From: Ignisphaera sp.
GTDB taxonomy: Archaea > Thermoproteota > Thermoprotei_A > Sulfolobales > Ignisphaeraceae
Length of the DNA stretch: 64,000 nt
Direction of reading: 5' to 3'
Assembly: GCA_028275825.1 (NCBI GenBank)
Contig: JAPWTX010000003.1
Span: 17,463 to 81,462, forward strand
Shown here: positions 1 through 64,000 of the stretch, piece after piece
Layout: every line of letters begins with the position of its first letter
Numbering within the stretch: the stretch's first letter is position 1
The notes under the pieces: model-generated
What the model was told of the DNA's origin: nothing
Databases searched by the model: none
What the model saw: the letters and a program-made list of their open reading frames with translations, nothing else
Program-made: the position numbers and the translations under genes

Positions 1-32
1 TGCACAATCCTATAACTAATCAGGTTCTTTAT

Positions 33-296
33 GTGCCTATGAAGACAAAGGCTTTTTTAGTAGAAGCTAGTGGTAGAAGTATTTATTCCTTGGTCAATGA
101 AGGTGAAAATGTTAGTAGTGATAAAAAGCTATTTTATGTCGTTACAAATAAATCTGAAGTGAGAGTTATTAGGGCAGAGATCTCAGGAGTAGTTGTCTAT
201 GTTGGTGATGTTATAGGAAAATATGAGTCTGTGAATAAAATGCTTTGCATTATAGTGCGTGAGGAAGATGTCTACAGACTCCATAGATGCAGTTAA
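33..296 (+). CDS. small biotinyl/lipoyl-like (DUF2118-like) protein
   Basis: 87-aa ORF overlapping the gltX start; beta-rich sequence (AEISGVVVYVGDVIGKYESVNKMLCII) resembles carrier-domain folds. Confidence 0.45.
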   Translation: MPMKTKAFLVEASGRSIYSLVNEGENVSSDKKLFYVVTNKSEVRVIRAEISGVVVYVGDVIGKYESVNKMLCIIVREEDVYRLHRCS

Positions 297-2025
297 GCAG
301 ATTATTGAAAGAACAGCCTTAAAGTATGCTGTAGAGAATAGAATGAAATATGGTGAAGCTAAACAAGGCCCTGTTTTAAACAAGGTTCTAGGGGAATACA
401 GGCAGTTTAAGTCAATGGCTAGAGATATTGCGAAAATAGTTGAAGAAACAATTAAATATGTTAACAGCTTAAGTGCATCTGAATTACAGGACTTAGCAGA
501 AAAATTTGGGCTTTTAGAGCGTAAGGAGACCAAGAAAGAGGGAAGAGGACTACCTCCACTACCTAATGTAGAGCAATGGGGGGTCGTAATAACGAGATTT
601 GCTCCTAATCCAGATTTCCCCATTCATTTGGGTAATGCTAGAGCAGCTATTCTTAGCCATGAATATGCGAGGATGTATAAAGGGAAGTTTGTACTTAGGT
701 TTGAAGATACCGATCCAAGGATAAAGAGACCCCTCACGTTTTCATATAGAATTGTTGAGGAAGATCTTCTTTGGCTTGGCGTGAAATGGGATGAAGAATA
801 TGTGCAGAGCATGAGAATGGAGAAGTACTATGAGGTGGCTAGAAAGCTAATAGAACTTGGCTATGCTTATGTAGATCTGTGTAGAAGCATTGTATTTAGA
901 GAGCTGAGAAATGCAGGTAAAGCATGTCCTCACAGAGATCTCGATTCTTCTAAGCATATGGAGTTGTTCGAGAAAATACTTTTAGGGGAGTTTGGCGAAG
1001 GAGAAGCAGTAATAAGGTTAAAGACTGATTTAAACCACCCTGACCCAGCTATTAGAGACTGGGTCATGATGAGAATAATAGATGTTGAAAAATATCCACA
1101 CCCAGTTGTAGGCGATCGGTATAGGCTATGGCCGACATACAATTTTGCGGCAGCTATAGATGATCACTTCATGGGGGTAACTCACATTCTAAGAGGGAAG
1201 GAGCATGCTTTAAACACTTTGAAGCAGCTTTTTATATATAAATATCTTGGTTGGAAATATCCTGAAGTTGTTAATTTTGGAAGGGTAGGTTTAGAAGGGC
1301 TTATTCTCAGTAAGAGCTGGATTAAGGGTAAGCTAAGGGAAAGCCCTGGTAAATTCATGGGTTTTGACGACATTAGATTTGCAACGATATCAGGTCTTAG
1401 GAGGAGAGGTATTTTACCAGAGACGATAAGGGAAATCATACTCTCGCTTGGGCTCAGCCCTGCCGATGCGAGGATAAGTTGGGTGAATGTTGCAGCTGTG
1501 AATAGAAAGAATGTTGATCCAGTAGCAAAAAGGGTATTTGTAGTATGTAATCCTGTCAAGGTTCGTATAAGCGGTGTGGATCTACCTAAAGAAGTTGAGA
1601 TAAGCTATCACCCCTCTAAAAATCTTGGAAAGAGAAGAATTACTCTAACAAGACCTGAGGTGTTTATATCTTACTATGATATTGAAGAAGTGAAACCAGG
1701 TACTGTGATTAGACTTATGGAGTTATTTAACATGGAGATAAAGCATGTGAGTAAAGAAATTGTTGAAGCAATATATCATAGTGCAGGACTTGATGAGGCT
1801 AAAAAGTTGGGGGCGCAAATAATTCAATGGGTTGCATGCGAAAATAATTTAAAAGCTGAGGTTCTGAAGGTGGAGAATCTAAAGCTGAGGAAGGAGTATT
1901 GTGTTGCAGAGAGGGGTCTTGTAGAAATGGAGAGAGGTGAAATAGTGCAAATGGTTAGAATAGGCTTTGGAAGAATAGACAAAATCACAGGAAGCAAGGC
2001 TGTAATTGTGTATGCTCATGAGTAA
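259..2025 (+). CDS. gltX: glutamyl-tRNA synthetase (archaeal GluRS); start may be the ATG at 268
   Basis: class I HLGN motif (APNPDFPIHLGNARAAI), DDH/RGKEH region, 588 aa. Confidence 0.95.
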   Translation: MRKMSTDSIDAVKQIIERTALKYAVENRMKYGEAKQGPVLNKVLGEYRQFKSMARDIAKIVEETIKYVNSLSASELQDLAEKFGLLERKETKKEGRGLPPLPNVEQWGVVITRFAPNPDFPIHLGNARAAILSHEYARMYKGKFVLRFEDTDPRIKRPLTFSYRIVEEDLLWLGVKWDEEYVQSMRMEKYYEVARKLIELGYAYVDLCRSIVFRELRNAGKACPHRDLDSSKHMELFEKILLGEFGEGEAVIRLKTDLNHPDPAIRDWVMMRIIDVEKYPHPVVGDRYRLWPTYNFAAAIDDHFMGVTHILRGKEHALNTLKQLFIYKYLGWKYPEVVNFGRVGLEGLILSKSWIKGKLRESPGKFMGFDDIRFATISGLRRRGILPETIREIILSLGLSPADARISWVNVAAVNRKNVDPVAKRVFVVCNPVKVRISGVDLPKEVEISYHPSKNLGKRRITLTRPEVFISYYDIEEVKPGTVIRLMELFNMEIKHVSKEIVEAIYHSAGLDEAKKLGAQIIQWVACENNLKAEVLKVENLKLRKEYCVAERGLVEMERGEIVQMVRIGFGRIDKITGSKAVIVYAHE

Positions 2026-2100
2026 AACCTCATCATATCTTAAATACCCGAGACCTAGATACTACAGCAAATGTAAACAAGATGTGGAAAGGGATCTGAG

Positions 2101-2487
2101 ATGTCGAAACCATTTTATGTAAAATTTGAGGTGCCAACTGAAGTAGCGGAAAAGGCATATCAAGCATTGAAGAAGGCTAGGGAAACAGGGGGTAAAATTA
2201 GAAAGGGTACAAATGAGGTTACAAAGGGTGTAGAAAGGGGTCTATGTAAGCTAGTACTTGTAGCAGAAGATGTAGATCCACCAGAAGTTGTTGCACATCT
2301 ACCACTGCTTTGCGAAGAAAAGAAAGTGCCATACCTATATGTGCCTAGCAAGAAGAGATTAGGAGAAATGGCAGGAATAGAAGTAGCTGCAGCATCTGCA
2401 TGCATTGTGGAACCTGGCGAAGCAAAAGCAGATCTCGAGGAGCTTGTAGCTAGGTACCAAGAGCTGAGGGCAAAAGCAGGAAAGTAA
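2101..2487 (+). CDS. rpl7ae: ribosomal protein L7Ae
   Basis: L7Ae signature: [14 protein letters not shown]...[38 protein letters not shown]. Confidence 0.97.
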
Positions 2488-2565
2488 ATAATTCTTAAAT
2501 GTAGAGATAGGCATATATGAAATCAGAAGAATTTTTTATCAATAGAAAATCTTTAACTTAGTTCA

Positions 2566-2829
2566 CTATCTTCTTACAGTTAGCTTCCTAGCCTCTCTCT
2601 CAGTTTCTCTCAATATAACTATATCGCCTACCCTTACAGGTCCTTTAACATTCCTTGTTAAAATTCTTCCTTTATCTCTACCCTCCAAGATTCTAACCCT
2701 TACTTGGATTACTTCACCAGTCACACCTGTCCTACCAATTATCTGTACAACTTCAGCTGGGAATCCTATTTTCTCAACAACATCAATTTCATAATCTTTG
2801 CTCTTATCCTCTACAACAACATTTGCCAT
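2566..2829 (-). CDS. rps28e: 30S ribosomal protein S28e
   Basis: [52 protein letters not shown]. Confidence 0.96.
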
Positions 2830-2921
2830 GTTTTAACACCTCTGTTGGCATTAATTATTATGAAAAGAGCTTTTAAGCTTTAGCAAAAGATAGCTATACC
2901 AAAGCAGCTGGTGATCAATTA

Positions 2922-3110
2922 ATGGTCTCGAAGCATACATGCAGCTTTTGTGGAAGTGCTATTGAGCCTGGCACAGGACTTATGCTTGTGAGAAATGATG
3001 GTAGCATAATATGGTTTTGTTCAAGCAAATGCTATAAAAACTTTAGGATAGGTAGAGACCCTAAGAAATTGCCATGGACTAAGCTATATTTAGGTAGGAG
3101 TAGAAGTTAA
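2922..3110 (+). CDS. rpl24e: 50S ribosomal protein L24e
   Basis: CSFCGSAIEPGTGLMLVRNDGSIIWFCSSKCYKNF zinc motif. Confidence 0.96.
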   Translation: MVSKHTCSFCGSAIEPGTGLMLVRNDGSIIWFCSSKCYKNFRIGRDPKKLPWTKLYLGRSRS

Positions 3111-3224
3111 AGCAGTTCTCAGCAGAGGGCATTACAACCACTATTTCAAGCTGTTCGCCAATTGTTTCCTAACTATTCGCAAGAGTTGTTCACATGGCAG
3201 ATTCGGTTCTTCCCCATCTTGGTG

Positions 3225-3262
3225 GAAAACCTCATCCTTCAGAATGAGGAGGGGTCAAAATC
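3225..3262 (+). mobile_element. relic of an IS200/IS605-type right end (hairpin followed by GAGGAGGGGTCAAA)
   Basis: CCTCAT(3230-3235)/ATGAGG(3244-3249) hairpin with CTTCAG in the loop, followed by GAGGAGGGGTCAAA; same layout as 50581-50606. Confidence 0.4.
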
Positions 3263-3345
3263 TAGCTATGGATTTGCTGATTTATTACATCTACCTGCTT
3301 TTAGTTGAATTCGTTTTCTAGGGGTGGTCAAGAGAGGTAGAAAGC

Positions 3346-5172
3346 TCAAGAGCTTTTCAGAGTACTTTCAAGTGTTTTAAGTAGCAGAGAGTATTCAACG
3401 TCTTTTGTCGCCTTGATTTTAAGAATCTCTTTCAAGGTTTCAATGGCATCTGATGTGAGCATATTTCTATACTTAGTAACAAATGTTTTTGCATGATCAA
3501 ATGGTATATCTGTATAAAGTGTGTCTCCCTCACTAACATGTCTACCAACCATTACATTACCCTTTATTGATATTGCAACTTCTTGTCCTATTCTAGCTTC
3601 TTTAACTGTGTGCCCCATGTGTTGAATCTGCATTATCTCACCTATCCTCTTGCCATCAGCTCTCATAAGTGGTACACCAGCTCTTATTAAACCACCCAAA
3701 ACCTCTATACCCACAATTGCTGGATCGCTTCTTCTGAATACAAAACCTGGCAATATCTTTATTTTGGCTGGAGGCACTAAGGATTCGAATTCTTTCTGCA
3801 ATTCCATTTTCTTTTCGTTTTCAACCCATTGTAAATATTCTTCGACAAGCCTGTATATTATATTACTTGAGAAGACCTTTATCCCTTCCCTCTTTATAAG
3901 ATCCTCAGCTTCAGGTAAAAGCTTTGTATTAAACAGTAGTATGACACCATAATACCTGTTATTCTTTGCAACAATCGAAGCCTCTATAACTTCTCTCTTT
4001 GTTAAGGGGCCTACATCAGCCAACCTAACTGGTATACCTTTCTTGCTAAGAGCATTGATAACGGCCTCTAGAGTTCCAAGAGCATCAGCTTTCACCACCA
4101 CTCCATTAACATCCCTCTTAAACCTAACTGCCTCAACCTCTTCTATAACAAGCTTCCTATAATTTTCCACATCTTCTTCGCTAGGCACAACATATAATGG
4201 TGAGCCTGCTATAACCTCTTCTAGATTGGGTGCAACAATTCTGATGCCTGCTGCAGCAGACACCTCATCAACTACCTTTAACTCTGTTTTCGCAATTCTT
4301 ATATCAGTTACAGATTTTGGCATTAGTATTGCCCTAATCTTCGTAACTATAGAGCCATTTATCCCTGCTAGCACGATGAGGTCTTTCTCCTTAATGGTGC
4401 CATCATAAAGTATAACATCTATAGCTGTGCCATATCCTGGCTGCTCCTTAACTTCGAGAACCACACCCTTACCAGGACCCTCAACGTAAACAAGCTTATC
4501 ACCTATGAATTTTTGTGCCATTCCAGCCACTACTGCAAGTAACTCAGCAATTCCTTCTCCTGTTTTTGCTGAAACAGGTACTATAGGTACTACCTTTAAG
4601 AAGTCTCTAACCTTCTCAAATAAATCTGCTGCAACACTGTAGTTAGAAAACTGGGCTATAAGCTTGTAAAGAGCCCCTTCAAGCCTTTTTATAACTGCAG
4701 GGTCCTGTCTTTTTAAACTCATTGAAATAGGTTCATCGGAGTTCGGCTTCCAACCAGGTATTTTATCTATTTTGTTAGCCGCTATGACAAAGGGAACCCC
4801 TCGAGATCTCAATATATCTATGCTTTCAACTGTCTGGGGCATGACACCTTCGTTGATATCTACAACCAATATCGCTATGTCAGCAACGCTACCACCTCTT
4901 TTTCTCAGATTAGAGAAAAGTTCGTGACCAGGTGTGTCGATAAAGAGAAGCCCCGGTATTGTCAGTCTAACAGGGATCACCTTCTTAAGTGGCTCTATCA
5001 CCTTCTCAATAATTGATGTGGGGATATTGCTAGCTCCTATATGCTGCGTCATTTCCCCAGCCTCCTTCTTTACAACAGCAGTACCCCTAATTTTATCAAG
5101 CAGCGTAGTCTTTCCATGGTCTACATGGCCAAGCACAACAACAATTGGTTGCCTAAGCCTCTTCTCACTCAC
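3346..5172 (-). CDS. infB: translation initiation factor aIF5B (IF-2)
   Basis: GHVDHGKTTLLD, DTPGHE, NKID GTPase motifs; 608 aa. Confidence 0.97.
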   Translation of the reverse strand: MSEKRLRQPIVVVLGHVDHGKTTLLDKIRGTAVVKKEAGEMTQHIGASNIPTSIIEKVIEPLKKVIPVRLTIPGLLFIDTPGHELFSNLRKRGGSVADIAILVVDINEGVMPQTVESIDILRSRGVPFVIAANKIDKIPGWKPNSDEPISMSLKRQDPAVIKRLEGALYKLIAQFSNYSVAADLFEKVRDFLKVVPIVPVSAKTGEGIAELLAVVAGMAQKFIGDKLVYVEGPGKGVVLEVKEQPGYGTAIDVILYDGTIKEKDLIVLAGINGSIVTKIRAILMPKSVTDIRIAKTELKVVDEVSAAAGIRIVAPNLEEVIAGSPLYVVPSEEDVENYRKLVIEEVEAVRFKRDVNGVVVKADALGTLEAVINALSKKGIPVRLADVGPLTKREVIEASIVAKNNRYYGVILLFNTKLLPEAEDLIKREGIKVFSSNIIYRLVEEYLQWVENEKKMELQKEFESLVPPAKIKILPGFVFRRSDPAIVGIEVLGGLIRAGVPLMRADGKRIGEIMQIQHMGHTVKEARIGQEVAISIKGNVMVGRHVSEGDTLYTDIPFDHAKTFVTKYRNMLTSDAIETLKEILKIKATKDVEYSLLLKTLESTLKSS

Positions 5173-5317
5173 TTTTTACACCAATTCTAGCGTAATTGAG
5201 ATAACAACTATAAAAATCTGTGCTAGGAACCACTAATACTAAACTTCAAAATAGCTTTTTAGGCCTCATTTAAAACTATTGCAGAAGAGCTGCATGTAAC
5301 AAGGGTGCTTAAATCTA

Positions 5318-5974
5318 ATGCCAGATTTCAAAATAGTAATTTCGGATCCTTCAATTAAAAAAGTTAGGGTAGTGCCGGTCAAAGTTGTTGGAGTACCAGA
5401 CCTTCCATATAGTGAAAACCACAAGGAACAACGAGAGTTTGTACAATGTAAGGCAAACCCCAAGCTCATAGAGATGTTAAACCCTGAGCTTGGAGTAGTT
5501 ATAATTAGGATATGGAAGAATAGAGCAAATAAAGAAAAAGTGAACATAGCGGCCAAGGTAGTTGAAGATACAGCGCTAGACATGCAAACAGTTCTTGTAC
5601 CAGAGTCACTCTTACGTGAAAAACTCGGGGTAGGAGAAGCTATAGGAGAAATATTCCGAGCCCCAGCATTTCAGATAAGAGTTAGTGGGGCAGAGGCCTC
5701 CAGGCTTGTTGGATTGAAGATAGGCGATAAATTTGATGGCTCGCTAATAGGGCTTAACAACATTCAGCTAGAGATTAGAGGAGGTTCAGACTTAGCGGGG
5801 TTTCCAATGCGTATCGATATTAGTGGACCTGTGAAGAAATATGTTTTATTTTCGCAAGGACCTGGCTTTAGGCCCAAAGAAAATGGTGAAAGAAGAAGAA
5901 AGCTTGTTAGAGGCGATACTATTTCAGAAGACATTGTACAGATAAATGCTGTTGCAATTCTAACCAAGAGTTAG
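5318..5974 (+). CDS. rps6e: 30S ribosomal protein S6e
   Basis: C-terminal S6e signature: IGDKFDGSLIGLNNIQLEIRGGSDLAGFPMRIDISGPVKKYVLFSQGPGFRPKENGERRRKLVRGDTI; an N-terminal ~100-aa extension is included in the ORF. Confidence 0.93.
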   Translation: MPDFKIVISDPSIKKVRVVPVKVVGVPDLPYSENHKEQREFVQCKANPKLIEMLNPELGVVIIRIWKNRANKEKVNIAAKVVEDTALDMQTVLVPESLLREKLGVGEAIGEIFRAPAFQIRVSGAEASRLVGLKIGDKFDGSLIGLNNIQLEIRGGSDLAGFPMRIDISGPVKKYVLFSQGPGFRPKENGERRRKLVRGDTISEDIVQINAVAILTKS

Positions 5975-6004
5975 GGAACATAAAGACTTTTCTCTATTAA
6001 TATC

Positions 6005-7258
6005 TTGGACTTGGGTGTCAACGTGAGTAAAAAAGGAATGGGTATACCAAGCATAATTATAGGTGTTGTGGGGCACGTAGATCATGGAAAGACAACTCTT
6101 GTCCAGGCTTTAACAGGTATATGGACAGCCAGGTATTCCGAAGAACTTAAGCGGTCTATGACTATACGGCTTGGTTATGCTCAGGGCTCTATACTTTATT
6201 GCGAGGGAGTAGAACCACCATCGTCATACATAATGCATATAGATTCTTGCCCAGGTAATGTAGAGCCAAAATTCTTGAAAACAGTGTCATTTGTTGATGC
6301 ACCAGGTCATGAAGTCCTTATGGCTACAATGCTTTCTGGAGCAGCATTGATGGATGCAGCCATACTTGTGGTAGCAGCTAATGAGCCTTGCCCACAGCCG
6401 CAAACGATTGAACATACAAAGGCACTTGAAATTCTTGGTGTAGAGCAAGTAGTTGTAGTGCAAAATAAGATAGATGTTATGCCTCTTGAGAAGGTTCGTG
6501 AAAACTATAAACAGATTAAAGAATTTTTAGAGACTACAAAGTATTCTAAAGCTCCAATTATTCCAGTAAGTGCTTTACATAGGGTAAATGTGGATGTTAT
6601 TGCTATGGCTATTGCTAAGCTATTTAGAGAGCCAGATCGAATTCTGGGGAAACCTGCACTAATGCAAATTGCAAGAAGCTTTGATGTTAACCTTCCCGGC
6701 ACACCTCCAGAGAAGCTTGTGGGAGGCATTGTTGGGGGTGCGCTAATGAAAGGGGAAATTAGAGTGGGTGACGAGGTTGTAATTAAACCTGGGGTGAGAA
6801 TAGTTTCGAAGAGCAGGATTACTTATGAACCTTTGTCGACAGAAATTACAAGCATAAGATATGGAGAGATCGAATCAGATACTGCTAGGCCTGGAGGTCT
6901 TGTTGCTCTAGGAACAAAACTGGATCCATCGTTGACAAAGGGCGATGCTCTTCGAGGACAAGTTTTGGGGCACGACATTCCTGATGCCGTACAGGATATT
7001 AGAGTTGAATATAGAATGTTAGATAAGGTTGTTGGAACAAAGGAAGCTATGCAGCCACCTAGACCCAAGGCAAAAGATATGCTAACGCTAATTATTGGCA
7101 CAAGATATGTAAATGCAGTTGTAGAAAGTGTAACTAGAGAAGAGCTTGAGGCGAAGTTGAATGAACCTGTAGTTGTGTTAAAGGGAAATAGAGTTGCAAT
7201 ACTAATGAAAATTGGGGCAAGGCTTAGGTTAGTTGGTTGGGGTCATGTGATAGGCTAA
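6005..7258 (+). CDS. eif2g: translation initiation factor aIF2 gamma subunit
   Basis: GHVDHGKTTLVQALTGIW, VDAPGHEVLMATMLSGAALMDAAILVVAANEPCPQPQT. Confidence 0.97.
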   Translation: MDLGVNVSKKGMGIPSIIIGVVGHVDHGKTTLVQALTGIWTARYSEELKRSMTIRLGYAQGSILYCEGVEPPSSYIMHIDSCPGNVEPKFLKTVSFVDAPGHEVLMATMLSGAALMDAAILVVAANEPCPQPQTIEHTKALEILGVEQVVVVQNKIDVMPLEKVRENYKQIKEFLETTKYSKAPIIPVSALHRVNVDVIAMAIAKLFREPDRILGKPALMQIARSFDVNLPGTPPEKLVGGIVGGALMKGEIRVGDEVVIKPGVRIVSKSRITYEPLSTEITSIRYGEIESDTARPGGLVALGTKLDPSLTKGDALRGQVLGHDIPDAVQDIRVEYRMLDKVVGTKEAMQPPRPKAKDMLTLIIGTRYVNAVVESVTREELEAKLNEPVVVLKGNRVAILMKIGARLRLVGWGHVIG

Positions 7259-7656
7259 TGGAATGCATCATTATTTTAGACACAAGTGCACTTTTTATAG
7301 TAGCTGAAAATCTAGCCTCACTTGATAGTATTTATGAAATTGCTGGCGAGTGCAAAATTGTTGTTATAAGGCATGTAGTTGAGGAATTAGAAAATATAGC
7401 TAAGAGAGAGCACGGCAGAAAAGCGTTTTTAGCTAAGTGGATTTTACAAAACATAATACCAAGGCTTAGGGTAGTGGATATAGAATTCCAAGGACAAGTT
7501 GATGATGCTATCGTGGAATACGCTCATGAACTCATGGAAAAGGGTATTAAGGGTATGGTGGCTACAACTGATGGAAAAATCAAAGAAAGGGTACTGAGAA
7601 AAGGTATTAGGGTTATTACATATAGGGAATCAGAGAAAATCTTTGAAGTTCTCTAA
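7258..7656 (+). CDS. PIN-domain protein (Fcf1/Utp24-like rRNA-processing nuclease family)
   Basis: IIILDTSALF, conserved acidic residues, ATTDGKIKERVLRKGIRVITYR; stop/start overlap TAATG with aIF2-gamma. Confidence 0.85.
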   Translation: MECIIILDTSALFIVAENLASLDSIYEIAGECKIVVIRHVVEELENIAKREHGRKAFLAKWILQNIIPRLRVVDIEFQGQVDDAIVEYAHELMEKGIKGMVATTDGKIKERVLRKGIRVITYRESEKIFEVL

Positions 7657-7711
7657 AAATCTTTTAAATGTCTAAATTTCAGTATAGTGAGTAATAGTTG
7701 GTGGCATCACT

Positions 7712-8251
7712 TTGTTTAGGGTCTTCAGACTTAGAGATGTTGTCAGAGTAGACCCTGCTAGAATGGATAAACCTCTAGAGGAAGTAGTATTTGAAGAGCT
7801 TAGAAAAAAGTATGAGGGATTAAAAGACAGAACACTGGGCATAATAATAGCAGTAACGGATATTAATGTAGATCCGATGGGGTATATACCAATAGGAGAT
7901 GGCGCTCCATATCACGTCACGGAGTTCACAGTTCTAAGCTATGTTCCGATAGTTAATGAAGTTGTGGAAGGCACTGTTGAAACTGTAGGTAGAAGTGGTA
8001 TAACGGTGAACATAGGGCCTATAGAAGGCTTTGTTCATATTCAGCAGATAGCAGATGATGAGGTTTCATATGAAATTGCAAGGAATATCATTATGTGTAA
8101 GAATACAAAGAAGTTTGTGGCACATGGAGACATGGTAAGAGCACGAATAACCAGTGTTTCACTAGGAACACCGGGAAGACCACCCCGCGTTAATATGACC
8201 ATGAGACAACCATACCTTGGCAAGCTTGACTGGATTGTAAAGAAACAGTAA
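7712..8251 (+). CDS. rpoE1: DNA-directed RNA polymerase subunit E' (Rpo7)
   Basis: FRLRDVVRVDPARMDKPLEEVVFEELRKKYEG and S1-like domain GTVETVGRSGITVNIGPIEGFVH. Confidence 0.95.
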   Translation: MFRVFRLRDVVRVDPARMDKPLEEVVFEELRKKYEGLKDRTLGIIIAVTDINVDPMGYIPIGDGAPYHVTEFTVLSYVPIVNEVVEGTVETVGRSGITVNIGPIEGFVHIQQIADDEVSYEIARNIIMCKNTKKFVAHGDMVRARITSVSLGTPGRPPRVNMTMRQPYLGKLDWIVKKQ

Positions 8252-8256
8252 ACTAA

Positions 8257-8311
8257 TTATGTGATGATCCTTGTAAGGTCTGATAAGTGATGAAAAAAGG
8301 CTTCTGACTAC
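8257..8311 (+). ncRNA. C/D box sRNA (2'-O-methylation guide)
   Basis: box C GTGATGA 8261-8267; 12-nt guide TCCTTGTAAGGT; box D' CTGA 8280-8283; box C' GTGATGA 8287-8293; 10-nt guide AAAAAGGCTT; box D CTGA 8304-8307; lies in a 61-nt intergenic gap. Confidence 0.88.
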
Positions 8312-8312
8312 A

Positions 8313-8729
8313 ATGGTTTGGATTAGCAAGAAAGAAATAGCATACTACATAATCTTAAGGGAGGAATTTAGGGATAGAGTTTTCAACCTAGGTGAGGCAA
8401 TAGACTTATTACAGCTTTTTGGGTCAAGGAATGTTGCTAGAAAGGTCATTAAAAATTTAGTGAAGAAAGGGTTCATAAAGGAAATAGATAGTTTGAATTA
8501 TAAGATGGGTGATCTTGAAGGAGCTTTTAAGAAACTGCTTTATGAGTACATCAGGCAGAGGTTTTATAGGGCATTGAAGTCTAGAGGCTATGGCATTACT
8601 GTTGATAGAGAAGGTAATAAGAGGTTAATCGTAGTGTGTAAAGAGGATGCAGAACCCTGGTTGCAACTACTAGCTTCACTAAAAGAATTTGGTATCAATG
8701 TAGTGAAATGTAAAAAAGAGTTACATTAA
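8313..8729 (+). CDS. hypothetical protein, possible winged-helix-like N-terminus
   Basis: ORF between rpoE1 and alba; helix-rich N-terminal half (FNLGEAIDLLQLFGSRNVARKVIKNLVKKGFI). Confidence 0.7.
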   Translation: MVWISKKEIAYYIILREEFRDRVFNLGEAIDLLQLFGSRNVARKVIKNLVKKGFIKEIDSLNYKMGDLEGAFKKLLYEYIRQRFYRALKSRGYGITVDREGNKRLIVVCKEDAEPWLQLLASLKEFGINVVKCKKELH

Positions 8730-8779
8730 TATATTGGGACAAGCTATGATGCTGAAATCCTGCTATAATGTTTTTATAG

Positions 8780-9073
<294 letters not shown>

Positions 9074-9279
9074 GGTTCATCCCTTCGCCTTTTTCATCTT
9101 TTTATTTTTCTTAATTACTATTACATGGGCGGGAATTAAAAGTTTATTTGTTTGTATTCGGATAAGTGAGTGATTTACACGTTGGCATTGTTTAATATAA
9201 TTTTGAAAGAAGTTTTAAAGTATTACTAGAAGTCAAGGCACCTACTACTTTTGAGTATTTTTTATTACTGATTAGAGGA

Positions 9280-12200
9280 TTGACGCTGGGAATAAAATTG
9301 CTGAAGTTAATGTACAGAGCGCTTCAGAGTGGTTGTAGGAATTTACATAGTGAAGCCGGGACTATAGATGTTTGTGGTGCTGAGGATGCTAATGATTCTA
9401 ATAAATTGAGGGAGCTATATAGGGTATTAAAGCAAGAGATCGAATTCTTTAAGCAGTTCTTTAAGCAGTGCACAGGTTACGAAATGTGGTCTCTTCAAGA
9501 GTATTGGAGCAAGAGGCTCCTTTCTGGAGAGTCCTTTGCTCTTATAGCTCCCACGGGTGTTGGTAAAACAACGCTTTTAGCAGTTTATGCACTTTACAAA
9601 GCTCTTGTTTATAGCAATAAGATTTACATAATTACACCTACTAGAGAAATAGCTAAGCAGATATACACTAAGTTAGTTGATTATGTGGAGAAGGTAAAGA
9701 ATTTGGGATATGCAAATGGTAGTGAGGTAAGGATTTTGTATTATGATTCATCATCAAAAAACATAACTTTGATAAAGTCTGATATTGCCAATGATAACTT
9801 TAGTATATTAATAACTTCAGCAGCATTTTTATCGAGGAATCGAGATCTGATAGCAGATAAGAAAGTAGATGTAGTTATAGCAGACGACCTAGATTCTATA
9901 CTTAGAAATTCGAGGAATGTTGAGAGGATCTTGCATTTGATGGGATTTGATGATGAATTAATAGAGGTAGGACTAAAACTTGTAAAATCTAGACAAAGCC
10001 TTTTAGTAGCAAAATTCTCACAGAATGCTGTAAATGAATTGCAAAAACATGTTATGGAGCTAGAGGCTTTTGTGCGAAGCAAGCTATCCCAGATCAACAC
10101 ACAACTCATTGTAGCCTCTGCTACAGGAAGATTAAAGGGGCTTAAAGCACTTCTACTCAAAGAGTTGCTAGGATTCGATGCCGGGGCAGTCTTTGAATAT
10201 CTAAGAAATGTGGATGACTTTTATAGTGGTATTGAAAGTCTTGATACGATTATCAACATCGTTAAAGAAGTTGGTAGTGGCATCATTTTTGTATCAGCTC
10301 TATACAAAGATTATTTAAATCAACTAGAGGAGTTACTTAAGAGGAATGGAATAAGATACGCTATAGTTAAAAGTGGTAGTAGAGCTGTTGATAAGTTTAG
10401 AAGAGGAGAAATAGATGTATTAATAGGAACTGCATCATATTATGGAATACTTGTCAGAGGGCTTGATGAGCCTCAGAGAGTAAGGTTTGCAGCATTTCTT
10501 GGAGCACCAAATATAGCCAAGAAACTTGACGACTCTTTAAACAACATAAGAACAATGTTTACTGTATTAAAAGCGTTGAGGGGTATGGGGTGTAATGTAG
10601 ATGAAGAGATGAAAAACGTAATCGAGGTTATACAGGGTAGCACACCTGCAATGCTGATATTATATTCAAAGGCCTTGAAAGGTTTAGTTGAGCCTCCTAG
10701 CAATTTATCTAAATATCTAGAGAATCTGAAGAAGGCTAAGAATAGGGTTATTGAAGAAATCCAGCAACTGCTTAGTGGAAGAGAGTATATTGTGATAGAA
10801 AACTATGGTGTCATTGTCAAGACTCCAAGTGGTGTCTACCTAGTTAAACCAGATCCCTATACATACGTTCAGGCGAGTGGCAGAACCTCTAGAATGTTTA
10901 GAGGAGGTAAAACACATGGTATATCAATTGTATTTGAAAGATATAAAGAACTTTTAGAGATACTGGGAATGAGATTGAGAAGACTGGTGGCATTCTCAGG
11001 CTTTAGGGAACTCAAAGAGGATCTACTTAAGGAGGCAATTAGAAAGGTGCTTGAAAGCAGGACCTCTTCGAATAGCCGAAGAGAGCCAATAATTGAAAAC
11101 ATAAAACCAGTACTCTTAGTAGTAGAATCACCAACTAAAGCTAAGACCATAGCATCTATGTTTGGGAAACCAGCCAGAAGGGTTTTTGGGGATATAGTAG
11201 TTTATGAAACTGTTATTCCCTTGGAAGACAGGATATTTGTAGGAATAATAACAGCTACCAGGGGGCATATAACAGATCTTGTTGCAGATGTGGGTTTCCA
11301 TGGAGTAGAGGTTAATGGTAGTAATTATAAAGTAATGTACGACTTCATTACAAAGTGTAGAGATTGTGGTGCTCAGCATGTAGGTGTATATGAATCTTGT
11401 CCATACTGTGGCTCTATAAATGTATACACATCGGCAGTAGTATGCCATGTATTGCAAAAATTGGCTTCAGAAGTGAGTGCGGTGTTTGTAGCAACGGATC
11501 CTGATACTGAGGGTGAGAAAATAGCATTTGATGTATACAACATGTTATTTGATTATAATAAAAACATATATAGAATAGAATTTAGAGAGGTTACAAAAAC
11601 AGCAATTCTTGAGGCTATTAAGAATCCTAGGAACATAGACCTGAACAAGGCTTTGGCTCAGATTGTCAGAAGAGTTGCTGATAGGTGGATAGGCTTTGAA
11701 CTGAGTATGTACTTGCAAAACGCTTTTAACAAACCATGGCTTGGCGCAGGTAGGGTGCAGTCACCAGTTTTGCTATGGGCAGTCAATAGATATAAAGATT
11801 ATAGGTCTAGGTATGGCTATGCAATTGTAGCCATGTGGAATGGATACAGATTTCAGATGTTTTTAGGGCGTATTGATAAGGCTAAAGCTGAGGAAGTAAG
11901 TAAGAAGATGATGGAAGAAGGGGCTAGAGTAGTTGAGGTCAAATATGAAGAAAAAACAGTGAATCCCTTACCTCCCTTCACAACAGACACACTTATCTCT
12001 GAAGCCAACACGCTTTATGGCTATACAGCTTCTAAAGTAATGTTCATTGCACAAAATCTTTTTGAACTAGGTTTAATAACGTATCATAGAACAGACTCTA
12101 CAAGAGTTTCAGCAGTAGGCATGGCTATAGCTAGGGAAGCTCTGGAGAAGCTAGGGTTACTTAAAATGCACCATCCAAGGACTTGGGGAAATGATGAAAG

Positions 12201-12960
12201 GTCTGAAGGAGCTCACGAAGCTATAAGGCCTACAGCCCCATTGCGAACTGAAGAAGTTGTTGAGGCCATAATTAAGGGTGACATAGGTGTTTTGACAAGG
12301 ATTTCAAGTGATCATGTAAAGCTGTATGACCTTATATACAGAAGGTTTTTAGCGAGTCAAATGAGTCCTGCGAAAATAGTTTATGTCAATGCATTGCTGG
12401 AGGTCGGAGGCTATAGGTTTGCAGTATCGCTGCCAGTAGAGGTGATTGAGCCAGGGTTTACAGCAGTTTATCAATTGAAGCTTTATCCCCAGTTTAAGGG
12501 TCTTAGCCCAGGACTTGTTGTAAAATTTGATGATGTTAAGATAGTTCAAGCATCTGAAGTAAGGCTTTATAGAGTTGCTGACTTAGTTGCACTGATGAAG
12601 AGTCATGGTATTGGCAGGCCAAGCACCTATGCAAAAGCTATAGACAATAATTTGAGGCATGGCTATGTAATTCTGAGTAAAAGAAGAAAGGTTGTCATAC
12701 CCACAAAGTTGGGATGCGAGGTTGCAGAAGTAATAGAAAGAAACTTCATGGATATTGTTGGAGTCGATATTTCAAGGAAATTAGAACAGCTAATGGATGA
12801 CGTTGAAAAAGGCTATACTGAGGCAATACGAGCACTAGATAATATTAGAGCTGTTGTTGAGACTGTGTGGAGTAGAGAACTTGTTTCACCCACTCGCAGC
12901 ATTGACATGAACATTAGTGGTAATAATAGTACAGCAAATGAAGTGCTTGGGGCATTTTGA
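9280..12960 (+). CDS. rgy: reverse gyrase
   Basis: N-terminal helicase (APTGVGKTTLLAVYAL) plus topoisomerase IA domain (VVESPTKAKTIASMFGKP; LITYHRTDSTRVS); 1226 aa. Confidence 0.98.
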   Translation: MTLGIKLLKLMYRALQSGCRNLHSEAGTIDVCGAEDANDSNKLRELYRVLKQEIEFFKQFFKQCTGYEMWSLQEYWSKRLLSGESFALIAPTGVGKTTLLAVYALYKALVYSNKIYIITPTREIAKQIYTKLVDYVEKVKNLGYANGSEVRILYYDSSSKNITLIKSDIANDNFSILITSAAFLSRNRDLIADKKVDVVIADDLDSILRNSRNVERILHLMGFDDELIEVGLKLVKSRQSLLVAKFSQNAVNELQKHVMELEAFVRSKLSQINTQLIVASATGRLKGLKALLLKELLGFDAGAVFEYLRNVDDFYSGIESLDTIINIVKEVGSGIIFVSALYKDYLNQLEELLKRNGIRYAIVKSGSRAVDKFRRGEIDVLIGTASYYGILVRGLDEPQRVRFAAFLGAPNIAKKLDDSLNNIRTMFTVLKALRGMGCNVDEEMKNVIEVIQGSTPAMLILYSKALKGLVEPPSNLSKYLENLKKAKNRVIEEIQQLLSGREYIVIENYGVIVKTPSGVYLVKPDPYTYVQASGRTSRMFRGGKTHGISIVFERYKELLEILGMRLRRLVAFSGFRELKEDLLKEAIRKVLESRTSSNSRREPIIENIKPVLLVVESPTKAKTIASMFGKPARRVFGDIVVYETVIPLEDRIFVGIITATRGHITDLVADVGFHGVEVNGSNYKVMYDFITKCRDCGAQHVGVYESCPYCGSINVYTSAVVCHVLQKLASEVSAVFVATDPDTEGEKIAFDVYNMLFDYNKNIYRIEFREVTKTAILEAIKNPRNIDLNKALAQIVRRVADRWIGFELSMYLQNAFNKPWLGAGRVQSPVLLWAVNRYKDYRSRYGYAIVAMWNGYRFQMFLGRIDKAKAEEVSKKMMEEGARVVEVKYEEKTVNPLPPFTTDTLISEANTLYGYTASKVMFIAQNLFELGLITYHRTDSTRVSAVGMAIAREALEKLGLLKMHHPRTWGNDERSEGAHEAIRPTAPLRTEEVVEAIIKGDIGVLTRISSDHVKLYDLIYRRFLASQMSPAKIVYVNALLEVGGYRFAVSLPVEVIEPGFTAVYQLKLYPQFKGLSPGLVVKFDDVKIVQASEVRLYRVADLVALMKSHGIGRPSTYAKAIDNNLRHGYVILSKRRKVVIPTKLGCEVAEVIERNFMDIVGVDISRKLEQLMDDVEKGYTEAIRALDNIRAVVETVWSRELVSPTRSIDMNISGNNSTANEVLGAF

Positions 12961-12973
12961 TTTAATGATAATG

Positions 12974-14164
12974 CTAAACAGAATTAATTAAGGATTTAGT
13001 GATATTAGCGACTCTACTTTTATTACTCTTTGCAATACTGAACTTATGCCTAGCAAGATACTTATTAATGGTGCTTTCTGCAGCCCTTCTCCTAGCTTGA
13101 TGCTCCTTCAAAAATTGAGCAACTCTTTTCGCCAGCTCAGCTTTGCATTCGCCACAGAGAAGAGCTCCTGATCTGCATAAGTGATATCTTTCTTCAAGCC
13201 TCTTATCATCATCTTCAAATAGCATTTCGAACATTTTAAAGACAGGGCAGGTATCAGGATTGCCACCAAGTTTTTTCTGAAGCTCTGCTGTTGGCTGCCC
13301 CCCCGTGAACGCCTTCATGATTTTCTGCATAGCCAATTCTGGGGGGTCTGTTGTGTATATTGCTGTTTCTGGCTTAGATGAAGACATTTTACCTCCTAGG
13401 CCAAGGCCTGGTAGCAACTTGTTGTGTATCTGTGTGGGCTTTGGATAGCCTAGTGAAGGTGCTATATCTCTAGCTATTCTCCAGTAGGGATCCTGATCTA
13501 TACCAGCAGGTATCAGAACCTCAACTCTTTCACCGTATATATCTGATGGTAGAAATGCTACAGATATTTGTAAAACTGGGTAGAATATCATACCGATATT
13601 CGTTGAATCTGTAAAGCCAAATGCAGCTCTCTGAATAGAGAACGTAATTTTCTTGGCCACCTTGACTGCTATTGGATAGAGAAATGGGATATCTTCTGAA
13701 TCTATAATAACATGGGTCTTTGCGGGATCAAGTCCAAGCGCCGCTAAGTCAAGGATATTTTCATATGCAAGTCTGTTGTAGTCTTCCAGGGATCCACCCT
13801 CACCATGCCAAAACTTCTCATCATCAGTCATCTGAAAGAAAATCTCTAAACCCATTTTATCCTGAAGCCATTTCGTGAATATCCATGGCAATATATGGCC
13901 TAAGTGTGTATGACCTGAAGGACCCCTACCGGTATAGAGAGCACACTTAACACCCATTTTATACGCTTCCAAGAACCTATCAAAGTCTCTATGAGAGTAA
14001 AAGACGCGACGCCTAATCATTAAATGAAGTTCTCCCGTAATACTTTTTAATAACTCCACCTCCCTTTCCGTTAAGGGCTTAGAACCAAATATCTTTATGA
14101 GTTTGTCGTAATCTACAAATGCCTCTGCTTCCCACGGGGTTACATAAACCTCTTCAAATCCCAC
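12974..14164 (-). CDS. trpS: tryptophanyl-tRNA synthetase
   Basis: GPSGHTHLGHILPW and GGKMSSSKPETAIYTTD class I motifs. Confidence 0.95.
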   Translation of the reverse strand: MGFEEVYVTPWEAEAFVDYDKLIKIFGSKPLTEREVELLKSITGELHLMIRRRVFYSHRDFDRFLEAYKMGVKCALYTGRGPSGHTHLGHILPWIFTKWLQDKMGLEIFFQMTDDEKFWHGEGGSLEDYNRLAYENILDLAALGLDPAKTHVIIDSEDIPFLYPIAVKVAKKITFSIQRAAFGFTDSTNIGMIFYPVLQISVAFLPSDIYGERVEVLIPAGIDQDPYWRIARDIAPSLGYPKPTQIHNKLLPGLGLGGKMSSSKPETAIYTTDPPELAMQKIMKAFTGGQPTAELQKKLGGNPDTCPVFKMFEMLFEDDDKRLEERYHLCRSGALLCGECKAELAKRVAQFLKEHQARRRAAESTINKYLARHKFSIAKSNKSRVANITKSLINSV

Positions 14165-14201
14165 AAACGTTGATCACCAATGGATACAAGGGTCTTTTGA
14201 A

Positions 14202-14843
14202 TTATGGTAATATGGAGAAGCCTAAAAAGTTTTTCAGTAAGATATTTGCTGCAAAGAGCATCATAAGAACACCGAAGAGAGCCATGAGAATTCTGTAACC
14301 GGTTTCGCTAAGCAGCCTTGTTCCATGCTTAGATGCCTCAGCTACTAGGGAAAGCCATGCAAAGTCCATCCACACATGCACAGGGTATATAATAGCGATT
14401 GTGGCTATACCTACTTCAAAAATTCGTGATATGAGTGACATACCTATGCTTAACCACCACATAAGGAAAAATACATTGAAAGCAGTAAAGGTAAACCCTA
14501 TAACAATTGGGTTTCTAGAAATTTTACTAGTGTTCTTATAATCATTCATTTGAATACCTTTGAGAGCATCGTGAAGCAACATGTAGGCAAAGTAAAGGAT
14601 TATGGCAACACCTGCATATAGTATGAAGATGTTGAAACTCTCTAAAAACATTTTCATAGAATTAAATGCCACTGTAAGCATTACCACATATGGTAATTCA
14701 AATAGCATATGTCCAAGTGCTACAAGTATGCCACTCCTCCAACCACCTCTAGTCCCCAAAGTCATGGTTGCAACAGTTAGAGGACCTGGGCTCAGAGCTC
14801 CAGATGGAGTGATCATAAGTGTTTGCAAGGCTAATGAAATCAC
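14202..14843 (-). CDS. LysE-family transporter
   Basis: multi-TM, N-terminal TPSGALSPGPLTVATMTLGTRGGWRSGILVALGH. Confidence 0.85.
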   Translation of the reverse strand: MISLALQTLMITPSGALSPGPLTVATMTLGTRGGWRSGILVALGHMLFELPYVVMLTVAFNSMKMFLESFNIFILYAGVAIILYFAYMLLHDALKGIQMNDYKNTSKISRNPIVIGFTFTAFNVFFLMWWLSIGMSLISRIFEVGIATIAIIYPVHVWMDFAWLSLVAEASKHGTRLLSETGYRILMALFGVLMMLFAANILLKNFLGFSILP

Positions 14844-14858
14844 TGTGTCTAAGGATCC

Positions 14859-15233
14859 TCACCTACTTATATCGATCCATTGGAAAGAGGCTACATCGTG
14901 AATAAATTGCGTTATTATGTCTAGAACATGGTGCAAACACTCTTCATCACTTTCAAGACCTTTTTCACTGCAAAGCCCTTTAATGATGTTCCATCCACTT
15001 GCATCTTCTGTGAGTACAGTTACACACCCATTACTAAATCTTCTACTAGGTGTTTTATATAGCGCAATGTATGCTCTGAGATTATTTAGCAGATCAAGAA
15101 GCCGTATCATTCTGTACTTAGCAGTGCATACATCAAGACCATAAAGGTTGTAAAACGACATTCTTTCAACAGCGTCTAGCTCAACAGCTACCCTAATACC
15201 GTCTTCTGTTTTAAATACCCCTCTATCCTTCAA
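14859..15233 (-). CDS. hypothetical protein
   Basis: 124-aa ORF with no recognised motif; same strand as the LysE-family gene. Confidence 0.5.
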   Translation of the reverse strand: MKDRGVFKTEDGIRVAVELDAVERMSFYNLYGLDVCTAKYRMIRLLDLLNNLRAYIALYKTPSRRFSNGCVTVLTEDASGWNIIKGLCSEKGLESDEECLHHVLDIITQFIHDVASFQWIDISR

Positions 15234-15399
15234 GGGTATAGCACCTAGTTAAGAGAGCTAGACAATTGTGAGCCTTGTCTCTATAATTATAATACTTGGG
15301 GATCGCAATCAACATAATAAGCTTTTTTGAGTTTGGAATCCTCTATCACTCTATAGTGCTGGTCACAGGGTATATTCATTTAATAGGAAAAGCATACCT

Positions 15400-15816
15400 C
15401 TGCATGAAGATCTTTCGAAATTTTTGTTGACTAGAAGGAGCATTAGGGGCGGTTTAAGACTGATTCAATCCCCATGGATGTGATAAAAAGTTTTGAATGT
15501 AGCTAGATGTGCTCCTAGTGCAGGGAATAGACAACCATGGATATTTATTGTTGTTACAGATCCTAAAATGAAGAAGAGACATGCTAAAATACATATGGAT
15601 GTATCCTGTGGAACCACGAGTATAGCAATTGCATGTGATGAAAATACCTCGCTTAGAAACGTTGAGGAAATACAGAAAATTCTTAACTTGCCACCTAACT
15701 GTATATCCATAAGCTCTGCTTACATTGGGATACCACAGAATTACCTAACACCTAAGTCTAGGAAGGAGCTCAGAGAAATAGTCTTTTTGAATCTCTATGG
15801 CAATCCACTGCCATGA
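15400..15816 (+). pseudogene. nitroreductase-family pseudogene (frameshifts and central deletion)
   Basis: pieces in alternating frames: LHEDLSKFLLTRRSIR (15400-15447), RFKTDSIPMDVIK (15450-15488), LNVARCAPSAGNRQPWIFIVVTDPKMKKRHAKIH (from 15493), then a C-terminal-like PKSRKELREIVFLNLYG. Confidence 0.8.
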
Positions 15817-16697
15817 ACCTTTTCTGATATTTCGATTCTTTTTTCAACCTCGATTGTCAAGGGCTCTACGAAGTTTAATATCTGTGAAGAGTACCTTGTT
15901 TTCCCCCTCAGAACTCTTATGAGCCTCACATTTTCACTGGGATCAAATGGCAAAGCCCTGATGTCAGCAAGCTTAGGATGGGCATAGAAAACACTTTCAA
16001 AAACAGGTGATTTGAGGGATTCTTCTAGCTCCCATTTCATGCCATAGGTCATGTATGCCTCCTCAACAACTCTTCTAGCCCGTCTTCTATAGATCTCTAT
16101 ATTTGCTTTCTCAACAGTTCTAAACCTTGTTAAAACAGCTCCAATAAAGGGGGGTTTTTCATTTGGTGGCAATCCCCTAACATCTCTTATCAAAAAGTAG
16201 AGTGCGGTTAAAGCAAAGCTGGTCTTAGTCACGGGGGTCACCAAGGCATCAGCCATCTTTATCAAAGGCCCTATCAAGCCATACATCTGTGGCGGCAAAT
16301 CCAAAATAACATATTCAAACTCTGACAGTTTTCCATCGATTTCTTTTCGCAGTGAGTATACTCTTTCTGCAGGTACAACTAAGTACTTTGCTAAACCTAT
16401 GTACTCGGGCTTTGAGGGAACTACAGCTAGGTTCTCAGTAGCTTTATAGATAATGGGCTCACCTGAGCCAACAATCCATTCAAGAGAAAACACCCTTTGT
16501 TGGGCTCTAGCATAACCAAGAATCTTTTCAAAACTAGTTGGAGGAATAAAAACCTCTGTGATATTAGACTGAGGATCAGCATCAATAATCAAAACCTTTC
16601 TGCCAAACCTTTCAGAAAGAGTTGCAGCAATAACGCTTGCTAAAGTTGTCTTGCCAACACCCCCCTTATAATTAGCTATTGCAATAATTTTAGTCAC
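15795..16697 (-). CDS. ParA/MinD-family ATPase
   Basis: deviant Walker A NYKGGVGKTTLASVIAATL, IIDADPQSNIT. Confidence 0.92.
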   Translation of the reverse strand: MTKIIAIANYKGGVGKTTLASVIAATLSERFGRKVLIIDADPQSNITEVFIPPTSFEKILGYARAQQRVFSLEWIVGSGEPIIYKATENLAVVPSKPEYIGLAKYLVVPAERVYSLRKEIDGKLSEFEYVILDLPPQMYGLIGPLIKMADALVTPVTKTSFALTALYFLIRDVRGLPPNEKPPFIGAVLTRFRTVEKANIEIYRRRARRVVEEAYMTYGMKWELEESLKSPVFESVFYAHPKLADIRALPFDPSENVRLIRVLRGKTRYSSQILNFVEPLTIEVEKRIEISEKVHGSGLP

Positions 16698-17074
16698 AGA
16701 ACTTCACTTATTAAAACTTTCTCTTAAAAGATTATTAAATTTTCATGAAATTGTTCAACAGATTAAAAATCAATAATAACTTTAATCGACATCAAACTAT
16801 ATCAAGGAATACAATAAGTTTCATAACTACACATATTTTCTTCACAATAGTAGAACGGTGCATCTTAATTCAATTAATTATTAAACATAACTATAGTTCA
16901 CTTTAGAAAGTATTGCTCAAATTCTCTTTATTCAGATATTGACAAAAACGATAATCTATCTAAGAAAAATAATGCGAACTACCCAAAATACGTACAGTAA
17001 TATTCGATTATATACTTCGATGTAAGCTTATTAGAGCCTCCAAGGCTTCTAGTAGCTATAGTTATGGTGATTTC

Positions 17075-17845
17075 ATGAGGAGAACAAGTATTAGTGCACT
17101 TTTAAGAGTTGTATTGTACACCATAATAACATTTGTAGCTACAGTACTGCTTACAGTTGAAACTCCAGCTACTGGTGGATATTTCAACCTGGGCGAAGCT
17201 GCTATATATGTTATCGCTTACCTAGCACCACCATTGTTAACAGCAATTTCAAGTGGTCTTGGTCCTGCACTTGCTGACCTTGTTCTCGGTTATTGGTACT
17301 TTGCTCCTGCAACATTTCTTATAAAGTTTTGTGAAGGTCTTACTGTTTCTAAATTACTTGGGTTTCTGAGGGGTGGAAAAGGAAGAGGCTTGGCTACGGT
17401 AATTAGGGTGATAGCATTACTCCTAGGTCTTGGCCTAACATATACTGTAATTAACTTATCTTTTGGCGGTGGGGCGTCATCAATAGAGTTCTCATGGACT
17501 CCCACTGCAATCTTAGGCATTGCCATACCTATACCACATCTAAGAGTAGAGATATCATCCTATATTTGGATAGCTGTGGCAGTAGCTTTTATCACCATAG
17601 TGCTGCTCTATGTAGTTCTGCTCTGGGGCAAGCCCTATGCAATTGCCATGGCTGTGGGAGGCATGATCATGGTCACAGGGTACTTTCTCTATGAATACTT
17701 TGTGTCAAACCCAATCATACTTCATAGGGATCCCATAGGCGCGATATTCGAGATACCTGTGAATATTGGGCAATTCGTAGCAGGAGTGGTCTTAGCATAT
17801 CCTGTGGTGCAGTTTATTGAAAAAGCGCGTAGTTCTCGAAGTTAA
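17075..17845 (+). CDS. ECF transporter S component-like membrane protein
   Basis: multi-TM with S-component-like FNLGEAAIYVIAYLAPPLLTAISSGLGPALADLVLGYWYFAPATFLIK; followed by EcfA-like and EcfT-like genes. Confidence 0.8.
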   Translation: MRRTSISALLRVVLYTIITFVATVLLTVETPATGGYFNLGEAAIYVIAYLAPPLLTAISSGLGPALADLVLGYWYFAPATFLIKFCEGLTVSKLLGFLRGGKGRGLATVIRVIALLLGLGLTYTVINLSFGGGASSIEFSWTPTAILGIAIPIPHLRVEISSYIWIAVAVAFITIVLLYVVLLWGKPYAIAMAVGGMIMVTGYFLYEYFVSNPIILHRDPIGAIFEIPVNIGQFVAGVVLAYPVVQFIEKARSSRS

Positions 17846-19115
17846 GAACCTAACGGTCTATGGAAACTCCAGAACTATTTTAAGAAATATCAGTTTTTCC
17901 CTTGAGGAAGGCGAAAGACTGCTTGTGGTTGGTAGATCAGGTAGCGGGAAAACAACATTACTAAGAAGCCTTGTTGGAATAGCTCAAGAGGTTTTTGGAC
18001 TTACTGTTTCCGGTTCTATTCATGTGTATGGAGAGAGAGTTTCGAACAGTGCTAAGGCATCAAAGCACTTCTTCTATGTACCTCAAGAGCCCTGGTACTC
18101 CATAGCAGCGCCTTACCCCATACTAGAGCTAATTTTTGATGATAGATGTAATGATTGTTTAGAATCTGTAGAGAGGTTTTCTAGAAAGCTTGGAATCCAT
18201 GAAAAGCTTTACAAGGCATCTACAGACCTCAGTGCAGGAGAAGCACAACGTATAGCCCTTCTCCAGGCACTAATCTCAAAATACCATGTAGTTTTGATAG
18301 ATGAAGTCACATCATACCTCGACCCTGAGGCTAAGAGAAGTGTTGTAGAAGCTGTAAAAGCTATTTCAGAGCAGGGCACAGCTGTAATTATTGTTGACCA
18401 TGATATAGAGTTATGGCGTGGGAAAGTAGATAGGGTACTACATATTGATAAAGGCGCCATCAGGCTTTACGATGATCCTGCAGGGACTCCAATAGCTTTA
18501 GATCTTGAGAAACTAAAATATGAGCTCAAGAATCTGAGGCAAATGATGAAGTACTCTGAGGGCGCTTCAGTACTTATAACGGAGAATGTATGGTTCAAGT
18601 ACCCAGATTCCGACACCTATATACTGAAAGATGTTCACATGACTGTACATCAACATGAGATTACATGGATTAAAGGTAAATCTGGAAGGGGTAAGTCAAC
18701 ATTATTAAAAGTATTAGCAGGAGTGTTGAAACCTAGTAGGGGGCAGGTTAAGAGGTTCGTAAACGAGGTTCAGCTGGTTTCAGAAAATCCACTTCACTAC
18801 ATATCAAACCCTATTGTTGGAGAAGAGCTGCAATGGGACAACAATATAGCAGCACTTGTGGAGTTAGATGATAAGCTAAATGTTTCCATAATGTTTTTAA
18901 GTAGTGGGGAAAGAAGGAGACTCGCAATTGCCTCAGCTTTTCAAAAGCAACCAAAGCTACTGCTCATAGATGAGCCTACAGTTGGTCTAGATCCTTGGAA
19001 CGCCATAGCTATAACAAAGCTTTTATCAATGTTACAGAGCAAAGGTTCTGCAATTGTTGTTGCAAGTCATGGAGAGGAATTTCAATACATCGCTTCAAGG
19101 GTTGTGGAGGTGTAA
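17817..19115 (+). CDS. ECF/cobalt-type ABC transporter ATPase with two fused ABC domains
   Basis: two Walker A sites (GRSGSGKTTLLR; GKSGRGKSTLLK), LSAGEAQR and LSSGERRR signatures. Confidence 0.93.
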   Translation: MKKRVVLEVKNLTVYGNSRTILRNISFSLEEGERLLVVGRSGSGKTTLLRSLVGIAQEVFGLTVSGSIHVYGERVSNSAKASKHFFYVPQEPWYSIAAPYPILELIFDDRCNDCLESVERFSRKLGIHEKLYKASTDLSAGEAQRIALLQALISKYHVVLIDEVTSYLDPEAKRSVVEAVKAISEQGTAVIIVDHDIELWRGKVDRVLHIDKGAIRLYDDPAGTPIALDLEKLKYELKNLRQMMKYSEGASVLITENVWFKYPDSDTYILKDVHMTVHQHEITWIKGKSGRGKSTLLKVLAGVLKPSRGQVKRFVNEVQLVSENPLHYISNPIVGEELQWDNNIAALVELDDKLNVSIMFLSSGERRRLAIASAFQKQPKLLLIDEPTVGLDPWNAIAITKLLSMLQSKGSAIVVASHGEEFQYIASRVVEV

Positions 19116-19121
19116 ATGTGA

Positions 19122-19817
19122 TTGACAAGTATATCAAAAATATTGTCAAGACTTACACAACTCGTTCTCAGGTCACTTTTTCTTTATGGGCTTATCGAAG
19201 CTAGAAAAGGCTCTACATTGCTTCAACTACTATTTACAGCCATGGCTCTAGTGGCGGTAGTAAGGAGTGAATTTGCTGCTCTATGCATCTTATTTGTTGT
19301 ATTCGTTGTATACATTGTTTATGGAATTGAAAAATATCTGAAATATTCCTTAGTACTGGCACTACTGCCAGCTATTTGGATGTCGCTATCAAATATGCTA
19401 ATAATTTATCTAAAAGGTGGGGACATCATTAGAGCCTTCCTCTCTGTATTTCTTAGAGCTGAAGCGGGATCAGCTGTTGTTTTACTACTTCTCCACACTT
19501 TAAATATTTCAGAGCTATGCTTCATACTATACAAATTATCTCCAATAACCTCCTTTGCAACTGCACTATTCTGGAGACTAGCATCGCAACTAATAAAAGA
19601 AACCACAGAGATGCTTTACATTCATGGATTAAAAGGTGAAAAGACGTGGAAAACCCTTGCCATGCTATTCATCAGAGGAGAAGAGGTAGTACAATACTTT
19701 ACAGAGGGGATACATCTTAAGCAGTACAGCTATAAACCTAAAGTTGTGTACTCCACCAGGGTAATAGCAATACAGATAATATTACTGGTTGTGGCAATGC
19801 TCCTGCAATTCCTCTAA
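19122..19817 (+). CDS. ECF transporter T component-like membrane protein
   Basis: multi-TM; operon position after the ABC ATPase; coupling-helix-like MLYIHGLKGEKTWKTLAMLF. Confidence 0.7.
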   Translation: MTSISKILSRLTQLVLRSLFLYGLIEARKGSTLLQLLFTAMALVAVVRSEFAALCILFVVFVVYIVYGIEKYLKYSLVLALLPAIWMSLSNMLIIYLKGGDIIRAFLSVFLRAEAGSAVVLLLLHTLNISELCFILYKLSPITSFATALFWRLASQLIKETTEMLYIHGLKGEKTWKTLAMLFIRGEEVVQYFTEGIHLKQYSYKPKVVYSTRVIAIQIILLVVAMLLQFL

Positions 19818-20076
19818 TCTCCAAACCTCTTTTTAAGAAAGAGCTCTTGAGCACAACAGGAAGTTAGGAGCTCTATTTCCAAAAATATAATCTTTGGGTC
19901 TCTAAACGCTGTCTTATCTCTTCGAGGATATCGCAGGATAGATAAAAACTCATTGTCATCTTATGCAGATTTCTGAATAATCCATTAAAATAGTATGTCT
20001 ATTTATTAGAATTTCTTGTTAGTGCGCATTTGATGAAGGTTTATATATGGTTTAGTTAGCCATATGTTAGAAGTGG

Positions 20077-20844
20077 GTGTTAGAGATGGTTGATAGAATT
20101 AATGTTAACTGTAGTGTTTTTGAATACAGACTGTTAGATGTGTTAAGTAGATATATACAGAGGATTCCATGTGAGTGCATAGCTCTTAGTGGTGGTATAG
20201 ATACAACACTCATAGCTGTAGTTGCTAAGCTTAATGGTATAGAGCTGAATGGTTTTTACGCCTACTACAAAGATGGTATTCCCAGAGATATGCCCTTCAT
20301 TATTCATGTATCGAAGAAGCTGAACATACCCATAAAGCTTTTTGCCATGGACTTAAACTACGTGAAGAGGGTCTTAAATGATGTTTATAGATGTATAGGT
20401 GGAGGTGAGTATAATGAATTATGTGTTGAGCTTCGAAATGATGTTGTGTTTTATACAGTGCTTGAGGCTGCTAAAGAGCATGACTGTAGCTGTATTTATA
20501 CTGGTAGTGGTGGGGATGAGGTGTTTGCTGGTTATGGGTTTATGCTGTGGTTACGTGAAGAAGAGTTAGAGGGTTATAGAGAGAAATGGGCTACTATGGG
20601 AAGGTATCCAGAGCTCGAAATAAGTAAGTGTCTAGGTGTAAATGTTGTAGCACCTTATCTAAGTAAAGAGGTTCTTGAAGAGGCCATGAAGATTCCTGCA
20701 AAGTGTTTGAGAGGAAGTGGATTTGAAGGAAAGAGGGTCTTAAGGAATTTGCTCAACGGATTTGGGATGGAGCTTATTGGTGAAAGGGCTAAGACACCTG
20801 CAGAGGCAGGTGCAGGTACGGACTCTATTTGCATAACCCCTTAG
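20077..20844 (+). CDS. stand-alone asparagine synthase-like PP-loop ATPase
   Basis: ALSGGIDTTLIAVVAKLNG, YTGSGGDEVFAGYG. Confidence 0.88.
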   Translation: MLEMVDRINVNCSVFEYRLLDVLSRYIQRIPCECIALSGGIDTTLIAVVAKLNGIELNGFYAYYKDGIPRDMPFIIHVSKKLNIPIKLFAMDLNYVKRVLNDVYRCIGGGEYNELCVELRNDVVFYTVLEAAKEHDCSCIYTGSGGDEVFAGYGFMLWLREEELEGYREKWATMGRYPELEISKCLGVNVVAPYLSKEVLEEAMKIPAKCLRGSGFEGKRVLRNLLNGFGMELIGERAKTPAEAGAGTDSICITP

Positions 20845-20845
20845 T

Positions 20846-21475
20846 GTGAAACTGATGAGGATACTTCTGAGCTCTGGTGGCAAAGACTCGTTCTATGCAT
20901 CATTATTGGTGGGCAATGTAGACCTTGCTGTAATGTTCTCATACGAGTTTCCCAGACCCAGCCCACATCTAATCAATATAGGCAAATCTATTGAAACCCA
21001 TCTAAAAGCTGGTATACCTGTGCTTATAAAGTATTTGAGAAGAGGCTTTGAAAGAGCTGAGACAATTGAAATTCTTAGAAAGCTAGAGACTTCAGAGATC
21101 ATTGCAGGAGATGTGTATGTAGAAGATCATCTAAAGTATATGGAGGGAATAGCGAAAGAGACTGGAGCAACCCTTATAGAGCCTTTGTGGGGAGAAAACC
21201 CAGAGGAGTTATTATACAAGGAAATTGAAAGAGGCTTAGAAGTATTAGTAATAGGTTGTAGAAGCGGTTTAGAGAAATGGCTTGGTGTAGAGGTGAATAG
21301 ACACAATGTTATAGATTTTGCTGAGAGTTGTAAAGCTCATGGCGCGGATCCTCTAGGCGAAGAAGGGGAGTACCACACCCTTGTTATTAATAGTCCTATT
21401 CACAGGGAAAGAGTACTATATCAAAAAGTTTCAATTGAAATCTATAAAGACTATTATATAATGCGTATCTTGTAA
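20846..21475 (+). CDS. PP-loop ATP-binding protein, diphthine-ammonia ligase-like (COG2102)
   Basis: RILLSSGGKDSFYASLL; ADPLGEEGEYHTLVINSP. Confidence 0.9.
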   Translation: MKLMRILLSSGGKDSFYASLLVGNVDLAVMFSYEFPRPSPHLINIGKSIETHLKAGIPVLIKYLRRGFERAETIEILRKLETSEIIAGDVYVEDHLKYMEGIAKETGATLIEPLWGENPEELLYKEIERGLEVLVIGCRSGLEKWLGVEVNRHNVIDFAESCKAHGADPLGEEGEYHTLVINSPIHRERVLYQKVSIEIYKDYYIMRIL

Positions 21476-21586
21476 AGCGCTACTACAATCTCACAAGAAT
21501 AGCAAGTGAGCTGTCTCAGTCTTTATCCATTGTATAGCATCTACCACTAATGCTTAAAAATTTCAAAGCTACTACACATAATCTCC

Positions 21587-21745
21587 AAGCTCCCGAGACC
21601 TGCAGGGCTTTGAACCCCTGGCGACAGGGACTGAGTCTCTGCAGTAAGTGGGCTCGGAGAGGCCGTTGAGAAGTAGATGGTGGGGAGCTGGAACCAATGG
21701 ATATGAGAGGCTATGAACCGCTATCTACTGAGAAACGGTGCTAGG
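21587..21745 (+). pseudogene. degraded C-terminal remnant of a TnpB (OrfB) transposon protein
   Basis: one frame with stops reads KLPRPAGL*TPGDRD*VSAVSGLGEAVEK*MVGSW, aligning by eye with the TnpB zinc-ribbon/RuvC-III end (KCPRCGxExDRDxV.A.N...RA.E.M.GSW). Confidence 0.45.
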
Positions 21746-22008
21746 CTTTTATATGAGTTTACATGGCTTTACTTTAATAGCTTCATCTCTGTTCCCCCAC
21801 ATCCTACTCAGAGCTTTATTGGGCTTAGAGGTGTTAAAACAATCGCATATTGTGTTTCTTGGGGAATGCTTCGATGCGCTAAAATAGCTTTTTCCTCACG
21901 AATTTTAGTAACAATCCATGTAAAATCTATGCGAAACTCAAAATAGCTGCCATAAGGCGGTCTTGGTCGAATAGCTATAAGTTCTTTTCCGATATTGATT
22001 AACATCTT

Positions 22009-23229
22009 CTAGTAATAATCGCCAAGCAGCCATTCATTTCCTATGAAGACTCTTCTTAAACCTGCTTTGTGTGCTGCTTCTACAGATTTTTTTGCATGGC
22101 TTTTGCTCGTTGGAGGCAGGTCTCTTAGTAGGTGATTTGGGTGAAAGGCTAGAAGCACTATGGGGGTATTGCTATCTATAAACGCTATGTATTCAGCAAT
22201 GCTATAAACCTCCTCCTCATCCACATAACCAGGTACTAGTAATATGCTTACAACAAGTAATGGGATTTCTCTCTTATCAGAAGCAATATCAGCAACAATT
22301 TTTATATTTTTCATTAGTTGCTTAACAGCCCTCCACCCATCTACGCCTGTAAGTGCTTGGTATACTGCAGGTGTCCAAGCTTTCCAGTCAATTTTAACTA
22401 TACCTCCGCTAATAAAGCTTAGCTTAGCCATCTCTCTCATAATATTCTCATTAACAAGGCCATTGGTTTCCCAGCAAATCCTCTTTATAACACCTCTTTC
22501 CTTAGCTTCTTCAATAATTCTTTTGGATACCTTGAGAGCGTAGATAGTATGAGGCCCAGGATCTCCACCAAAGTAGCATATGCAGGATACTCGGCTAGCC
22601 ATAGCGGCCTCAAATAGCTCATTTTCAGATACCTTATACCTAATTCTAATTCTTGTATCTGCGATAATGTTTTTGTGCTCCCAGTTCTGGCAAAATAGGC
22701 AATCAAGATTACAACCTGCAAAGAATACTGCTAAGTTATAATAACCATACTCAGCTCCTTGTGATAAAGCGTATCTAGGGTAACCAGCACCTGTATAAGC
22801 AGGGCATACAGGTGTAGCTACACAGTTTGTTGGCAATGGGTCTAGGTAGTAATGCATAACTCCATAATAAAGGCCCTCCACAGGCTTTAGAACGCCATCA
22901 ACATTTTTCCAAACACCACAAAATCCAGTGCCATTCAATGGAATAGAACATTCATTTATGCATAAAGAGCACTTAACACCAGTACTACTCGTTGGAGGCT
23001 CTAGTGGTAATCCCAACGCCTTTCTATACTCTCTATGCACCTTCATTGCTATTGGCAAAGCCTCTTCGGGTCTCTTCCTAAGGCACTCTATGCACACACC
23101 AAGAACATCGCTAACTATCTTACTGCTATTCCCGCAAAGCTTGCAGCGACCCATTTTCCAATACCGTGTGTAAGATATGGCAAGAAAGCTAAAATATGTG
23201 AAATAGGGCAGTAAATACTCCGTGGGCAC
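22009..23229 (-). CDS. radical SAM protein (PFL-activase-like)
   Basis: FFAGCNLDCLFCQNWEHKN (CxxxCxxC) and N-terminal zinc-binding cysteines; the annotated N-terminus may be too long. Confidence 0.88.
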   Translation of the reverse strand: MPTEYLLPYFTYFSFLAISYTRYWKMGRCKLCGNSSKIVSDVLGVCIECLRKRPEEALPIAMKVHREYRKALGLPLEPPTSSTGVKCSLCINECSIPLNGTGFCGVWKNVDGVLKPVEGLYYGVMHYYLDPLPTNCVATPVCPAYTGAGYPRYALSQGAEYGYYNLAVFFAGCNLDCLFCQNWEHKNIIADTRIRIRYKVSENELFEAAMASRVSCICYFGGDPGPHTIYALKVSKRIIEEAKERGVIKRICWETNGLVNENIMREMAKLSFISGGIVKIDWKAWTPAVYQALTGVDGWRAVKQLMKNIKIVADIASDKREIPLLVVSILLVPGYVDEEEVYSIAEYIAFIDSNTPIVLLAFHPNHLLRDLPPTSKSHAKKSVEAAHKAGLRRVFIGNEWLLGDYY

Positions 23230-23232
23230 GTT

Positions 23233-23802
23233 ATGAATGACTTAGGCATACTTTTTGAGCTTTTTATAACATTTCTTAAAATAGGTGCTGTAATGTTTGG
23301 CGGGGGTTATGCAATGATACCCATACTAAGGTATGAGGTTGTTGTACGCCATCAATGGCTCTCTGAAAATGAATTCCTAGATCTGATAGCAATTGCTGAA
23401 TCTACGCCAGGGCCTATAGCAATTAACTCTGCTACTTACATAGGGTACAAAATAGGGGGTTTAATGGGCTCTGTAATAGCTTCGGTAGCTGTTGTTTTGC
23501 CAGCCTTCTCCGTAATACTGTCCATAGCGATGGCGTTGCAGAGGTTCTATGAGAACCACTATGTGAGAAGTGTATTGAATGGTATAAGAGGGGCTGTAGT
23601 GGGTCTTGTTACAGCAGCTCTGATTACTGTTGTAAAAGGTGTTTTTAAAGATCTTAAACCGTTGTCAACCATGGCTACAGCAATCATAGCTCTATCAACG
23701 CTTATAGCCGTAGCAGTGTTCGATGTAGATCCAGTTATAGCTATAGCTGTATCAGCATTAATAGGTCTTATACTAGGCCTCTTAGGTGTTTGGTTAACAT
23801 AG
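23233..23802 (+). CDS. chrA: chromate transporter (single ChrA domain)
   Basis: FLKIGAVMFGGGYAMIPILRYEVV..WLSENEFLDLIAIAESTPGPIAINSATYIGYK. Confidence 0.93.
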   Translation: MNDLGILFELFITFLKIGAVMFGGGYAMIPILRYEVVVRHQWLSENEFLDLIAIAESTPGPIAINSATYIGYKIGGLMGSVIASVAVVLPAFSVILSIAMALQRFYENHYVRSVLNGIRGAVVGLVTAALITVVKGVFKDLKPLSTMATAIIALSTLIAVAVFDVDPVIAIAVSALIGLILGLLGVWLT

Positions 23803-23816
23803 TTTTTGATTAGCAG

Positions 23817-25652
23817 GTGTTAGCAATAGAATTGCAAGGCTTTCCCTATAAAACTCCTAGGATTGGGCAATTAGAGTTAGCTAAACTTATTATTGAGAAG
23901 TTGAAGCGAGATAGTATAATAGTTGTAGCAGCTCCTACAGGGTTTGGCAAAACAATTTCTGTGCTTTATGCTCTTAAAAATGTTGTTAAGAAAGCGAATT
24001 TTGATCGCGCTCTCTATGTGGTTAGAACTCGAAACGAGCTCGATTCATTCATAAGAGAAGCAAGATTGCTTGAGACGCGTTTCGCTGTTCTTTACAGTAG
24101 CAAGGAAATGTGCCCATTAATTAATGAAATACAACCTGCTGCTGACATTTCTCTAGAGGGTTTTTGGCTCTTCTGCAACATCATGAAAGTGCGTGGTGAG
24201 TGCAAGTTCTACTCCAGGCTTCAGCTCTTACATCCTCAAGTAGTTGCCTCCACAGCATCTGACTATACAGACCACTATAACATTGCTAGGGGGCTAGCTG
24301 AAAAGCTTGGTGTATGCCCTTATTTTGCAATGATTGAAGCACTAGAGCATGTGGATCTCTTTGCACTTACATATCCTTATATCTTTAAGGAGAGAGTTTG
24401 GAAGTCTGTATTAGGAGGTGTTGATACTTCACGCACGATACTAGTAATTGATGAGGCACACAACCTTTTTAATATAGGCAACATTATGGGGGATGACATA
24501 ACTATAGAGGAGTTGTCTAAAGCTCTTTCGGAAGCAGAGGAGTTTTCTATTCCTAGCGATATCAGCAATTTTATTAGAGGGTTTGTGAAGAGGATATCAG
24601 AAGCCAGAAGAGAGTCTAAGGATAGGGGCTATAAATACCTAGACAAGAAGACATTGTGTGTGAGCAAGGAGCTTGTAGAGAAACTAAAGGAAGTAGTATT
24701 CAATGTTATGATGAAGGGGCTTCTGAATACAGGTAAAGTGCTAACCGTGGCACTACCACATCTAGCATCAATACTGGAACTAGCTCTAGATGAATCATAT
24801 GAAGTTTTTCTAACTAGGGATTACCACGAAAACCTAGTATTGGCAGTTATGCCTTCTTCCTTTAAACCTCTAAAAAGAGTTTTAGAAAGGTTTCCAAGCA
24901 TAATTGCATTAAGTGCTACACCACCACCGCAATGGTTTTTCAAGAGTATTATGAAAGTAGAGAAAGAGATATACCAGGTAGATGTAGAGGAGTGGGGTGC
25001 TAAAAATTTTCTAAAGGAAAATACAGCTATAGCTGTCTATGTAGATGCAACAACAAGTTATAGATCTAGGAGCCCAGAAATATTTGGAAAATATGCACAA
25101 CTTATTGCAACACTTTACAATGCTATGTTGAGCGGGGTATTGCTAGCAGTATACCCTAGTTACGAAGTTCTGAAAGCTGTTGTAAGTGAATTGCCAGACA
25201 CTGTGAACACTATTATAGAATCTCCTCAACCACTTTCAGAAATTGTTAGACGAGTGAAGATGTTTAAGAAGGTTGTTCTAAATGTTGTTGCTGGGGGAAG
25301 GCTAGCTGAAGGAATTGAGGTTATGGAGAGGGGAGAGAGCTTAATTAAAGTAGTTATAGTGGTTGGTGTACCCTACCCACAGCCAGACGACTATGTACAA
25401 GCCATAGCAACAGAAATTAATAAGGTTGGGGGATCTTCAGCAGATTTCTTCAGAGAAATAGCATCAATAAGAGTCTTGCAAGCCATTGGAAGAGCTGTCA
25501 GATCAGATCAGGATAGAGCTATAATTGTGCTAGCCGACAATAGGTATGTAACGCAATCTCTATTATCAAGACTAGGTCTAAGCCCAAGATTAATTACGCG
25601 CAGAATCGACGAAATATCAAGAATTGTTGCAGCTGAGAGCCTTACCTTTTAG
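23817..25652 (+). CDS. XPD/Rad3-like DNA helicase
   Basis: AAPTGFGKTISVLYAL, DEAH (VIDEAHNLF), four candidate Fe-S cysteines (MCP, FCN, ECKFY, CPYF), QAIGRAVRSDQD. Confidence 0.93.
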   Translation: MLAIELQGFPYKTPRIGQLELAKLIIEKLKRDSIIVVAAPTGFGKTISVLYALKNVVKKANFDRALYVVRTRNELDSFIREARLLETRFAVLYSSKEMCPLINEIQPAADISLEGFWLFCNIMKVRGECKFYSRLQLLHPQVVASTASDYTDHYNIARGLAEKLGVCPYFAMIEALEHVDLFALTYPYIFKERVWKSVLGGVDTSRTILVIDEAHNLFNIGNIMGDDITIEELSKALSEAEEFSIPSDISNFIRGFVKRISEARRESKDRGYKYLDKKTLCVSKELVEKLKEVVFNVMMKGLLNTGKVLTVALPHLASILELALDESYEVFLTRDYHENLVLAVMPSSFKPLKRVLERFPSIIALSATPPPQWFFKSIMKVEKEIYQVDVEEWGAKNFLKENTAIAVYVDATTSYRSRSPEIFGKYAQLIATLYNAMLSGVLLAVYPSYEVLKAVVSELPDTVNTIIESPQPLSEIVRRVKMFKKVVLNVVAGGRLAEGIEVMERGESLIKVVIVVGVPYPQPDDYVQAIATEINKVGGSSADFFREIASIRVLQAIGRAVRSDQDRAIIVLADNRYVTQSLLSRLGLSPRLITRRIDEISRIVAAESLTF

Positions 25653-25721
25653 GAGTGAAGGGGGGTTAGACAGCTTTGTGAAAAATTTAAATGATGAAAT
25701 TTCCATGAGGTATTACAATGT

Positions 25722-27242
25722 TCAAAGCAGGTATCTCCAGATACCTCTTCCCTTAAAATTATACATCACAGTTTTATATGCTGTGACATACTCTATAGAA
25801 TATCCTATGCCTTCTCTACCTATCCCGGAATATTTTCTACCTCCAAATGGATAATAGCCAACTCCATGTCTCGGCATATCGTTTATGTAAATGGCGCCTG
25901 TCTCTAGATATCTAATAAGTTTTCTAATTTTCTCCATATTGACACCAAATATCGCAACATCTAAGCCATATTTTCTACCATTTGCAAGATTTATCGCTTC
26001 ATCCACTTCACCAAAACTTGTTAGTAATGCTATTGGTGCAAAAACCTCTTTTTGATATAACATGCTACGTTTCATAGCATCCTTATCTGTGAATTCTATG
26101 AGCGTTGGCTCAACATATGTTGGTCCTAACCTTTTTCCACCATACACAATCCTACCACCAAGCTTCACAGCTTCATCAATTGCTAGCATCATTTCATCAA
26201 CAGCTTTAACTTCTATCAAAGGCCCCATTACAGTATCTGGATCTCGAGGATCTCCTACCTTAACCTTTGTCAGCTCTGCTACTACGAGCTTTTTCAGCTC
26301 TTCATAGACAGACTCTTCGGCTAGAATAAGCTTTACAGCGTCACACCTTTGCCCAGCATAGCTATATATACCCATGGCTATTCTCTCGGCAGCTAACTTG
26401 ATATCAGCATCTGCAAGAACAATGGCAGGATCTCCGCCACCCAACTCCATAACAAATTGTTTAATACCCGCTTTTTCAATAACCCTTTTACCAGTCTCAC
26501 TACTACCAGTAAAGCTTATTGCACTTATCCTTTCATCAGCAACAAGTTTATCGCTTTCGCTACCTGGTATAGTAAAGACAGCCAGAGCCTCTTTTGGAAA
26601 TCCGCTGAGTTCTAGAACTCTGGCAAGCATTAGCACAGGTAGAGGATCTGCTGAAGGAGGTTTAATAACAACGGCATTGCCTGCTATAAAACTGTAAGCT
26701 ATTTTTGATGCGGTGTCGAAAAGAGGGTAATTGAAAGGTATAATTGCTAAAACAACGCCCACAGGCTCTCTTCTAACTATAGCCTCTGTTTCGGTAGTAG
26801 TCTGATCCCAGTCACCAGGTATGTACTCTCCAAAAATCTTCCTAGCATCGAGATGTGCGGCACGCAATCTATCAATAACTGCTGTAATCTCTCCCAAGGC
26901 TTGTGAACGTGTCTTACCAGCATTTAGAATCAGTGCTTGTACAAAATCCTCTTTAACACTTTCAATAATCTGAGCCGCCTTTTCAAGAATCTCTACACGT
27001 CTCCAGCCAGGCACATCTCTAACTACCCACCTACCATCATTATAAATACTATCTAAGGCTACATCAATGCGCTGCCAATTTAATCTTGAGACCTTTGCAA
27101 TAATTGATAAATCTATAGGCGATTTAATGTCTATGTACTCCCCACTATCAATCCAATTGCCAGCGACATAAGTCTTATAATAAGTTACACCATCTTTCTC
27201 TACAATAATATTATTGAATATATTTGAAACAGGTTTAAACAT
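25722..27242 (-). CDS. gapN: non-phosphorylating NADP-dependent glyceraldehyde-3-phosphate dehydrogenase / aldehyde dehydrogenase
   Basis: ALDH motifs [42 protein letters not shown]. Confidence 0.9.
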
Positions 27243-27763
27243 CTAACTCACACATTGCAATACTATATTACAGTCAATTAAATATTTAATCCATTTGAAA
27301 AACTACATAAGCATACAATGAAACTAATGTAAGGATTAGAAACACCTTTATAATTTTTAGTAAAGCTATGAAATATATTACCACTATTCAATGGGCATTA
27401 TCACTGACAGATAGATATATCGAAAACTCAATACACTGAGGTAAGGAAATTCTTCTCCTAGGTTACTAGAGATAAAACCACTACCTTTTTACATTCAACT
27501 GTTTTCAGATTCCAGACTACATTATACATGCTCCATCTTTACATATGCGATCGCGGCATTTACATTCCTAGGCATAATGTACAGCGTGTTAGCTCAATTT
27601 ATAGACATAGCGATGTGTAAAACAGTAGTTGTTATATTGCCAGCAATCTTCGCATTCATTGACTACAAGAGCCACTAACAAGCAAAGAAGGTTATGAATG
27701 AGCTAGAGCTGTATGCATAGATTTAACTTAGAGGAGAACAAGCCATTGATGTGCTTGGCGTTT

Positions 27764-27820
27764 CCCCTCTAACGGTACTCGATGGTATTTGTAAATATTT
27801 TTGTAATTCCGTTAGAGGGG
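27764..27820. repeat. 12-bp perfect inverted repeat CCCCTCTAACGG / CCGTTAGAGGGG
   Basis: 27764-27775 and 27809-27820 with a 33-nt spacer. Confidence 0.9.
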
Positions 27821-28326
27821 TTGCACCTCAGTGTGAATTCACCCGCTTCATCCACGCTTCATGGGTGCCTGTAGAGCCCAACGCCACGAGGCTCCCACCT
27901 GAGCTTCTCTGTATTGATTCCCTATGTCACCGCAGTGCGGATCATCCAAGAAATTATAAAGTATAGAGTTATTTAAACATTACTCTAAGAGTCAAGTATC
28001 TACAGGTATTCACATATATTTAAACTTACCATCAATTCTGTAACAGCCTCTGCTTTTTGCATGTGGTGCACGAGTTCTACTAAACATTATTGTTGTGGAA
28101 ATTATTGTTAGTGCTACTAGTAGCTACGCTAATGGCTCTTCTGGTTGTGTGGAGACCCTGATTGTTTCTAGGGGGGTCTGGACTGGGATTGATGTAGCTA
28201 TTCCAGCCATGAACAAGTTTATTAGTAGGCCCAGGTTCTCGACAAGCTCTGTTGCTCTACGCCTAAAGTCTATTCTCTCAATAGATCTGTGAATACTTAA
28301 CGTGTTGAGTGTTTTGGATGGCATAA

Positions 28327-28815
28327 CTACTGATCTATCCATATAATGCCAGCTCCAAAACCTTTAACAAGCTTTTCCACGGTTTCTTTAGCTCTGTTGA
28401 TACACATATTAGAATTACATACACATTTGAATAAATGTGTAAAGCTTTTTCTATCTGTTGATCCAAAACCTCTCACTGCAGGATTCCAGCAACTATTTTT
28501 ACTAAGTTCTTCAGCTAGGTTCTCTTCTAAATCTAATTCAGTTAAGGCGTAGATAATGCAGATGAACTTTACCTCATTTTTCGAGGTGATGTAGTCTATA
28601 TGCCACCAAAGCTTCTTCTTATTCTTCGTCAAATGATGTTTTATTCTACTTCTCAACCCCCCAAACGACCTTGCAGAACCAATGTAAGCATAGAGCCCAG
28701 GCTCAAGTACAACAAGACCTATTGACAACGCTATCGTTATAGTGAAATCAATCCTCATAACAAGAATATAAACACCTTTTTCACGGGGGATAAGACTCAA
28801 ATCCATTTTAACCAC
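28327..28815 (-). CDS. DUF123 GIY-YIG nuclease-like protein
   Basis: KGVYILVMRI...LVVLEPGLYAYIGSARS.GGLRSRIKHHL..KKKLWWHIDYITS. Confidence 0.88.
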   Translation of the reverse strand: MVKMDLSLIPREKGVYILVMRIDFTITIALSIGLVVLEPGLYAYIGSARSFGGLRSRIKHHLTKNKKKLWWHIDYITSKNEVKFICIIYALTELDLEENLAEELSKNSCWNPAVRGFGSTDRKSFTHLFKCVCNSNMCINRAKETVEKLVKGFGAGIIWIDQ

Positions 28816-28891
28816 AAATACACAAATTTAATAATGCCAATAAATTATTTACACAGCGACAAACGTACATTGAATGGTTCTAGAGACATTG

Positions 28892-29236
28892 TCATTTACT
28901 TAAGCATTTCGACAGATAGTCGTAGAGCCTCGCATTCCTCTTCATAACAATTTTCAATAGCATTGAGAGCATGGGATCGTCATAGAGTTTTCTGAAGATT
29001 TCTAAGGCAATACATAAATCGCTTTTGCCCAATTTACTTACCAAGATGTTTATAAAATAACCATACCCTGGTGCAACATTGTCGAGTAGCTCTATGAACT
29101 CCTTATAAAACTCTTCGCTCACTAAGCCCTCCCACAAAAACCTTCTCAGTGGGTTATATCTCTGGCTTGTCCAGGCTATCACATATCTACAAAAAATAGT
29201 TGATAACTTGAAGATGTGCGTCAAAATGTAGGGCAT
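28892..29236 (-). CDS. hypothetical protein
   Basis: 114-aa ORF, no recognised motif. Confidence 0.45.
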   Translation of the reverse strand: MPYILTHIFKLSTIFCRYVIAWTSQRYNPLRRFLWEGLVSEEFYKEFIELLDNVAPGYGYFINILVSKLGKSDLCIALEIFRKLYDDPMLSMLLKIVMKRNARLYDYLSKCLSK

Positions 29237-29278
29237 TCATTTATCGTTAAAACTGTTTATCTACTATAGATAGAAATC

Positions 29279-30796
29279 TCAAGATTTTCTTCTACCTCTT
29301 GCAAACAGAAGAAAAGCTATTGCTATACTGAAGCTTATTGTTATTGCCAGTGCAGATATGTTTCCCTTTAAAGTGTTGGCTTGAGGAGGTGTTGTTGGCA
29401 TTTGACTTGTCGGCATTTGAACTGTTATTGATACTTCATTGCTCTCGCTTGGGGTCGAGAAGTTTGTTTCTAGTGCAAGTGCTTTGAAGATATATGTTCC
29501 TGGATTTGAGAAGAACGGTGTAGGTATTATAGCTTTTCCATTGGGATCTAGTGTTAGAGTTGTGTAACTCCTCCACTCATTTTCCTCTTGTCTTCTATAC
29601 ACGATAATCACGGGTATTGAGGTATTTGGTGTTACAGATATCGTGAGCTTCGTATTATCGCCTAACGTGAGAATGGTCTTATCCGCAGAAATCCTTATGT
29701 TTGGCTTTAGTTTTGCAATGTGAATGGTGATTACATTACTTATAGCTTCTTTAAACCTCTCTGTCTCAATGGTCCTCCCCCTCACGTAGATTATTCCAGT
29801 TAAGCCAGGTCTCCATATGTAGTGAAGAGAGCCGTTTCTGGCCGTCTCTAGATAGGTTATGGAAATCCAGTCAAAGCCATTCAAGCTATATTCAAGAACA
29901 AGGTCTAGAGAAGTTCTAGGCTCAACAGAGCCCTCTATGGAGACTTTCTGACCAGATATGAGTTCAGTTGCATTAGTTTTTATATAGATTCTGGGAGTTG
30001 TAGGAACGATTACAATTGTTGATGCTGAAAATGATCTACTAATACCGTATGCTGTTGTATAGTTAACAATAGCTGTGATATAGTAGAGGCCAGGGTCTAA
30101 GGCTAAAAATCGTGAGAAAGTGTTTTGAGACTGTGGATAAAGTAAATCATAGTACTGTATATAGTATTGACTAGAGTTTACATATAATGAGAGATAGACA
30201 TTGTATGCAGGGTTTACATCAAAATTTCGTAGTGTAACTATAAGCTGAATACCATTAGTCGCATAGGAACAATCTATATAAGCAATGACATTTGATGGCG
30301 GTACGTAAATGTTTACTGGGATTACCTTGGTAAAGAACATGGTTTTTCTACTGCCATTTGCAAATTCTATGTATCCTTGTAAAATGATTTGAAGATTATC
30401 TCTAATTGTCGAACCTGGTTTATACTGAGGGTATGCTAGATTGCTAAGAGGAATGGAGATAGTTACAAAAGCAGTGTCACCACCACTTCTTAGAAATCCT
30501 ACATACCTAGATACAGAGATGCCAGCTAATGAAATAGATACACTTGTTATGCATAGTTGCAAACCCAATCCTTTTTCCAGTAAAATTAGAGAGATGTTTA
30601 TATTTGCTATAGAGCCTAGTACAAGTATAGAAGGTGTGTAGATATCCAATTCCATAATCCAGTCAAGCCAGCTAGATACAACTTCGCTATAGTGCAGTGT
30701 CTGGCTTTGAATGTTTATAGGAGTGAATGAGAGGAATAGCATAGAAAGTACTAGTAGCGTTGCAACCTCCTTTAAACTCATTATTTTCTCCTCCAT
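29279..30796 (-). CDS. secreted/surface protein with Ig-like repeats and a C-terminal TM anchor
   Basis: N-terminal hydrophobic signal; repeated ISGQKVSIEGSV.. / LTLGDNTKLTISV segments; C-terminal ISALAITISFSIAIAFLLFARGRRKS. Confidence 0.8.
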   Translation of the reverse strand: MEEKIMSLKEVATLLVLSMLFLSFTPINIQSQTLHYSEVVSSWLDWIMELDIYTPSILVLGSIANINISLILLEKGLGLQLCITSVSISLAGISVSRYVGFLRSGGDTAFVTISIPLSNLAYPQYKPGSTIRDNLQIILQGYIEFANGSRKTMFFTKVIPVNIYVPPSNVIAYIDCSYATNGIQLIVTLRNFDVNPAYNVYLSLYVNSSQYYIQYYDLLYPQSQNTFSRFLALDPGLYYITAIVNYTTAYGISRSFSASTIVIVPTTPRIYIKTNATELISGQKVSIEGSVEPRTSLDLVLEYSLNGFDWISITYLETARNGSLHYIWRPGLTGIIYVRGRTIETERFKEAISNVITIHIAKLKPNIRISADKTILTLGDNTKLTISVTPNTSIPVIIVYRRQEENEWRSYTTLTLDPNGKAIIPTPFFSNPGTYIFKALALETNFSTPSESNEVSITVQMPTSQMPTTPPQANTLKGNISALAITISFSIAIAFLLFARGRRKS

Positions 30797-33042
30797 AAAG
30801 CTAGTATAGATAGAGCCAAGGAAAATAAGGCTATACCTATAACAATGTATACAACTCTATTTAAAAAACTTTGTAAAACATTCACAGTCGTTATTTGCGT
30901 CATTGCATTAGAGAGGTTCTGCCTCATATTGAGCACATCGTATTGTATCTTCTGAATGCTGAAAGCTAGCTGGTTTACTGAAGCGTTCAATGCTTTTTGT
31001 CCTTTAATTGCATTCTCTACCTCCACAGTTAACTCACTAATGTCCTGCTGCTCCTTAGCTAAGTTAACTACTAGATAAAAGCGTTTACATGAAAACTCTT
31101 CAAGATTTAGACTTATAGAGAGATTTTTGACTACTAAATGAACCCACTGGTCATTGCAAGGAATAATGGTGCAGAGCACTCCACTGCTATTAGTAATGCC
31201 TATGGATGAAAACCCATTTGAAGTAAAAACATATACAGTTTCATTAGCTAGTGGCACCCCTCTTCTCACAACACCTACACACATTTCAAATAAGGGTCTT
31301 CTTCTTAGCATCACTACTATCGCTCTGCTTTTAAACCAACTATACCAGCTTATCACTGGCTGTATATGCAGAAAGCTGTCAATATACATAGAATCTACTT
31401 CGCTACCCCAATTCACATAATTTATGCATGTTTTACCCATGGTTAGCGATATATTTGCTAGAAGCAGGGGTAGCTGAGGCGATATAGAAACACCACTCAC
31501 CACAACATTGATTCCTAGAAACCCTTTGATAACAGCTCTGTAGAAATCAATACATGGCACACCATTATACAGAACATCCCTGAAGTATGCAGACACAAGT
31601 TTTAAAGCCTGATCGGTATAGCCATGCTGTGCTAGAGACTCTACAGCGTCTGAAGCAAATATTCTCTCTACATGAATCTTCGAGATATCTGCATGTAGAA
31701 TGAAATTGGCGACAGAACTTATATGACTCTCTGAATTTGGCACGGTATAAGCAGATATTGCAGCAGCTTCAACGATATTTCCATAGCTGAGTGTGGTTTC
31801 CCCAGCTTTGGTCAAGTACCTAATACCTGTATAGAGATTGCGTAATTTGTCTTCAACGAGGTTTTTATACATGCTTATCTGAAAAGCGATGTCAGAATAC
31901 CCCTTAAGAGAGGCTACTAGCTCTAAAAAGTTAAGAGCGCTATACGCTTTGACCAGCTCTAAGGTGTTGTTACTTGTAGTGGCATTGATCAAGACCTTTA
32001 GTATGTTTAATACGTATTGTATATTACTATGCTCATTACACTCATTTCTAGCTAGATAAAAGTATAGCATGGATGCACTCACATAAGCATCATCTATAGA
32101 GGATAAATGAGAAATGAAGTGGTTGCAACTCAGAGAATTGTTTATAAGCATAGAGATGTATAGGTGTGATAGCATTTCAGTTGGAAGCACACCAATATAG
32201 CTGTCTTCTAGCCCCTTGCTACTTAACATGTTAATTGTGTTGAAGAGTGATAACATGTAGAGACTTGATATCTGGTAATTGGTGGTTTGAATAATTGGGT
32301 ATTTCACAAGGAGTTTGCCAAATACGTGAGCTGTATAGTCAATGTACTGTACTAATGTATCTTCTTTAATTTCATAGCTTTTGTCAAAGATTATAATAGT
32401 ATTCATGCAGCTTCCTGAAGGTGTTGGTACACCAACTTCAATGCTTGTATTAGTAGTACGCATTGCTCTAATGCTAGGCATTATCAAAAGCTTTACCGGG
32501 CTGCCATTGACCTCTATAAGCAGGCTATTTTCAGAGGCTTTGAGTATTGCATAACCGGTACTTATATTCAATGCAAAGGTGATAACAGTGATAGTGTTTG
32601 GCTTTGAGGGACACACAGAAACATATATGCTTTTCGCTGTGTAGAGAGGCATAGTATATACAGTGATCTGAGAATCGCTAGTGTAGTATGACATCTTGGC
32701 ATAGAATCCTCCAAGCTCTAGCATGTAGGAGCTTAGACTCAAATTTTCCAGAGAGATATTGTTAATCTTGATATCAACACCTAGCATTATCAGCTTATCG
32801 AATTCCTCAAAGGTTATAACAGCTGGTTTTCCACCCCTTAGATATACACTTACATTGCTACTCCCATTTATTGCTGATGGCAAATCCCTCAAAACAGCTA
32901 ATAACTGTGGCTTTTCTGCCCCATAAAAGAATATCTTTGGAGTAGAGAATGGGGTAGACTGTAGAGTAGCCATGAAATGGAATGCATTTATACATATGAG
33001 TGTTATTAACAGCATTATCGCTGATTTAGTGCTAAACTTCAT
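30781..33042 (-). CDS. large secreted/surface protein with membrane-proximal coiled coil and C-terminal TM
   Basis: signal-like N-terminus; QQDISELTVEVENAIKGQKALNASVNQLAFSIQKIQYDVLNMRQNLSNAM then TM and RRK; overlaps the next gene by 16 nt. Confidence 0.8.
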   Translation of the reverse strand: MKFSTKSAIMLLITLICINAFHFMATLQSTPFSTPKIFFYGAEKPQLLAVLRDLPSAINGSSNVSVYLRGGKPAVITFEEFDKLIMLGVDIKINNISLENLSLSSYMLELGGFYAKMSYYTSDSQITVYTMPLYTAKSIYVSVCPSKPNTITVITFALNISTGYAILKASENSLLIEVNGSPVKLLIMPSIRAMRTTNTSIEVGVPTPSGSCMNTIIIFDKSYEIKEDTLVQYIDYTAHVFGKLLVKYPIIQTTNYQISSLYMLSLFNTINMLSSKGLEDSYIGVLPTEMLSHLYISMLINNSLSCNHFISHLSSIDDAYVSASMLYFYLARNECNEHSNIQYVLNILKVLINATTSNNTLELVKAYSALNFLELVASLKGYSDIAFQISMYKNLVEDKLRNLYTGIRYLTKAGETTLSYGNIVEAAAISAYTVPNSESHISSVANFILHADISKIHVERIFASDAVESLAQHGYTDQALKLVSAYFRDVLYNGVPCIDFYRAVIKGFLGINVVVSGVSISPQLPLLLANISLTMGKTCINYVNWGSEVDSMYIDSFLHIQPVISWYSWFKSRAIVVMLRRRPLFEMCVGVVRRGVPLANETVYVFTSNGFSSIGITNSSGVLCTIIPCNDQWVHLVVKNLSISLNLEEFSCKRFYLVVNLAKEQQDISELTVEVENAIKGQKALNASVNQLAFSIQKIQYDVLNMRQNLSNAMTQITTVNVLQSFLNRVVYIVIGIALFSLALSILALWRRK

Positions 33043-33170
33043 AACATCTCAATAATCTACAATATTTACATCTAATAATAAGCACTTGCAATTAGGCGAC
33101 CAGCGGTCTAAATAGCGAAACCAAAAATTTAGATTTTGTTTAAAGCAACAATTTTAGAGGGGATTAGAGA

Positions 33171-33518
33171 GTGTTGAGAAAAGTAAAGGCTATTATAATG
33201 GCAATTCTCATAACCACACTTACATCACTAGTTCTCTTCATTGTTATTGGTCCTGCACCCTTCAATGAAATATTTAGAACAATATTTGGAAACATATTTA
33301 CACTTGCAGCAATAGCTATATTCTCATTTGTTATAATGCTAATAGGGTTTGTCACCATTTTGACAACAGACAACGGATACATTGCAGCTATCGCGACAAT
33401 TCTTGTCTACATATCCATAGTTGTACTAATCACAATTCTTCCTATGCTTTTTGATGCTATGGGGAAGTATTTTGGACAAGCATTATCAAACTTTACAAAG
33501 ATTTTTGGATCGCCATAG
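33171..33518 (+). CDS. small membrane protein (about 3 TM)
   Basis: 115-aa hydrophobic ORF convergent with arlJ. Confidence 0.65.
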   Translation: MLRKVKAIIMAILITTLTSLVLFIVIGPAPFNEIFRTIFGNIFTLAAIAIFSFVIMLIGFVTILTTDNGYIAAIATILVYISIVVLITILPMLFDAMGKYFGQALSNFTKIFGSP

Positions 33519-33527
33519 TGTTGCCAT

Positions 33528-35111
33528 TTATGGAGTTGTGATTTGAGATAGTTGCAGTGTTGAGTACAGTATTTTTGAGAACATGGAGGACACTATCATA
33601 GTACCTCCACTAAGTATTAGCAGCATTGCAGCATGTAACCATGCAGAACCTGTGAAGCCTCCTCTTGAAATTTGTAGTGCAAAGGCATTCAATATGGTTA
33701 TTGTAAATACGAGGCTTATCTTAAGCACAGTTATTATAGTTGGCTCAACATAGATTAGGGGCAGTATCTGAATTTGTGCTCCTCCAGCAGTTGCAAAAAC
33801 ATGTTGCAGTAGTGTGACTAGGGTAAATACAAATTCCGCTAAGGCTACAATGAGTATGGTTAATATGTAGACCACTCCCTGGAAAGCCCTGGCAACTTGC
33901 TCTCTCTGCTTCCGCAAATTTATGATCCTCTGAACAGTTACGCTAAGGCACTCCCCAACTTTAACAGGATCACCACCAGCCTCAATAGCGTCATAAAAAA
34001 TGTCCATACCTCTCCTCATAGTCTCACTACCACTCTCTCCAACAAAATACAACATGGCAATTCTCGTATCTATGCCGTTCTTAAGTCGTGAGTAAAGTCT
34101 TCTCAAATGCTTTGTTAAGAGTCCGAGGTCTGTAACTAGGATGCTCTTAACTGATTGAGTATAGTTCCTGAGCGTACTAAATGTGAGGCCAAGACTCCTT
34201 ATAAACACTATGAAAAAGTTCTCCACATTCTTAACACTGCTCTCTATCCTCCTACCTATGAGGCCAGGTATGAAGAGAAACATGCCGAAGGCTACTAAGA
34301 AGTATGCAGGCTCTCCAAATCTCATGAAGATCCATAGCCCCATAAAACTTGCTAGTAGCATAGATGTAATTAAAGCGATGTTGTAAAGCCTTCGTTCAGG
34401 CATGTTTATCTTTAGGTCATGTACAAGGTTTTGTTTTGGAAGAGACTTCTTTATCAGAAACACTAGCAGTATGAGAGCAATCATAGTGGCTATAAAAGAA
34501 GTCACTATAACCTGTGTGCCACCCATAAAGAAAGAAAGGAGTACGATATTTACATCAATAAATATAGCTGAGCTTATGGAAGCAGTGTATATGCCTAGCA
34601 AGAGCTTCAAGGACTCTAAAACCCTTGCATAATCAGCTTCATAACTCGTAAGCATAGTGTTTTGCTCCATTTGCAAGAAGGTCTCAAGATCTTCACCAAC
34701 ATTAATCGCTTCTGCAAGCCTATTCAAAAAATCTTTAAACAGAGTATTTGTAACATACTTTACCTGGGTTCTTGTAGCCATTACAAACCCGTAGCCCCAC
34801 TTTTTAGCTACAGAGACTATTCTATTCAAAACCATAGTGTAAACACCATAGCCTTGCCCACTAACACCACCTAATGAAAACACTCTCTCATGGGGAGGCT
34901 TACCTGTAGAAACTGCATACATATGTGTACAGAGGTAGAGAAGGTCTTCATCAACAACAGCAGTAATACCTCTTCTCTTCAGAGCTTCAGCAACATACCA
35001 CAAAACAATGGGTAGAGGTGCTACTATGAGCAATACAAATTTATATGGAATAGGTACAAATAGTGCTGATACTGCGAGAATTATGGAGATCCAGAAATAA
35101 GGATTGCGCAA
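33528..35111 (-). CDS. arlJ: archaellum assembly membrane protein ArlJ/FlaJ (T2SF-F)
   Basis: multi-TM; downstream of ArlH and ArlI; GMDIFYDAIEAGGDPVKVGECLSVTVQRIINLRKQREQ. Confidence 0.9.
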   Translation of the reverse strand: MRNPYFWISIILAVSALFVPIPYKFVLLIVAPLPIVLWYVAEALKRRGITAVVDEDLLYLCTHMYAVSTGKPPHERVFSLGGVSGQGYGVYTMVLNRIVSVAKKWGYGFVMATRTQVKYVTNTLFKDFLNRLAEAINVGEDLETFLQMEQNTMLTSYEADYARVLESLKLLLGIYTASISSAIFIDVNIVLLSFFMGGTQVIVTSFIATMIALILLVFLIKKSLPKQNLVHDLKINMPERRLYNIALITSMLLASFMGLWIFMRFGEPAYFLVAFGMFLFIPGLIGRRIESSVKNVENFFIVFIRSLGLTFSTLRNYTQSVKSILVTDLGLLTKHLRRLYSRLKNGIDTRIAMLYFVGESGSETMRRGMDIFYDAIEAGGDPVKVGECLSVTVQRIINLRKQREQVARAFQGVVYILTILIVALAEFVFTLVTLLQHVFATAGGAQIQILPLIYVEPTIITVLKISLVFTITILNAFALQISRGGFTGSAWLHAAMLLILSGGTMIVSSMFSKILYSTLQLSQITTP

Positions 35112-35128
35112 AAATTTCCCGATGTTTG

Positions 35129-36808
35129 CTATAGTAGTACCCCTCTTTCAAGCCTTTTAATAGCGGTTTCGAGACCTAGTTCATGGGCTTTCACAATGGC
35201 GTTCCACACATCGTAGTAGTTAAACATCTTTTTCTCTGTAAGGAGTTTGAGGAAATGAGCTCTCATCTCCAGCTCATCATAAATCTTCCTCATCTCAGTT
35301 CTGCCAATTCCCTTCATCAAAGCTATCTTGTTCTCCAGCAAATAGCTTGCACCCTTGCCTCTAAACATGAAAACATCTCTTGCGGGATCCCAAACGAATA
35401 CAGGTACATACACTATGGCATCGATCTTCGGGTCATAACCTATTATCTCATTTACGCTAAGAACCCTTCTAACCATGATACCCTCTCTCCATACGGCGCT
35501 CTGAATTAATATAAAGTTGAGGTTGTCCATAAAACTCTTCGGGATTTTTATTGGATCCCCTGTAAGCCTTTGTATAACTCTCTCTACTGAAGAAGCATGG
35601 AATGTGGAGAGCACGGGATGCCCTGTTTGCATAGCTTGAAAAGCTATGGACGCCTCTACACCTCTTATCTCTCCAACTATTATATAGTTCGGTCTCTGTC
35701 TTAGAGCAGCTCTGAGCAGGTCAAACATTGATACAGATGACTCCTTTACACCTGTATCTCTCGTGAGTTCTCTAACCCAGTTTAGATGTGGTAGCTGTAC
35801 TTCAGCAGTATCTTCTATAGATATAACCTTGTATGTTGGGGGTATGAGCGCTGCTATGGCGTTGAGCGTAGTTGTCTTACCTGACGCTGTTTCGCCGCAG
35901 ATAAAGCCACTCATGTTATTATTCAGCAGAATCCATAGATATGCAGCTAGCCTGGCATCTATTGTGTTCCATGCTATGAGCTGTGTAATACTTATGGGCA
36001 CCTTTGCAAACTTCCTTATTGTGAAGTTAGAGCCATGAAGACTAACATCATGTCCATAAACAATATTTATTCTGGAGCCATCTGGTAGAGTAGCATCTAC
36101 AATTGGTCTTGCATGAGATACAGGTTTTCCAATTCTCTCAGCAAGCTTTATAACAAAGGTGTCGAGCTCCTCCTCAGACTTAAATTCTATACTTGTTTCA
36201 AGAGGGCCGAAGATCTTGTGCACTACATATACAAAGCCCATCCCCCTACACGTTATATCCTCTAACCACGGATCCCTTGTAAATGGCTCAAGAAATCCCA
36301 ACCCTATCTTATCTCTTATTAAATAGTACTTGAGGTACTCATAGTCATTTATGTATACCGGTATCTTGCCCATTCCCTCTTTAAGATGGGAGTAATCTAC
36401 AGATCTATCAACGAGTTTAACAATGCTCTCAAGTCTCTTGAGTAAAATCTTCTTCCTCTCTTCAACATCTTCAGCGACATCACCTTCAGATATTACCTCA
36501 GCAAGCTTAAGCTCAAGAATTTTGAGCAGGTTTGGATGTGGTTTAGGGGGCTCAACCGCGACATACTTTCTGTAGCCACTCACAGTGCCCCTGGAAGGCA
36601 TGTACACATGTATGTATATACCTTCGCCAACGGGATAAAGCAAGTTAACATTTCTCAGCTTTTTCATATCGTAGCTCAGTTCATAAGTCTCGTAAAACTG
36701 TGGCATACCCACTTCTTCAACAATCTTTGCAAGGTACTGTAGAAGATATTGATGGTTCTTCACATGGTTTGCGAGCCTCGGATCCAAAACAATTTGCTTA
36801 GCTGCCAC
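35129..36808 (-). CDS. arlI: archaellum motor ATPase ArlI/FlaI
   Basis: secretion ATPase motifs: CGETASGKTTTLNAIAALIPP, SIEDTAEVQLPH, GEIRGVEASIAFQAMQTGHPVLSTFHA. Confidence 0.94.
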   Translation of the reverse strand: MAAKQIVLDPRLANHVKNHQYLLQYLAKIVEEVGMPQFYETYELSYDMKKLRNVNLLYPVGEGIYIHVYMPSRGTVSGYRKYVAVEPPKPHPNLLKILELKLAEVISEGDVAEDVEERKKILLKRLESIVKLVDRSVDYSHLKEGMGKIPVYINDYEYLKYYLIRDKIGLGFLEPFTRDPWLEDITCRGMGFVYVVHKIFGPLETSIEFKSEEELDTFVIKLAERIGKPVSHARPIVDATLPDGSRINIVYGHDVSLHGSNFTIRKFAKVPISITQLIAWNTIDARLAAYLWILLNNNMSGFICGETASGKTTTLNAIAALIPPTYKVISIEDTAEVQLPHLNWVRELTRDTGVKESSVSMFDLLRAALRQRPNYIIVGEIRGVEASIAFQAMQTGHPVLSTFHASSVERVIQRLTGDPIKIPKSFMDNLNFILIQSAVWREGIMVRRVLSVNEIIGYDPKIDAIVYVPVFVWDPARDVFMFRGKGASYLLENKIALMKGIGRTEMRKIYDELEMRAHFLKLLTEKKMFNYYDVWNAIVKAHELGLETAIKRLERGVLL

Positions 36809-36812
36809 AGCA

Positions 36813-37526
36813 CTACGCCCTTGCCAGCGATAATGGTAACACCTTTATACCGAAAGCAGGATCCACATCAAAAGCTATAACACTGTCAACAGGGCCTAGG
36901 GCCCCCCTCAACTTGATTACCTCCATAGCCTTTATCAACATACCACCTATTTCAAATGCCCTCAGCCTTATGTAACCATCGCACACACTTCTAGCTCTAA
37001 TCATTATGTCGCTGTCGAGGGCTCCGGGGTGCACTGCTAGTATAACTACCTTATCTTGAGAGACAATGTTTTTTGCTACAGTAAGGAAGTCTAGCACCAT
37101 ACTGGTATTTGCGTAAACAGCGAGCACAGAGAAGGAGTCCACTATGAAGACATCCCAGTCAGTAAGTGTTTTCATCATAAACTTCCCAACTATACCCAGA
37201 AGTAGCTTAGCTATGTGCCTAGCCCATGTCGTGCCCTCCATATGCACAGGAAATATTTTCAGCAATCCCTTGAGGAAGTGGCTAGTCATGTCGAAGCTAA
37301 CTCTCTTAGCTTGCATCAAAAACTCTCTTACGGTAGACTCCGTCGTTATGTAGTATACCCTAAACCCGCTTTTCAAGGCACCATAAGTTATCTGCTGCAT
37401 TAATACACTCTTTCCTGTTCCATGCTCGCCCTCGATGAGCAGAAGTGATGGTATTGGAATGCCACCGCCAAGCCTGGAATCAAGCTCCTCACTACCAGTG
37501 GAAATCACGAGCTGCTTTTTGGACAA
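36813..37526 (-). CDS. arlH: archaellum ATPase ArlH/FlaH (RecA-like)
   Basis: EELDSRLGGGIPIPSLLLIEGEHGTGKSVLMQQITYGAL. Confidence 0.93.
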   Translation of the reverse strand: MSKKQLVISTGSEELDSRLGGGIPIPSLLLIEGEHGTGKSVLMQQITYGALKSGFRVYYITTESTVREFLMQAKRVSFDMTSHFLKGLLKIFPVHMEGTTWARHIAKLLLGIVGKFMMKTLTDWDVFIVDSFSVLAVYANTSMVLDFLTVAKNIVSQDKVVILAVHPGALDSDIMIRARSVCDGYIRLRAFEIGGMLIKAMEVIKLRGALGPVDSVIAFDVDPAFGIKVLPLSLARA

Positions 37527-37528
37527 GG

Positions 37529-38053
37529 TTACACACCTTCACTAAGCACTCTCTCAGCTCTAGAGCATCGAGTAAAAGCAACTATATAGCCATAGAAACC
37601 CTTACCCAGTACGCTGGGTAAGGAACCTCTTATGTGCAGCACCTCTCCAGGTCTTAAAAACCTGTGTTCAGCATAACTATAAGAAATGTTGTTACCCGCC
37701 TCAATATCTTCAACGATCCAGCATCCAGGGGAAGGAGATTCACATTGTCTTAGGCTGTAGGTGTATATACTTCCTTCAGCACTCTGTAAAATGATGATAA
37801 CATTGATTTCCCTCACATCAAGCACACTACCACTACCATCATTAACTATAGTAGCTTTAATTATTGTTCCATTGATCAGCGATGCGCTGTAGAACTTGAG
37901 GCTATCACAACCTATGTAAACATCGCGCTTCAGAGCAATGCTGTAAACAGCGTTCACAACATTCAAAAAGCTGTGAATAGTGTAAAGCGCTAGGGCAATA
38001 AACATGAAGCCTACTATTGCAGCAGCTAATGGCGAGGAAAGCCCTTTTGCCAA
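37529..38053 (-). CDS. arlF: archaellum stator-like protein ArlF
   Basis: single N-terminal TM plus beta-rich domain; position between arlG and arlH. Confidence 0.8.
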   Translation of the reverse strand: MAKGLSSPLAAAIVGFMFIALALYTIHSFLNVVNAVYSIALKRDVYIGCDSLKFYSASLINGTIIKATIVNDGSGSVLDVREINVIIILQSAEGSIYTYSLRQCESPSPGCWIVEDIEAGNNISYSYAEHRFLRPGEVLHIRGSLPSVLGKGFYGYIVAFTRCSRAERVLSEGV

Positions 38054-38060
38054 CGATTAT

Positions 38061-38531
38061 TCACCCTGTGTAAGTATATTCTGCCCTCACTCCATTGGGT
38101 AGGGCTATTACAACTGTTGTTGGTATTGAGAAGCTTGTACTGTTATACACCTTAATGGTTATAGTCTCTCCAACATCCCAAACCCCATTTGGTACAGCCT
38201 CTGTGAAGTCCCATCTGCCAGATCCACCACCACTATTATAAGTTGTTAGAGCTGTGTGTTGAGAGTCGCTGAGGTAGACATCAGTTTCTGCAAGTTCACT
38301 GCTAGAGATGGCTCTTGAGCCAGTGTTCTTTACAAAAACCACAAAGTATTTTCCTGTAGGGGAGGTGTTTAGGGAAACAAGCACTATGGAAATAGATGTT
38401 TCTAGCTTATTCTGTGCACTCTTCATAGCAAGTCTCATGGATGAGTCCAGGAGGCTCATCTGAGAGAGTAAGGCTACAGAAACCATTGCGGCTAGTATAA
38501 CACCAGCTATAACTATTATTGCAGTGCCCAC
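38061..38531 (-). CDS. arlG: archaellum stator-like protein ArlG
   Basis: N-terminal TM (VGTAIIVIAGVILAAMVSVALLSQ), beta-rich domain (FVVFVKNTGSRAISSSELAETDVYLS). Confidence 0.82.
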   Translation of the reverse strand: MGTAIIVIAGVILAAMVSVALLSQMSLLDSSMRLAMKSAQNKLETSISIVLVSLNTSPTGKYFVVFVKNTGSRAISSSELAETDVYLSDSQHTALTTYNSGGGSGRWDFTEAVPNGVWDVGETITIKVYNSTSFSIPTTVVIALPNGVRAEYTYTG

Positions 38532-38550
38532 ACTCTCGGAAGCCGTAATA

Positions 38551-39432
38551 TCACCCCATATTTGTGTCTACAGCGAGTTTCAAAACCTCTTCACTAGCAC
38601 CCTTATCCTCTACTCCAAACACCTTAGCCAAGTTATATATGTATATAATCTGCTCATTTACCTTCAAACCCATCTTTCTAGCTCTATAGACAAAGTCCAC
38701 CACACCTACAACAACCCTCTCCTCATCATCATTAACAACCCCTATAACCTTCATAAACCTAGCCATCTCCTCTATAACCTCCTTCGGCACTCTATTAAGC
38801 ATATCATCAACCCACTTTATCAGCTTTATTAGTCCAGCTAATCCAAGCCTGCTAGACTTTGAAACAAGCTCCTTCGATAACTCCTCTAACCCTTTCTGAA
38901 CCTCCTGTTGAGCAGCTTCGCTAACAGCTTCGCCAGCGACAGAGCCCTTCTTTTCAAAACTCTCAAGAGCTTTTTCAAAGCTCTTAATAATGTGGTTAGC
39001 CCTAGGAGTGCCTTTCACATTCGACTGCTTGTTGTATGTTCTCAAAAAATTGAATGGATTCATAACCTCAGCGACTGCAGCCCTTATATCAACAAGCGAT
39101 GCCTTGACCTCATCAATGCTCTTAGCAACATCCTCTCTAACCTTCTTAACCTCATTCTCAACAGATTCAACCCTAGAAGAAAACTCCTTAAGCTTGGAAT
39201 CCACAAGAAGTGAAACATGTTCAGCAACAGCCTCTTTAATACCATTAACATCTAGCATAGGAACAGAAGATTCTCGAACTTGCTGAGATACAGGTGTAGG
39301 CTCCTCCTCAACAGCGGGCTCAGCTCCCTCCATATTTAGAGAAGAAGGGGTAAACCTCTTGAGAATAGGGTGAACAAAGACTCTGCAAAGCACACAGTCA
39401 CAAGACCACTCAACCACCAGCACCACCCTCAT
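38551..39432 (-). CDS. archaellum cytosolic protein with coiled coil and FlaD/E-like C-terminal domain
   Basis: position between arlB and arlG; GLIKLIKWVDDMLNRVPKEVIEEMARFMKVIGVVNDD resembles the FlaC/D/E domain (WL..L...V....L......IGWI.). Confidence 0.6.
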   Translation of the reverse strand: MRVVLVVEWSCDCVLCRVFVHPILKRFTPSSLNMEGAEPAVEEEPTPVSQQVRESSVPMLDVNGIKEAVAEHVSLLVDSKLKEFSSRVESVENEVKKVREDVAKSIDEVKASLVDIRAAVAEVMNPFNFLRTYNKQSNVKGTPRANHIIKSFEKALESFEKKGSVAGEAVSEAAQQEVQKGLEELSKELVSKSSRLGLAGLIKLIKWVDDMLNRVPKEVIEEMARFMKVIGVVNDDEERVVVGVVDFVYRARKMGLKVNEQIIYIYNLAKVFGVEDKGASEEVLKLAVDTNMG

Positions 39433-39436
39433 ACAA

Positions 39437-39700
39437 CTATTTTCTATACCGGGTTATATACATAGCCAGGGCTAACACTATGTGAAAGCCTATAGCAAGA
39501 GATAGAACTGCAAAAACTAGCAACACATAAAAAATATGATTAACATAAGAAAAAGAGATATAGAGAACTAGAAAACCGAGAAGAATAAAGCCAAGACCCT
39601 CAATAAAGACAATCAAGAGAGGAGCATTACCACGAGCAGAAGAAGACGAAGAACTAGATAAAAAAATGCTTATGGTTTCAAGCATCTCCCTCAACACCAT
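39437..39700 (-). CDS. small archaellum-operon membrane protein
   Basis: 87 aa, 2-3 hydrophobic segments; between arlB and the FlaD/E-like gene. Confidence 0.65.
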   Translation of the reverse strand: MVLREMLETISIFLSSSSSSSARGNAPLLIVFIEGLGFILLGFLVLYISFSYVNHIFYVLLVFAVLSLAIGFHIVLALAMYITRYRK

Positions 39701-39728
39701 CTAACCCCAAATACCACTACTACATAGC

Positions 39729-40496
39729 TCAGCCCAAGTCTATATATGAGTACGTTAGTGATGCTGGTACCTGCCTCTCAACAGTTAATGCTGAGCCAAT
39801 AGGAGGCTTAATCTCAACCTTAAACACATCATAAGGCTTCAAACCACCATCAACCTGCTTTAGTATTGTACCCAACTTAGTGAAGTTGATAACCACCAAC
39901 ACCTTCTCGCCTGCTTGCAGAACGGTATCACCATTATTTGGCTGTCTCCAAATAACAGCAACACCACTCCACGTCGCTTCAGCAGCGTCACAAAGCTCAT
40001 CTATTGTGTAATTAGCAGCATATATTTGGGTGTAACCCTTCAATAACGGTGGATTTGCATTTATCATGTCACTCAGATACTTCGTAAGATTGGTTATTGC
40101 CTGACCCCACTCATTCATAGATGCATTGTGTATTGGATTTGTATATGTTGATGTTAATCCACCTTTGTTTACTACCCAAACGGCGATGTCGGCTTTGCCT
40201 GGTGTTAGGTCAACGTCTTTTTGTCCTGCTGATAATCTGATTGGTATAACAGCACATGTTAGTCTCTGATTCTGGGTGTCTACTTTTGCTAGTACTGTGC
40301 CATCTATCTCTAGTGCGCTGCTTGCTTGGGCTAGTCCCTGGCTCATAACTTCTTTGCTTCTCTGAGTCGTGTAGAAGCCCATGTTTAGCACTACGAATGC
40401 TAGTGCAGCTGCCACTACCACAAATGCTATCAGTACTATAGCTGCTTCAATACCAACAATACCTTTTAACAGCTTTGTTTTTCTCACATTTTTCAC
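39729..40496 (-). CDS. arlB: archaellin
   Basis: class III signal peptide KLLKGIVGIEAAIVLIAFVVVAAALAFVVLNMGFYTTQRSKEV. Confidence 0.95.
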   Translation of the reverse strand: MKNVRKTKLLKGIVGIEAAIVLIAFVVVAAALAFVVLNMGFYTTQRSKEVMSQGLAQASSALEIDGTVLAKVDTQNQRLTCAVIPIRLSAGQKDVDLTPGKADIAVWVVNKGGLTSTYTNPIHNASMNEWGQAITNLTKYLSDMINANPPLLKGYTQIYAANYTIDELCDAAEATWSGVAVIWRQPNNGDTVLQAGEKVLVVINFTKLGTILKQVDGGLKPYDVFKVEIKPPIGSALTVERQVPASLTYSYIDLG

Positions 40497-40744
40497 CTCG
40501 TGTTTTTATGATACGTAGGGGGTTTTCTTGTTGGTGTTGTGTGGCGACTGCTTGTCTAAATCAATTTGTGTGTAGAATAATTGAATGTTTGATTGACTTG
40601 CTAGAGCAACTATTTTACTTGTGTTTGCTACTGCTTGTACTGCGGGTTTTTTATAGTGTGAGTCTCGTGGCAGTTTTCTATGTTCATGTTTCTCATGTTT
40701 TTAGGTCTGATTTTTACTGCGTCTTATTTTCTATAGGGTCTGAA

Positions 40745-40987
40745 ATGAGTGCTGCAGTATCTTTTCCTAGGCTTGATGAGGCTGTTTCGTTGAGTGGAGT
40801 GGTTGATTTGGAGCACTGTAGTGGTGAAATTATTGCGGGTGTTGAGCTATTTGCACCTCTAATGGTTTTAGGATTTGTTGTGAGGAGTGTTTTAGTGTCT
40901 CTGAGGGGCTATAAGCTTGTAGATGTTGTTATGGAGGTTCCTGATTTTCTGAATTTGATGATAGTGTTTGGCAAAGGTGAGCTGTGA
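40745..40987 (+). CDS. small protein upstream of and overlapping the ArnR-like gene (ORF opens at 40475; likely start ATG 40745)
   Basis: C-terminal part MSAAVSFPRLDEAVSLSGVVDLEHC... in frame to 40987; 4-nt overlap with the next CDS. Confidence 0.45.
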   Translation: MSAAVSFPRLDEAVSLSGVVDLEHCSGEIIAGVELFAPLMVLGFVVRSVLVSLRGYKLVDVVMEVPDFLNLMIVFGKGEL

Positions 40988-41898
40988 TGAGCGGCGATTC
41001 CAGGGCTTTTGATGTGCAGAGTGAGTGTTTTTCTAGATTGCAGGTGTTGAGGGAGCTGGATTCAGCAATAGATTTTGCTAGGGGGTTTCTGCAGCTTAGG
41101 ATTGTTTTGATGCTGGGCTCCAGAGGCTCTATGACTGCTAGGGATATTTCTATAGCTCTTGGGGAAAGGTACAAAGCTGTGTTGGATGCTGTGAGGAAGC
41201 TTGTTGCAAAGAATCTGATCGTTAAAGAGCCTGATGGTGGTGTGGATCTATATAAACTCTCTGATAATGGTGCTGAGTTCTATAAAAAACTCGCAGCTTT
41301 TCTTGGAGTCAAAGAATTTTATAGGATGCCTAGGGGTGAGAGAAAAGTGCTCATATTAGACATAGCAACAAATATCACTAGATATACACATTTGGCGGAT
41401 GCCATAGTAGCGCTGGCTACAAGCAGGAGCAATACGCTTTCTTTGAATGACATTGCTGATGCTATGAAGCTGAGCCTGGAGCGTGCAAAGACCTACATAG
41501 AGATGTTTTGCAGTAGGAGAAATGGTGTGAGATTGTTTAGAAAGGTTGAGAAGGAATCAAGGTTGCTGAGAATATTAGCATTGCTACTCAAACCACTGGG
41601 TATAAAAATGAAGACAACTGTGGAGATGTATAAGCTCAGCGAAGAGGGGTTTACAGTATTCTATAAGCAGCCCTACTACATGAAATATAAGAGGAGTGTA
41701 GCTGCAAAACTAATGACAAAGCTATTTGGCTCGGCACATCCAAGGCTTGTACTAAAGAGAATGTCAGTACTTGTTCTGCTAACAGCATTAACATGTGGAG
41801 TCATTTCCCTAGCCATACGCAGTAGCATTGCAACAGCATTAACGGGTTCCCTAACTCTAGCAGCATCCCTTCTGTACTTGGGTTACAAAGCAATCTAA
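40984..41898 (+). CDS. ArnR-like HTH transcription regulator with C-terminal transmembrane segments
   Basis: wHTH (MTARDISIALGERYKAVLDAVRKLVAKNLIVKE) and two C-terminal hydrophobic helices (VLVLLTALTCGVISLAI / ATALTGSLTLAASLLYLGY); oriented away from adjacent arlB. Confidence 0.75.
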   Translation: MMSGDSRAFDVQSECFSRLQVLRELDSAIDFARGFLQLRIVLMLGSRGSMTARDISIALGERYKAVLDAVRKLVAKNLIVKEPDGGVDLYKLSDNGAEFYKKLAAFLGVKEFYRMPRGERKVLILDIATNITRYTHLADAIVALATSRSNTLSLNDIADAMKLSLERAKTYIEMFCSRRNGVRLFRKVEKESRLLRILALLLKPLGIKMKTTVEMYKLSEEGFTVFYKQPYYMKYKRSVAAKLMTKLFGSAHPRLVLKRMSVLVLLTALTCGVISLAIRSSIATALTGSLTLAASLLYLGYKAI

Positions 41899-42890
41899 CT
41901 TTTTTCAATATGTGCACATATTGTGGGCAGAAAATCAGCAATGATGCTCTCTATTTTGTCTAAAATGCCATCCAACCTTGCATAGATGTTCACAGTTGTT
42001 GGATAAACTAGAGCTGTATAACTATTTCTTACTAACTTAACCCTAGTGCCCTGATGCTCGCCACCTTCATATGTTGCCAGGGTTCTTAGGTTTACTTTGA
42101 ATGGCAGCTTAATTATTATAGTGGCTACAGCTGGTAGGGGCTTTGAAAACTCAACACCTAGCCTCCTTGACAAAAACTGGAGCACTTCAACAACCCTATC
42201 CACATCATCAGCTCTTGAGGATATATCAACTTTGGTAGAGGTGATCTGCACCCCTAGTCCAAGCACTCTTGCAGTAACGTAATTAAGTTTGCCAAGGGTT
42301 CTAACCCCTGTTCCTAAGGCTTGTGAAGCATATTCAACGTCTATAACCTCCCTTAATGGCCTTGAAATCCACCTAACCAAAGCCTTCTTCCTACAGCTCT
42401 TAAACTCATTCAAAAACGCATTTGCAATTCTGTGGAGCTCACTTTTCAATGTTCCTCTACTTGCCTCTGCTAAAACCTCCACTGCCTGGTCATCGCCATA
42501 CCCAGCCCTCTTTAAGCACCTATACACAGCAAGGCCAGCTAATCCAGCTAAGTTAAAAGCCTTTGACTCGTAAAGAGAAGGCATTGTATGGACTCTTCTG
42601 CTGAGAACCCTTCTAAAAATTGTTGCTGCTTCGCTACTCCAAAGAGCTGATAGAGCACTGTTCACCTCATTATAAGAAGCATTGCAAAGTCTTTTCCTTA
42701 GATATGCTTTCAAAACTTCAACAAGGCCTGGCACAATGCTGTTTATAATCTCTTCAACCTTTTCCTCATCCGTACAGAACTCACGGCTCCAAAAAACATC
42801 TCCAGAGGCTTCCAAAGGGCTGTCATCTATAACCTCACCACTATCCTCATCAACTATGAAACCTTCTCGACTCCTAATCTTTCTACCCAT
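41895..42890 (-). CDS. TFIIB-like protein lacking the zinc ribbon, possible TBP-like C-terminal domain
   Basis: N-terminal GFIVDEDSGEVIDDSPLEASG resembles the TFB B-reader; cyclin-like helix segment LAGLAVYRCLKRAGYGDDQAVEVLAEASRGTLKSELHRIANAFL; C-terminal beta-rich stretch resembles a TBP repeat. Confidence 0.6.
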   Translation of the reverse strand: MGRKIRSREGFIVDEDSGEVIDDSPLEASGDVFWSREFCTDEEKVEEIINSIVPGLVEVLKAYLRKRLCNASYNEVNSALSALWSSEAATIFRRVLSRRVHTMPSLYESKAFNLAGLAGLAVYRCLKRAGYGDDQAVEVLAEASRGTLKSELHRIANAFLNEFKSCRKKALVRWISRPLREVIDVEYASQALGTGVRTLGKLNYVTARVLGLGVQITSTKVDISSRADDVDRVVEVLQFLSRRLGVEFSKPLPAVATIIIKLPFKVNLRTLATYEGGEHQGTRVKLVRNSYTALVYPTTVNIYARLDGILDKIESIIADFLPTICAHIEKS

Positions 42891-43029
42891 AATATCTCCT
42901 TCAAGACCTCTAATTATGGCTTCGACTTTTTATTAGCATTGCTACAGAATGCATTATTGTGTCGCTATATATTTAACACGCTGCGAAAGCTTTATCTAAC
43001 CCTCTGCGATAAAGAGAGAGGCAATAAGG

Positions 43030-43329
43030 GTGAGCGCTATGGAGAAGAGCGAATTTGTTTTTGAGGAGGATGGTCATGTCTTTGTCATCAGACCTGCAAA
43101 TGGTGTTTTTAGTAGCGATGATCTCTCAATCGCTTTAAAAGCTCTTAAAAAGTTTCTCAAAGGAGAGTTCGAGGATATGCGTAGTGAACGCGTAAAGAGC
43201 AATCAAAAGGGTAATGGGCACTCACATAATGGTGGTAATACCAATAGCCACTCCTCATGGCTTTTAACATGGCTTGCTGAAGCAAATGGTTATAGAGATG
43301 GCTACCCACATCTTTTTACACAGCATTAA
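43030..43329 (+). CDS. hypothetical protein with His/Asn/Gly-rich linker
   Basis: 99-aa ORF, KGNGHSHNGGNTNSHSS linker. Confidence 0.6.
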   Translation: MSAMEKSEFVFEEDGHVFVIRPANGVFSSDDLSIALKALKKFLKGEFEDMRSERVKSNQKGNGHSHNGGNTNSHSSWLLTWLAEANGYRDGYPHLFTQH

Positions 43330-43340
43330 ACGCGCTTTCT

Positions 43341-45323
43341 CTAAATCTTAACTAGTTTTAATAGGATTACTAACACAAGTATTATGAAGATAAGTAGTAT
43401 TAGTATTCGCAGGTCTAGCTGAACACCTCTGGCTGTTACACTTGAGATTACTGTAACTGTGTATGTTGATTGCTGTGTTGTAGTAACAGTGATGGTTTTC
43501 ATAATTGTAACTGCACCGCTTATACTTTGAGGAGTTGCTATGCTTTGTGATGTGAAATAGCTTTGCAATGGTTTTGACTCTACCCCCAATGCGACATATG
43601 TTGAGAGAAGCATTGAGAGCCTTGCTACATTATATAACCTAGTACTTGTTGTCCCTAATCCACTTATTAATTCTAGTAGAAGAGGCACGTCAATGGGTAG
43701 AGAGTTTTTAAGCCTGGTCAGCGATATTTCGATAGTTTTGTTTAAAGCGGCTAGAGATGTTGACTCGTTTAGCATGAACATGTATAGGAGTGTTAAGTAC
43801 ATGTAGCTTATGGAGCTTATGCCTAGCGATAACTTGTCTATAGAAGTGTTGGTTGAAAGCATTAGACTGTACCTGGCTTGGGCTTCTGAAAAGAGGTCCT
43901 GGGGTATTGGTATTTGGGAGGAGAAAGCAATAATGTAGGTATATATGTTTTGAGCTAGTGCAGAAATGGATGATGAAAGTTCTTCAAGGTCGCTAGGTCT
44001 GATAACCATGACTGAAGGTGTTATACTCAAGTTGAATAAGTTTAGCCAGAATCTGGCAGTAGAAATTCTTGCTGAGGCTATTGCCAAGTACTGTGTTGAT
44101 GAATCTAAGTATCTTGTTGAAATGCTTCTATTCATGTATATCAAGGCCTCGTAAAGCCTGTCAACAGTGTTTATAAGTATGGAGAGTTTTGAGGTGTCTA
44201 GGGGTTGAGAAGCTAGGCTCCAGACCTTCTTTAATAGGCTATAAACATCACTTTTTATTGTATTAGCAGTGGTACTAATGTAATTGCTATTTGTTGCTGC
44301 ATTGAGTAAGTGTAGCCTCCAATATGCATATATCAGTGCTTGGAAATACATGGATGCTGCTGAATAGAGCTGGTTTTGTGTCTCAAGTTTGCTTCCCAAA
44401 GCCATATAGTTGTTTATATTGTTATCTATATTGCTTAGAATTTGCCTCAGGTACTGGGCGTAGCTAGTGCTTAAAGCACGTTGCTCTACAGATTTGCTTA
44501 GATTTACAACATTGTTTATCTCATTTCTCATATCATCTATACCACTCCTCAGCATTGGTGCTATAGAGTTGTAGATGCTAGTTATAGCCTCTTCATAGCC
44601 TCCAGTACTGTAGGAGAAAAGCCCGTTAGTGAATACATTTAGTGCTTCATATATGTTAGCCACAGGCTTTACAACAACTCCGTGAGAAGCACCATAAGAT
44701 ACTAGATCCACCGTTTGTGAAACTGTCCTGTAAACAGTTAGAGGCCCCACTCTTTGTGCAACAGTTGTGAATATGGTGTCTGTAGTCTGTCCATATGGTA
44801 CTAGAAACACTTTTGCGCCACGAGATATTACTGCTTGTAACTTGTAGTACACACCCCCAACAGGACCTATGCTCCCATCAGGCATTATCATGCCCGTCAT
44901 CATAATGCTTTCATTTAGTGAAAGACGTAGAAGTGCAGAAGCGAAGGCCACAGCTGTTACACCACTTGCACTAGGTCCTCCAACAATCGGCGAATCAGAT
45001 CTGATTGAAGCATAGAAGTCGCAACCCCCGAAACTAATATTTGCAATAGTGCTAGCCACAATAGCGGCAACTCGTGTCGAAGCCTGTAAATCTATCTCTG
45101 CTAGTGGGAAGGTCTCCACATAAACATGTCCATTACCAGGACAAGCAACCCTCACATAGAGATCAGCAGTAACACCAGTATACGAGCCGTTAGGGAGCTG
45201 TGTTACTGCAACAATTGTAACATGCCTGCTTTCATCAAGCGTATAATACTGTGAAGCAGCTATAGAAGATTCAAATACCGCTGTTAGAATCAGTAGTAAG
45301 AGTATCATTGCAATTCTAGGCAT
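43341..45323 (-). CDS. membrane-anchored archaeal Lon-like (S16) serine protease family protein
   Basis: GGPSASGVTAVAFASALLRLSLNESIMMTGMIMPDGSIGPVGGVYYKLQAVISRGAKVFLVP (Ser/Lys dyad region); signal at N-terminus and TM at C-terminus. Confidence 0.88.
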   Translation of the reverse strand: MPRIAMILLLLILTAVFESSIAASQYYTLDESRHVTIVAVTQLPNGSYTGVTADLYVRVACPGNGHVYVETFPLAEIDLQASTRVAAIVASTIANISFGGCDFYASIRSDSPIVGGPSASGVTAVAFASALLRLSLNESIMMTGMIMPDGSIGPVGGVYYKLQAVISRGAKVFLVPYGQTTDTIFTTVAQRVGPLTVYRTVSQTVDLVSYGASHGVVVKPVANIYEALNVFTNGLFSYSTGGYEEAITSIYNSIAPMLRSGIDDMRNEINNVVNLSKSVEQRALSTSYAQYLRQILSNIDNNINNYMALGSKLETQNQLYSAASMYFQALIYAYWRLHLLNAATNSNYISTTANTIKSDVYSLLKKVWSLASQPLDTSKLSILINTVDRLYEALIYMNRSISTRYLDSSTQYLAIASARISTARFWLNLFNLSITPSVMVIRPSDLEELSSSISALAQNIYTYIIAFSSQIPIPQDLFSEAQARYSLMLSTNTSIDKLSLGISSISYMYLTLLYMFMLNESTSLAALNKTIEISLTRLKNSLPIDVPLLLELISGLGTTSTRLYNVARLSMLLSTYVALGVESKPLQSYFTSQSIATPQSISGAVTIMKTITVTTTQQSTYTVTVISSVTARGVQLDLRILILLIFIILVLVILLKLVKI

Positions 45324-45632
45324 TTATCACAACCTACCGGAAATCACAGTCTTATATAAATAAAAGTTTTGCGCACAAAAAGTTTTTGTAAGAGGATCTG
45401 TTTCATCTTCAGAGTCACTGCAATCACGGCAATGCAACTCCTTTATACTGAGCCACGAGAATCTCTATCGGCTTTCACCAAGAATGATGCTTAGCTAGTT
45501 CTCGACTCATTTACACTGTGTTCAATATTGAGAAGACTTGGCAAGGTCTTAGAAGCCCCTCTATATTTATTACTATATAAATGAAAGGCTTTTAGCTGTA
45601 ATGCTATAAGGAAAGGAGGGATTTGAGCAAAG

Positions 45633-46091
45633 TTAGATAACATCACTTAGTAGCTTAATTGTTCTATCAATATTGTCGTCAACACCTCTCATAATTGCTC
45701 TTAGGTAGTGTTGGGGCATTGATTGTGCAAATTCTTTCAGCAGCCCTGTACTATGCATGAGGGATCTGAGTGCTTGTGAGAGGTCTGGTGAAAGCTTCTG
45801 CAGCTCTTCCTCAAGTTCTGATTTTTTCAGTTTTGGATGTGTGATGCTGATAGGCTCTCCTAGTGCTCTCCTTAGCACCTGTATGGTTTTGTCAAGCTTG
45901 AGCATAGTCATGGAGAAGCCGTCGTAGAGCTCTCTAAGTCTTCGCTCTGCAATGATATAGAAGGAGTCTACTAGCTCCCCCCTAATCTCAAGTAAAACTT
46001 TGTATGCTGCAGCCATCTCCTCTTTACTCATGGTACTACTCTTTCTCTTTATTCTTGCTAAAGCATCTTTTAAGAATCCCATAAGCTTCAC
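45633..46091 (-). CDS. hypothetical helical protein
   Basis: 152-aa charged helical ORF. Confidence 0.6.
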   Translation of the reverse strand: MKLMGFLKDALARIKRKSSTMSKEEMAAAYKVLLEIRGELVDSFYIIAERRLRELYDGFSMTMLKLDKTIQVLRRALGEPISITHPKLKKSELEEELQKLSPDLSQALRSLMHSTGLLKEFAQSMPQHYLRAIMRGVDDNIDRTIKLLSDVI

Positions 46092-46148
46092 ATGTCTGTA
46101 TGCAACAGAAAAGGTTTTAAATAGCTTCTGTAAACAATTGTATACAGA

Positions 46149-46427
46149 GTGTGTCTAGCAATGGCATTAAAGAGTAGAGATAGAGACAAAGTGCTCAGAT
46201 CTTTAGCTAGATGGCTTGCAGGTCTAGAGCCTCTCTTTGGCTCTAATCATTATTTCGAGAGATATTCTACAGCTAAAAAAGTTGTGGAGAGGCTTTCTCC
46301 ATATAGAGGACTCCTGATATGTCCATTCTGTAAGAAAAGGTTTCTTAGGGCTTCAGCTTTTGTTACCCATATAGTAAAATTACATGCATTAGAGCTTGAA
46401 GAACTTATAGATACTGAAAGCATGTGA
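46149..46427 (+). CDS. C2H2 zinc-finger protein
   Basis: LLICPFCKKRFLRASAFVTHIVKLHALELEEL (CxxC...HxxxxH). Confidence 0.8.
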   Translation: MCLAMALKSRDRDKVLRSLARWLAGLEPLFGSNHYFERYSTAKKVVERLSPYRGLLICPFCKKRFLRASAFVTHIVKLHALELEELIDTESM

Positions 46428-46443
46428 AAATGCGGCACTAAAA

Positions 46444-47418
46444 ATGTTTGTAGAGAAGCTCTTTCCCTATTCAAAGATAATGGTTAGGAATAGCTATAGT
46501 GGTTGTAGCGAGAAGTGTGATGCAAAGAAGCTGGTGGAGGAGGGGAGTCTAGTACCATTAGAAGCATCTTCAGTATTGGAAAAGCTGTATATGGGGGATT
46601 TGAAGAGTTTTGCAGACATATATATCGATGCCATGCTCTGCACAGAAATCACAGCTCTATGTAGAGAGAATGGACCTAGGATAAAGTATGGCGTAGCCCA
46701 AGCACAAGACGGGGTTGAGGTATACTCTGAATGTTTTGACCCAGAATTGTTGTTCAACATACTCTTAGGAGACATAGCAAAGGCATTAATGGTATACACT
46801 GGATATAGGGATAACATAAAATTCAAACTGATTAAAATTTCCAAGGAAATTACGACAAGAGAATTTCTCGAAATTGTTGAAAATAGAATTCTGAACAGCG
46901 CTAATCATTCTCACGAATATTTGAAAGAGGAGCCCATAGGCGAATTCCTTAAAAAACTTGTGCAAGAAAAGAGCTTCTCAGAAATAATACTTCAAGTACC
47001 TTGCTTAGACAAGAACTTCATCCATGTTTTTCTAGAGGTAGTGAAAAAGATTAGGGAAAGCGGTAAAATAGTTTATATAGCAACTTCAATACCTACTAAA
47101 GAAAATGCCCGATTCTGCAAAGTCCCATACAAAGATTTTGTTGCCTACTATATTCAACTTATTGAAGAGTCAAAGATGCACAAAATCATTATATGTGATA
47201 GTGAAGCTCCGCATATAGGCATTATAGTGGATAGAAGAATTTACATGATGTCTAGTGATATAATTTACAGAGAAGATTTACATGTAATACCCATAGCAGA
47301 TACAAAGTATGCAAATGATTACGCCACATTAGTGCTAAAGCATTGCCTCTGTTCAAACAACTTAATCAAAGACGATAGCAAAGTAATGCAAAAAGATATA
47401 GTGATGCATATGATATAA
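46444..47418 (+). CDS. hypothetical protein
   Basis: 324-aa ORF following the zinc-finger gene on the same strand. Confidence 0.6.
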   Translation: MFVEKLFPYSKIMVRNSYSGCSEKCDAKKLVEEGSLVPLEASSVLEKLYMGDLKSFADIYIDAMLCTEITALCRENGPRIKYGVAQAQDGVEVYSECFDPELLFNILLGDIAKALMVYTGYRDNIKFKLIKISKEITTREFLEIVENRILNSANHSHEYLKEEPIGEFLKKLVQEKSFSEIILQVPCLDKNFIHVFLEVVKKIRESGKIVYIATSIPTKENARFCKVPYKDFVAYYIQLIEESKMHKIIICDSEAPHIGIIVDRRIYMMSSDIIYREDLHVIPIADTKYANDYATLVLKHCLCSNNLIKDDSKVMQKDIVMHMI

Positions 47419-47839
47419 AAATGCAGACAACTAGTTGAATAGTTTTTAGTACAAAGATAGAGAATAACGTCATACAGTTTTACATCCTTATGCTAAACAC
47501 ACTTTCTTGACGTTGACTTTTTCCTCCAAGAACTTCCTTACACTTTATAAAGCTATTGACATATGGATAGTTTTAATGTTTGCTGTGTTTTTGCGGGGCA
47601 GCAGTCTTATAATCTTTGTTTTACATGTTTTGCTTGTTGATGAACTTTTGTAATTACTTGACTATGTGAATTCAGTTCTGTTCTATTTACATCAATGCTC
47701 ATGACCATGTTTTTAGAGGTGGCAGTGCTACTGATGAGAGTATTGGTAAGGAGAGAGCTCAAGATAGCGTTACAAAACACTCTCTAGGAGCAAATAAACT
47801 ATATAGTTAGCTTATATGGGCACCTTTGATCTACTCTCT

Positions 47840-48064
47840 GCTCTGAATGGCTGGTTTTTAGGAGGTTTGATGTTTTTGAATCGAGTCTCAGTTTTGGTTT
47901 GTTCAACCCTAAGCCAATTCCCTGACACATTACCCCCTCCTCGCAGCTGCCTCTAAATCATGTGTTATAGAGTTTCATAACTAAAAATGCTAATAAGAGT
48001 TTGCAAATCTCAACACTTATTATTAACAATGTTTAGAATAGAGAAGACCAGTAAACCCCCATCA
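47840..48064 (+). repeat. ~225-bp dispersed direct repeat, copy 1
   Basis: near identical to 63777-64000; two substitutions and one 1-nt indel noted by eye. Confidence 0.95.
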
Positions 48065-48111
48065 ACAATCTAAAAATGGGATTTTTGATTGTAGCTGAAT
48101 AGTGAGAATGT

Positions 48112-48714
48112 CTATAGATAATGGTTTAAAGATTCTATTACTTCATTATATACTTCTCCAATGTTTTTAGAGGCTGTAACTTTTATCCAATTTCTTGTTG
48201 GATACCCTTCTTCAATCATTGTAAAGTAGAGTTTTCTTACTTTCGCTAAAAATATCTCTTCTCTTTCAAAAATATCCAAATTCTCTTTTTGTCTCAACTT
48301 TCTCTCAATGGCGATTTTAGGATCTAGATCTAGATATATTATTACATCTGGTTTTGGTAGTTTTAGATACTCTATAATTTTCTTTGCAAAGTCATAGTTA
48401 AAACTCTGTGCACATTGATAGGCTATTGTAGAGGTGAAGTACCTGTCCATTATAACTATGAAGCCTTTAGAGAGTTTGTTTAGAACGTCTTCTCTATCCC
48501 TAAACATATCTAATATGTAGAGAAAGAATTGTTCTTCTGGTGTTAGGCTTAGCTTGGAATCTAGGAAGAGCTTTATGATAGAGCCATATATAGATGTCTT
48601 ATTTGGGTATGCATATAACGCTACTGAAAATCCTCTACTCTCCATAAGCTCTTTAAGCATTTTACTTATAGTGGTTTTGCCTGTTGCATCTATTCCCTCA
48701 AGTACTATAAGCAT
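48112..48714 (-). CDS. tmk: thymidylate kinase
   Basis: VLEGIDATGKTTISKML, DRYFTSTIAYQ, YLDLDPKIAIERK. Confidence 0.94.
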   Translation of the reverse strand: MLIVLEGIDATGKTTISKMLKELMESRGFSVALYAYPNKTSIYGSIIKLFLDSKLSLTPEEQFFLYILDMFRDREDVLNKLSKGFIVIMDRYFTSTIAYQCAQSFNYDFAKKIIEYLKLPKPDVIIYLDLDPKIAIERKLRQKENLDIFEREEIFLAKVRKLYFTMIEEGYPTRNWIKVTASKNIGEVYNEVIESLNHYL

Positions 48715-48807
48715 GGTGTTTCACAAAATATTATAGAGTATTGTATTCAATATTTTCATAAATATAGCTGTAGCTAATGCTAATGATAGTGTACAGAGCA
48801 TATATGC

Positions 48808-49059
48808 TTACCCTTTTACAGAGGGTTTTACAATCTTAGTAGCTAATGATATGTGTTCAATCAAGTCGTCTACAGTATTTCTAAAAGTCAGGAGATTCAC
48901 ATCCTTCCCCCTTACATTAACAGTTAATATGCCGCCAGAACACAGCATTTCTATAGCTATTTGCGGTGGTGCTGTTACGTTATCAGGCTCTACAGAATCT
49001 ATTACACTCTTGCAAATATCTTCATTGATTGGGATTTCTAGGGTAAGCTCTACTTTCAT
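48808..49059 (-). CDS. pcc1: KEOPS complex Pcc1-like subunit
   Basis: 83 aa, GGILTVNVRGKDVNLLTFRNTVDDLIEHISLA; next to RecJ-like and S15 genes. Confidence 0.75.
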   Translation of the reverse strand: MKVELTLEIPINEDICKSVIDSVEPDNVTAPPQIAIEMLCSGGILTVNVRGKDVNLLTFRNTVDDLIEHISLATKIVKPSVKG

Positions 49060-50207
49060 TTAAGTACATCACCTACGCTTTGTAGTGATGATAGCACTAC
49101 ATAGTTTTTCTCTATATTCAACTCCTTGTCCAAGGGCCATCTTGGCTCTAGAAATTGTATAGGTAGAAGGAATTCCCTGCCATTAGTAAAAACCATTACC
49201 TCTTCTGCTAAACCAACTCCCTTCAAAATTCTATAGAGTGTGTAAAGTGGTGGTGTTTTGGGTTCTGTGGAAAAGTCTACAACACCCACTCTAATACTCT
49301 TTATAATGAACCTCTTAATTCCAGCACTTTGGACAAGGCTATCTATTAAGGATTTGAATTGCCTTAGAGTTGAGAACAATAAAGGAATTAAGTACTTCAT
49401 GAGCTGGGGCTCTAAAGCAAGGTATAATAGGGGTTCAGAACCCTTTAAATCCATATACAATGTCATTGCATAAAAAGATTCATAAACATCCTCAACATCT
49501 TCAACATTTTTCACCATTATCTTTGGCCCAACAAGTTTTTGAGTAGCCCTACTATACTTAGCCAGTATCTTCTCAACTTCTTCAACAAGTTTATTTATTA
49601 TATCTCCCTTTACCTCCTCTCTAATACGCTTAACCATAGCCATACAATTATCAGGATCTAAACTCAATCCAGTTATATAGGGTTCAAGAGATTTTTCAAG
49701 AGCTTGAACAACATCTCTCCTAGGATATCCAAAAAGTCTAATACTTTCAGAATACTCCCACACATCTTTTGACAGAGCCTCTTCTAAAACCTCTTTATGA
49801 ACCTCAACAAAGCTTTCATCATACGAAACTTTGGAAAGCGAGAGCATTGCTGACAAAGCAAGTGCTTCAAGAGTTCTAGGGATAATCCAAAAATCTTTGA
49901 TGTTTCTGATGAGGTGAATAGATGTTGACTGTATTGCAGAGAGCTCCTTTCCCAAAAAATCATCTATAGACAAAAACCTAACACCACTAATAGGCCTCTG
50001 CAAAATCCCTACACCAACAACAAGCCCTTCACCAAGTGGCTTAGAAGCCTCATAAAAAGGTGCTAAAAGAACATCAATATCCTGCTCTTTAAAGAATTTT
50101 AGAAGTAGAGCAGCAGAGAATACACTATCCACACTACTACCATAGATTATATAGAGAGATTTAACCTGTTTAGCTAGAGCCACAAGTTCTTTGAATTGCT
50201 TAGCCAT
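49056..50207 (-). CDS. DHH/RecJ-like phosphoesterase family protein, divergent
   Basis: YIIYGSSVDSVFSAALLLKFFKEQDIDVLLAPF; gene order with rps15 and pcc1. Confidence 0.65.
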   Translation of the reverse strand: MAKQFKELVALAKQVKSLYIIYGSSVDSVFSAALLLKFFKEQDIDVLLAPFYEASKPLGEGLVVGVGILQRPISGVRFLSIDDFLGKELSAIQSTSIHLIRNIKDFWIIPRTLEALALSAMLSLSKVSYDESFVEVHKEVLEEALSKDVWEYSESIRLFGYPRRDVVQALEKSLEPYITGLSLDPDNCMAMVKRIREEVKGDIINKLVEEVEKILAKYSRATQKLVGPKIMVKNVEDVEDVYESFYAMTLYMDLKGSEPLLYLALEPQLMKYLIPLLFSTLRQFKSLIDSLVQSAGIKRFIIKSIRVGVVDFSTEPKTPPLYTLYRILKGVGLAEEVMVFTNGREFLLPIQFLEPRWPLDKELNIEKNYVVLSSLQSVGDVLK

Positions 50208-50363
50208 TTAAAAACACCACATAACTATACCTTCTAGCTCCATAAAATGCTTTAAAGTTATAGCAAAGTTTATATGAATTCATGCCATGCATTCAAATAT
50301 CCCAATACCCCCTTCCAGCAAAGAGGATCTCGTTTCATCAAGGCCGTTACAACTGAAGCCTCG

Positions 50364-50386
50364 CCATTTATGGCAAGGATAAATGG
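50364..50386. repeat. 8-bp perfect inverted repeat CCATTTAT-7 nt-ATAAATGG
   Basis: 50364-50371 / 50379-50386; may be the left part of the element ending near 50606. Confidence 0.85.
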
Positions 50387-50399
50387 AAAAGATTATAAA

Positions 50400-50611
50400 C
50401 TTCCTTTGTTTAATTGCTCTTGGTGATGAGCATTGAACTCTCTGAGTTATTGGCGATGATCAACAGTTTATCCATAGCCTTGAGTCCAATGGATAGGGGT
50501 AGTGGGCCGGGGGATCTGGCTGGGATTGAGCCCGAAGGGGGATGTAATCCTGAACCTCCCCACACTAGCGAGAGCCCTAGCCCTTCAGGGTGGGGAGGAG
50601 GTCAAAGTTAA
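50400..50611 (+). ncRNA. solitary GC-rich structured RNA-like element with IS200/IS605-type right end (omega-RNA-like), no tnpB nearby
   Basis: 9-bp stem CCTCCCCAC(50555-50563)/GTGGGGAGG(50590-50598), internal CCCTTCAGGG hairpin (50581-50590), terminal GGAGGAGGTCAA; TATA-like GATTATAAAC upstream (50391-50400); very GC-rich against the AT-rich flanks. Confidence 0.5.
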
Positions 50612-50627
50612 TTATGGCGGAAAAAGG

Positions 50628-51188
50628 TTACTGTGTAGCTTCTGATGATGGCTGTTGTGTAGTTGATGTTTGAGATGATGCTTGTGGCGCTGGCTGTTCT
50701 TGTGCTTGGGCTGTTTGAAGAGCTCCTCCAAGATATTGTGACACAAGAAGTTTTGCTCTTTCTGGCTCGTATATAAAGTCTGGAGGCAGTTTTTTGATGC
50801 GTTTATAGTACTTCATTAATGCATGTATTTTTGACTCTACTTCTATCAATCCTCTCTTGCTTGTAAAATCCTTTGGATGTTCAGCTAGGTGTCTTCTTAA
50901 ATTGACAGCCTTTGCCATAAGCTTAAGTAGGTCTTCAGGAATGGGTAGTGCTACCCCATGTTTTTCTAAAATTTTTGTTAGTTTTATACCTGTTATGCTT
51001 TTTACTAGAGGAATGCCATACTGATCCCTAAGTATTATGCCTATCATAGAAGGTGTGTAACCAATCTTAGCTAGTTCTACAGCTAGTGTTTCAACTTCTT
51101 CAGGAGTGTATCTAACCCATTTAGGAGGCCCTATTCTAGCCGGTCTAGTTGAATGCGACTGCCCTTTGTCTCTCCTCTTACCAGCCAT
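50628..51188 (-). CDS. rps15: 30S ribosomal protein S15 with long Q/S/T/A-rich C-terminal tail
   Basis: [50 protein letters not shown]; tail [27 protein letters not shown]. Confidence 0.95.
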
Positions 51189-51237
51189 AGTAAGTCACAA
51201 CATGATAGCTTTGAAATACTACGGAAAAGAACTAGGC

Positions 51238-51861
51238 TCAAAACCCTTTATAAGCTTTTTCTTTGATCTCTTTGAAGAGGTTAATGTTTTTTATCAGCCA
51301 CTCGCCAAGAGCTCTAAACGCCTTTCCTCTATGGGAGTAGAGATTCTTTTCTTCAATGCTCATCTCAGCGAAAGTTTTAGTAGAGTTGTAGGGTATGAAT
51401 ATAGGATCATAACCAAATCCTCCACTCCCCCTGATGTTAAATGATATATAACCCTCTGTAACTCCTTTAAATATCATGACATTGGCTTCAGAAAGAGCAT
51501 AAGCTACAACAGCAACAAAGACAGCCTTTCTAGAGCCTAAGTCCTTGTAATCCTCAAGCAACTTCAATATTCCCCTAAGTCCTATGGTTTTATAGACATA
51601 GTTGCTGTAGGGCCCTGGGAAGCCATTTAATTTTTCTATAAATAGTCCAGAGTCTTCGACAGCTACAGGTTTTCCAACCTTTACATATGCTTGTATTGCT
51701 GCAAACTTCGCTATCTCTTCTAATGAGCTATGCTGAATCTCGATCTTCTCTGTAGCAATGGGTTTAATCATGATTCCAAAGTTCTTTAATATAGCTTCAG
51801 CTTCTCTAATCTTATGCTCATTTGTAGTCGCAAATAAAATCTCTAGCCCCATCCTAGCCAA
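51238..51861 (-). CDS. XTP/dITP diphosphatase (HAM1/RdgB)
   Basis: EILFATTNEHKIREAEAIL, VEDSGLFIEKLNGFPGPYSNYVYKTIG, GFGYDPIFIP. Confidence 0.93.
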   Translation of the reverse strand: MARMGLEILFATTNEHKIREAEAILKNFGIMIKPIATEKIEIQHSSLEEIAKFAAIQAYVKVGKPVAVEDSGLFIEKLNGFPGPYSNYVYKTIGLRGILKLLEDYKDLGSRKAVFVAVVAYALSEANVMIFKGVTEGYISFNIRGSGGFGYDPIFIPYNSTKTFAEMSIEEKNLYSHRGKAFRALGEWLIKNINLFKEIKEKAYKGF

Positions 51862-52606
51862 CCCACTCAGTTCTTAATTTCCTAGCAGCTATGTATCTCC
51901 CTCTAAGCCTTATACTATCCACAGCTCTGATGAGTGTCTCTGTCTTTGAATCTCCAACTACCTGCTTATAACCATCAATAAAACACTTTTTCGCAACATC
52001 CTCAATTCTGTAATGAGTACTTTCAATAGATCTAAAGAATATATGTAGATCTATAGCCATATCCTCACATCTTTTAGTGAATGACGCAAGCCCAAAGTCT
52101 ATTAAATAAACACCATCTTTAGCTACAATAACATTACTTGTGGTCAAATCTCCATGGGTAATGCCATTTAAGTGAAGTGTAGCAGCATAAGATCCCACAG
52201 TTTTCATCACCTGGCACAAAACATCTTTATCAATTTTCTCTGCAACATCTCTAAGCGATTCCCCTTCGATGAAACTCATTATAAGTATTCCGGCATCCAG
52301 ATCTATGAAAAGAGGTGTTGGAACTTTAATTCCAAGCGAAAGAGCTTTCCATAAAATTTTTGTTTCCAGCTTTGTCCTACTTCTTCTCATCTTCTCATCG
52401 AGCTCCTCTGGAATGTAATTCTTAGGAAATCTCCATTTCACAACAGCTTCGACACCCATGAATCTCGCTTTAAATATATAGGCTTCAGCACCCATAGATA
52501 AGAGCTTAAGGTCGCTAATTAGAGGAATCTTTTCATTTCTATCAGCAAAAAGTATTACAACATCCTCGTCCAGCCATTTCTTTAACTGAGGCAAATCTAC
52601 TTCCAT
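51854..52606 (-). CDS. bud32: KEOPS kinase Bud32
   Basis: HGDLTTSNVIVAKDGVYLIDFGLASFTKRCEDMAIDLHIF. Confidence 0.94.
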   Translation of the reverse strand: MEVDLPQLKKWLDEDVVILFADRNEKIPLISDLKLLSMGAEAYIFKARFMGVEAVVKWRFPKNYIPEELDEKMRRSRTKLETKILWKALSLGIKVPTPLFIDLDAGILIMSFIEGESLRDVAEKIDKDVLCQVMKTVGSYAATLHLNGITHGDLTTSNVIVAKDGVYLIDFGLASFTKRCEDMAIDLHIFFRSIESTHYRIEDVAKKCFIDGYKQVVGDSKTETLIRAVDSIRLRGRYIAARKLRTEWVG

Positions 52607-53598
52607 ATTATTTCAACCTCATCAACTCTCCACCTCTGTTTTACAATAGCTGATCTCAGATCTATTGTTAAGCCGCTCTTGAATGCTAAGAGCCCTGTCC
52701 ATGCTATCATAACACCATTGTCAACAGCATACTGAGGTGGCACAACTCCTACTATAGCATTATACTTTTCTGCCATTTTAGCAAACTTTTCTCTAAGTAT
52801 AGGGCTTGCAGCAACTCCTCCAACAAGCATCACCTCTTTTTTCCTTGTATGCATCAAACACCTTGCAGTAACTTCCAAAACACTATTGTATGCTATTTCC
52901 CTCATGGTCAGGCAAATGTCATGAATATCCAAACCCCTTCTATATGCTCGTAAAGCTGTTGTTAAAAGCCCTGAGAAAGCCACATCTTGCCCCTTAACGA
53001 CATAGGGGAAGTCATCTAGGAACTTCTTGCCGCTTTCAGCACATTTATCAACAACATGCATGCCAGCAACGACATAGGGAGGTCCAAGTGAGGTTTCCCT
53101 GGCAAAGGTATCCAGTAAATTACCCAATGCTATATCCAGCGTTTCTCCAAATATCCTATACCTCTTCTCAACATAAGCTATGACTGCAGTATTACCACCT
53201 GAAAGATATACCACTACAGGATCCTGCAAGCCAGTCATTTTCAAACCTATTTCAATATGAGCAACTGCGTGATTTACTGGAACAAGAGGTTTTTTCAAAA
53301 ACGATGCCAATGCTCTTGCAGCAGTTGCACCAACTCTTAGGCATGGTCCAAGTCCAGGTCCTAGAGCTACAGCAATAGCGTTAACGTCATCTAATTGTAA
53401 TGAGGCTTTTTCAAATGCTTTTTCAATAACCATTGGAGCTTTTTCTGCTAAAAATCTAGAAGATTCTCTAGGATGAATGCCGCCATGTTTTGGAACATAT
53501 TGAATCCTTTCATCAGCTAAAATGAAATTTTCTTTGTATTCTGTTACTATACCTACACCAAATGTATGTGCTGAAGACTCTATCCCCAGTACAATCAC
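52597..53598 (-). CDS. kae1: KEOPS tRNA N6-adenosine threonylcarbamoyltransferase Kae1
   Basis: LGIESSAHTFGVGIV, HAVAHIEIG, VVYLSGGNTAVIAY, VGGVAASPILREKF. Confidence 0.96.
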   Translation of the reverse strand: MIVLGIESSAHTFGVGIVTEYKENFILADERIQYVPKHGGIHPRESSRFLAEKAPMVIEKAFEKASLQLDDVNAIAVALGPGLGPCLRVGATAARALASFLKKPLVPVNHAVAHIEIGLKMTGLQDPVVVYLSGGNTAVIAYVEKRYRIFGETLDIALGNLLDTFARETSLGPPYVVAGMHVVDKCAESGKKFLDDFPYVVKGQDVAFSGLLTTALRAYRRGLDIHDICLTMREIAYNSVLEVTARCLMHTRKKEVMLVGGVAASPILREKFAKMAEKYNAIVGVVPPQYAVDNGVMIAWTGLLAFKSGLTIDLRSAIVKQRWRVDEVEIIWK

Positions 53599-53780
53599 TT
53601 TTTCTTTTCCTCAACAAAAACAGTATAGTTGCACTTTCCACAATGCCATCTGGGCTTATCAGCTCTGTGAAACGCCATAACTGAGCCACAACGTGGGCAA
53701 AGCCTGTTTCTAAGCTTTATTGTACCAGCTTTATAGTCATATTCATAGAGCTGTGATCTAAGCCTCTTCTTCTCCACCAT
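53595..53780 (-). CDS. rps27ae: 30S ribosomal protein S27ae
   Basis: LCPRCGSVMAFHRADKPRWHCGKCNYTVF. Confidence 0.95.
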   Translation of the reverse strand: MVEKKRLRSQLYEYDYKAGTIKLRNRLCPRCGSVMAFHRADKPRWHCGKCNYTVFVEEKKK

Positions 53781-53797
53781 ATTCAGCTCACCAAGCC

Positions 53798-54133
53798 CTA
53801 GCTCTCTATGCCGAGTCTCTTAAGGATGTACTTGGGTTCAAGCAGTTTTATAGCATCTTTATTTAAATATATATTTATATGTGCCTTCGAACCTCCCCTA
53901 CCATACTCAGACATTACCCTCTTCACTATAACTAAGTCTTCGGAAACGCTATAAAGCGATGCAATAATTTTCTGAAGCTCTTTTCTCGATGGCGTGCCTC
54001 TAGTTATATGATCTATGTAAAGCTCTATCTCAACTCTTGAAAGTAATTTATTCTCAAATTCTCTAAGTATTGCAATGCTCATGTCGTCACTAATTTTTAC
54101 AGTCTTACCTTGAAAACCTAGCCTCACACTCAT
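53798..54133 (-). CDS. rps24e: 30S ribosomal protein S24e
   Basis: ELYIDHITRGTPSRKELQKIIASLYSVSEDLVIVKRVMSEYGRGGSKAHINIY. Confidence 0.94.
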   Translation of the reverse strand: MSVRLGFQGKTVKISDDMSIAILREFENKLLSRVEIELYIDHITRGTPSRKELQKIIASLYSVSEDLVIVKRVMSEYGRGGSKAHINIYLNKDAIKLLEPKYILKRLGIES

Positions 54134-54149
54134 AATGCATTCACGCTAC

Positions 54150-54362
54150 TTATGCACCAACCTTTATAGCATATCTCCCAGGGGTTTTTATACCTAAAAG
54201 CTTTGCTACAGCAGACTTCTCTGGATCAAAAACAATTATTACACCACTCCACTCTGTTGTAAAATCCTTTGAGCCACACACAGGACAAGTCTCAGCTTCT
54301 ATAGTCACAAGAGCTCTGCATTTTAGGCATGCTTTAAATGCCTTAGACGTTTTTCTAGACAC
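54150..54362 (-). CDS. spt4: transcription elongation factor Spt4 (RpoE'')
   Basis: FKACLKCRALVTIEAETCPVCGSKDFTTEWSGVIIVFDPEKSAVAKLLGIKTPGRYAIKV. Confidence 0.95.
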   Translation of the reverse strand: MSRKTSKAFKACLKCRALVTIEAETCPVCGSKDFTTEWSGVIIVFDPEKSAVAKLLGIKTPGRYAIKVGA

Positions 54363-54519
54363 TAAACTACCACCACAACTTTTATTACTTTAAACCAAAG
54401 TTTAAATGTATTTTGAAAAGCAGTAAACATTATTTTTCTCATCACAAAGTGCAAGAACCTCTGTTTTAGTGATGAAGAAATATGAAATTATATCTCGATC
54501 TTTAACTGGGGTTCGGGTT

Positions 54520-55836
54520 TCATTGGGCTTGATATAGCTTGATATCAAGCCCTCTCTCCTTGGCTTCACTGCCCTCAGGATCCCTTTTCATCGGAATCCA
54601 TATCACAGGACTCCGCCCGCTCGGGGTGACCCCGACCCACAGCTCCCCCTTCACCGCTTCCTCCAGGTCATTGCTGTGGGGGAACCCCCGCATCTTGGAG
54701 TATTTCAAGTATATGTTTATTGATGCCAGCTTCTGCCTATCTAGCTCGAACCCGCACCTGGGGCACTTGAACACCCTGCCCACTCGGGTCTTCGCAACAT
54801 ACCCGCATCGTGGGCAGTTGCGAGAAGTGTCCTTCGGGGGAACCTTTGCTATAATTGCTTTCTCGGAGATCTTTTTGTGAATGATCTTCCACGGTGTTCT
54901 AGCGTTCCTTTTCCTCCTGTTCCTCGGAGTCTTCTTCCTACGAATCAAGTCCTCCTTCTCTAAATTCTCGAAAACGTGAGTGGTGTTGGGAAACAGCCTG
55001 GTTAACCCACTTGTTAACTTATTTATGAAATCCCTCTCCCTATTACGCTCTCTAACAACATACTTCTCATAGATGTCCTTCAAGTCCTTGCTCTGTGCTA
55101 TCCTCTTCTTTCTCTCATATGTGATCTTCATGCTCTGCAAGGGCTTCAAGTCAACCCTGATGAAGCCTATTCTCGGCGAGAACCCGTCGAGAGATAGCTC
55201 ATTGGAGTCCCATGCAACAACGTCTCTTACCTCTATAATCCTCGTGGACTTGAATGGTATTAGTATCCTATCATCTTTTAATATAACTTCTCCAACTCTC
55301 CAGCCCTCAACCCTGTACTCGTACCACATTGCTCTCCAGGATATGACTAGGTACTCCCCTGGTTTTAGTGTTATCCTTATTGTTTTAGCCTTATAATCTA
55401 TCTTCATAAGCGTTATCTTGCACCTAGCAAATCTCTTCTTAACTCTTGGCTTAACCTTCCTAGCCCTTCCTCTAAGGTATCTCTTCCTCCAGGACTCAAT
55501 AATAGAGTACGCTGTTCTAATAACAGCATCAACCCAGTGCTTAGCATATGGACAGTCTAGTAGGAGTTCATCACGCAGCTTCCTCTTGAAAGACCTGCTC
55601 TTCGGCAACTCTGGGACTTTAAACTTGCTGGGTATTATTACTACTTGCCTCCTCTTCCTCCTCTCTATTCTAGGGAATCTATACCTCCATTCAATGTTCT
55701 CCCAAATTATGTCTATTGCCTTCTGTAGAGTCCTTAGATACCACGTTATCAGCTCTCTAATCCTTGGATCGCTTATTGGTATTGAGTACATTCTGACTTG
55801 CTCAAGGGTCTTCAACGAGCTTTCTCGCACCTTCAA
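54520..55836 (-). CDS. tnpB: TnpB (OrfB) RuvC-like RNA-guided nuclease family protein of an IS607 element
   Basis: AWDSNELSLDGF, HVFENLEKEDL, CPRCGY..KCPRCGFELDRQKLASINIYLK. Confidence 0.93.
   Translation of the reverse strand: MKVRESSLKTLEQVRMYSIPISDPRIRELITWYLRTLQKAIDIIWENIEWRYRFPRIERRKRRQVVIIPSKFKVPELPKSRSFKRKLRDELLLDCPYAKHWVDAVIRTAYSIIESWRKRYLRGRARKVKPRVKKRFARCKITLMKIDYKAKTIRITLKPGEYLVISWRAMWYEYRVEGWRVGEVILKDDRILIPFKSTRIIEVRDVVAWDSNELSLDGFSPRIGFIRVDLKPLQSMKITYERKKRIAQSKDLKDIYEKYVVRERNRERDFINKLTSGLTRLFPNTTHVFENLEKEDLIRRKKTPRNRRKRNARTPWKIIHKKISEKAIIAKVPPKDTSRNCPRCGYVAKTRVGRVFKCPRCGFELDRQKLASINIYLKYSKMRGFPHSNDLEEAVKGELWVGVTPSGRSPVIWIPMKRDPEGSEAKERGLDIKLYQAQ
54525..54552. repeat. 11-bp perfect inverted repeat at the tnpB 3' end (GGGCTTGATAT-AGCTTG-ATATCAAGCCC)
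   Basis: 54525-54535 / 54542-54552; lies within the last codons of tnpB. Confidence 0.9.
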
Positions 55837-56404
55837 CCACCTTCTCGTACTTGTGGCTCCTCATACCGTAGAGTTTCCCCGCGAAGTGGGATATTATTGT
55901 GATGAGGTCTTCTATAAGCTCCTCCCTAGGATCCTTATCTTCATGGTTTAAGACAACTATCTCCACACCAAAAGCTCTCAGCAACTCCTCGATAGTTTTA
56001 AAGCCAAACCTCGTCAATCTATCTGGATATGCAACAACAATTCTCGATATCTTTCTCTCAACAGCTAACCTTAGTAACTTCTTGAATCCCCTCCTATCCT
56101 CATTTAACCCACTCCTAATATCTGTCACCACCTCGTAATCAACTATGTTGTTTTGCCTAGCCCAATCCTCTAATGTTCTAACCTGTCTCTCCAAATCATC
56201 TCTTTGACTATTAGATGACACCCTAGCATAGAGAATTACCCTCCTCTGTTTAACTACACCAATTAATCTCTCAACATCCTCCTCCTTAAACCTCCACTTA
56301 CCACCCGGAGTCAACACAGGCTTTATGTAGCCCCTCCTAACATAATCCCTCAAAGTAGTATAGCTAATAGCAAGCCTCTCACAAACCTCCTTAGGCCTCA
56401 GCAC
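55802..56404 (-). CDS. tnpA: IS607-type serine recombinase TnpA
   Basis: MerR-like N-terminal HTH (MLRPKEVCERLAISYTTLRDYVRRGYI) and VILYARVSSNSQRDDLERQV catalytic motif. Confidence 0.94.
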   Translation of the reverse strand: MLRPKEVCERLAISYTTLRDYVRRGYIKPVLTPGGKWRFKEEDVERLIGVVKQRRVILYARVSSNSQRDDLERQVRTLEDWARQNNIVDYEVVTDIRSGLNEDRRGFKKLLRLAVERKISRIVVAYPDRLTRFGFKTIEELLRAFGVEIVVLNHEDKDPREELIEDLITIISHFAGKLYGMRSHKYEKVVEGARKLVEDP

Positions 56405-56637
56405 CTCATTCCCTAAATAAGAAAATCAATATCAACCCTTATAAACCTTTATGAAAAACAAAGCAGTTTCACGACGGCTCAGTATTGGACTAGATTTGTG
56501 ATCTACTACTACATAAAATTCAGAGTGTGTAGAGACTTGGATGAAACTTTGCTATGTTATAACCAGCATCATTTCACAATGCTTATCTTTTTAACTTAAA
56601 ATGCTTAGTAAAGCAATATTGCAGAAGGTGTTCGAGG

Positions 56638-57543
56638 TTGAAACTGTATCCACAGTGTATAGTGTGTCAGATAAATGTACGGTATAGAGATTTGGAAAAG
56701 ATTAAAGATCTCGATATGCAGACTAAAATGCTTGCAATGAGAGAAGTACTTGATATTAGTCGAGACTTTCTTGACTCTTGTTTAAATGGTAAGGATTCCT
56801 GTATCCCAACAGAGTTAGCCACAAAGCTATTTAGATATGTTAAACACACTTTACGTAATTCCGATCCTTACTTTGAAGATAAAATACTGGCACATAAGGA
56901 AGCTTTAAAGATGTATGAAGTTGCAAAAGAGGTTGTGTTTTCAGAAAAGAAGTCTAGAGCTATGCTTTATAAGGCTTTGCAATTCTCTTTAGTTGGTAAT
57001 CTTCTTGACATTGGAGTGCTTAATTATATCCCGCCAAAGGTTGAGGAAGTTATGGAGAGAGCACAGAATCTGAAAATCCATGGCGATGTTGATAAGGCTA
57101 TAGATCTGTTACTAAAATCAGAAAGTGTTATTATGGTTCTAGATAATGCTGGTGAAGCTGTTTTTGATAGGCTTGTAGCAGATGTTTTGAGAGGTATTGG
57201 TGCCAAGGTTTATGCTATTGTTAAGGGAGGGGCATTTCAAAACGATGTAACTATAGCTGACGCCCCCTATGCAATGCTTAATAAAAGCTTTGACGGTGTT
57301 TATGATACAGGTACTGATGCTTCAAGCATATTTCTATATGAGCTTAGGGAGGAAGTGAGGTCCTTAATTGAGAGTAGCAATGTAATTCTTTCAAAAGGTA
57401 TGGCTAACTATGAGTATATAACAGAGATCGTAAACATTTTGCGCAAGCCCGTAATCTATGCCCTTGTAGCAAAATGCTTACCAGTATCAATAGATTCCGG
57501 AATTCCTCTTGGTGAAGCTGGAATCCGCATCTACGTGCCTTGA
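56638..57543 (+). CDS. DUF89 / damage-control phosphatase ARMT1-like protein
   Basis: N-terminal CIVCQ, VIMVLDNAGEAVFDRLVADVLRGIGAKVYAIVKGGAFQNDVT. Confidence 0.9.
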   Translation: MKLYPQCIVCQINVRYRDLEKIKDLDMQTKMLAMREVLDISRDFLDSCLNGKDSCIPTELATKLFRYVKHTLRNSDPYFEDKILAHKEALKMYEVAKEVVFSEKKSRAMLYKALQFSLVGNLLDIGVLNYIPPKVEEVMERAQNLKIHGDVDKAIDLLLKSESVIMVLDNAGEAVFDRLVADVLRGIGAKVYAIVKGGAFQNDVTIADAPYAMLNKSFDGVYDTGTDASSIFLYELREEVRSLIESSNVILSKGMANYEYITEIVNILRKPVIYALVAKCLPVSIDSGIPLGEAGIRIYVP

Positions 57544-57664
57544 GCTCTCTAGCTCCAAAACATTAAAGCATTTCAGCTACATAGAAACAGTTAGATGTTT
57601 AAGCAAAGTATTTTAAAGCTAGATGTAGGAAAAGTGATAAGCACTGCATGGGTGTCTTTACATA

Positions 57665-59023
57665 ATGTCTTATGAGTATATGTGGCTTGAAAAAAAGTAT
57701 AGAAGGCCTTTAGTAACAATAGCCATTATTGCAATAAATGTTGCTGTGTACATCATTACTTCATATCAGAGCTTTCTTGTTCAATCCTCAGAGGAGTGGA
57801 TGGATAAGCTGTCTTATGTGCCTGCATTAATTCAGACCCCCTCCCAATGGTACAGAATTTTGACAAGCATGTTTACACATGCAGACATCTTTCACATATT
57901 TTTCAACATGTGGTTCCTCTACTTCTTCGGAATTTCTGTTGAAAGGAGAATCGGCCCCATAAAATATTTAATCTTGTACCTAGCTTCAGGAATTCTTGCA
58001 ATAATCTTTCACACAGCATTTATACCTGTTGTTGGTAGCACAAATCTTGCGATACCGGCTTTAGGCGCTTCTGGCGCCATAAGTGGTGTTCTAGGGGCTT
58101 ATCTCTTGTTATTTCCGCGGAGAAGACTCTCAGGCTGCTATTTCATACTTATAATACCCCTCTGTTTCACAATGTCTGCAGCATGGTTTTTGATATTCTG
58201 GTTTGCAACTCAAGTACTTTATGGCTATCTGAAGTTTGGAGGGGTTGCTTTTTTTGCTCATGTAGGAGGCTTTGTCGGGGGATTGACCCTCATATACCCA
58301 TTTGCAAAGAAAATTTCCATTAAAGTGCGTGAGCCGCTCTATCCAATCTTCATGGAGTGGCGTACAAGTGCAGGTCTTGAGAAAACAGCTAAACTTGTTG
58401 TAGCAGTATTACTACTTGCTGTTATTGGTGGTTCAGCATACTCTACTCTAATAGCTCCATCGATGGCTGGTGTATACCTTTATACCATAACAACAATAAA
58501 TGAAAATACAAAAAATATGACCATAGATCAGGGTGTATACGCTCTCAGCGGGGATTATATAGCACCCTCACTAGGAGATCCACGAATAGTTTTCAACAGG
58601 TTTTTGTGGGCAAACTTGTTTAAAAACGTTAGAGGCTACCCCAAGGACACAGTTATACAACTGAGGTATTCAAATCCAGGTCTATTTGTTCCTGATTACA
58701 ACCTCAGAATATCTCTTAATATAGATGGTTCAGCAATTTACGATATGAATGATGTTCTAAAGAGTTTTAATGGTACCGTAACTACAAATACTATAAACGT
58801 GATACCAACGCTATTTGGTGAAAGGGTTGCCATAGGTGATAAGGTGATGTTCCGCTGCGAAATAAGAGGCGAAGATATTGCTGGCTCTATGGGCCCTACA
58901 GTAATATTTCCATTTGCAACAGTAGCCACGCTACTCTCTCTAGCAGCATTCTATATTGTTGTGTATAAGGATAGAGAGGTAGCTGAGGAAGAGCCATGGT
59001 TCTTCACCCCAGCTTATATATGA
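57665..59023 (+). CDS. rhomboid-family intramembrane serine protease
   Basis: RILTSMFTHADIFHIFFNMWFLYFFG, ALGASGAISGVLGAYLL, FFAHVGGFVGG. Confidence 0.92.
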   Translation: MSYEYMWLEKKYRRPLVTIAIIAINVAVYIITSYQSFLVQSSEEWMDKLSYVPALIQTPSQWYRILTSMFTHADIFHIFFNMWFLYFFGISVERRIGPIKYLILYLASGILAIIFHTAFIPVVGSTNLAIPALGASGAISGVLGAYLLLFPRRRLSGCYFILIIPLCFTMSAAWFLIFWFATQVLYGYLKFGGVAFFAHVGGFVGGLTLIYPFAKKISIKVREPLYPIFMEWRTSAGLEKTAKLVVAVLLLAVIGGSAYSTLIAPSMAGVYLYTITTINENTKNMTIDQGVYALSGDYIAPSLGDPRIVFNRFLWANLFKNVRGYPKDTVIQLRYSNPGLFVPDYNLRISLNIDGSAIYDMNDVLKSFNGTVTTNTINVIPTLFGERVAIGDKVMFRCEIRGEDIAGSMGPTVIFPFATVATLLSLAAFYIVVYKDREVAEEEPWFFTPAYI

Positions 59024-59536
59024 ATGGTGTCTATTATGACGGAGCATGAGCATGGTGTAGTAAAACCATTTTCTCTGTGCTTTATTGTGACTAGTGATAG
59101 TGTGTTCAGAGGTCTTAAACCTGATGAGATAAAGCCTATAGCCGAGTCAGCATCAGCTCTATGCCCAGACGCAGCATTGCAAGGGTATATTGTTGTTAGG
59201 AATAGTGTTGAGGAAATAAGGGCTCTAGTTCTTGAGTATGCTAGCAAATGTGATGCAATTATTGTAACTGGTGGTACTGGGCTAAGTAGAAGAGATGTTA
59301 GTATAGAAGCTGTAAACACCATTGCGGTGAAAACTATACCTGGATTTGGTGAGCTTTTCAGGCAACTTAGCTACAAATATGTTGGTGTTAGAGCCTATCT
59401 CTCAAGAGCCACAGCATACGTCGTAGGAGGATCATTACTATTTATAGTGCCAGGAAATCCCAACGCTGTAGAATTGGCTCTAAAGGAGATAATCTGTGAA
59501 ATGACCCCTCATGCTTTATACGAGATCAGAAAATAG
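59024..59536 (+). CDS. moaB: molybdenum cofactor biosynthesis MoaB/MogA-like protein
   Basis: VTGGTGLSRRDVSIEAVNTIAVKTIPGFGELFRQLSY, PGNPNAVELALKEII. Confidence 0.92.
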   Translation: MVSIMTEHEHGVVKPFSLCFIVTSDSVFRGLKPDEIKPIAESASALCPDAALQGYIVVRNSVEEIRALVLEYASKCDAIIVTGGTGLSRRDVSIEAVNTIAVKTIPGFGELFRQLSYKYVGVRAYLSRATAYVVGGSLLFIVPGNPNAVELALKEIICEMTPHALYEIRK

Positions 59537-59560
59537 TATAAGCTTTGCAGTTGATTAGCA

Positions 59561-61171
59561 TTGCCGAATTCTGATAGTTATGAATACAGCACTTTGAAGA
59601 ATATTGAGAGCGCTGCTAGAAGTAGTTTTATTCTATTTTTAGGAGAATTTACATATAACTTAATCTTGGCACTGGGCTCTATAATTATAGCCAGGATTTT
59701 GACAAGTGAAGGATATGGAGTTTTTTCGCTTGCTTTAGTTCCTCCCCTCACAATAGCCTCACTATTATCACTTGGAATAGATACAGCTGCATCGAGATAC
59801 AGTCAAATGTTTCTTACAAAAAACAGTGGGGAGGGTGTAAAAGTTGTTGTAGAGGCATCACTTATAGTAAAAACTGTACCAAGCCTTCTAGGCTCTGTGC
59901 TATGCTTTGTTTTTGCAAATCCATTAGCTCAGCTACTCATAAATAGACCCGATATTGCACCATATGTAAGAATCACTGCAATTATTGTACTTCTGCAAAA
60001 CGTGTACAGCTTAATGCTTTCAATATTCGTAGGTCTAGAAAAGGTTGTAGGGGCTACATTTACAAAGATTTCTTACAGCAGTGTAAAAACTGTTACATCC
60101 ATAAGCATGCTATTATTGTTACAGCTAGGTGTTTTAGGGGCTTTACTAGGAAACATCGCCGGCTATGTTCTAGCCTTAATCGTGGCATTTTTACTCCTAA
60201 TACAAATCTTGATGAGGCTTGGTAAGAATGAGACTGACAAAATAAGTGTTGGTGCTATAGCTAAGGAGATGCTCAAGTATAGCTTGCCACTATACGTAGC
60301 CTCACTAATACCAGCAATAGTATCTAGTGTGTACCAAAATGCTTTACTGGCTTACAACCTCTCTAACAAGGAGATTGGAGGTTATAGAGCTGTGGCAAAT
60401 CTAAGCGTACTTGTTTCAGTTGTTACAACACCTATATCAGCCACGCTCCTTCCACTATTTACAAAATTTTATAACAATTCAAACAAACTTGATGAAATTG
60501 CTCGCATGGCGAACAAGTACATAGCTTTTGTCACCATACCTGTAACAGTTATGGCCATGATTTTTTCAAAAGAAATTATATACCTCTTCTATGGAGCAAA
60601 CTACTTATTTATATATCCATTCCTACCACTTTTACTAGCTACAAACCTACTAGCAGGTTTAGGAAGCTTAACAATTCCTGCAATTCTAAACGCTATTGGC
60701 GATACAAAGGCAAATATGCATTCTACAATTATTTCTATAGCCATATTTATACCAATATCCTATGTATTAACAGTAAGAGCAAAACTATGGGGATTTCTCA
60801 TATCATCACTAATCTCATCCATAATTGGACTCATGTATCTAACAAACTATGTGAAGAGATATATTGCAAAGCCTGTGGACTACATCCATAGCTCTAAAAC
60901 ATACCTAGCCTCTATACTATCAGCAGTTTTTGCATTGCTAGTGTTTTTAATTCCTATACCAAGATATGTGAGCATAGTAAGAATTTTGCTTGGTCTTCTA
61001 ATATTCCTCGCAGTTTACATTCCAACATCGCTAGTTCTTAAAGTGCTTAGCGAAGAAGATGTAAACTTCATAGTCAAAGCCTTTGAAAAATTTCCTATAG
61101 TCAACATAATTGTTGCTCTACTTGGAGGCTATGCAAAGGCTATTGCAAAGCTAGTCTTAAGAAAGCGCTAG
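59561..61171 (+). CDS. polysaccharide flippase (Wzx/MATE-like)
   Basis: 536 aa, about 12-14 TM; ILTSEGYGVFSLALVPPLTIASLLSLGIDTAASRY. Confidence 0.88.
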   Translation: MPNSDSYEYSTLKNIESAARSSFILFLGEFTYNLILALGSIIIARILTSEGYGVFSLALVPPLTIASLLSLGIDTAASRYSQMFLTKNSGEGVKVVVEASLIVKTVPSLLGSVLCFVFANPLAQLLINRPDIAPYVRITAIIVLLQNVYSLMLSIFVGLEKVVGATFTKISYSSVKTVTSISMLLLLQLGVLGALLGNIAGYVLALIVAFLLLIQILMRLGKNETDKISVGAIAKEMLKYSLPLYVASLIPAIVSSVYQNALLAYNLSNKEIGGYRAVANLSVLVSVVTTPISATLLPLFTKFYNNSNKLDEIARMANKYIAFVTIPVTVMAMIFSKEIIYLFYGANYLFIYPFLPLLLATNLLAGLGSLTIPAILNAIGDTKANMHSTIISIAIFIPISYVLTVRAKLWGFLISSLISSIIGLMYLTNYVKRYIAKPVDYIHSSKTYLASILSAVFALLVFLIPIPRYVSIVRILLGLLIFLAVYIPTSLVLKVLSEEDVNFIVKAFEKFPIVNIIVALLGGYAKAIAKLVLRKR

Positions 61172-62229
61172 ATAGCTATATACTGCTTTAATGTCTGCAT
61201 AACCTCGTTAACTAGAGTTTTAATGGCGTAACTAGTTTTAATCTCTTCTATCCTGAACTTGGCATATTCTTGCTTTGCAAATCCCTTGAGCATTGCCGGT
61301 AAACCATTTCTCAACCCAATACTATATCCGCCTTCAAGTGTTGCTACAACTCCTATTCCAAGCGCTCTAGATACCTCATATAGCATCCTGCCAAAGAATT
61401 CGTAGAAACTTTCTGTTAGCCTCATCTCTGCTAAACCATCATTAATATATGCATCAAAGCCTGCTGAAACAGCTATGAGCCTAGGCTTCACTGCATATAT
61501 TAATGGCTCTACAAGCGTTGAGAATATGTAAATATAATCCTCATCACCTGAATATGGAGGTAAGGGAATATTTACCTTTGTTCCTTCAGCACCCTTCCCA
61601 CCAATATCATGAATATCGCCAGTGCCAGGATATATTCCATGTTCGTGCACATCTATGTGAATTACATCAGGATTGTTCCAGAAGATCTGCTGAGTTCCAT
61701 TTCCGTGATGCACATCAATATCTATTATCAGAATGCGCTTAAAACCACTATGTAATGCATAAGTAGTTGCAGCTGCAATGTTATTGAATATGCAAAATCC
61801 TTGTGTAGATGCGCCCATGGCTTTCCCCATTACGCCTGCATGATGCCCTGGAGGTCTTACTAAGGCTAGGGCCAAGCTATGTCTATGCTCTAATACATGT
61901 TTTGTAGCCATCATTGAAATTTCTATGGCTTTTTGAGCTGCTTTGCAAGTGCCTCTAGAAACATATGTATCATTATCTATATAACCTTCAAACCCCTGGC
62001 TGCATAATTTAAATATGTGCTCTACATAGGCACTATCATGCATTTTTAGAAGAAATTCCTGCGCATTGACATCAACTTTGACATTTTGAACTTCAATAAT
62101 ATTTTCCTTAAATCCACTATAATGAAGTGCGTTAAGAGCTATTTCAAGCCTCCTTGGGTTTTCAGGGTGATACAAGCCCATGGGTGGTGTATGGAGGTAA
62201 AACTCCTTGCTAAAGTATATCGCTATCAT
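61168..62229 (-). CDS. histone deacetylase family (AcuC/HDAC-like) hydrolase
   Basis: RPPGHHAG, ILIIDIDVHHGNGTQQIFW, ISAGFDAY-like VSAGFDAYINDGLAEM. Confidence 0.95.
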   Translation of the reverse strand: MIAIYFSKEFYLHTPPMGLYHPENPRRLEIALNALHYSGFKENIIEVQNVKVDVNAQEFLLKMHDSAYVEHIFKLCSQGFEGYIDNDTYVSRGTCKAAQKAIEISMMATKHVLEHRHSLALALVRPPGHHAGVMGKAMGASTQGFCIFNNIAAATTYALHSGFKRILIIDIDVHHGNGTQQIFWNNPDVIHIDVHEHGIYPGTGDIHDIGGKGAEGTKVNIPLPPYSGDEDYIYIFSTLVEPLIYAVKPRLIAVSAGFDAYINDGLAEMRLTESFYEFFGRMLYEVSRALGIGVVATLEGGYSIGLRNGLPAMLKGFAKQEYAKFRIEEIKTSYAIKTLVNEVMQTLKQYIAI

Positions 62230-62278
62230 AGTTCTTTACCTGAAAATATTTAAACTGTGGCAATAGAAAAAGTTTATA

Positions 62279-63394
62279 TTGGATGAGAATGTGAAAGATA
62301 TTGATAAATATGCAAAGCTGATTACAGATTACTGTACATCTATAAGGAAATTTGATGAGGTGATGGTCTCAGGATCTCTCGAAGCTATGCCACTAATAAG
62401 AGAGTTGTGGAAAGAAATTGTTTTGAGGAGTGCTTATCCAAGGCTCATCATAGCTGATGATATACTATCAGAGATTTTCTATAGATATGCTCCTCAAGAA
62501 CTTTTAGAGTATGTATCGCCTATAGATAGATTCATTGCTGAGAAAATAACAGTGAGGATAAGTATCTTATCTCCTCAGCATACAAAGCCTCTTATAAGCA
62601 TAGACCCGGAGAGGATTAGGACAAGGTCTAGAGCTACTAAAGAGTTTTCAGAGATCTTTATGAAGAGGGATGCTGCAGGAGATTTGAGGTGGGTTGTGGC
62701 ACCATACCCAACTAGAGCACTTGCACAAGAAGCTGGGATGTCGCCATTAGAATTTGAGGAATTTGTTTACAGAGCGTTGAAACTTTATGAGACAGATCCT
62801 GTTAGTGCATGGATCGCGCAGGCAGAGAGGCAGAATAAAATAACTACCCTTTTATCAAAAGTTGATGAGCTACACTTCATTTCTGATAATACAGATCTCT
62901 TAGTTAAGGTTGGGGGAAGAACCTGGATTAATGATGATGGTAAAAATAACATGCCTGGTGGAGAGGTGTTTACAGCACCACATGAAGATAGTGTTGAAGG
63001 CTTTATTACATTTGAATACCCAGCTATATATGGGGGGTTTGAAGTTGAGGGAATTAAGCTTATCTTTAAGCGAGGAGAAGTTACTGAGGCATCTGCAACT
63101 AAGGGTGAGGAGTTTTTGAGGAAAATGCTTGCTGTTGACGAAGGGGCTAAGAGGGTAGGTGAAATTGCATTTGGATTGAATTATGATATAACTAGGTTTA
63201 CAAAAGAAATATTATTTGATGAAAAGATTGGCGGTACAGTACACATGGCTCTTGGAGCAGCATACCTAAAGACAGGGGGTAAAAATGTTTCATCAATACA
63301 TTGGGATATGGTTAAGGACATGAAAAAAGGGAAGATATATGCAGATAAAGATTTAATATATGAAAATGGTCACTTCATAAAGGATCTTATCTAG
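62279..63394 (+). CDS. M29-family aminopeptidase
   Basis: NMPGGEVFTAPHEDSVEGFITFEYPAIYGG, GGTVHMALGAAYLKTGGKNVSSIHWDMV. Confidence 0.94.
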   Translation: MDENVKDIDKYAKLITDYCTSIRKFDEVMVSGSLEAMPLIRELWKEIVLRSAYPRLIIADDILSEIFYRYAPQELLEYVSPIDRFIAEKITVRISILSPQHTKPLISIDPERIRTRSRATKEFSEIFMKRDAAGDLRWVVAPYPTRALAQEAGMSPLEFEEFVYRALKLYETDPVSAWIAQAERQNKITTLLSKVDELHFISDNTDLLVKVGGRTWINDDGKNNMPGGEVFTAPHEDSVEGFITFEYPAIYGGFEVEGIKLIFKRGEVTEASATKGEEFLRKMLAVDEGAKRVGEIAFGLNYDITRFTKEILFDEKIGGTVHMALGAAYLKTGGKNVSSIHWDMVKDMKKGKIYADKDLIYENGHFIKDLI

Positions 63395-63405
63395 GCTCCT
63401 TTAGA

Positions 63406-63759
63406 ATGCTTGTAATAGAATTCAAAAAAAGCGGTGCTATAGTGCGAAAGTGGAGTGTGTATGATATTGAAGAGGCTGTATATACCCTCATACAATTAGT
63501 GCCAATAGGTTGCATAACAACATACAATGATGTTGCAAAAGTGCTTGGCATAAGCCCTAGGCTTGTTGCAAAAATATTGAGCAGAAATAGAAACCCCATT
63601 GCAATTCCTTGCCACAGAATTGTAAAATCTGATAATGGTCTCGGGGGATATACTCTAAATGGCAAAAAAGTTCCGGAATTCAAGAAACGACTTATAGATC
63701 TTGAGAGCTTGCACAACCTATGCAGATACAGTCTTTCAGAACTCCTTGAGATAAAGTAA
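63406..63759 (+). CDS. ogt: methylated-DNA-protein cysteine methyltransferase
   Basis: IPCHRIVKSDNGLGGYTLN active-site motif; VPIGCITTYNDVAKVLG. Confidence 0.94.
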   Translation: MLVIEFKKSGAIVRKWSVYDIEEAVYTLIQLVPIGCITTYNDVAKVLGISPRLVAKILSRNRNPIAIPCHRIVKSDNGLGGYTLNGKKVPEFKKRLIDLESLHNLCRYSLSELLEIK

Positions 63760-63776
63760 CAGCTACCTTACTCCTT

Positions 63777-64000
63777 GCTCTGAATGGCTGGTTTTTAGGA
63801 GGTTTGATGTTTTTGAATCGAGTCTCAGTTTTGGTTTGTTCAACCCTAAGCTAATTCCCTGACACATTACCCCCTCCTCGCAGCTGCCTCTAAATCATGT
63901 GTTATAGAGTTTCATAACTAAAAATGCTAATAAGAGTTTGTAAATCTCAACACTTATTATTAACAATGTTTAGAATAGAGAAGACAGTAAACCCCCATCA
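63777..64000 (+). repeat. dispersed direct repeat, copy 2 (truncated by window end)
   Basis: near identical to 47840-48064. Confidence 0.95.

Follow-up and report, generated by a model that had tools for sequence, protein, structure and literature searches.

A non-autonomous IS200/IS605-type element with an internal promoter-like box and a predicted TnpB omega-RNA in an Ignisphaera genome

Within the window, by which we mean the whole 64,000-nucleotide stretch of Ignisphaera sp. DNA analyzed here, positions 50347-50605 (+) hold a 259-bp unit that we interpret, with a probability of about 0.88, as a tnpB-less, non-autonomous transposon of the IS200/IS605 type (PATE/MITE-like) whose interior consists of a promoter and an omega-RNA gene belonging to a TnpB clade. 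Read 5' to 3', it consists of TTAC, a left-end hairpin, an archaeal BRE/TATA promoter, a structured RNA of ~185 nt and the right end GGGGAGGAGGTCA. The limits were set at the points where an alignment of 27 left ends and ~40 right ends loses similarity, which makes the unit larger than the interval of 50364-50611 given in the earlier note. By ORF reading, neither a Y1 TnpA nor a TnpB ORF lies within the element, which is thus not an autonomous member of the group. Its features are as follows:

50347-50605, + strand: non-autonomous IS200/IS605-type element by copy alignment, gene-less apart from a remnant of the tnpB tail
50347-50350, + strand: TTAC that forms the left boundary, a putative TAM and tetranucleotide for cleavage or targeting; first in 23 of 27 left ends, with a variable preceding base
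50359-50378, + strand: imperfect left-end (LE) hairpin CCTCGCCATTTATGGCAAGG, read from the sequence and retained both by the copies and by L023 and L123, which are of the parent type
50385-50399, + strand: BRE/TATA promoter GGAAAAG-ATTATAAA, at the same position in L123 before tnpA-tnpB
50422-50472, + strand: predicted 5' leader of the RNA, beginning GGTGATGA with its start at ~50422, conserved across tnpB-less copies of several genera
50424-50429 (TGATGA), 50442-50445 (CTGA) and 50454-50459 (CGATGA), + strand: C/D-box-like motifs in the leader, read from the sequence
50473-50605, + strand: predicted omega-RNA scaffold core, common to the 3' ends of tnpB genes and showing covariation
50512-50516, + strand: hairpin loop, the 5' half of a proposed pseudoknot; GGATC in the window copy, AGACC in most copies
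50571-50605, + strand: right end (RE), a hairpin and GGGGAGGAGGTCA(G/A), from pattern matches across the genome
50600-50603, + strand: GGTC, which supplies the 3' side of the pseudoknot and sits at -6 to -3 counted back from the guide, from covariation and the ISDra2 parallel
50606-50625, + strand: flank directly 3' of the element, different from copy to copy, the would-be guide if transcription reads through

The GC-rich island, nested stems, TATA-like box and terminal sequence described in the earlier note are all present: GC content is 54-63% across 50450-50599 vs ~35-40% in the surroundings, CCTCCCCAC (50555-50563) is complementary to GTGGGGAGG (50590-50598), CCC-TTCA-GGG is part of the right-end hairpin, and GATTATAAAC begins at 50391. 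An 8-bp inverted repeat described there also exists, as the inner part of the left-end hairpin. The element starts with TTACAACTGAAGCC and its GGGGAGGAGGTCA ends at 50604; the base after GTCA is A (50605) in the window copy and G in nearly all others. IS608-type elements that target TTAC are known, and together with the alignment they lead us to read the TTAC as a putative target and TAM; a base-exact empty site was looked for and none was recovered.

The copies in the genome itself (1.81 Mb, 98.45% complete) carry much of the case for a mobile element. BLAST gave 44 matches at E <= 10 (best non-self E = 1.6e-56), and a profile built from 24 copies recovered 32 near-full-length ones, with fragments in addition; the copies are ~20% divergent from one another and have precise common ends and unrelated flanks, as expected of dispersed multicopy insertions. 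The right-end pattern GGGAGGAGGTCA, with at most one mismatch allowed, had 89 matches as opposed to 5 for a reversed control pattern, and the left-end pattern had 95 vs 7, so that ends alone outnumber full copies. When left and right ends were paired, ~23 elements had lengths of 234-270 bp and ~14 were only 41-42 bp long, while a single one, L023, spanned 1431 bp and carried a TnpB. That the element stands beyond chance follows from its copy number, its precise shared ends and covariation across relatives, not from its folding energy, which is unremarkable for its composition (z = 0.01 for 50478-50612 and -1.32 for 50400-50612). A plasmid collection that was also searched gave no match. The 41-42 bp elements consist of fused left and right hairpins (TTACAACTGAAAGCCTCGCCCTTTAGGGCGGGGAGGAGGTCAG; for example L077:200-265, L080:255-320, L081:300-365 and L082:590-640), resembling solo LTRs of the same transposon family.

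Longer relatives have these ends around tnpB or tnpA-tnpB. In L023, from the same genome, an open TnpB-type ORF of 388 aa is enclosed by the window-type left end and promoter region on one side and the right end on the other, and the RNA at its 3' end is a distant match (35 bits, E = 2e-9) to R1, a covariance model of the type-A RNA to which the window copy belongs. Short elements with the L023-type tnpB 3' end are also found (L072, L074, L075 and L053:2887-3145), and in L066 and L073 this 3' end follows a 5' part of type A. In a second genome of the same genus (G001), L123 is complete, comprising a left end, the same promoter, Y1 TnpA (Pfam PF01797, E = 6e-41), TnpB (PF01385, PF07282), the RNA and a right end. 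Ends with subterminal hairpins are thus common to the window element, L023 and L123, placing it in the IS200/IS605 group. Two further tnpB-type ORFs in the Ignisphaera genome, L033 (403 aa) and L034 (398 aa), have 3' ends with a reverse-oriented end-like hairpin (GCCTCGYCTTTTAAGGCGGGGAGG).

R1 matched in 45 of 98 related genomes and in 67 of 398 genomes of the phylum. Among 69 inspected loci, a chosen set made up of the best per genome plus a selection and not a random sample, a TnpB ORF on the same strand enters the RNA by 90-360 nt in ~31, mostly stopping 20-60 nt short of the RNA end. The same arrangement occurs in ISDka2, an IS200/IS605-group element with tnpA and tnpB from Hyperthermophilic Archaeal Virus 2 (GU722197): its orfB 3' end matches the RNA core and right end of the window element with 78% identity over 114 nt and scores 148 bits with R1. 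Both of its genes lie between the left end and the RNA, whereas the window element has neither. Because the RNA occupies tnpB 3' ends through to the right end, L123 and ISDka2 included, we assign the window RNA, from its sequence, to the omega-RNAs of a TnpB clade. The earlier note had likened the island to a tnpB-less omega-RNA or right end of IS200/IS605 type, possibly a MITE-like minimal element, and both suggestions hold: the ends recur on L023 and L123, ISDka2 shares the RNA, and the many near-full-length copies are gene-less. A virus of hyperthermophilic archaea carrying this omega-RNA within ISDka2 (L186) is also a possible vehicle for spread.

Conservation of RNA structure is evident across the family. 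Over 73 distinct sequences, 89.4% of cells are paired vs 79.4% in shuffled alignments, double-sided changes occur in 286 cells vs 94, and the covariation score is 0.238 vs at most 0.067 for slid structures, with none of 500 shuffles reaching the observed values; fitting of the alignment (A3) to the model biases these figures toward the structure, and the slid controls are nonetheless far lower. Near the 3' end, GGTC at -6 to -3 pairs with a nearly invariant loop GACC at about -94 to -91, forming a four-pair pseudoknot that is 92.5% paired across the 73 sequences. Conserved stems and a pseudoknot made with the scaffold 3' end, both expected of an omega-RNA, are therefore seen family-wide. In ISDra2 the corresponding pseudoknot joins -5 to -3 with -103 to -105 (PMC10097598). 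The pseudoknot loop of the window copy is degenerate and has drifted, and given this and the absent terminal G, this copy may be dead.

Within the Ignisphaera genome the signal is smaller. Single stem changes retain pairing in 61% of cases vs 38% expected from the unpaired spectrum, and when unique events are counted 33 of 70 keep pairing vs 23.2 expected (p = 0.01). Covariation among these copies alone is weak, its score being reached in 86 of 500 shuffles, and selection on the RNA following tnpB loss is therefore only suggested. RNAalifold on the same copies showed that compensatory changes were few, and it proposed 36-40/199-203 as an alternative pairing, which conflicts with the pseudoknot and was rejected; relatives provide the better test of the structure.

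A promoter-like box accompanies the RNA. It is TATA-like in 22 of 24 own-genome copies; box and leader could both be located in 20 of the copies, and there the box precedes the leader by 28-30 nt, which is normal archaeal promoter spacing. Copies without tnpB in several genera retain both ends together with the promoter-like box and the RNA core. The spacer from box to core varies among them: it measures 35 nt in two (L148, L149) and 82-91 nt in four (L093, L094, L096, L158), and it is longer in L146 and L147. A leader of the form GGTGATGAG...CTCTTTGAGC...GGCGATGA is common to type-A solo elements of several genera and absent from tnpB-linked copies; pattern search found it in named genomes of Desulfurococcaceae and Ignisphaera, and beyond that family in Candidatus Wolframiiraptor. 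It resembles the C, D' and C' boxes of archaeal C/D sRNAs with no clear D box, its Rfam C/D matches are far below cut-off (sR12 17.7 bits, snoPyro_CD 17.6 bits), and it could be an L7Ae-binding site.

In the 98 related genomes, the RNA and its cognate TnpB tend to occur together: 25 have both, 20 the RNA only, 2 the TnpB only and 51 neither (Fisher p = 5e-9), leaving ~20 genomes that hold the RNA without the TnpB of the clade at E <= 1e-20. The Ignisphaera genome is one in which no TnpB of the L123 clade was found at that threshold, and no Y1 TnpA was found in it either; its copies are therefore orphans, and today they are most likely relics.

The probable origin and spread of such elements are as follows. 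A tnpA-tnpB element lost its middle by internal deletion, so that the retained left end and promoter came to be linked through a short leader with the omega-RNA and the right end, and Y1 TnpA probably mobilized the product in trans by acting on the end hairpins at TTAC sites. The internal promoter would give rise to a scaffold transcript running into the flank, for which TnpB biology predicts the role of guide. If TnpB from another element bound such RNAs, it would be expected to cut empty sites (TTAC plus guide), favoring retention of the copies. We consider it nearly an even bet that the RNA was used in trans at some time in this lineage.

The principal competing explanation is a plain MITE or PATE, in which TnpA needs nothing but the DNA ends to move the element and the omega-RNA segment is passive and never used. 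A genome lacking both cognate TnpB and Y1 TnpA is compatible with this, as are the end-only derivatives of 41-42 bp, the ~20% divergence of the copies together with the partial decay of the window copy, and the weak shuffle control within the genome. A passive segment, however, sits less well with several tnpB-less lineages, differing in leader and genus, that retain the whole RNA core and the promoter-like box upstream, far beyond the end hairpin, or with stem changes that retain pairing above expectation. We regard this explanation as a real contender, at somewhat under even odds. It seems unlikely that the guide RNAs are at work in trans today through an extant TnpB, a possibility raised in the earlier note, and so serve to retain copies or to regulate. 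L023 would be a candidate partner, having an open TnpB-type ORF within the same ends and a 3' RNA that R1 recognizes distantly at 35 bits, and short elements with L023-type RNA exist (L072, L074, L075, L053); but both its RNA and its protein are far from the window type, and omega-RNA use is generally clade-specific, which counts against its TnpB using window-type RNA.

The genomic setting bears on whether the RNA might belong to the host. The element lies between two minus-strand genes, rps15 (50628-51188, Pfam Ribosomal_S15) and a gene at 49056-50207 that we take, from reading the sequence by eye and with no Pfam match, to be DHH-like; it is 3' (downstream) of the former and upstream of the latter. 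In most other congeners the rps15 interval measures 45-273 bp and the element is absent. The window copy is thus a lineage-specific insertion and not a conserved rps15-linked sRNA, and the suggestion in the earlier note of a domesticated sRNA upstream of rps15 finds no support, the gene order being wrong, the interval empty in most congeners and one congener having an independent, inverted copy. That congener (G010, L163) acquired the same solo element independently, in reverse orientation and again between rps15 and the DHH-like gene; the site may be a hot spot for insertion.

It is accordingly very improbable that the RNA is a host C/D-box sRNA or a member of another known family such as HgcC or sotRNA, inserted or domesticated at rps15. 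The C/D-like leader motifs and scores of 18.6 bits for HgcC and 17.7 bits for sR12 point that way, but the element is multicopy with transposon ends at a locus that is not conserved, and no family reached its Rfam gathering threshold anywhere in the window, so that the identification with a different known RNA family that the earlier note had envisaged was not obtained. The closest families include HgcC (RF00062; 18.6 bits, cut-off 50) and sot0042 (13.5 bits, cut-off 88), and the likeness to HgcC and sotRNA is one to RNAs sharing the right-end tail: HgcC has a similar CCCUUUAGGG..GGGGAGGAGGUCAG tail and a different interior.

Among known systems, ISDra2-type omega-RNAs and haloarchaeal sotRNA (RF02656) share with the window family their position at the tnpB 3' end and right end, their stems and a variable flank as guide, and in ISDra2 also a pseudoknot from the last scaffold nucleotides (-5 to -3 with -103 to -105, compared with -6 to -3 and about -94 here). 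The window element differs in having no tnpB, a promoter close upstream of the RNA, an additional C/D-like leader and scores below the Rfam cut-offs. Standalone, trans-encoded omega-RNAs have been reported beside IscB systems; these are alike in that no nuclease gene adjoins the guide-RNA locus, but belong to the IscB/Cas9 lineage and not to TnpB. The sotRNA (sot0042, RF02656) is now treated as an omega-RNA (PMC12558985), and SisTnpB1, the TnpB of an archaeal IS605 element, is guided by such an RNA beside an LE-associated TAM (PMC10640517). A PATE-like element of Halanaerobium hydrogeniformans likewise consists of LE, the last part of tnpB (58 nt) and RE (160 nt) without a gene (PMC7290912); it is present in one copy, whereas the window family has 32 near-full-length copies with conserved promoter and RNA and extends over many genera. 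The kind of element is thus already known from PATE/MITE derivatives and trans omega-RNAs; what makes the present variant notable is its multicopy form with promoter plus omega-RNA. In the literature searched, with most subscription papers outside its scope, no large family was described that spans several genera and combines a promoter and a conserved omega-RNA with the lack of a nuclease.

Cas12 systems descend from TnpB and its omega-RNA, and a guide RNA that is parted from its nuclease gene, expressed alone and used in trans represents a step toward CRISPR arrays and domesticated TnpB regulators. The family offers natural multicopy cases of this separation, with dozens of promoter-bearing loci that each have a different built-in guide, and the existence of genomes with and without the partner TnpB makes trans function of solo omega-RNAs and self-protection of insertions directly testable. 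It would also account for GC-rich orphan RNA islands in crenarchaeal genomes. A more far-reaching proposal, which we offer as speculation and judge improbable in its entirety, is that these are guide-only transposons, reduced to a promoter and a TnpB guide RNA, that have spread over archaeal orders by borrowing TnpA and TnpB, with the C/D-box-like (L7Ae-binding) leader of one lineage stabilizing or processing the guide RNA and each insertion programming the borrowed nuclease to defend its own site.

Other mobile sequences in the window were also considered. One of four IS607-type recombinases in the genome lies ~4 kb from the element, in a minus-strand pair at 54523-56425 made up of a serine recombinase (55805-56425) and a TnpB-type ORF of 446 aa (54523-55860). 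An origin of the element from such a serine-recombinase (IS607) transposon was rejected, as its ends match those of the Y1-type L023 and L123 and the TnpB of this pair has a different 3' end. Finally, a 233-bp repeat pair at 47832-48064 and 63769-64000, 97.9% identical, has weak minus-strand R1 matches of 22.5 and 20.4 bits and is probably a degenerate relative of the same family of elements that was recently copied.
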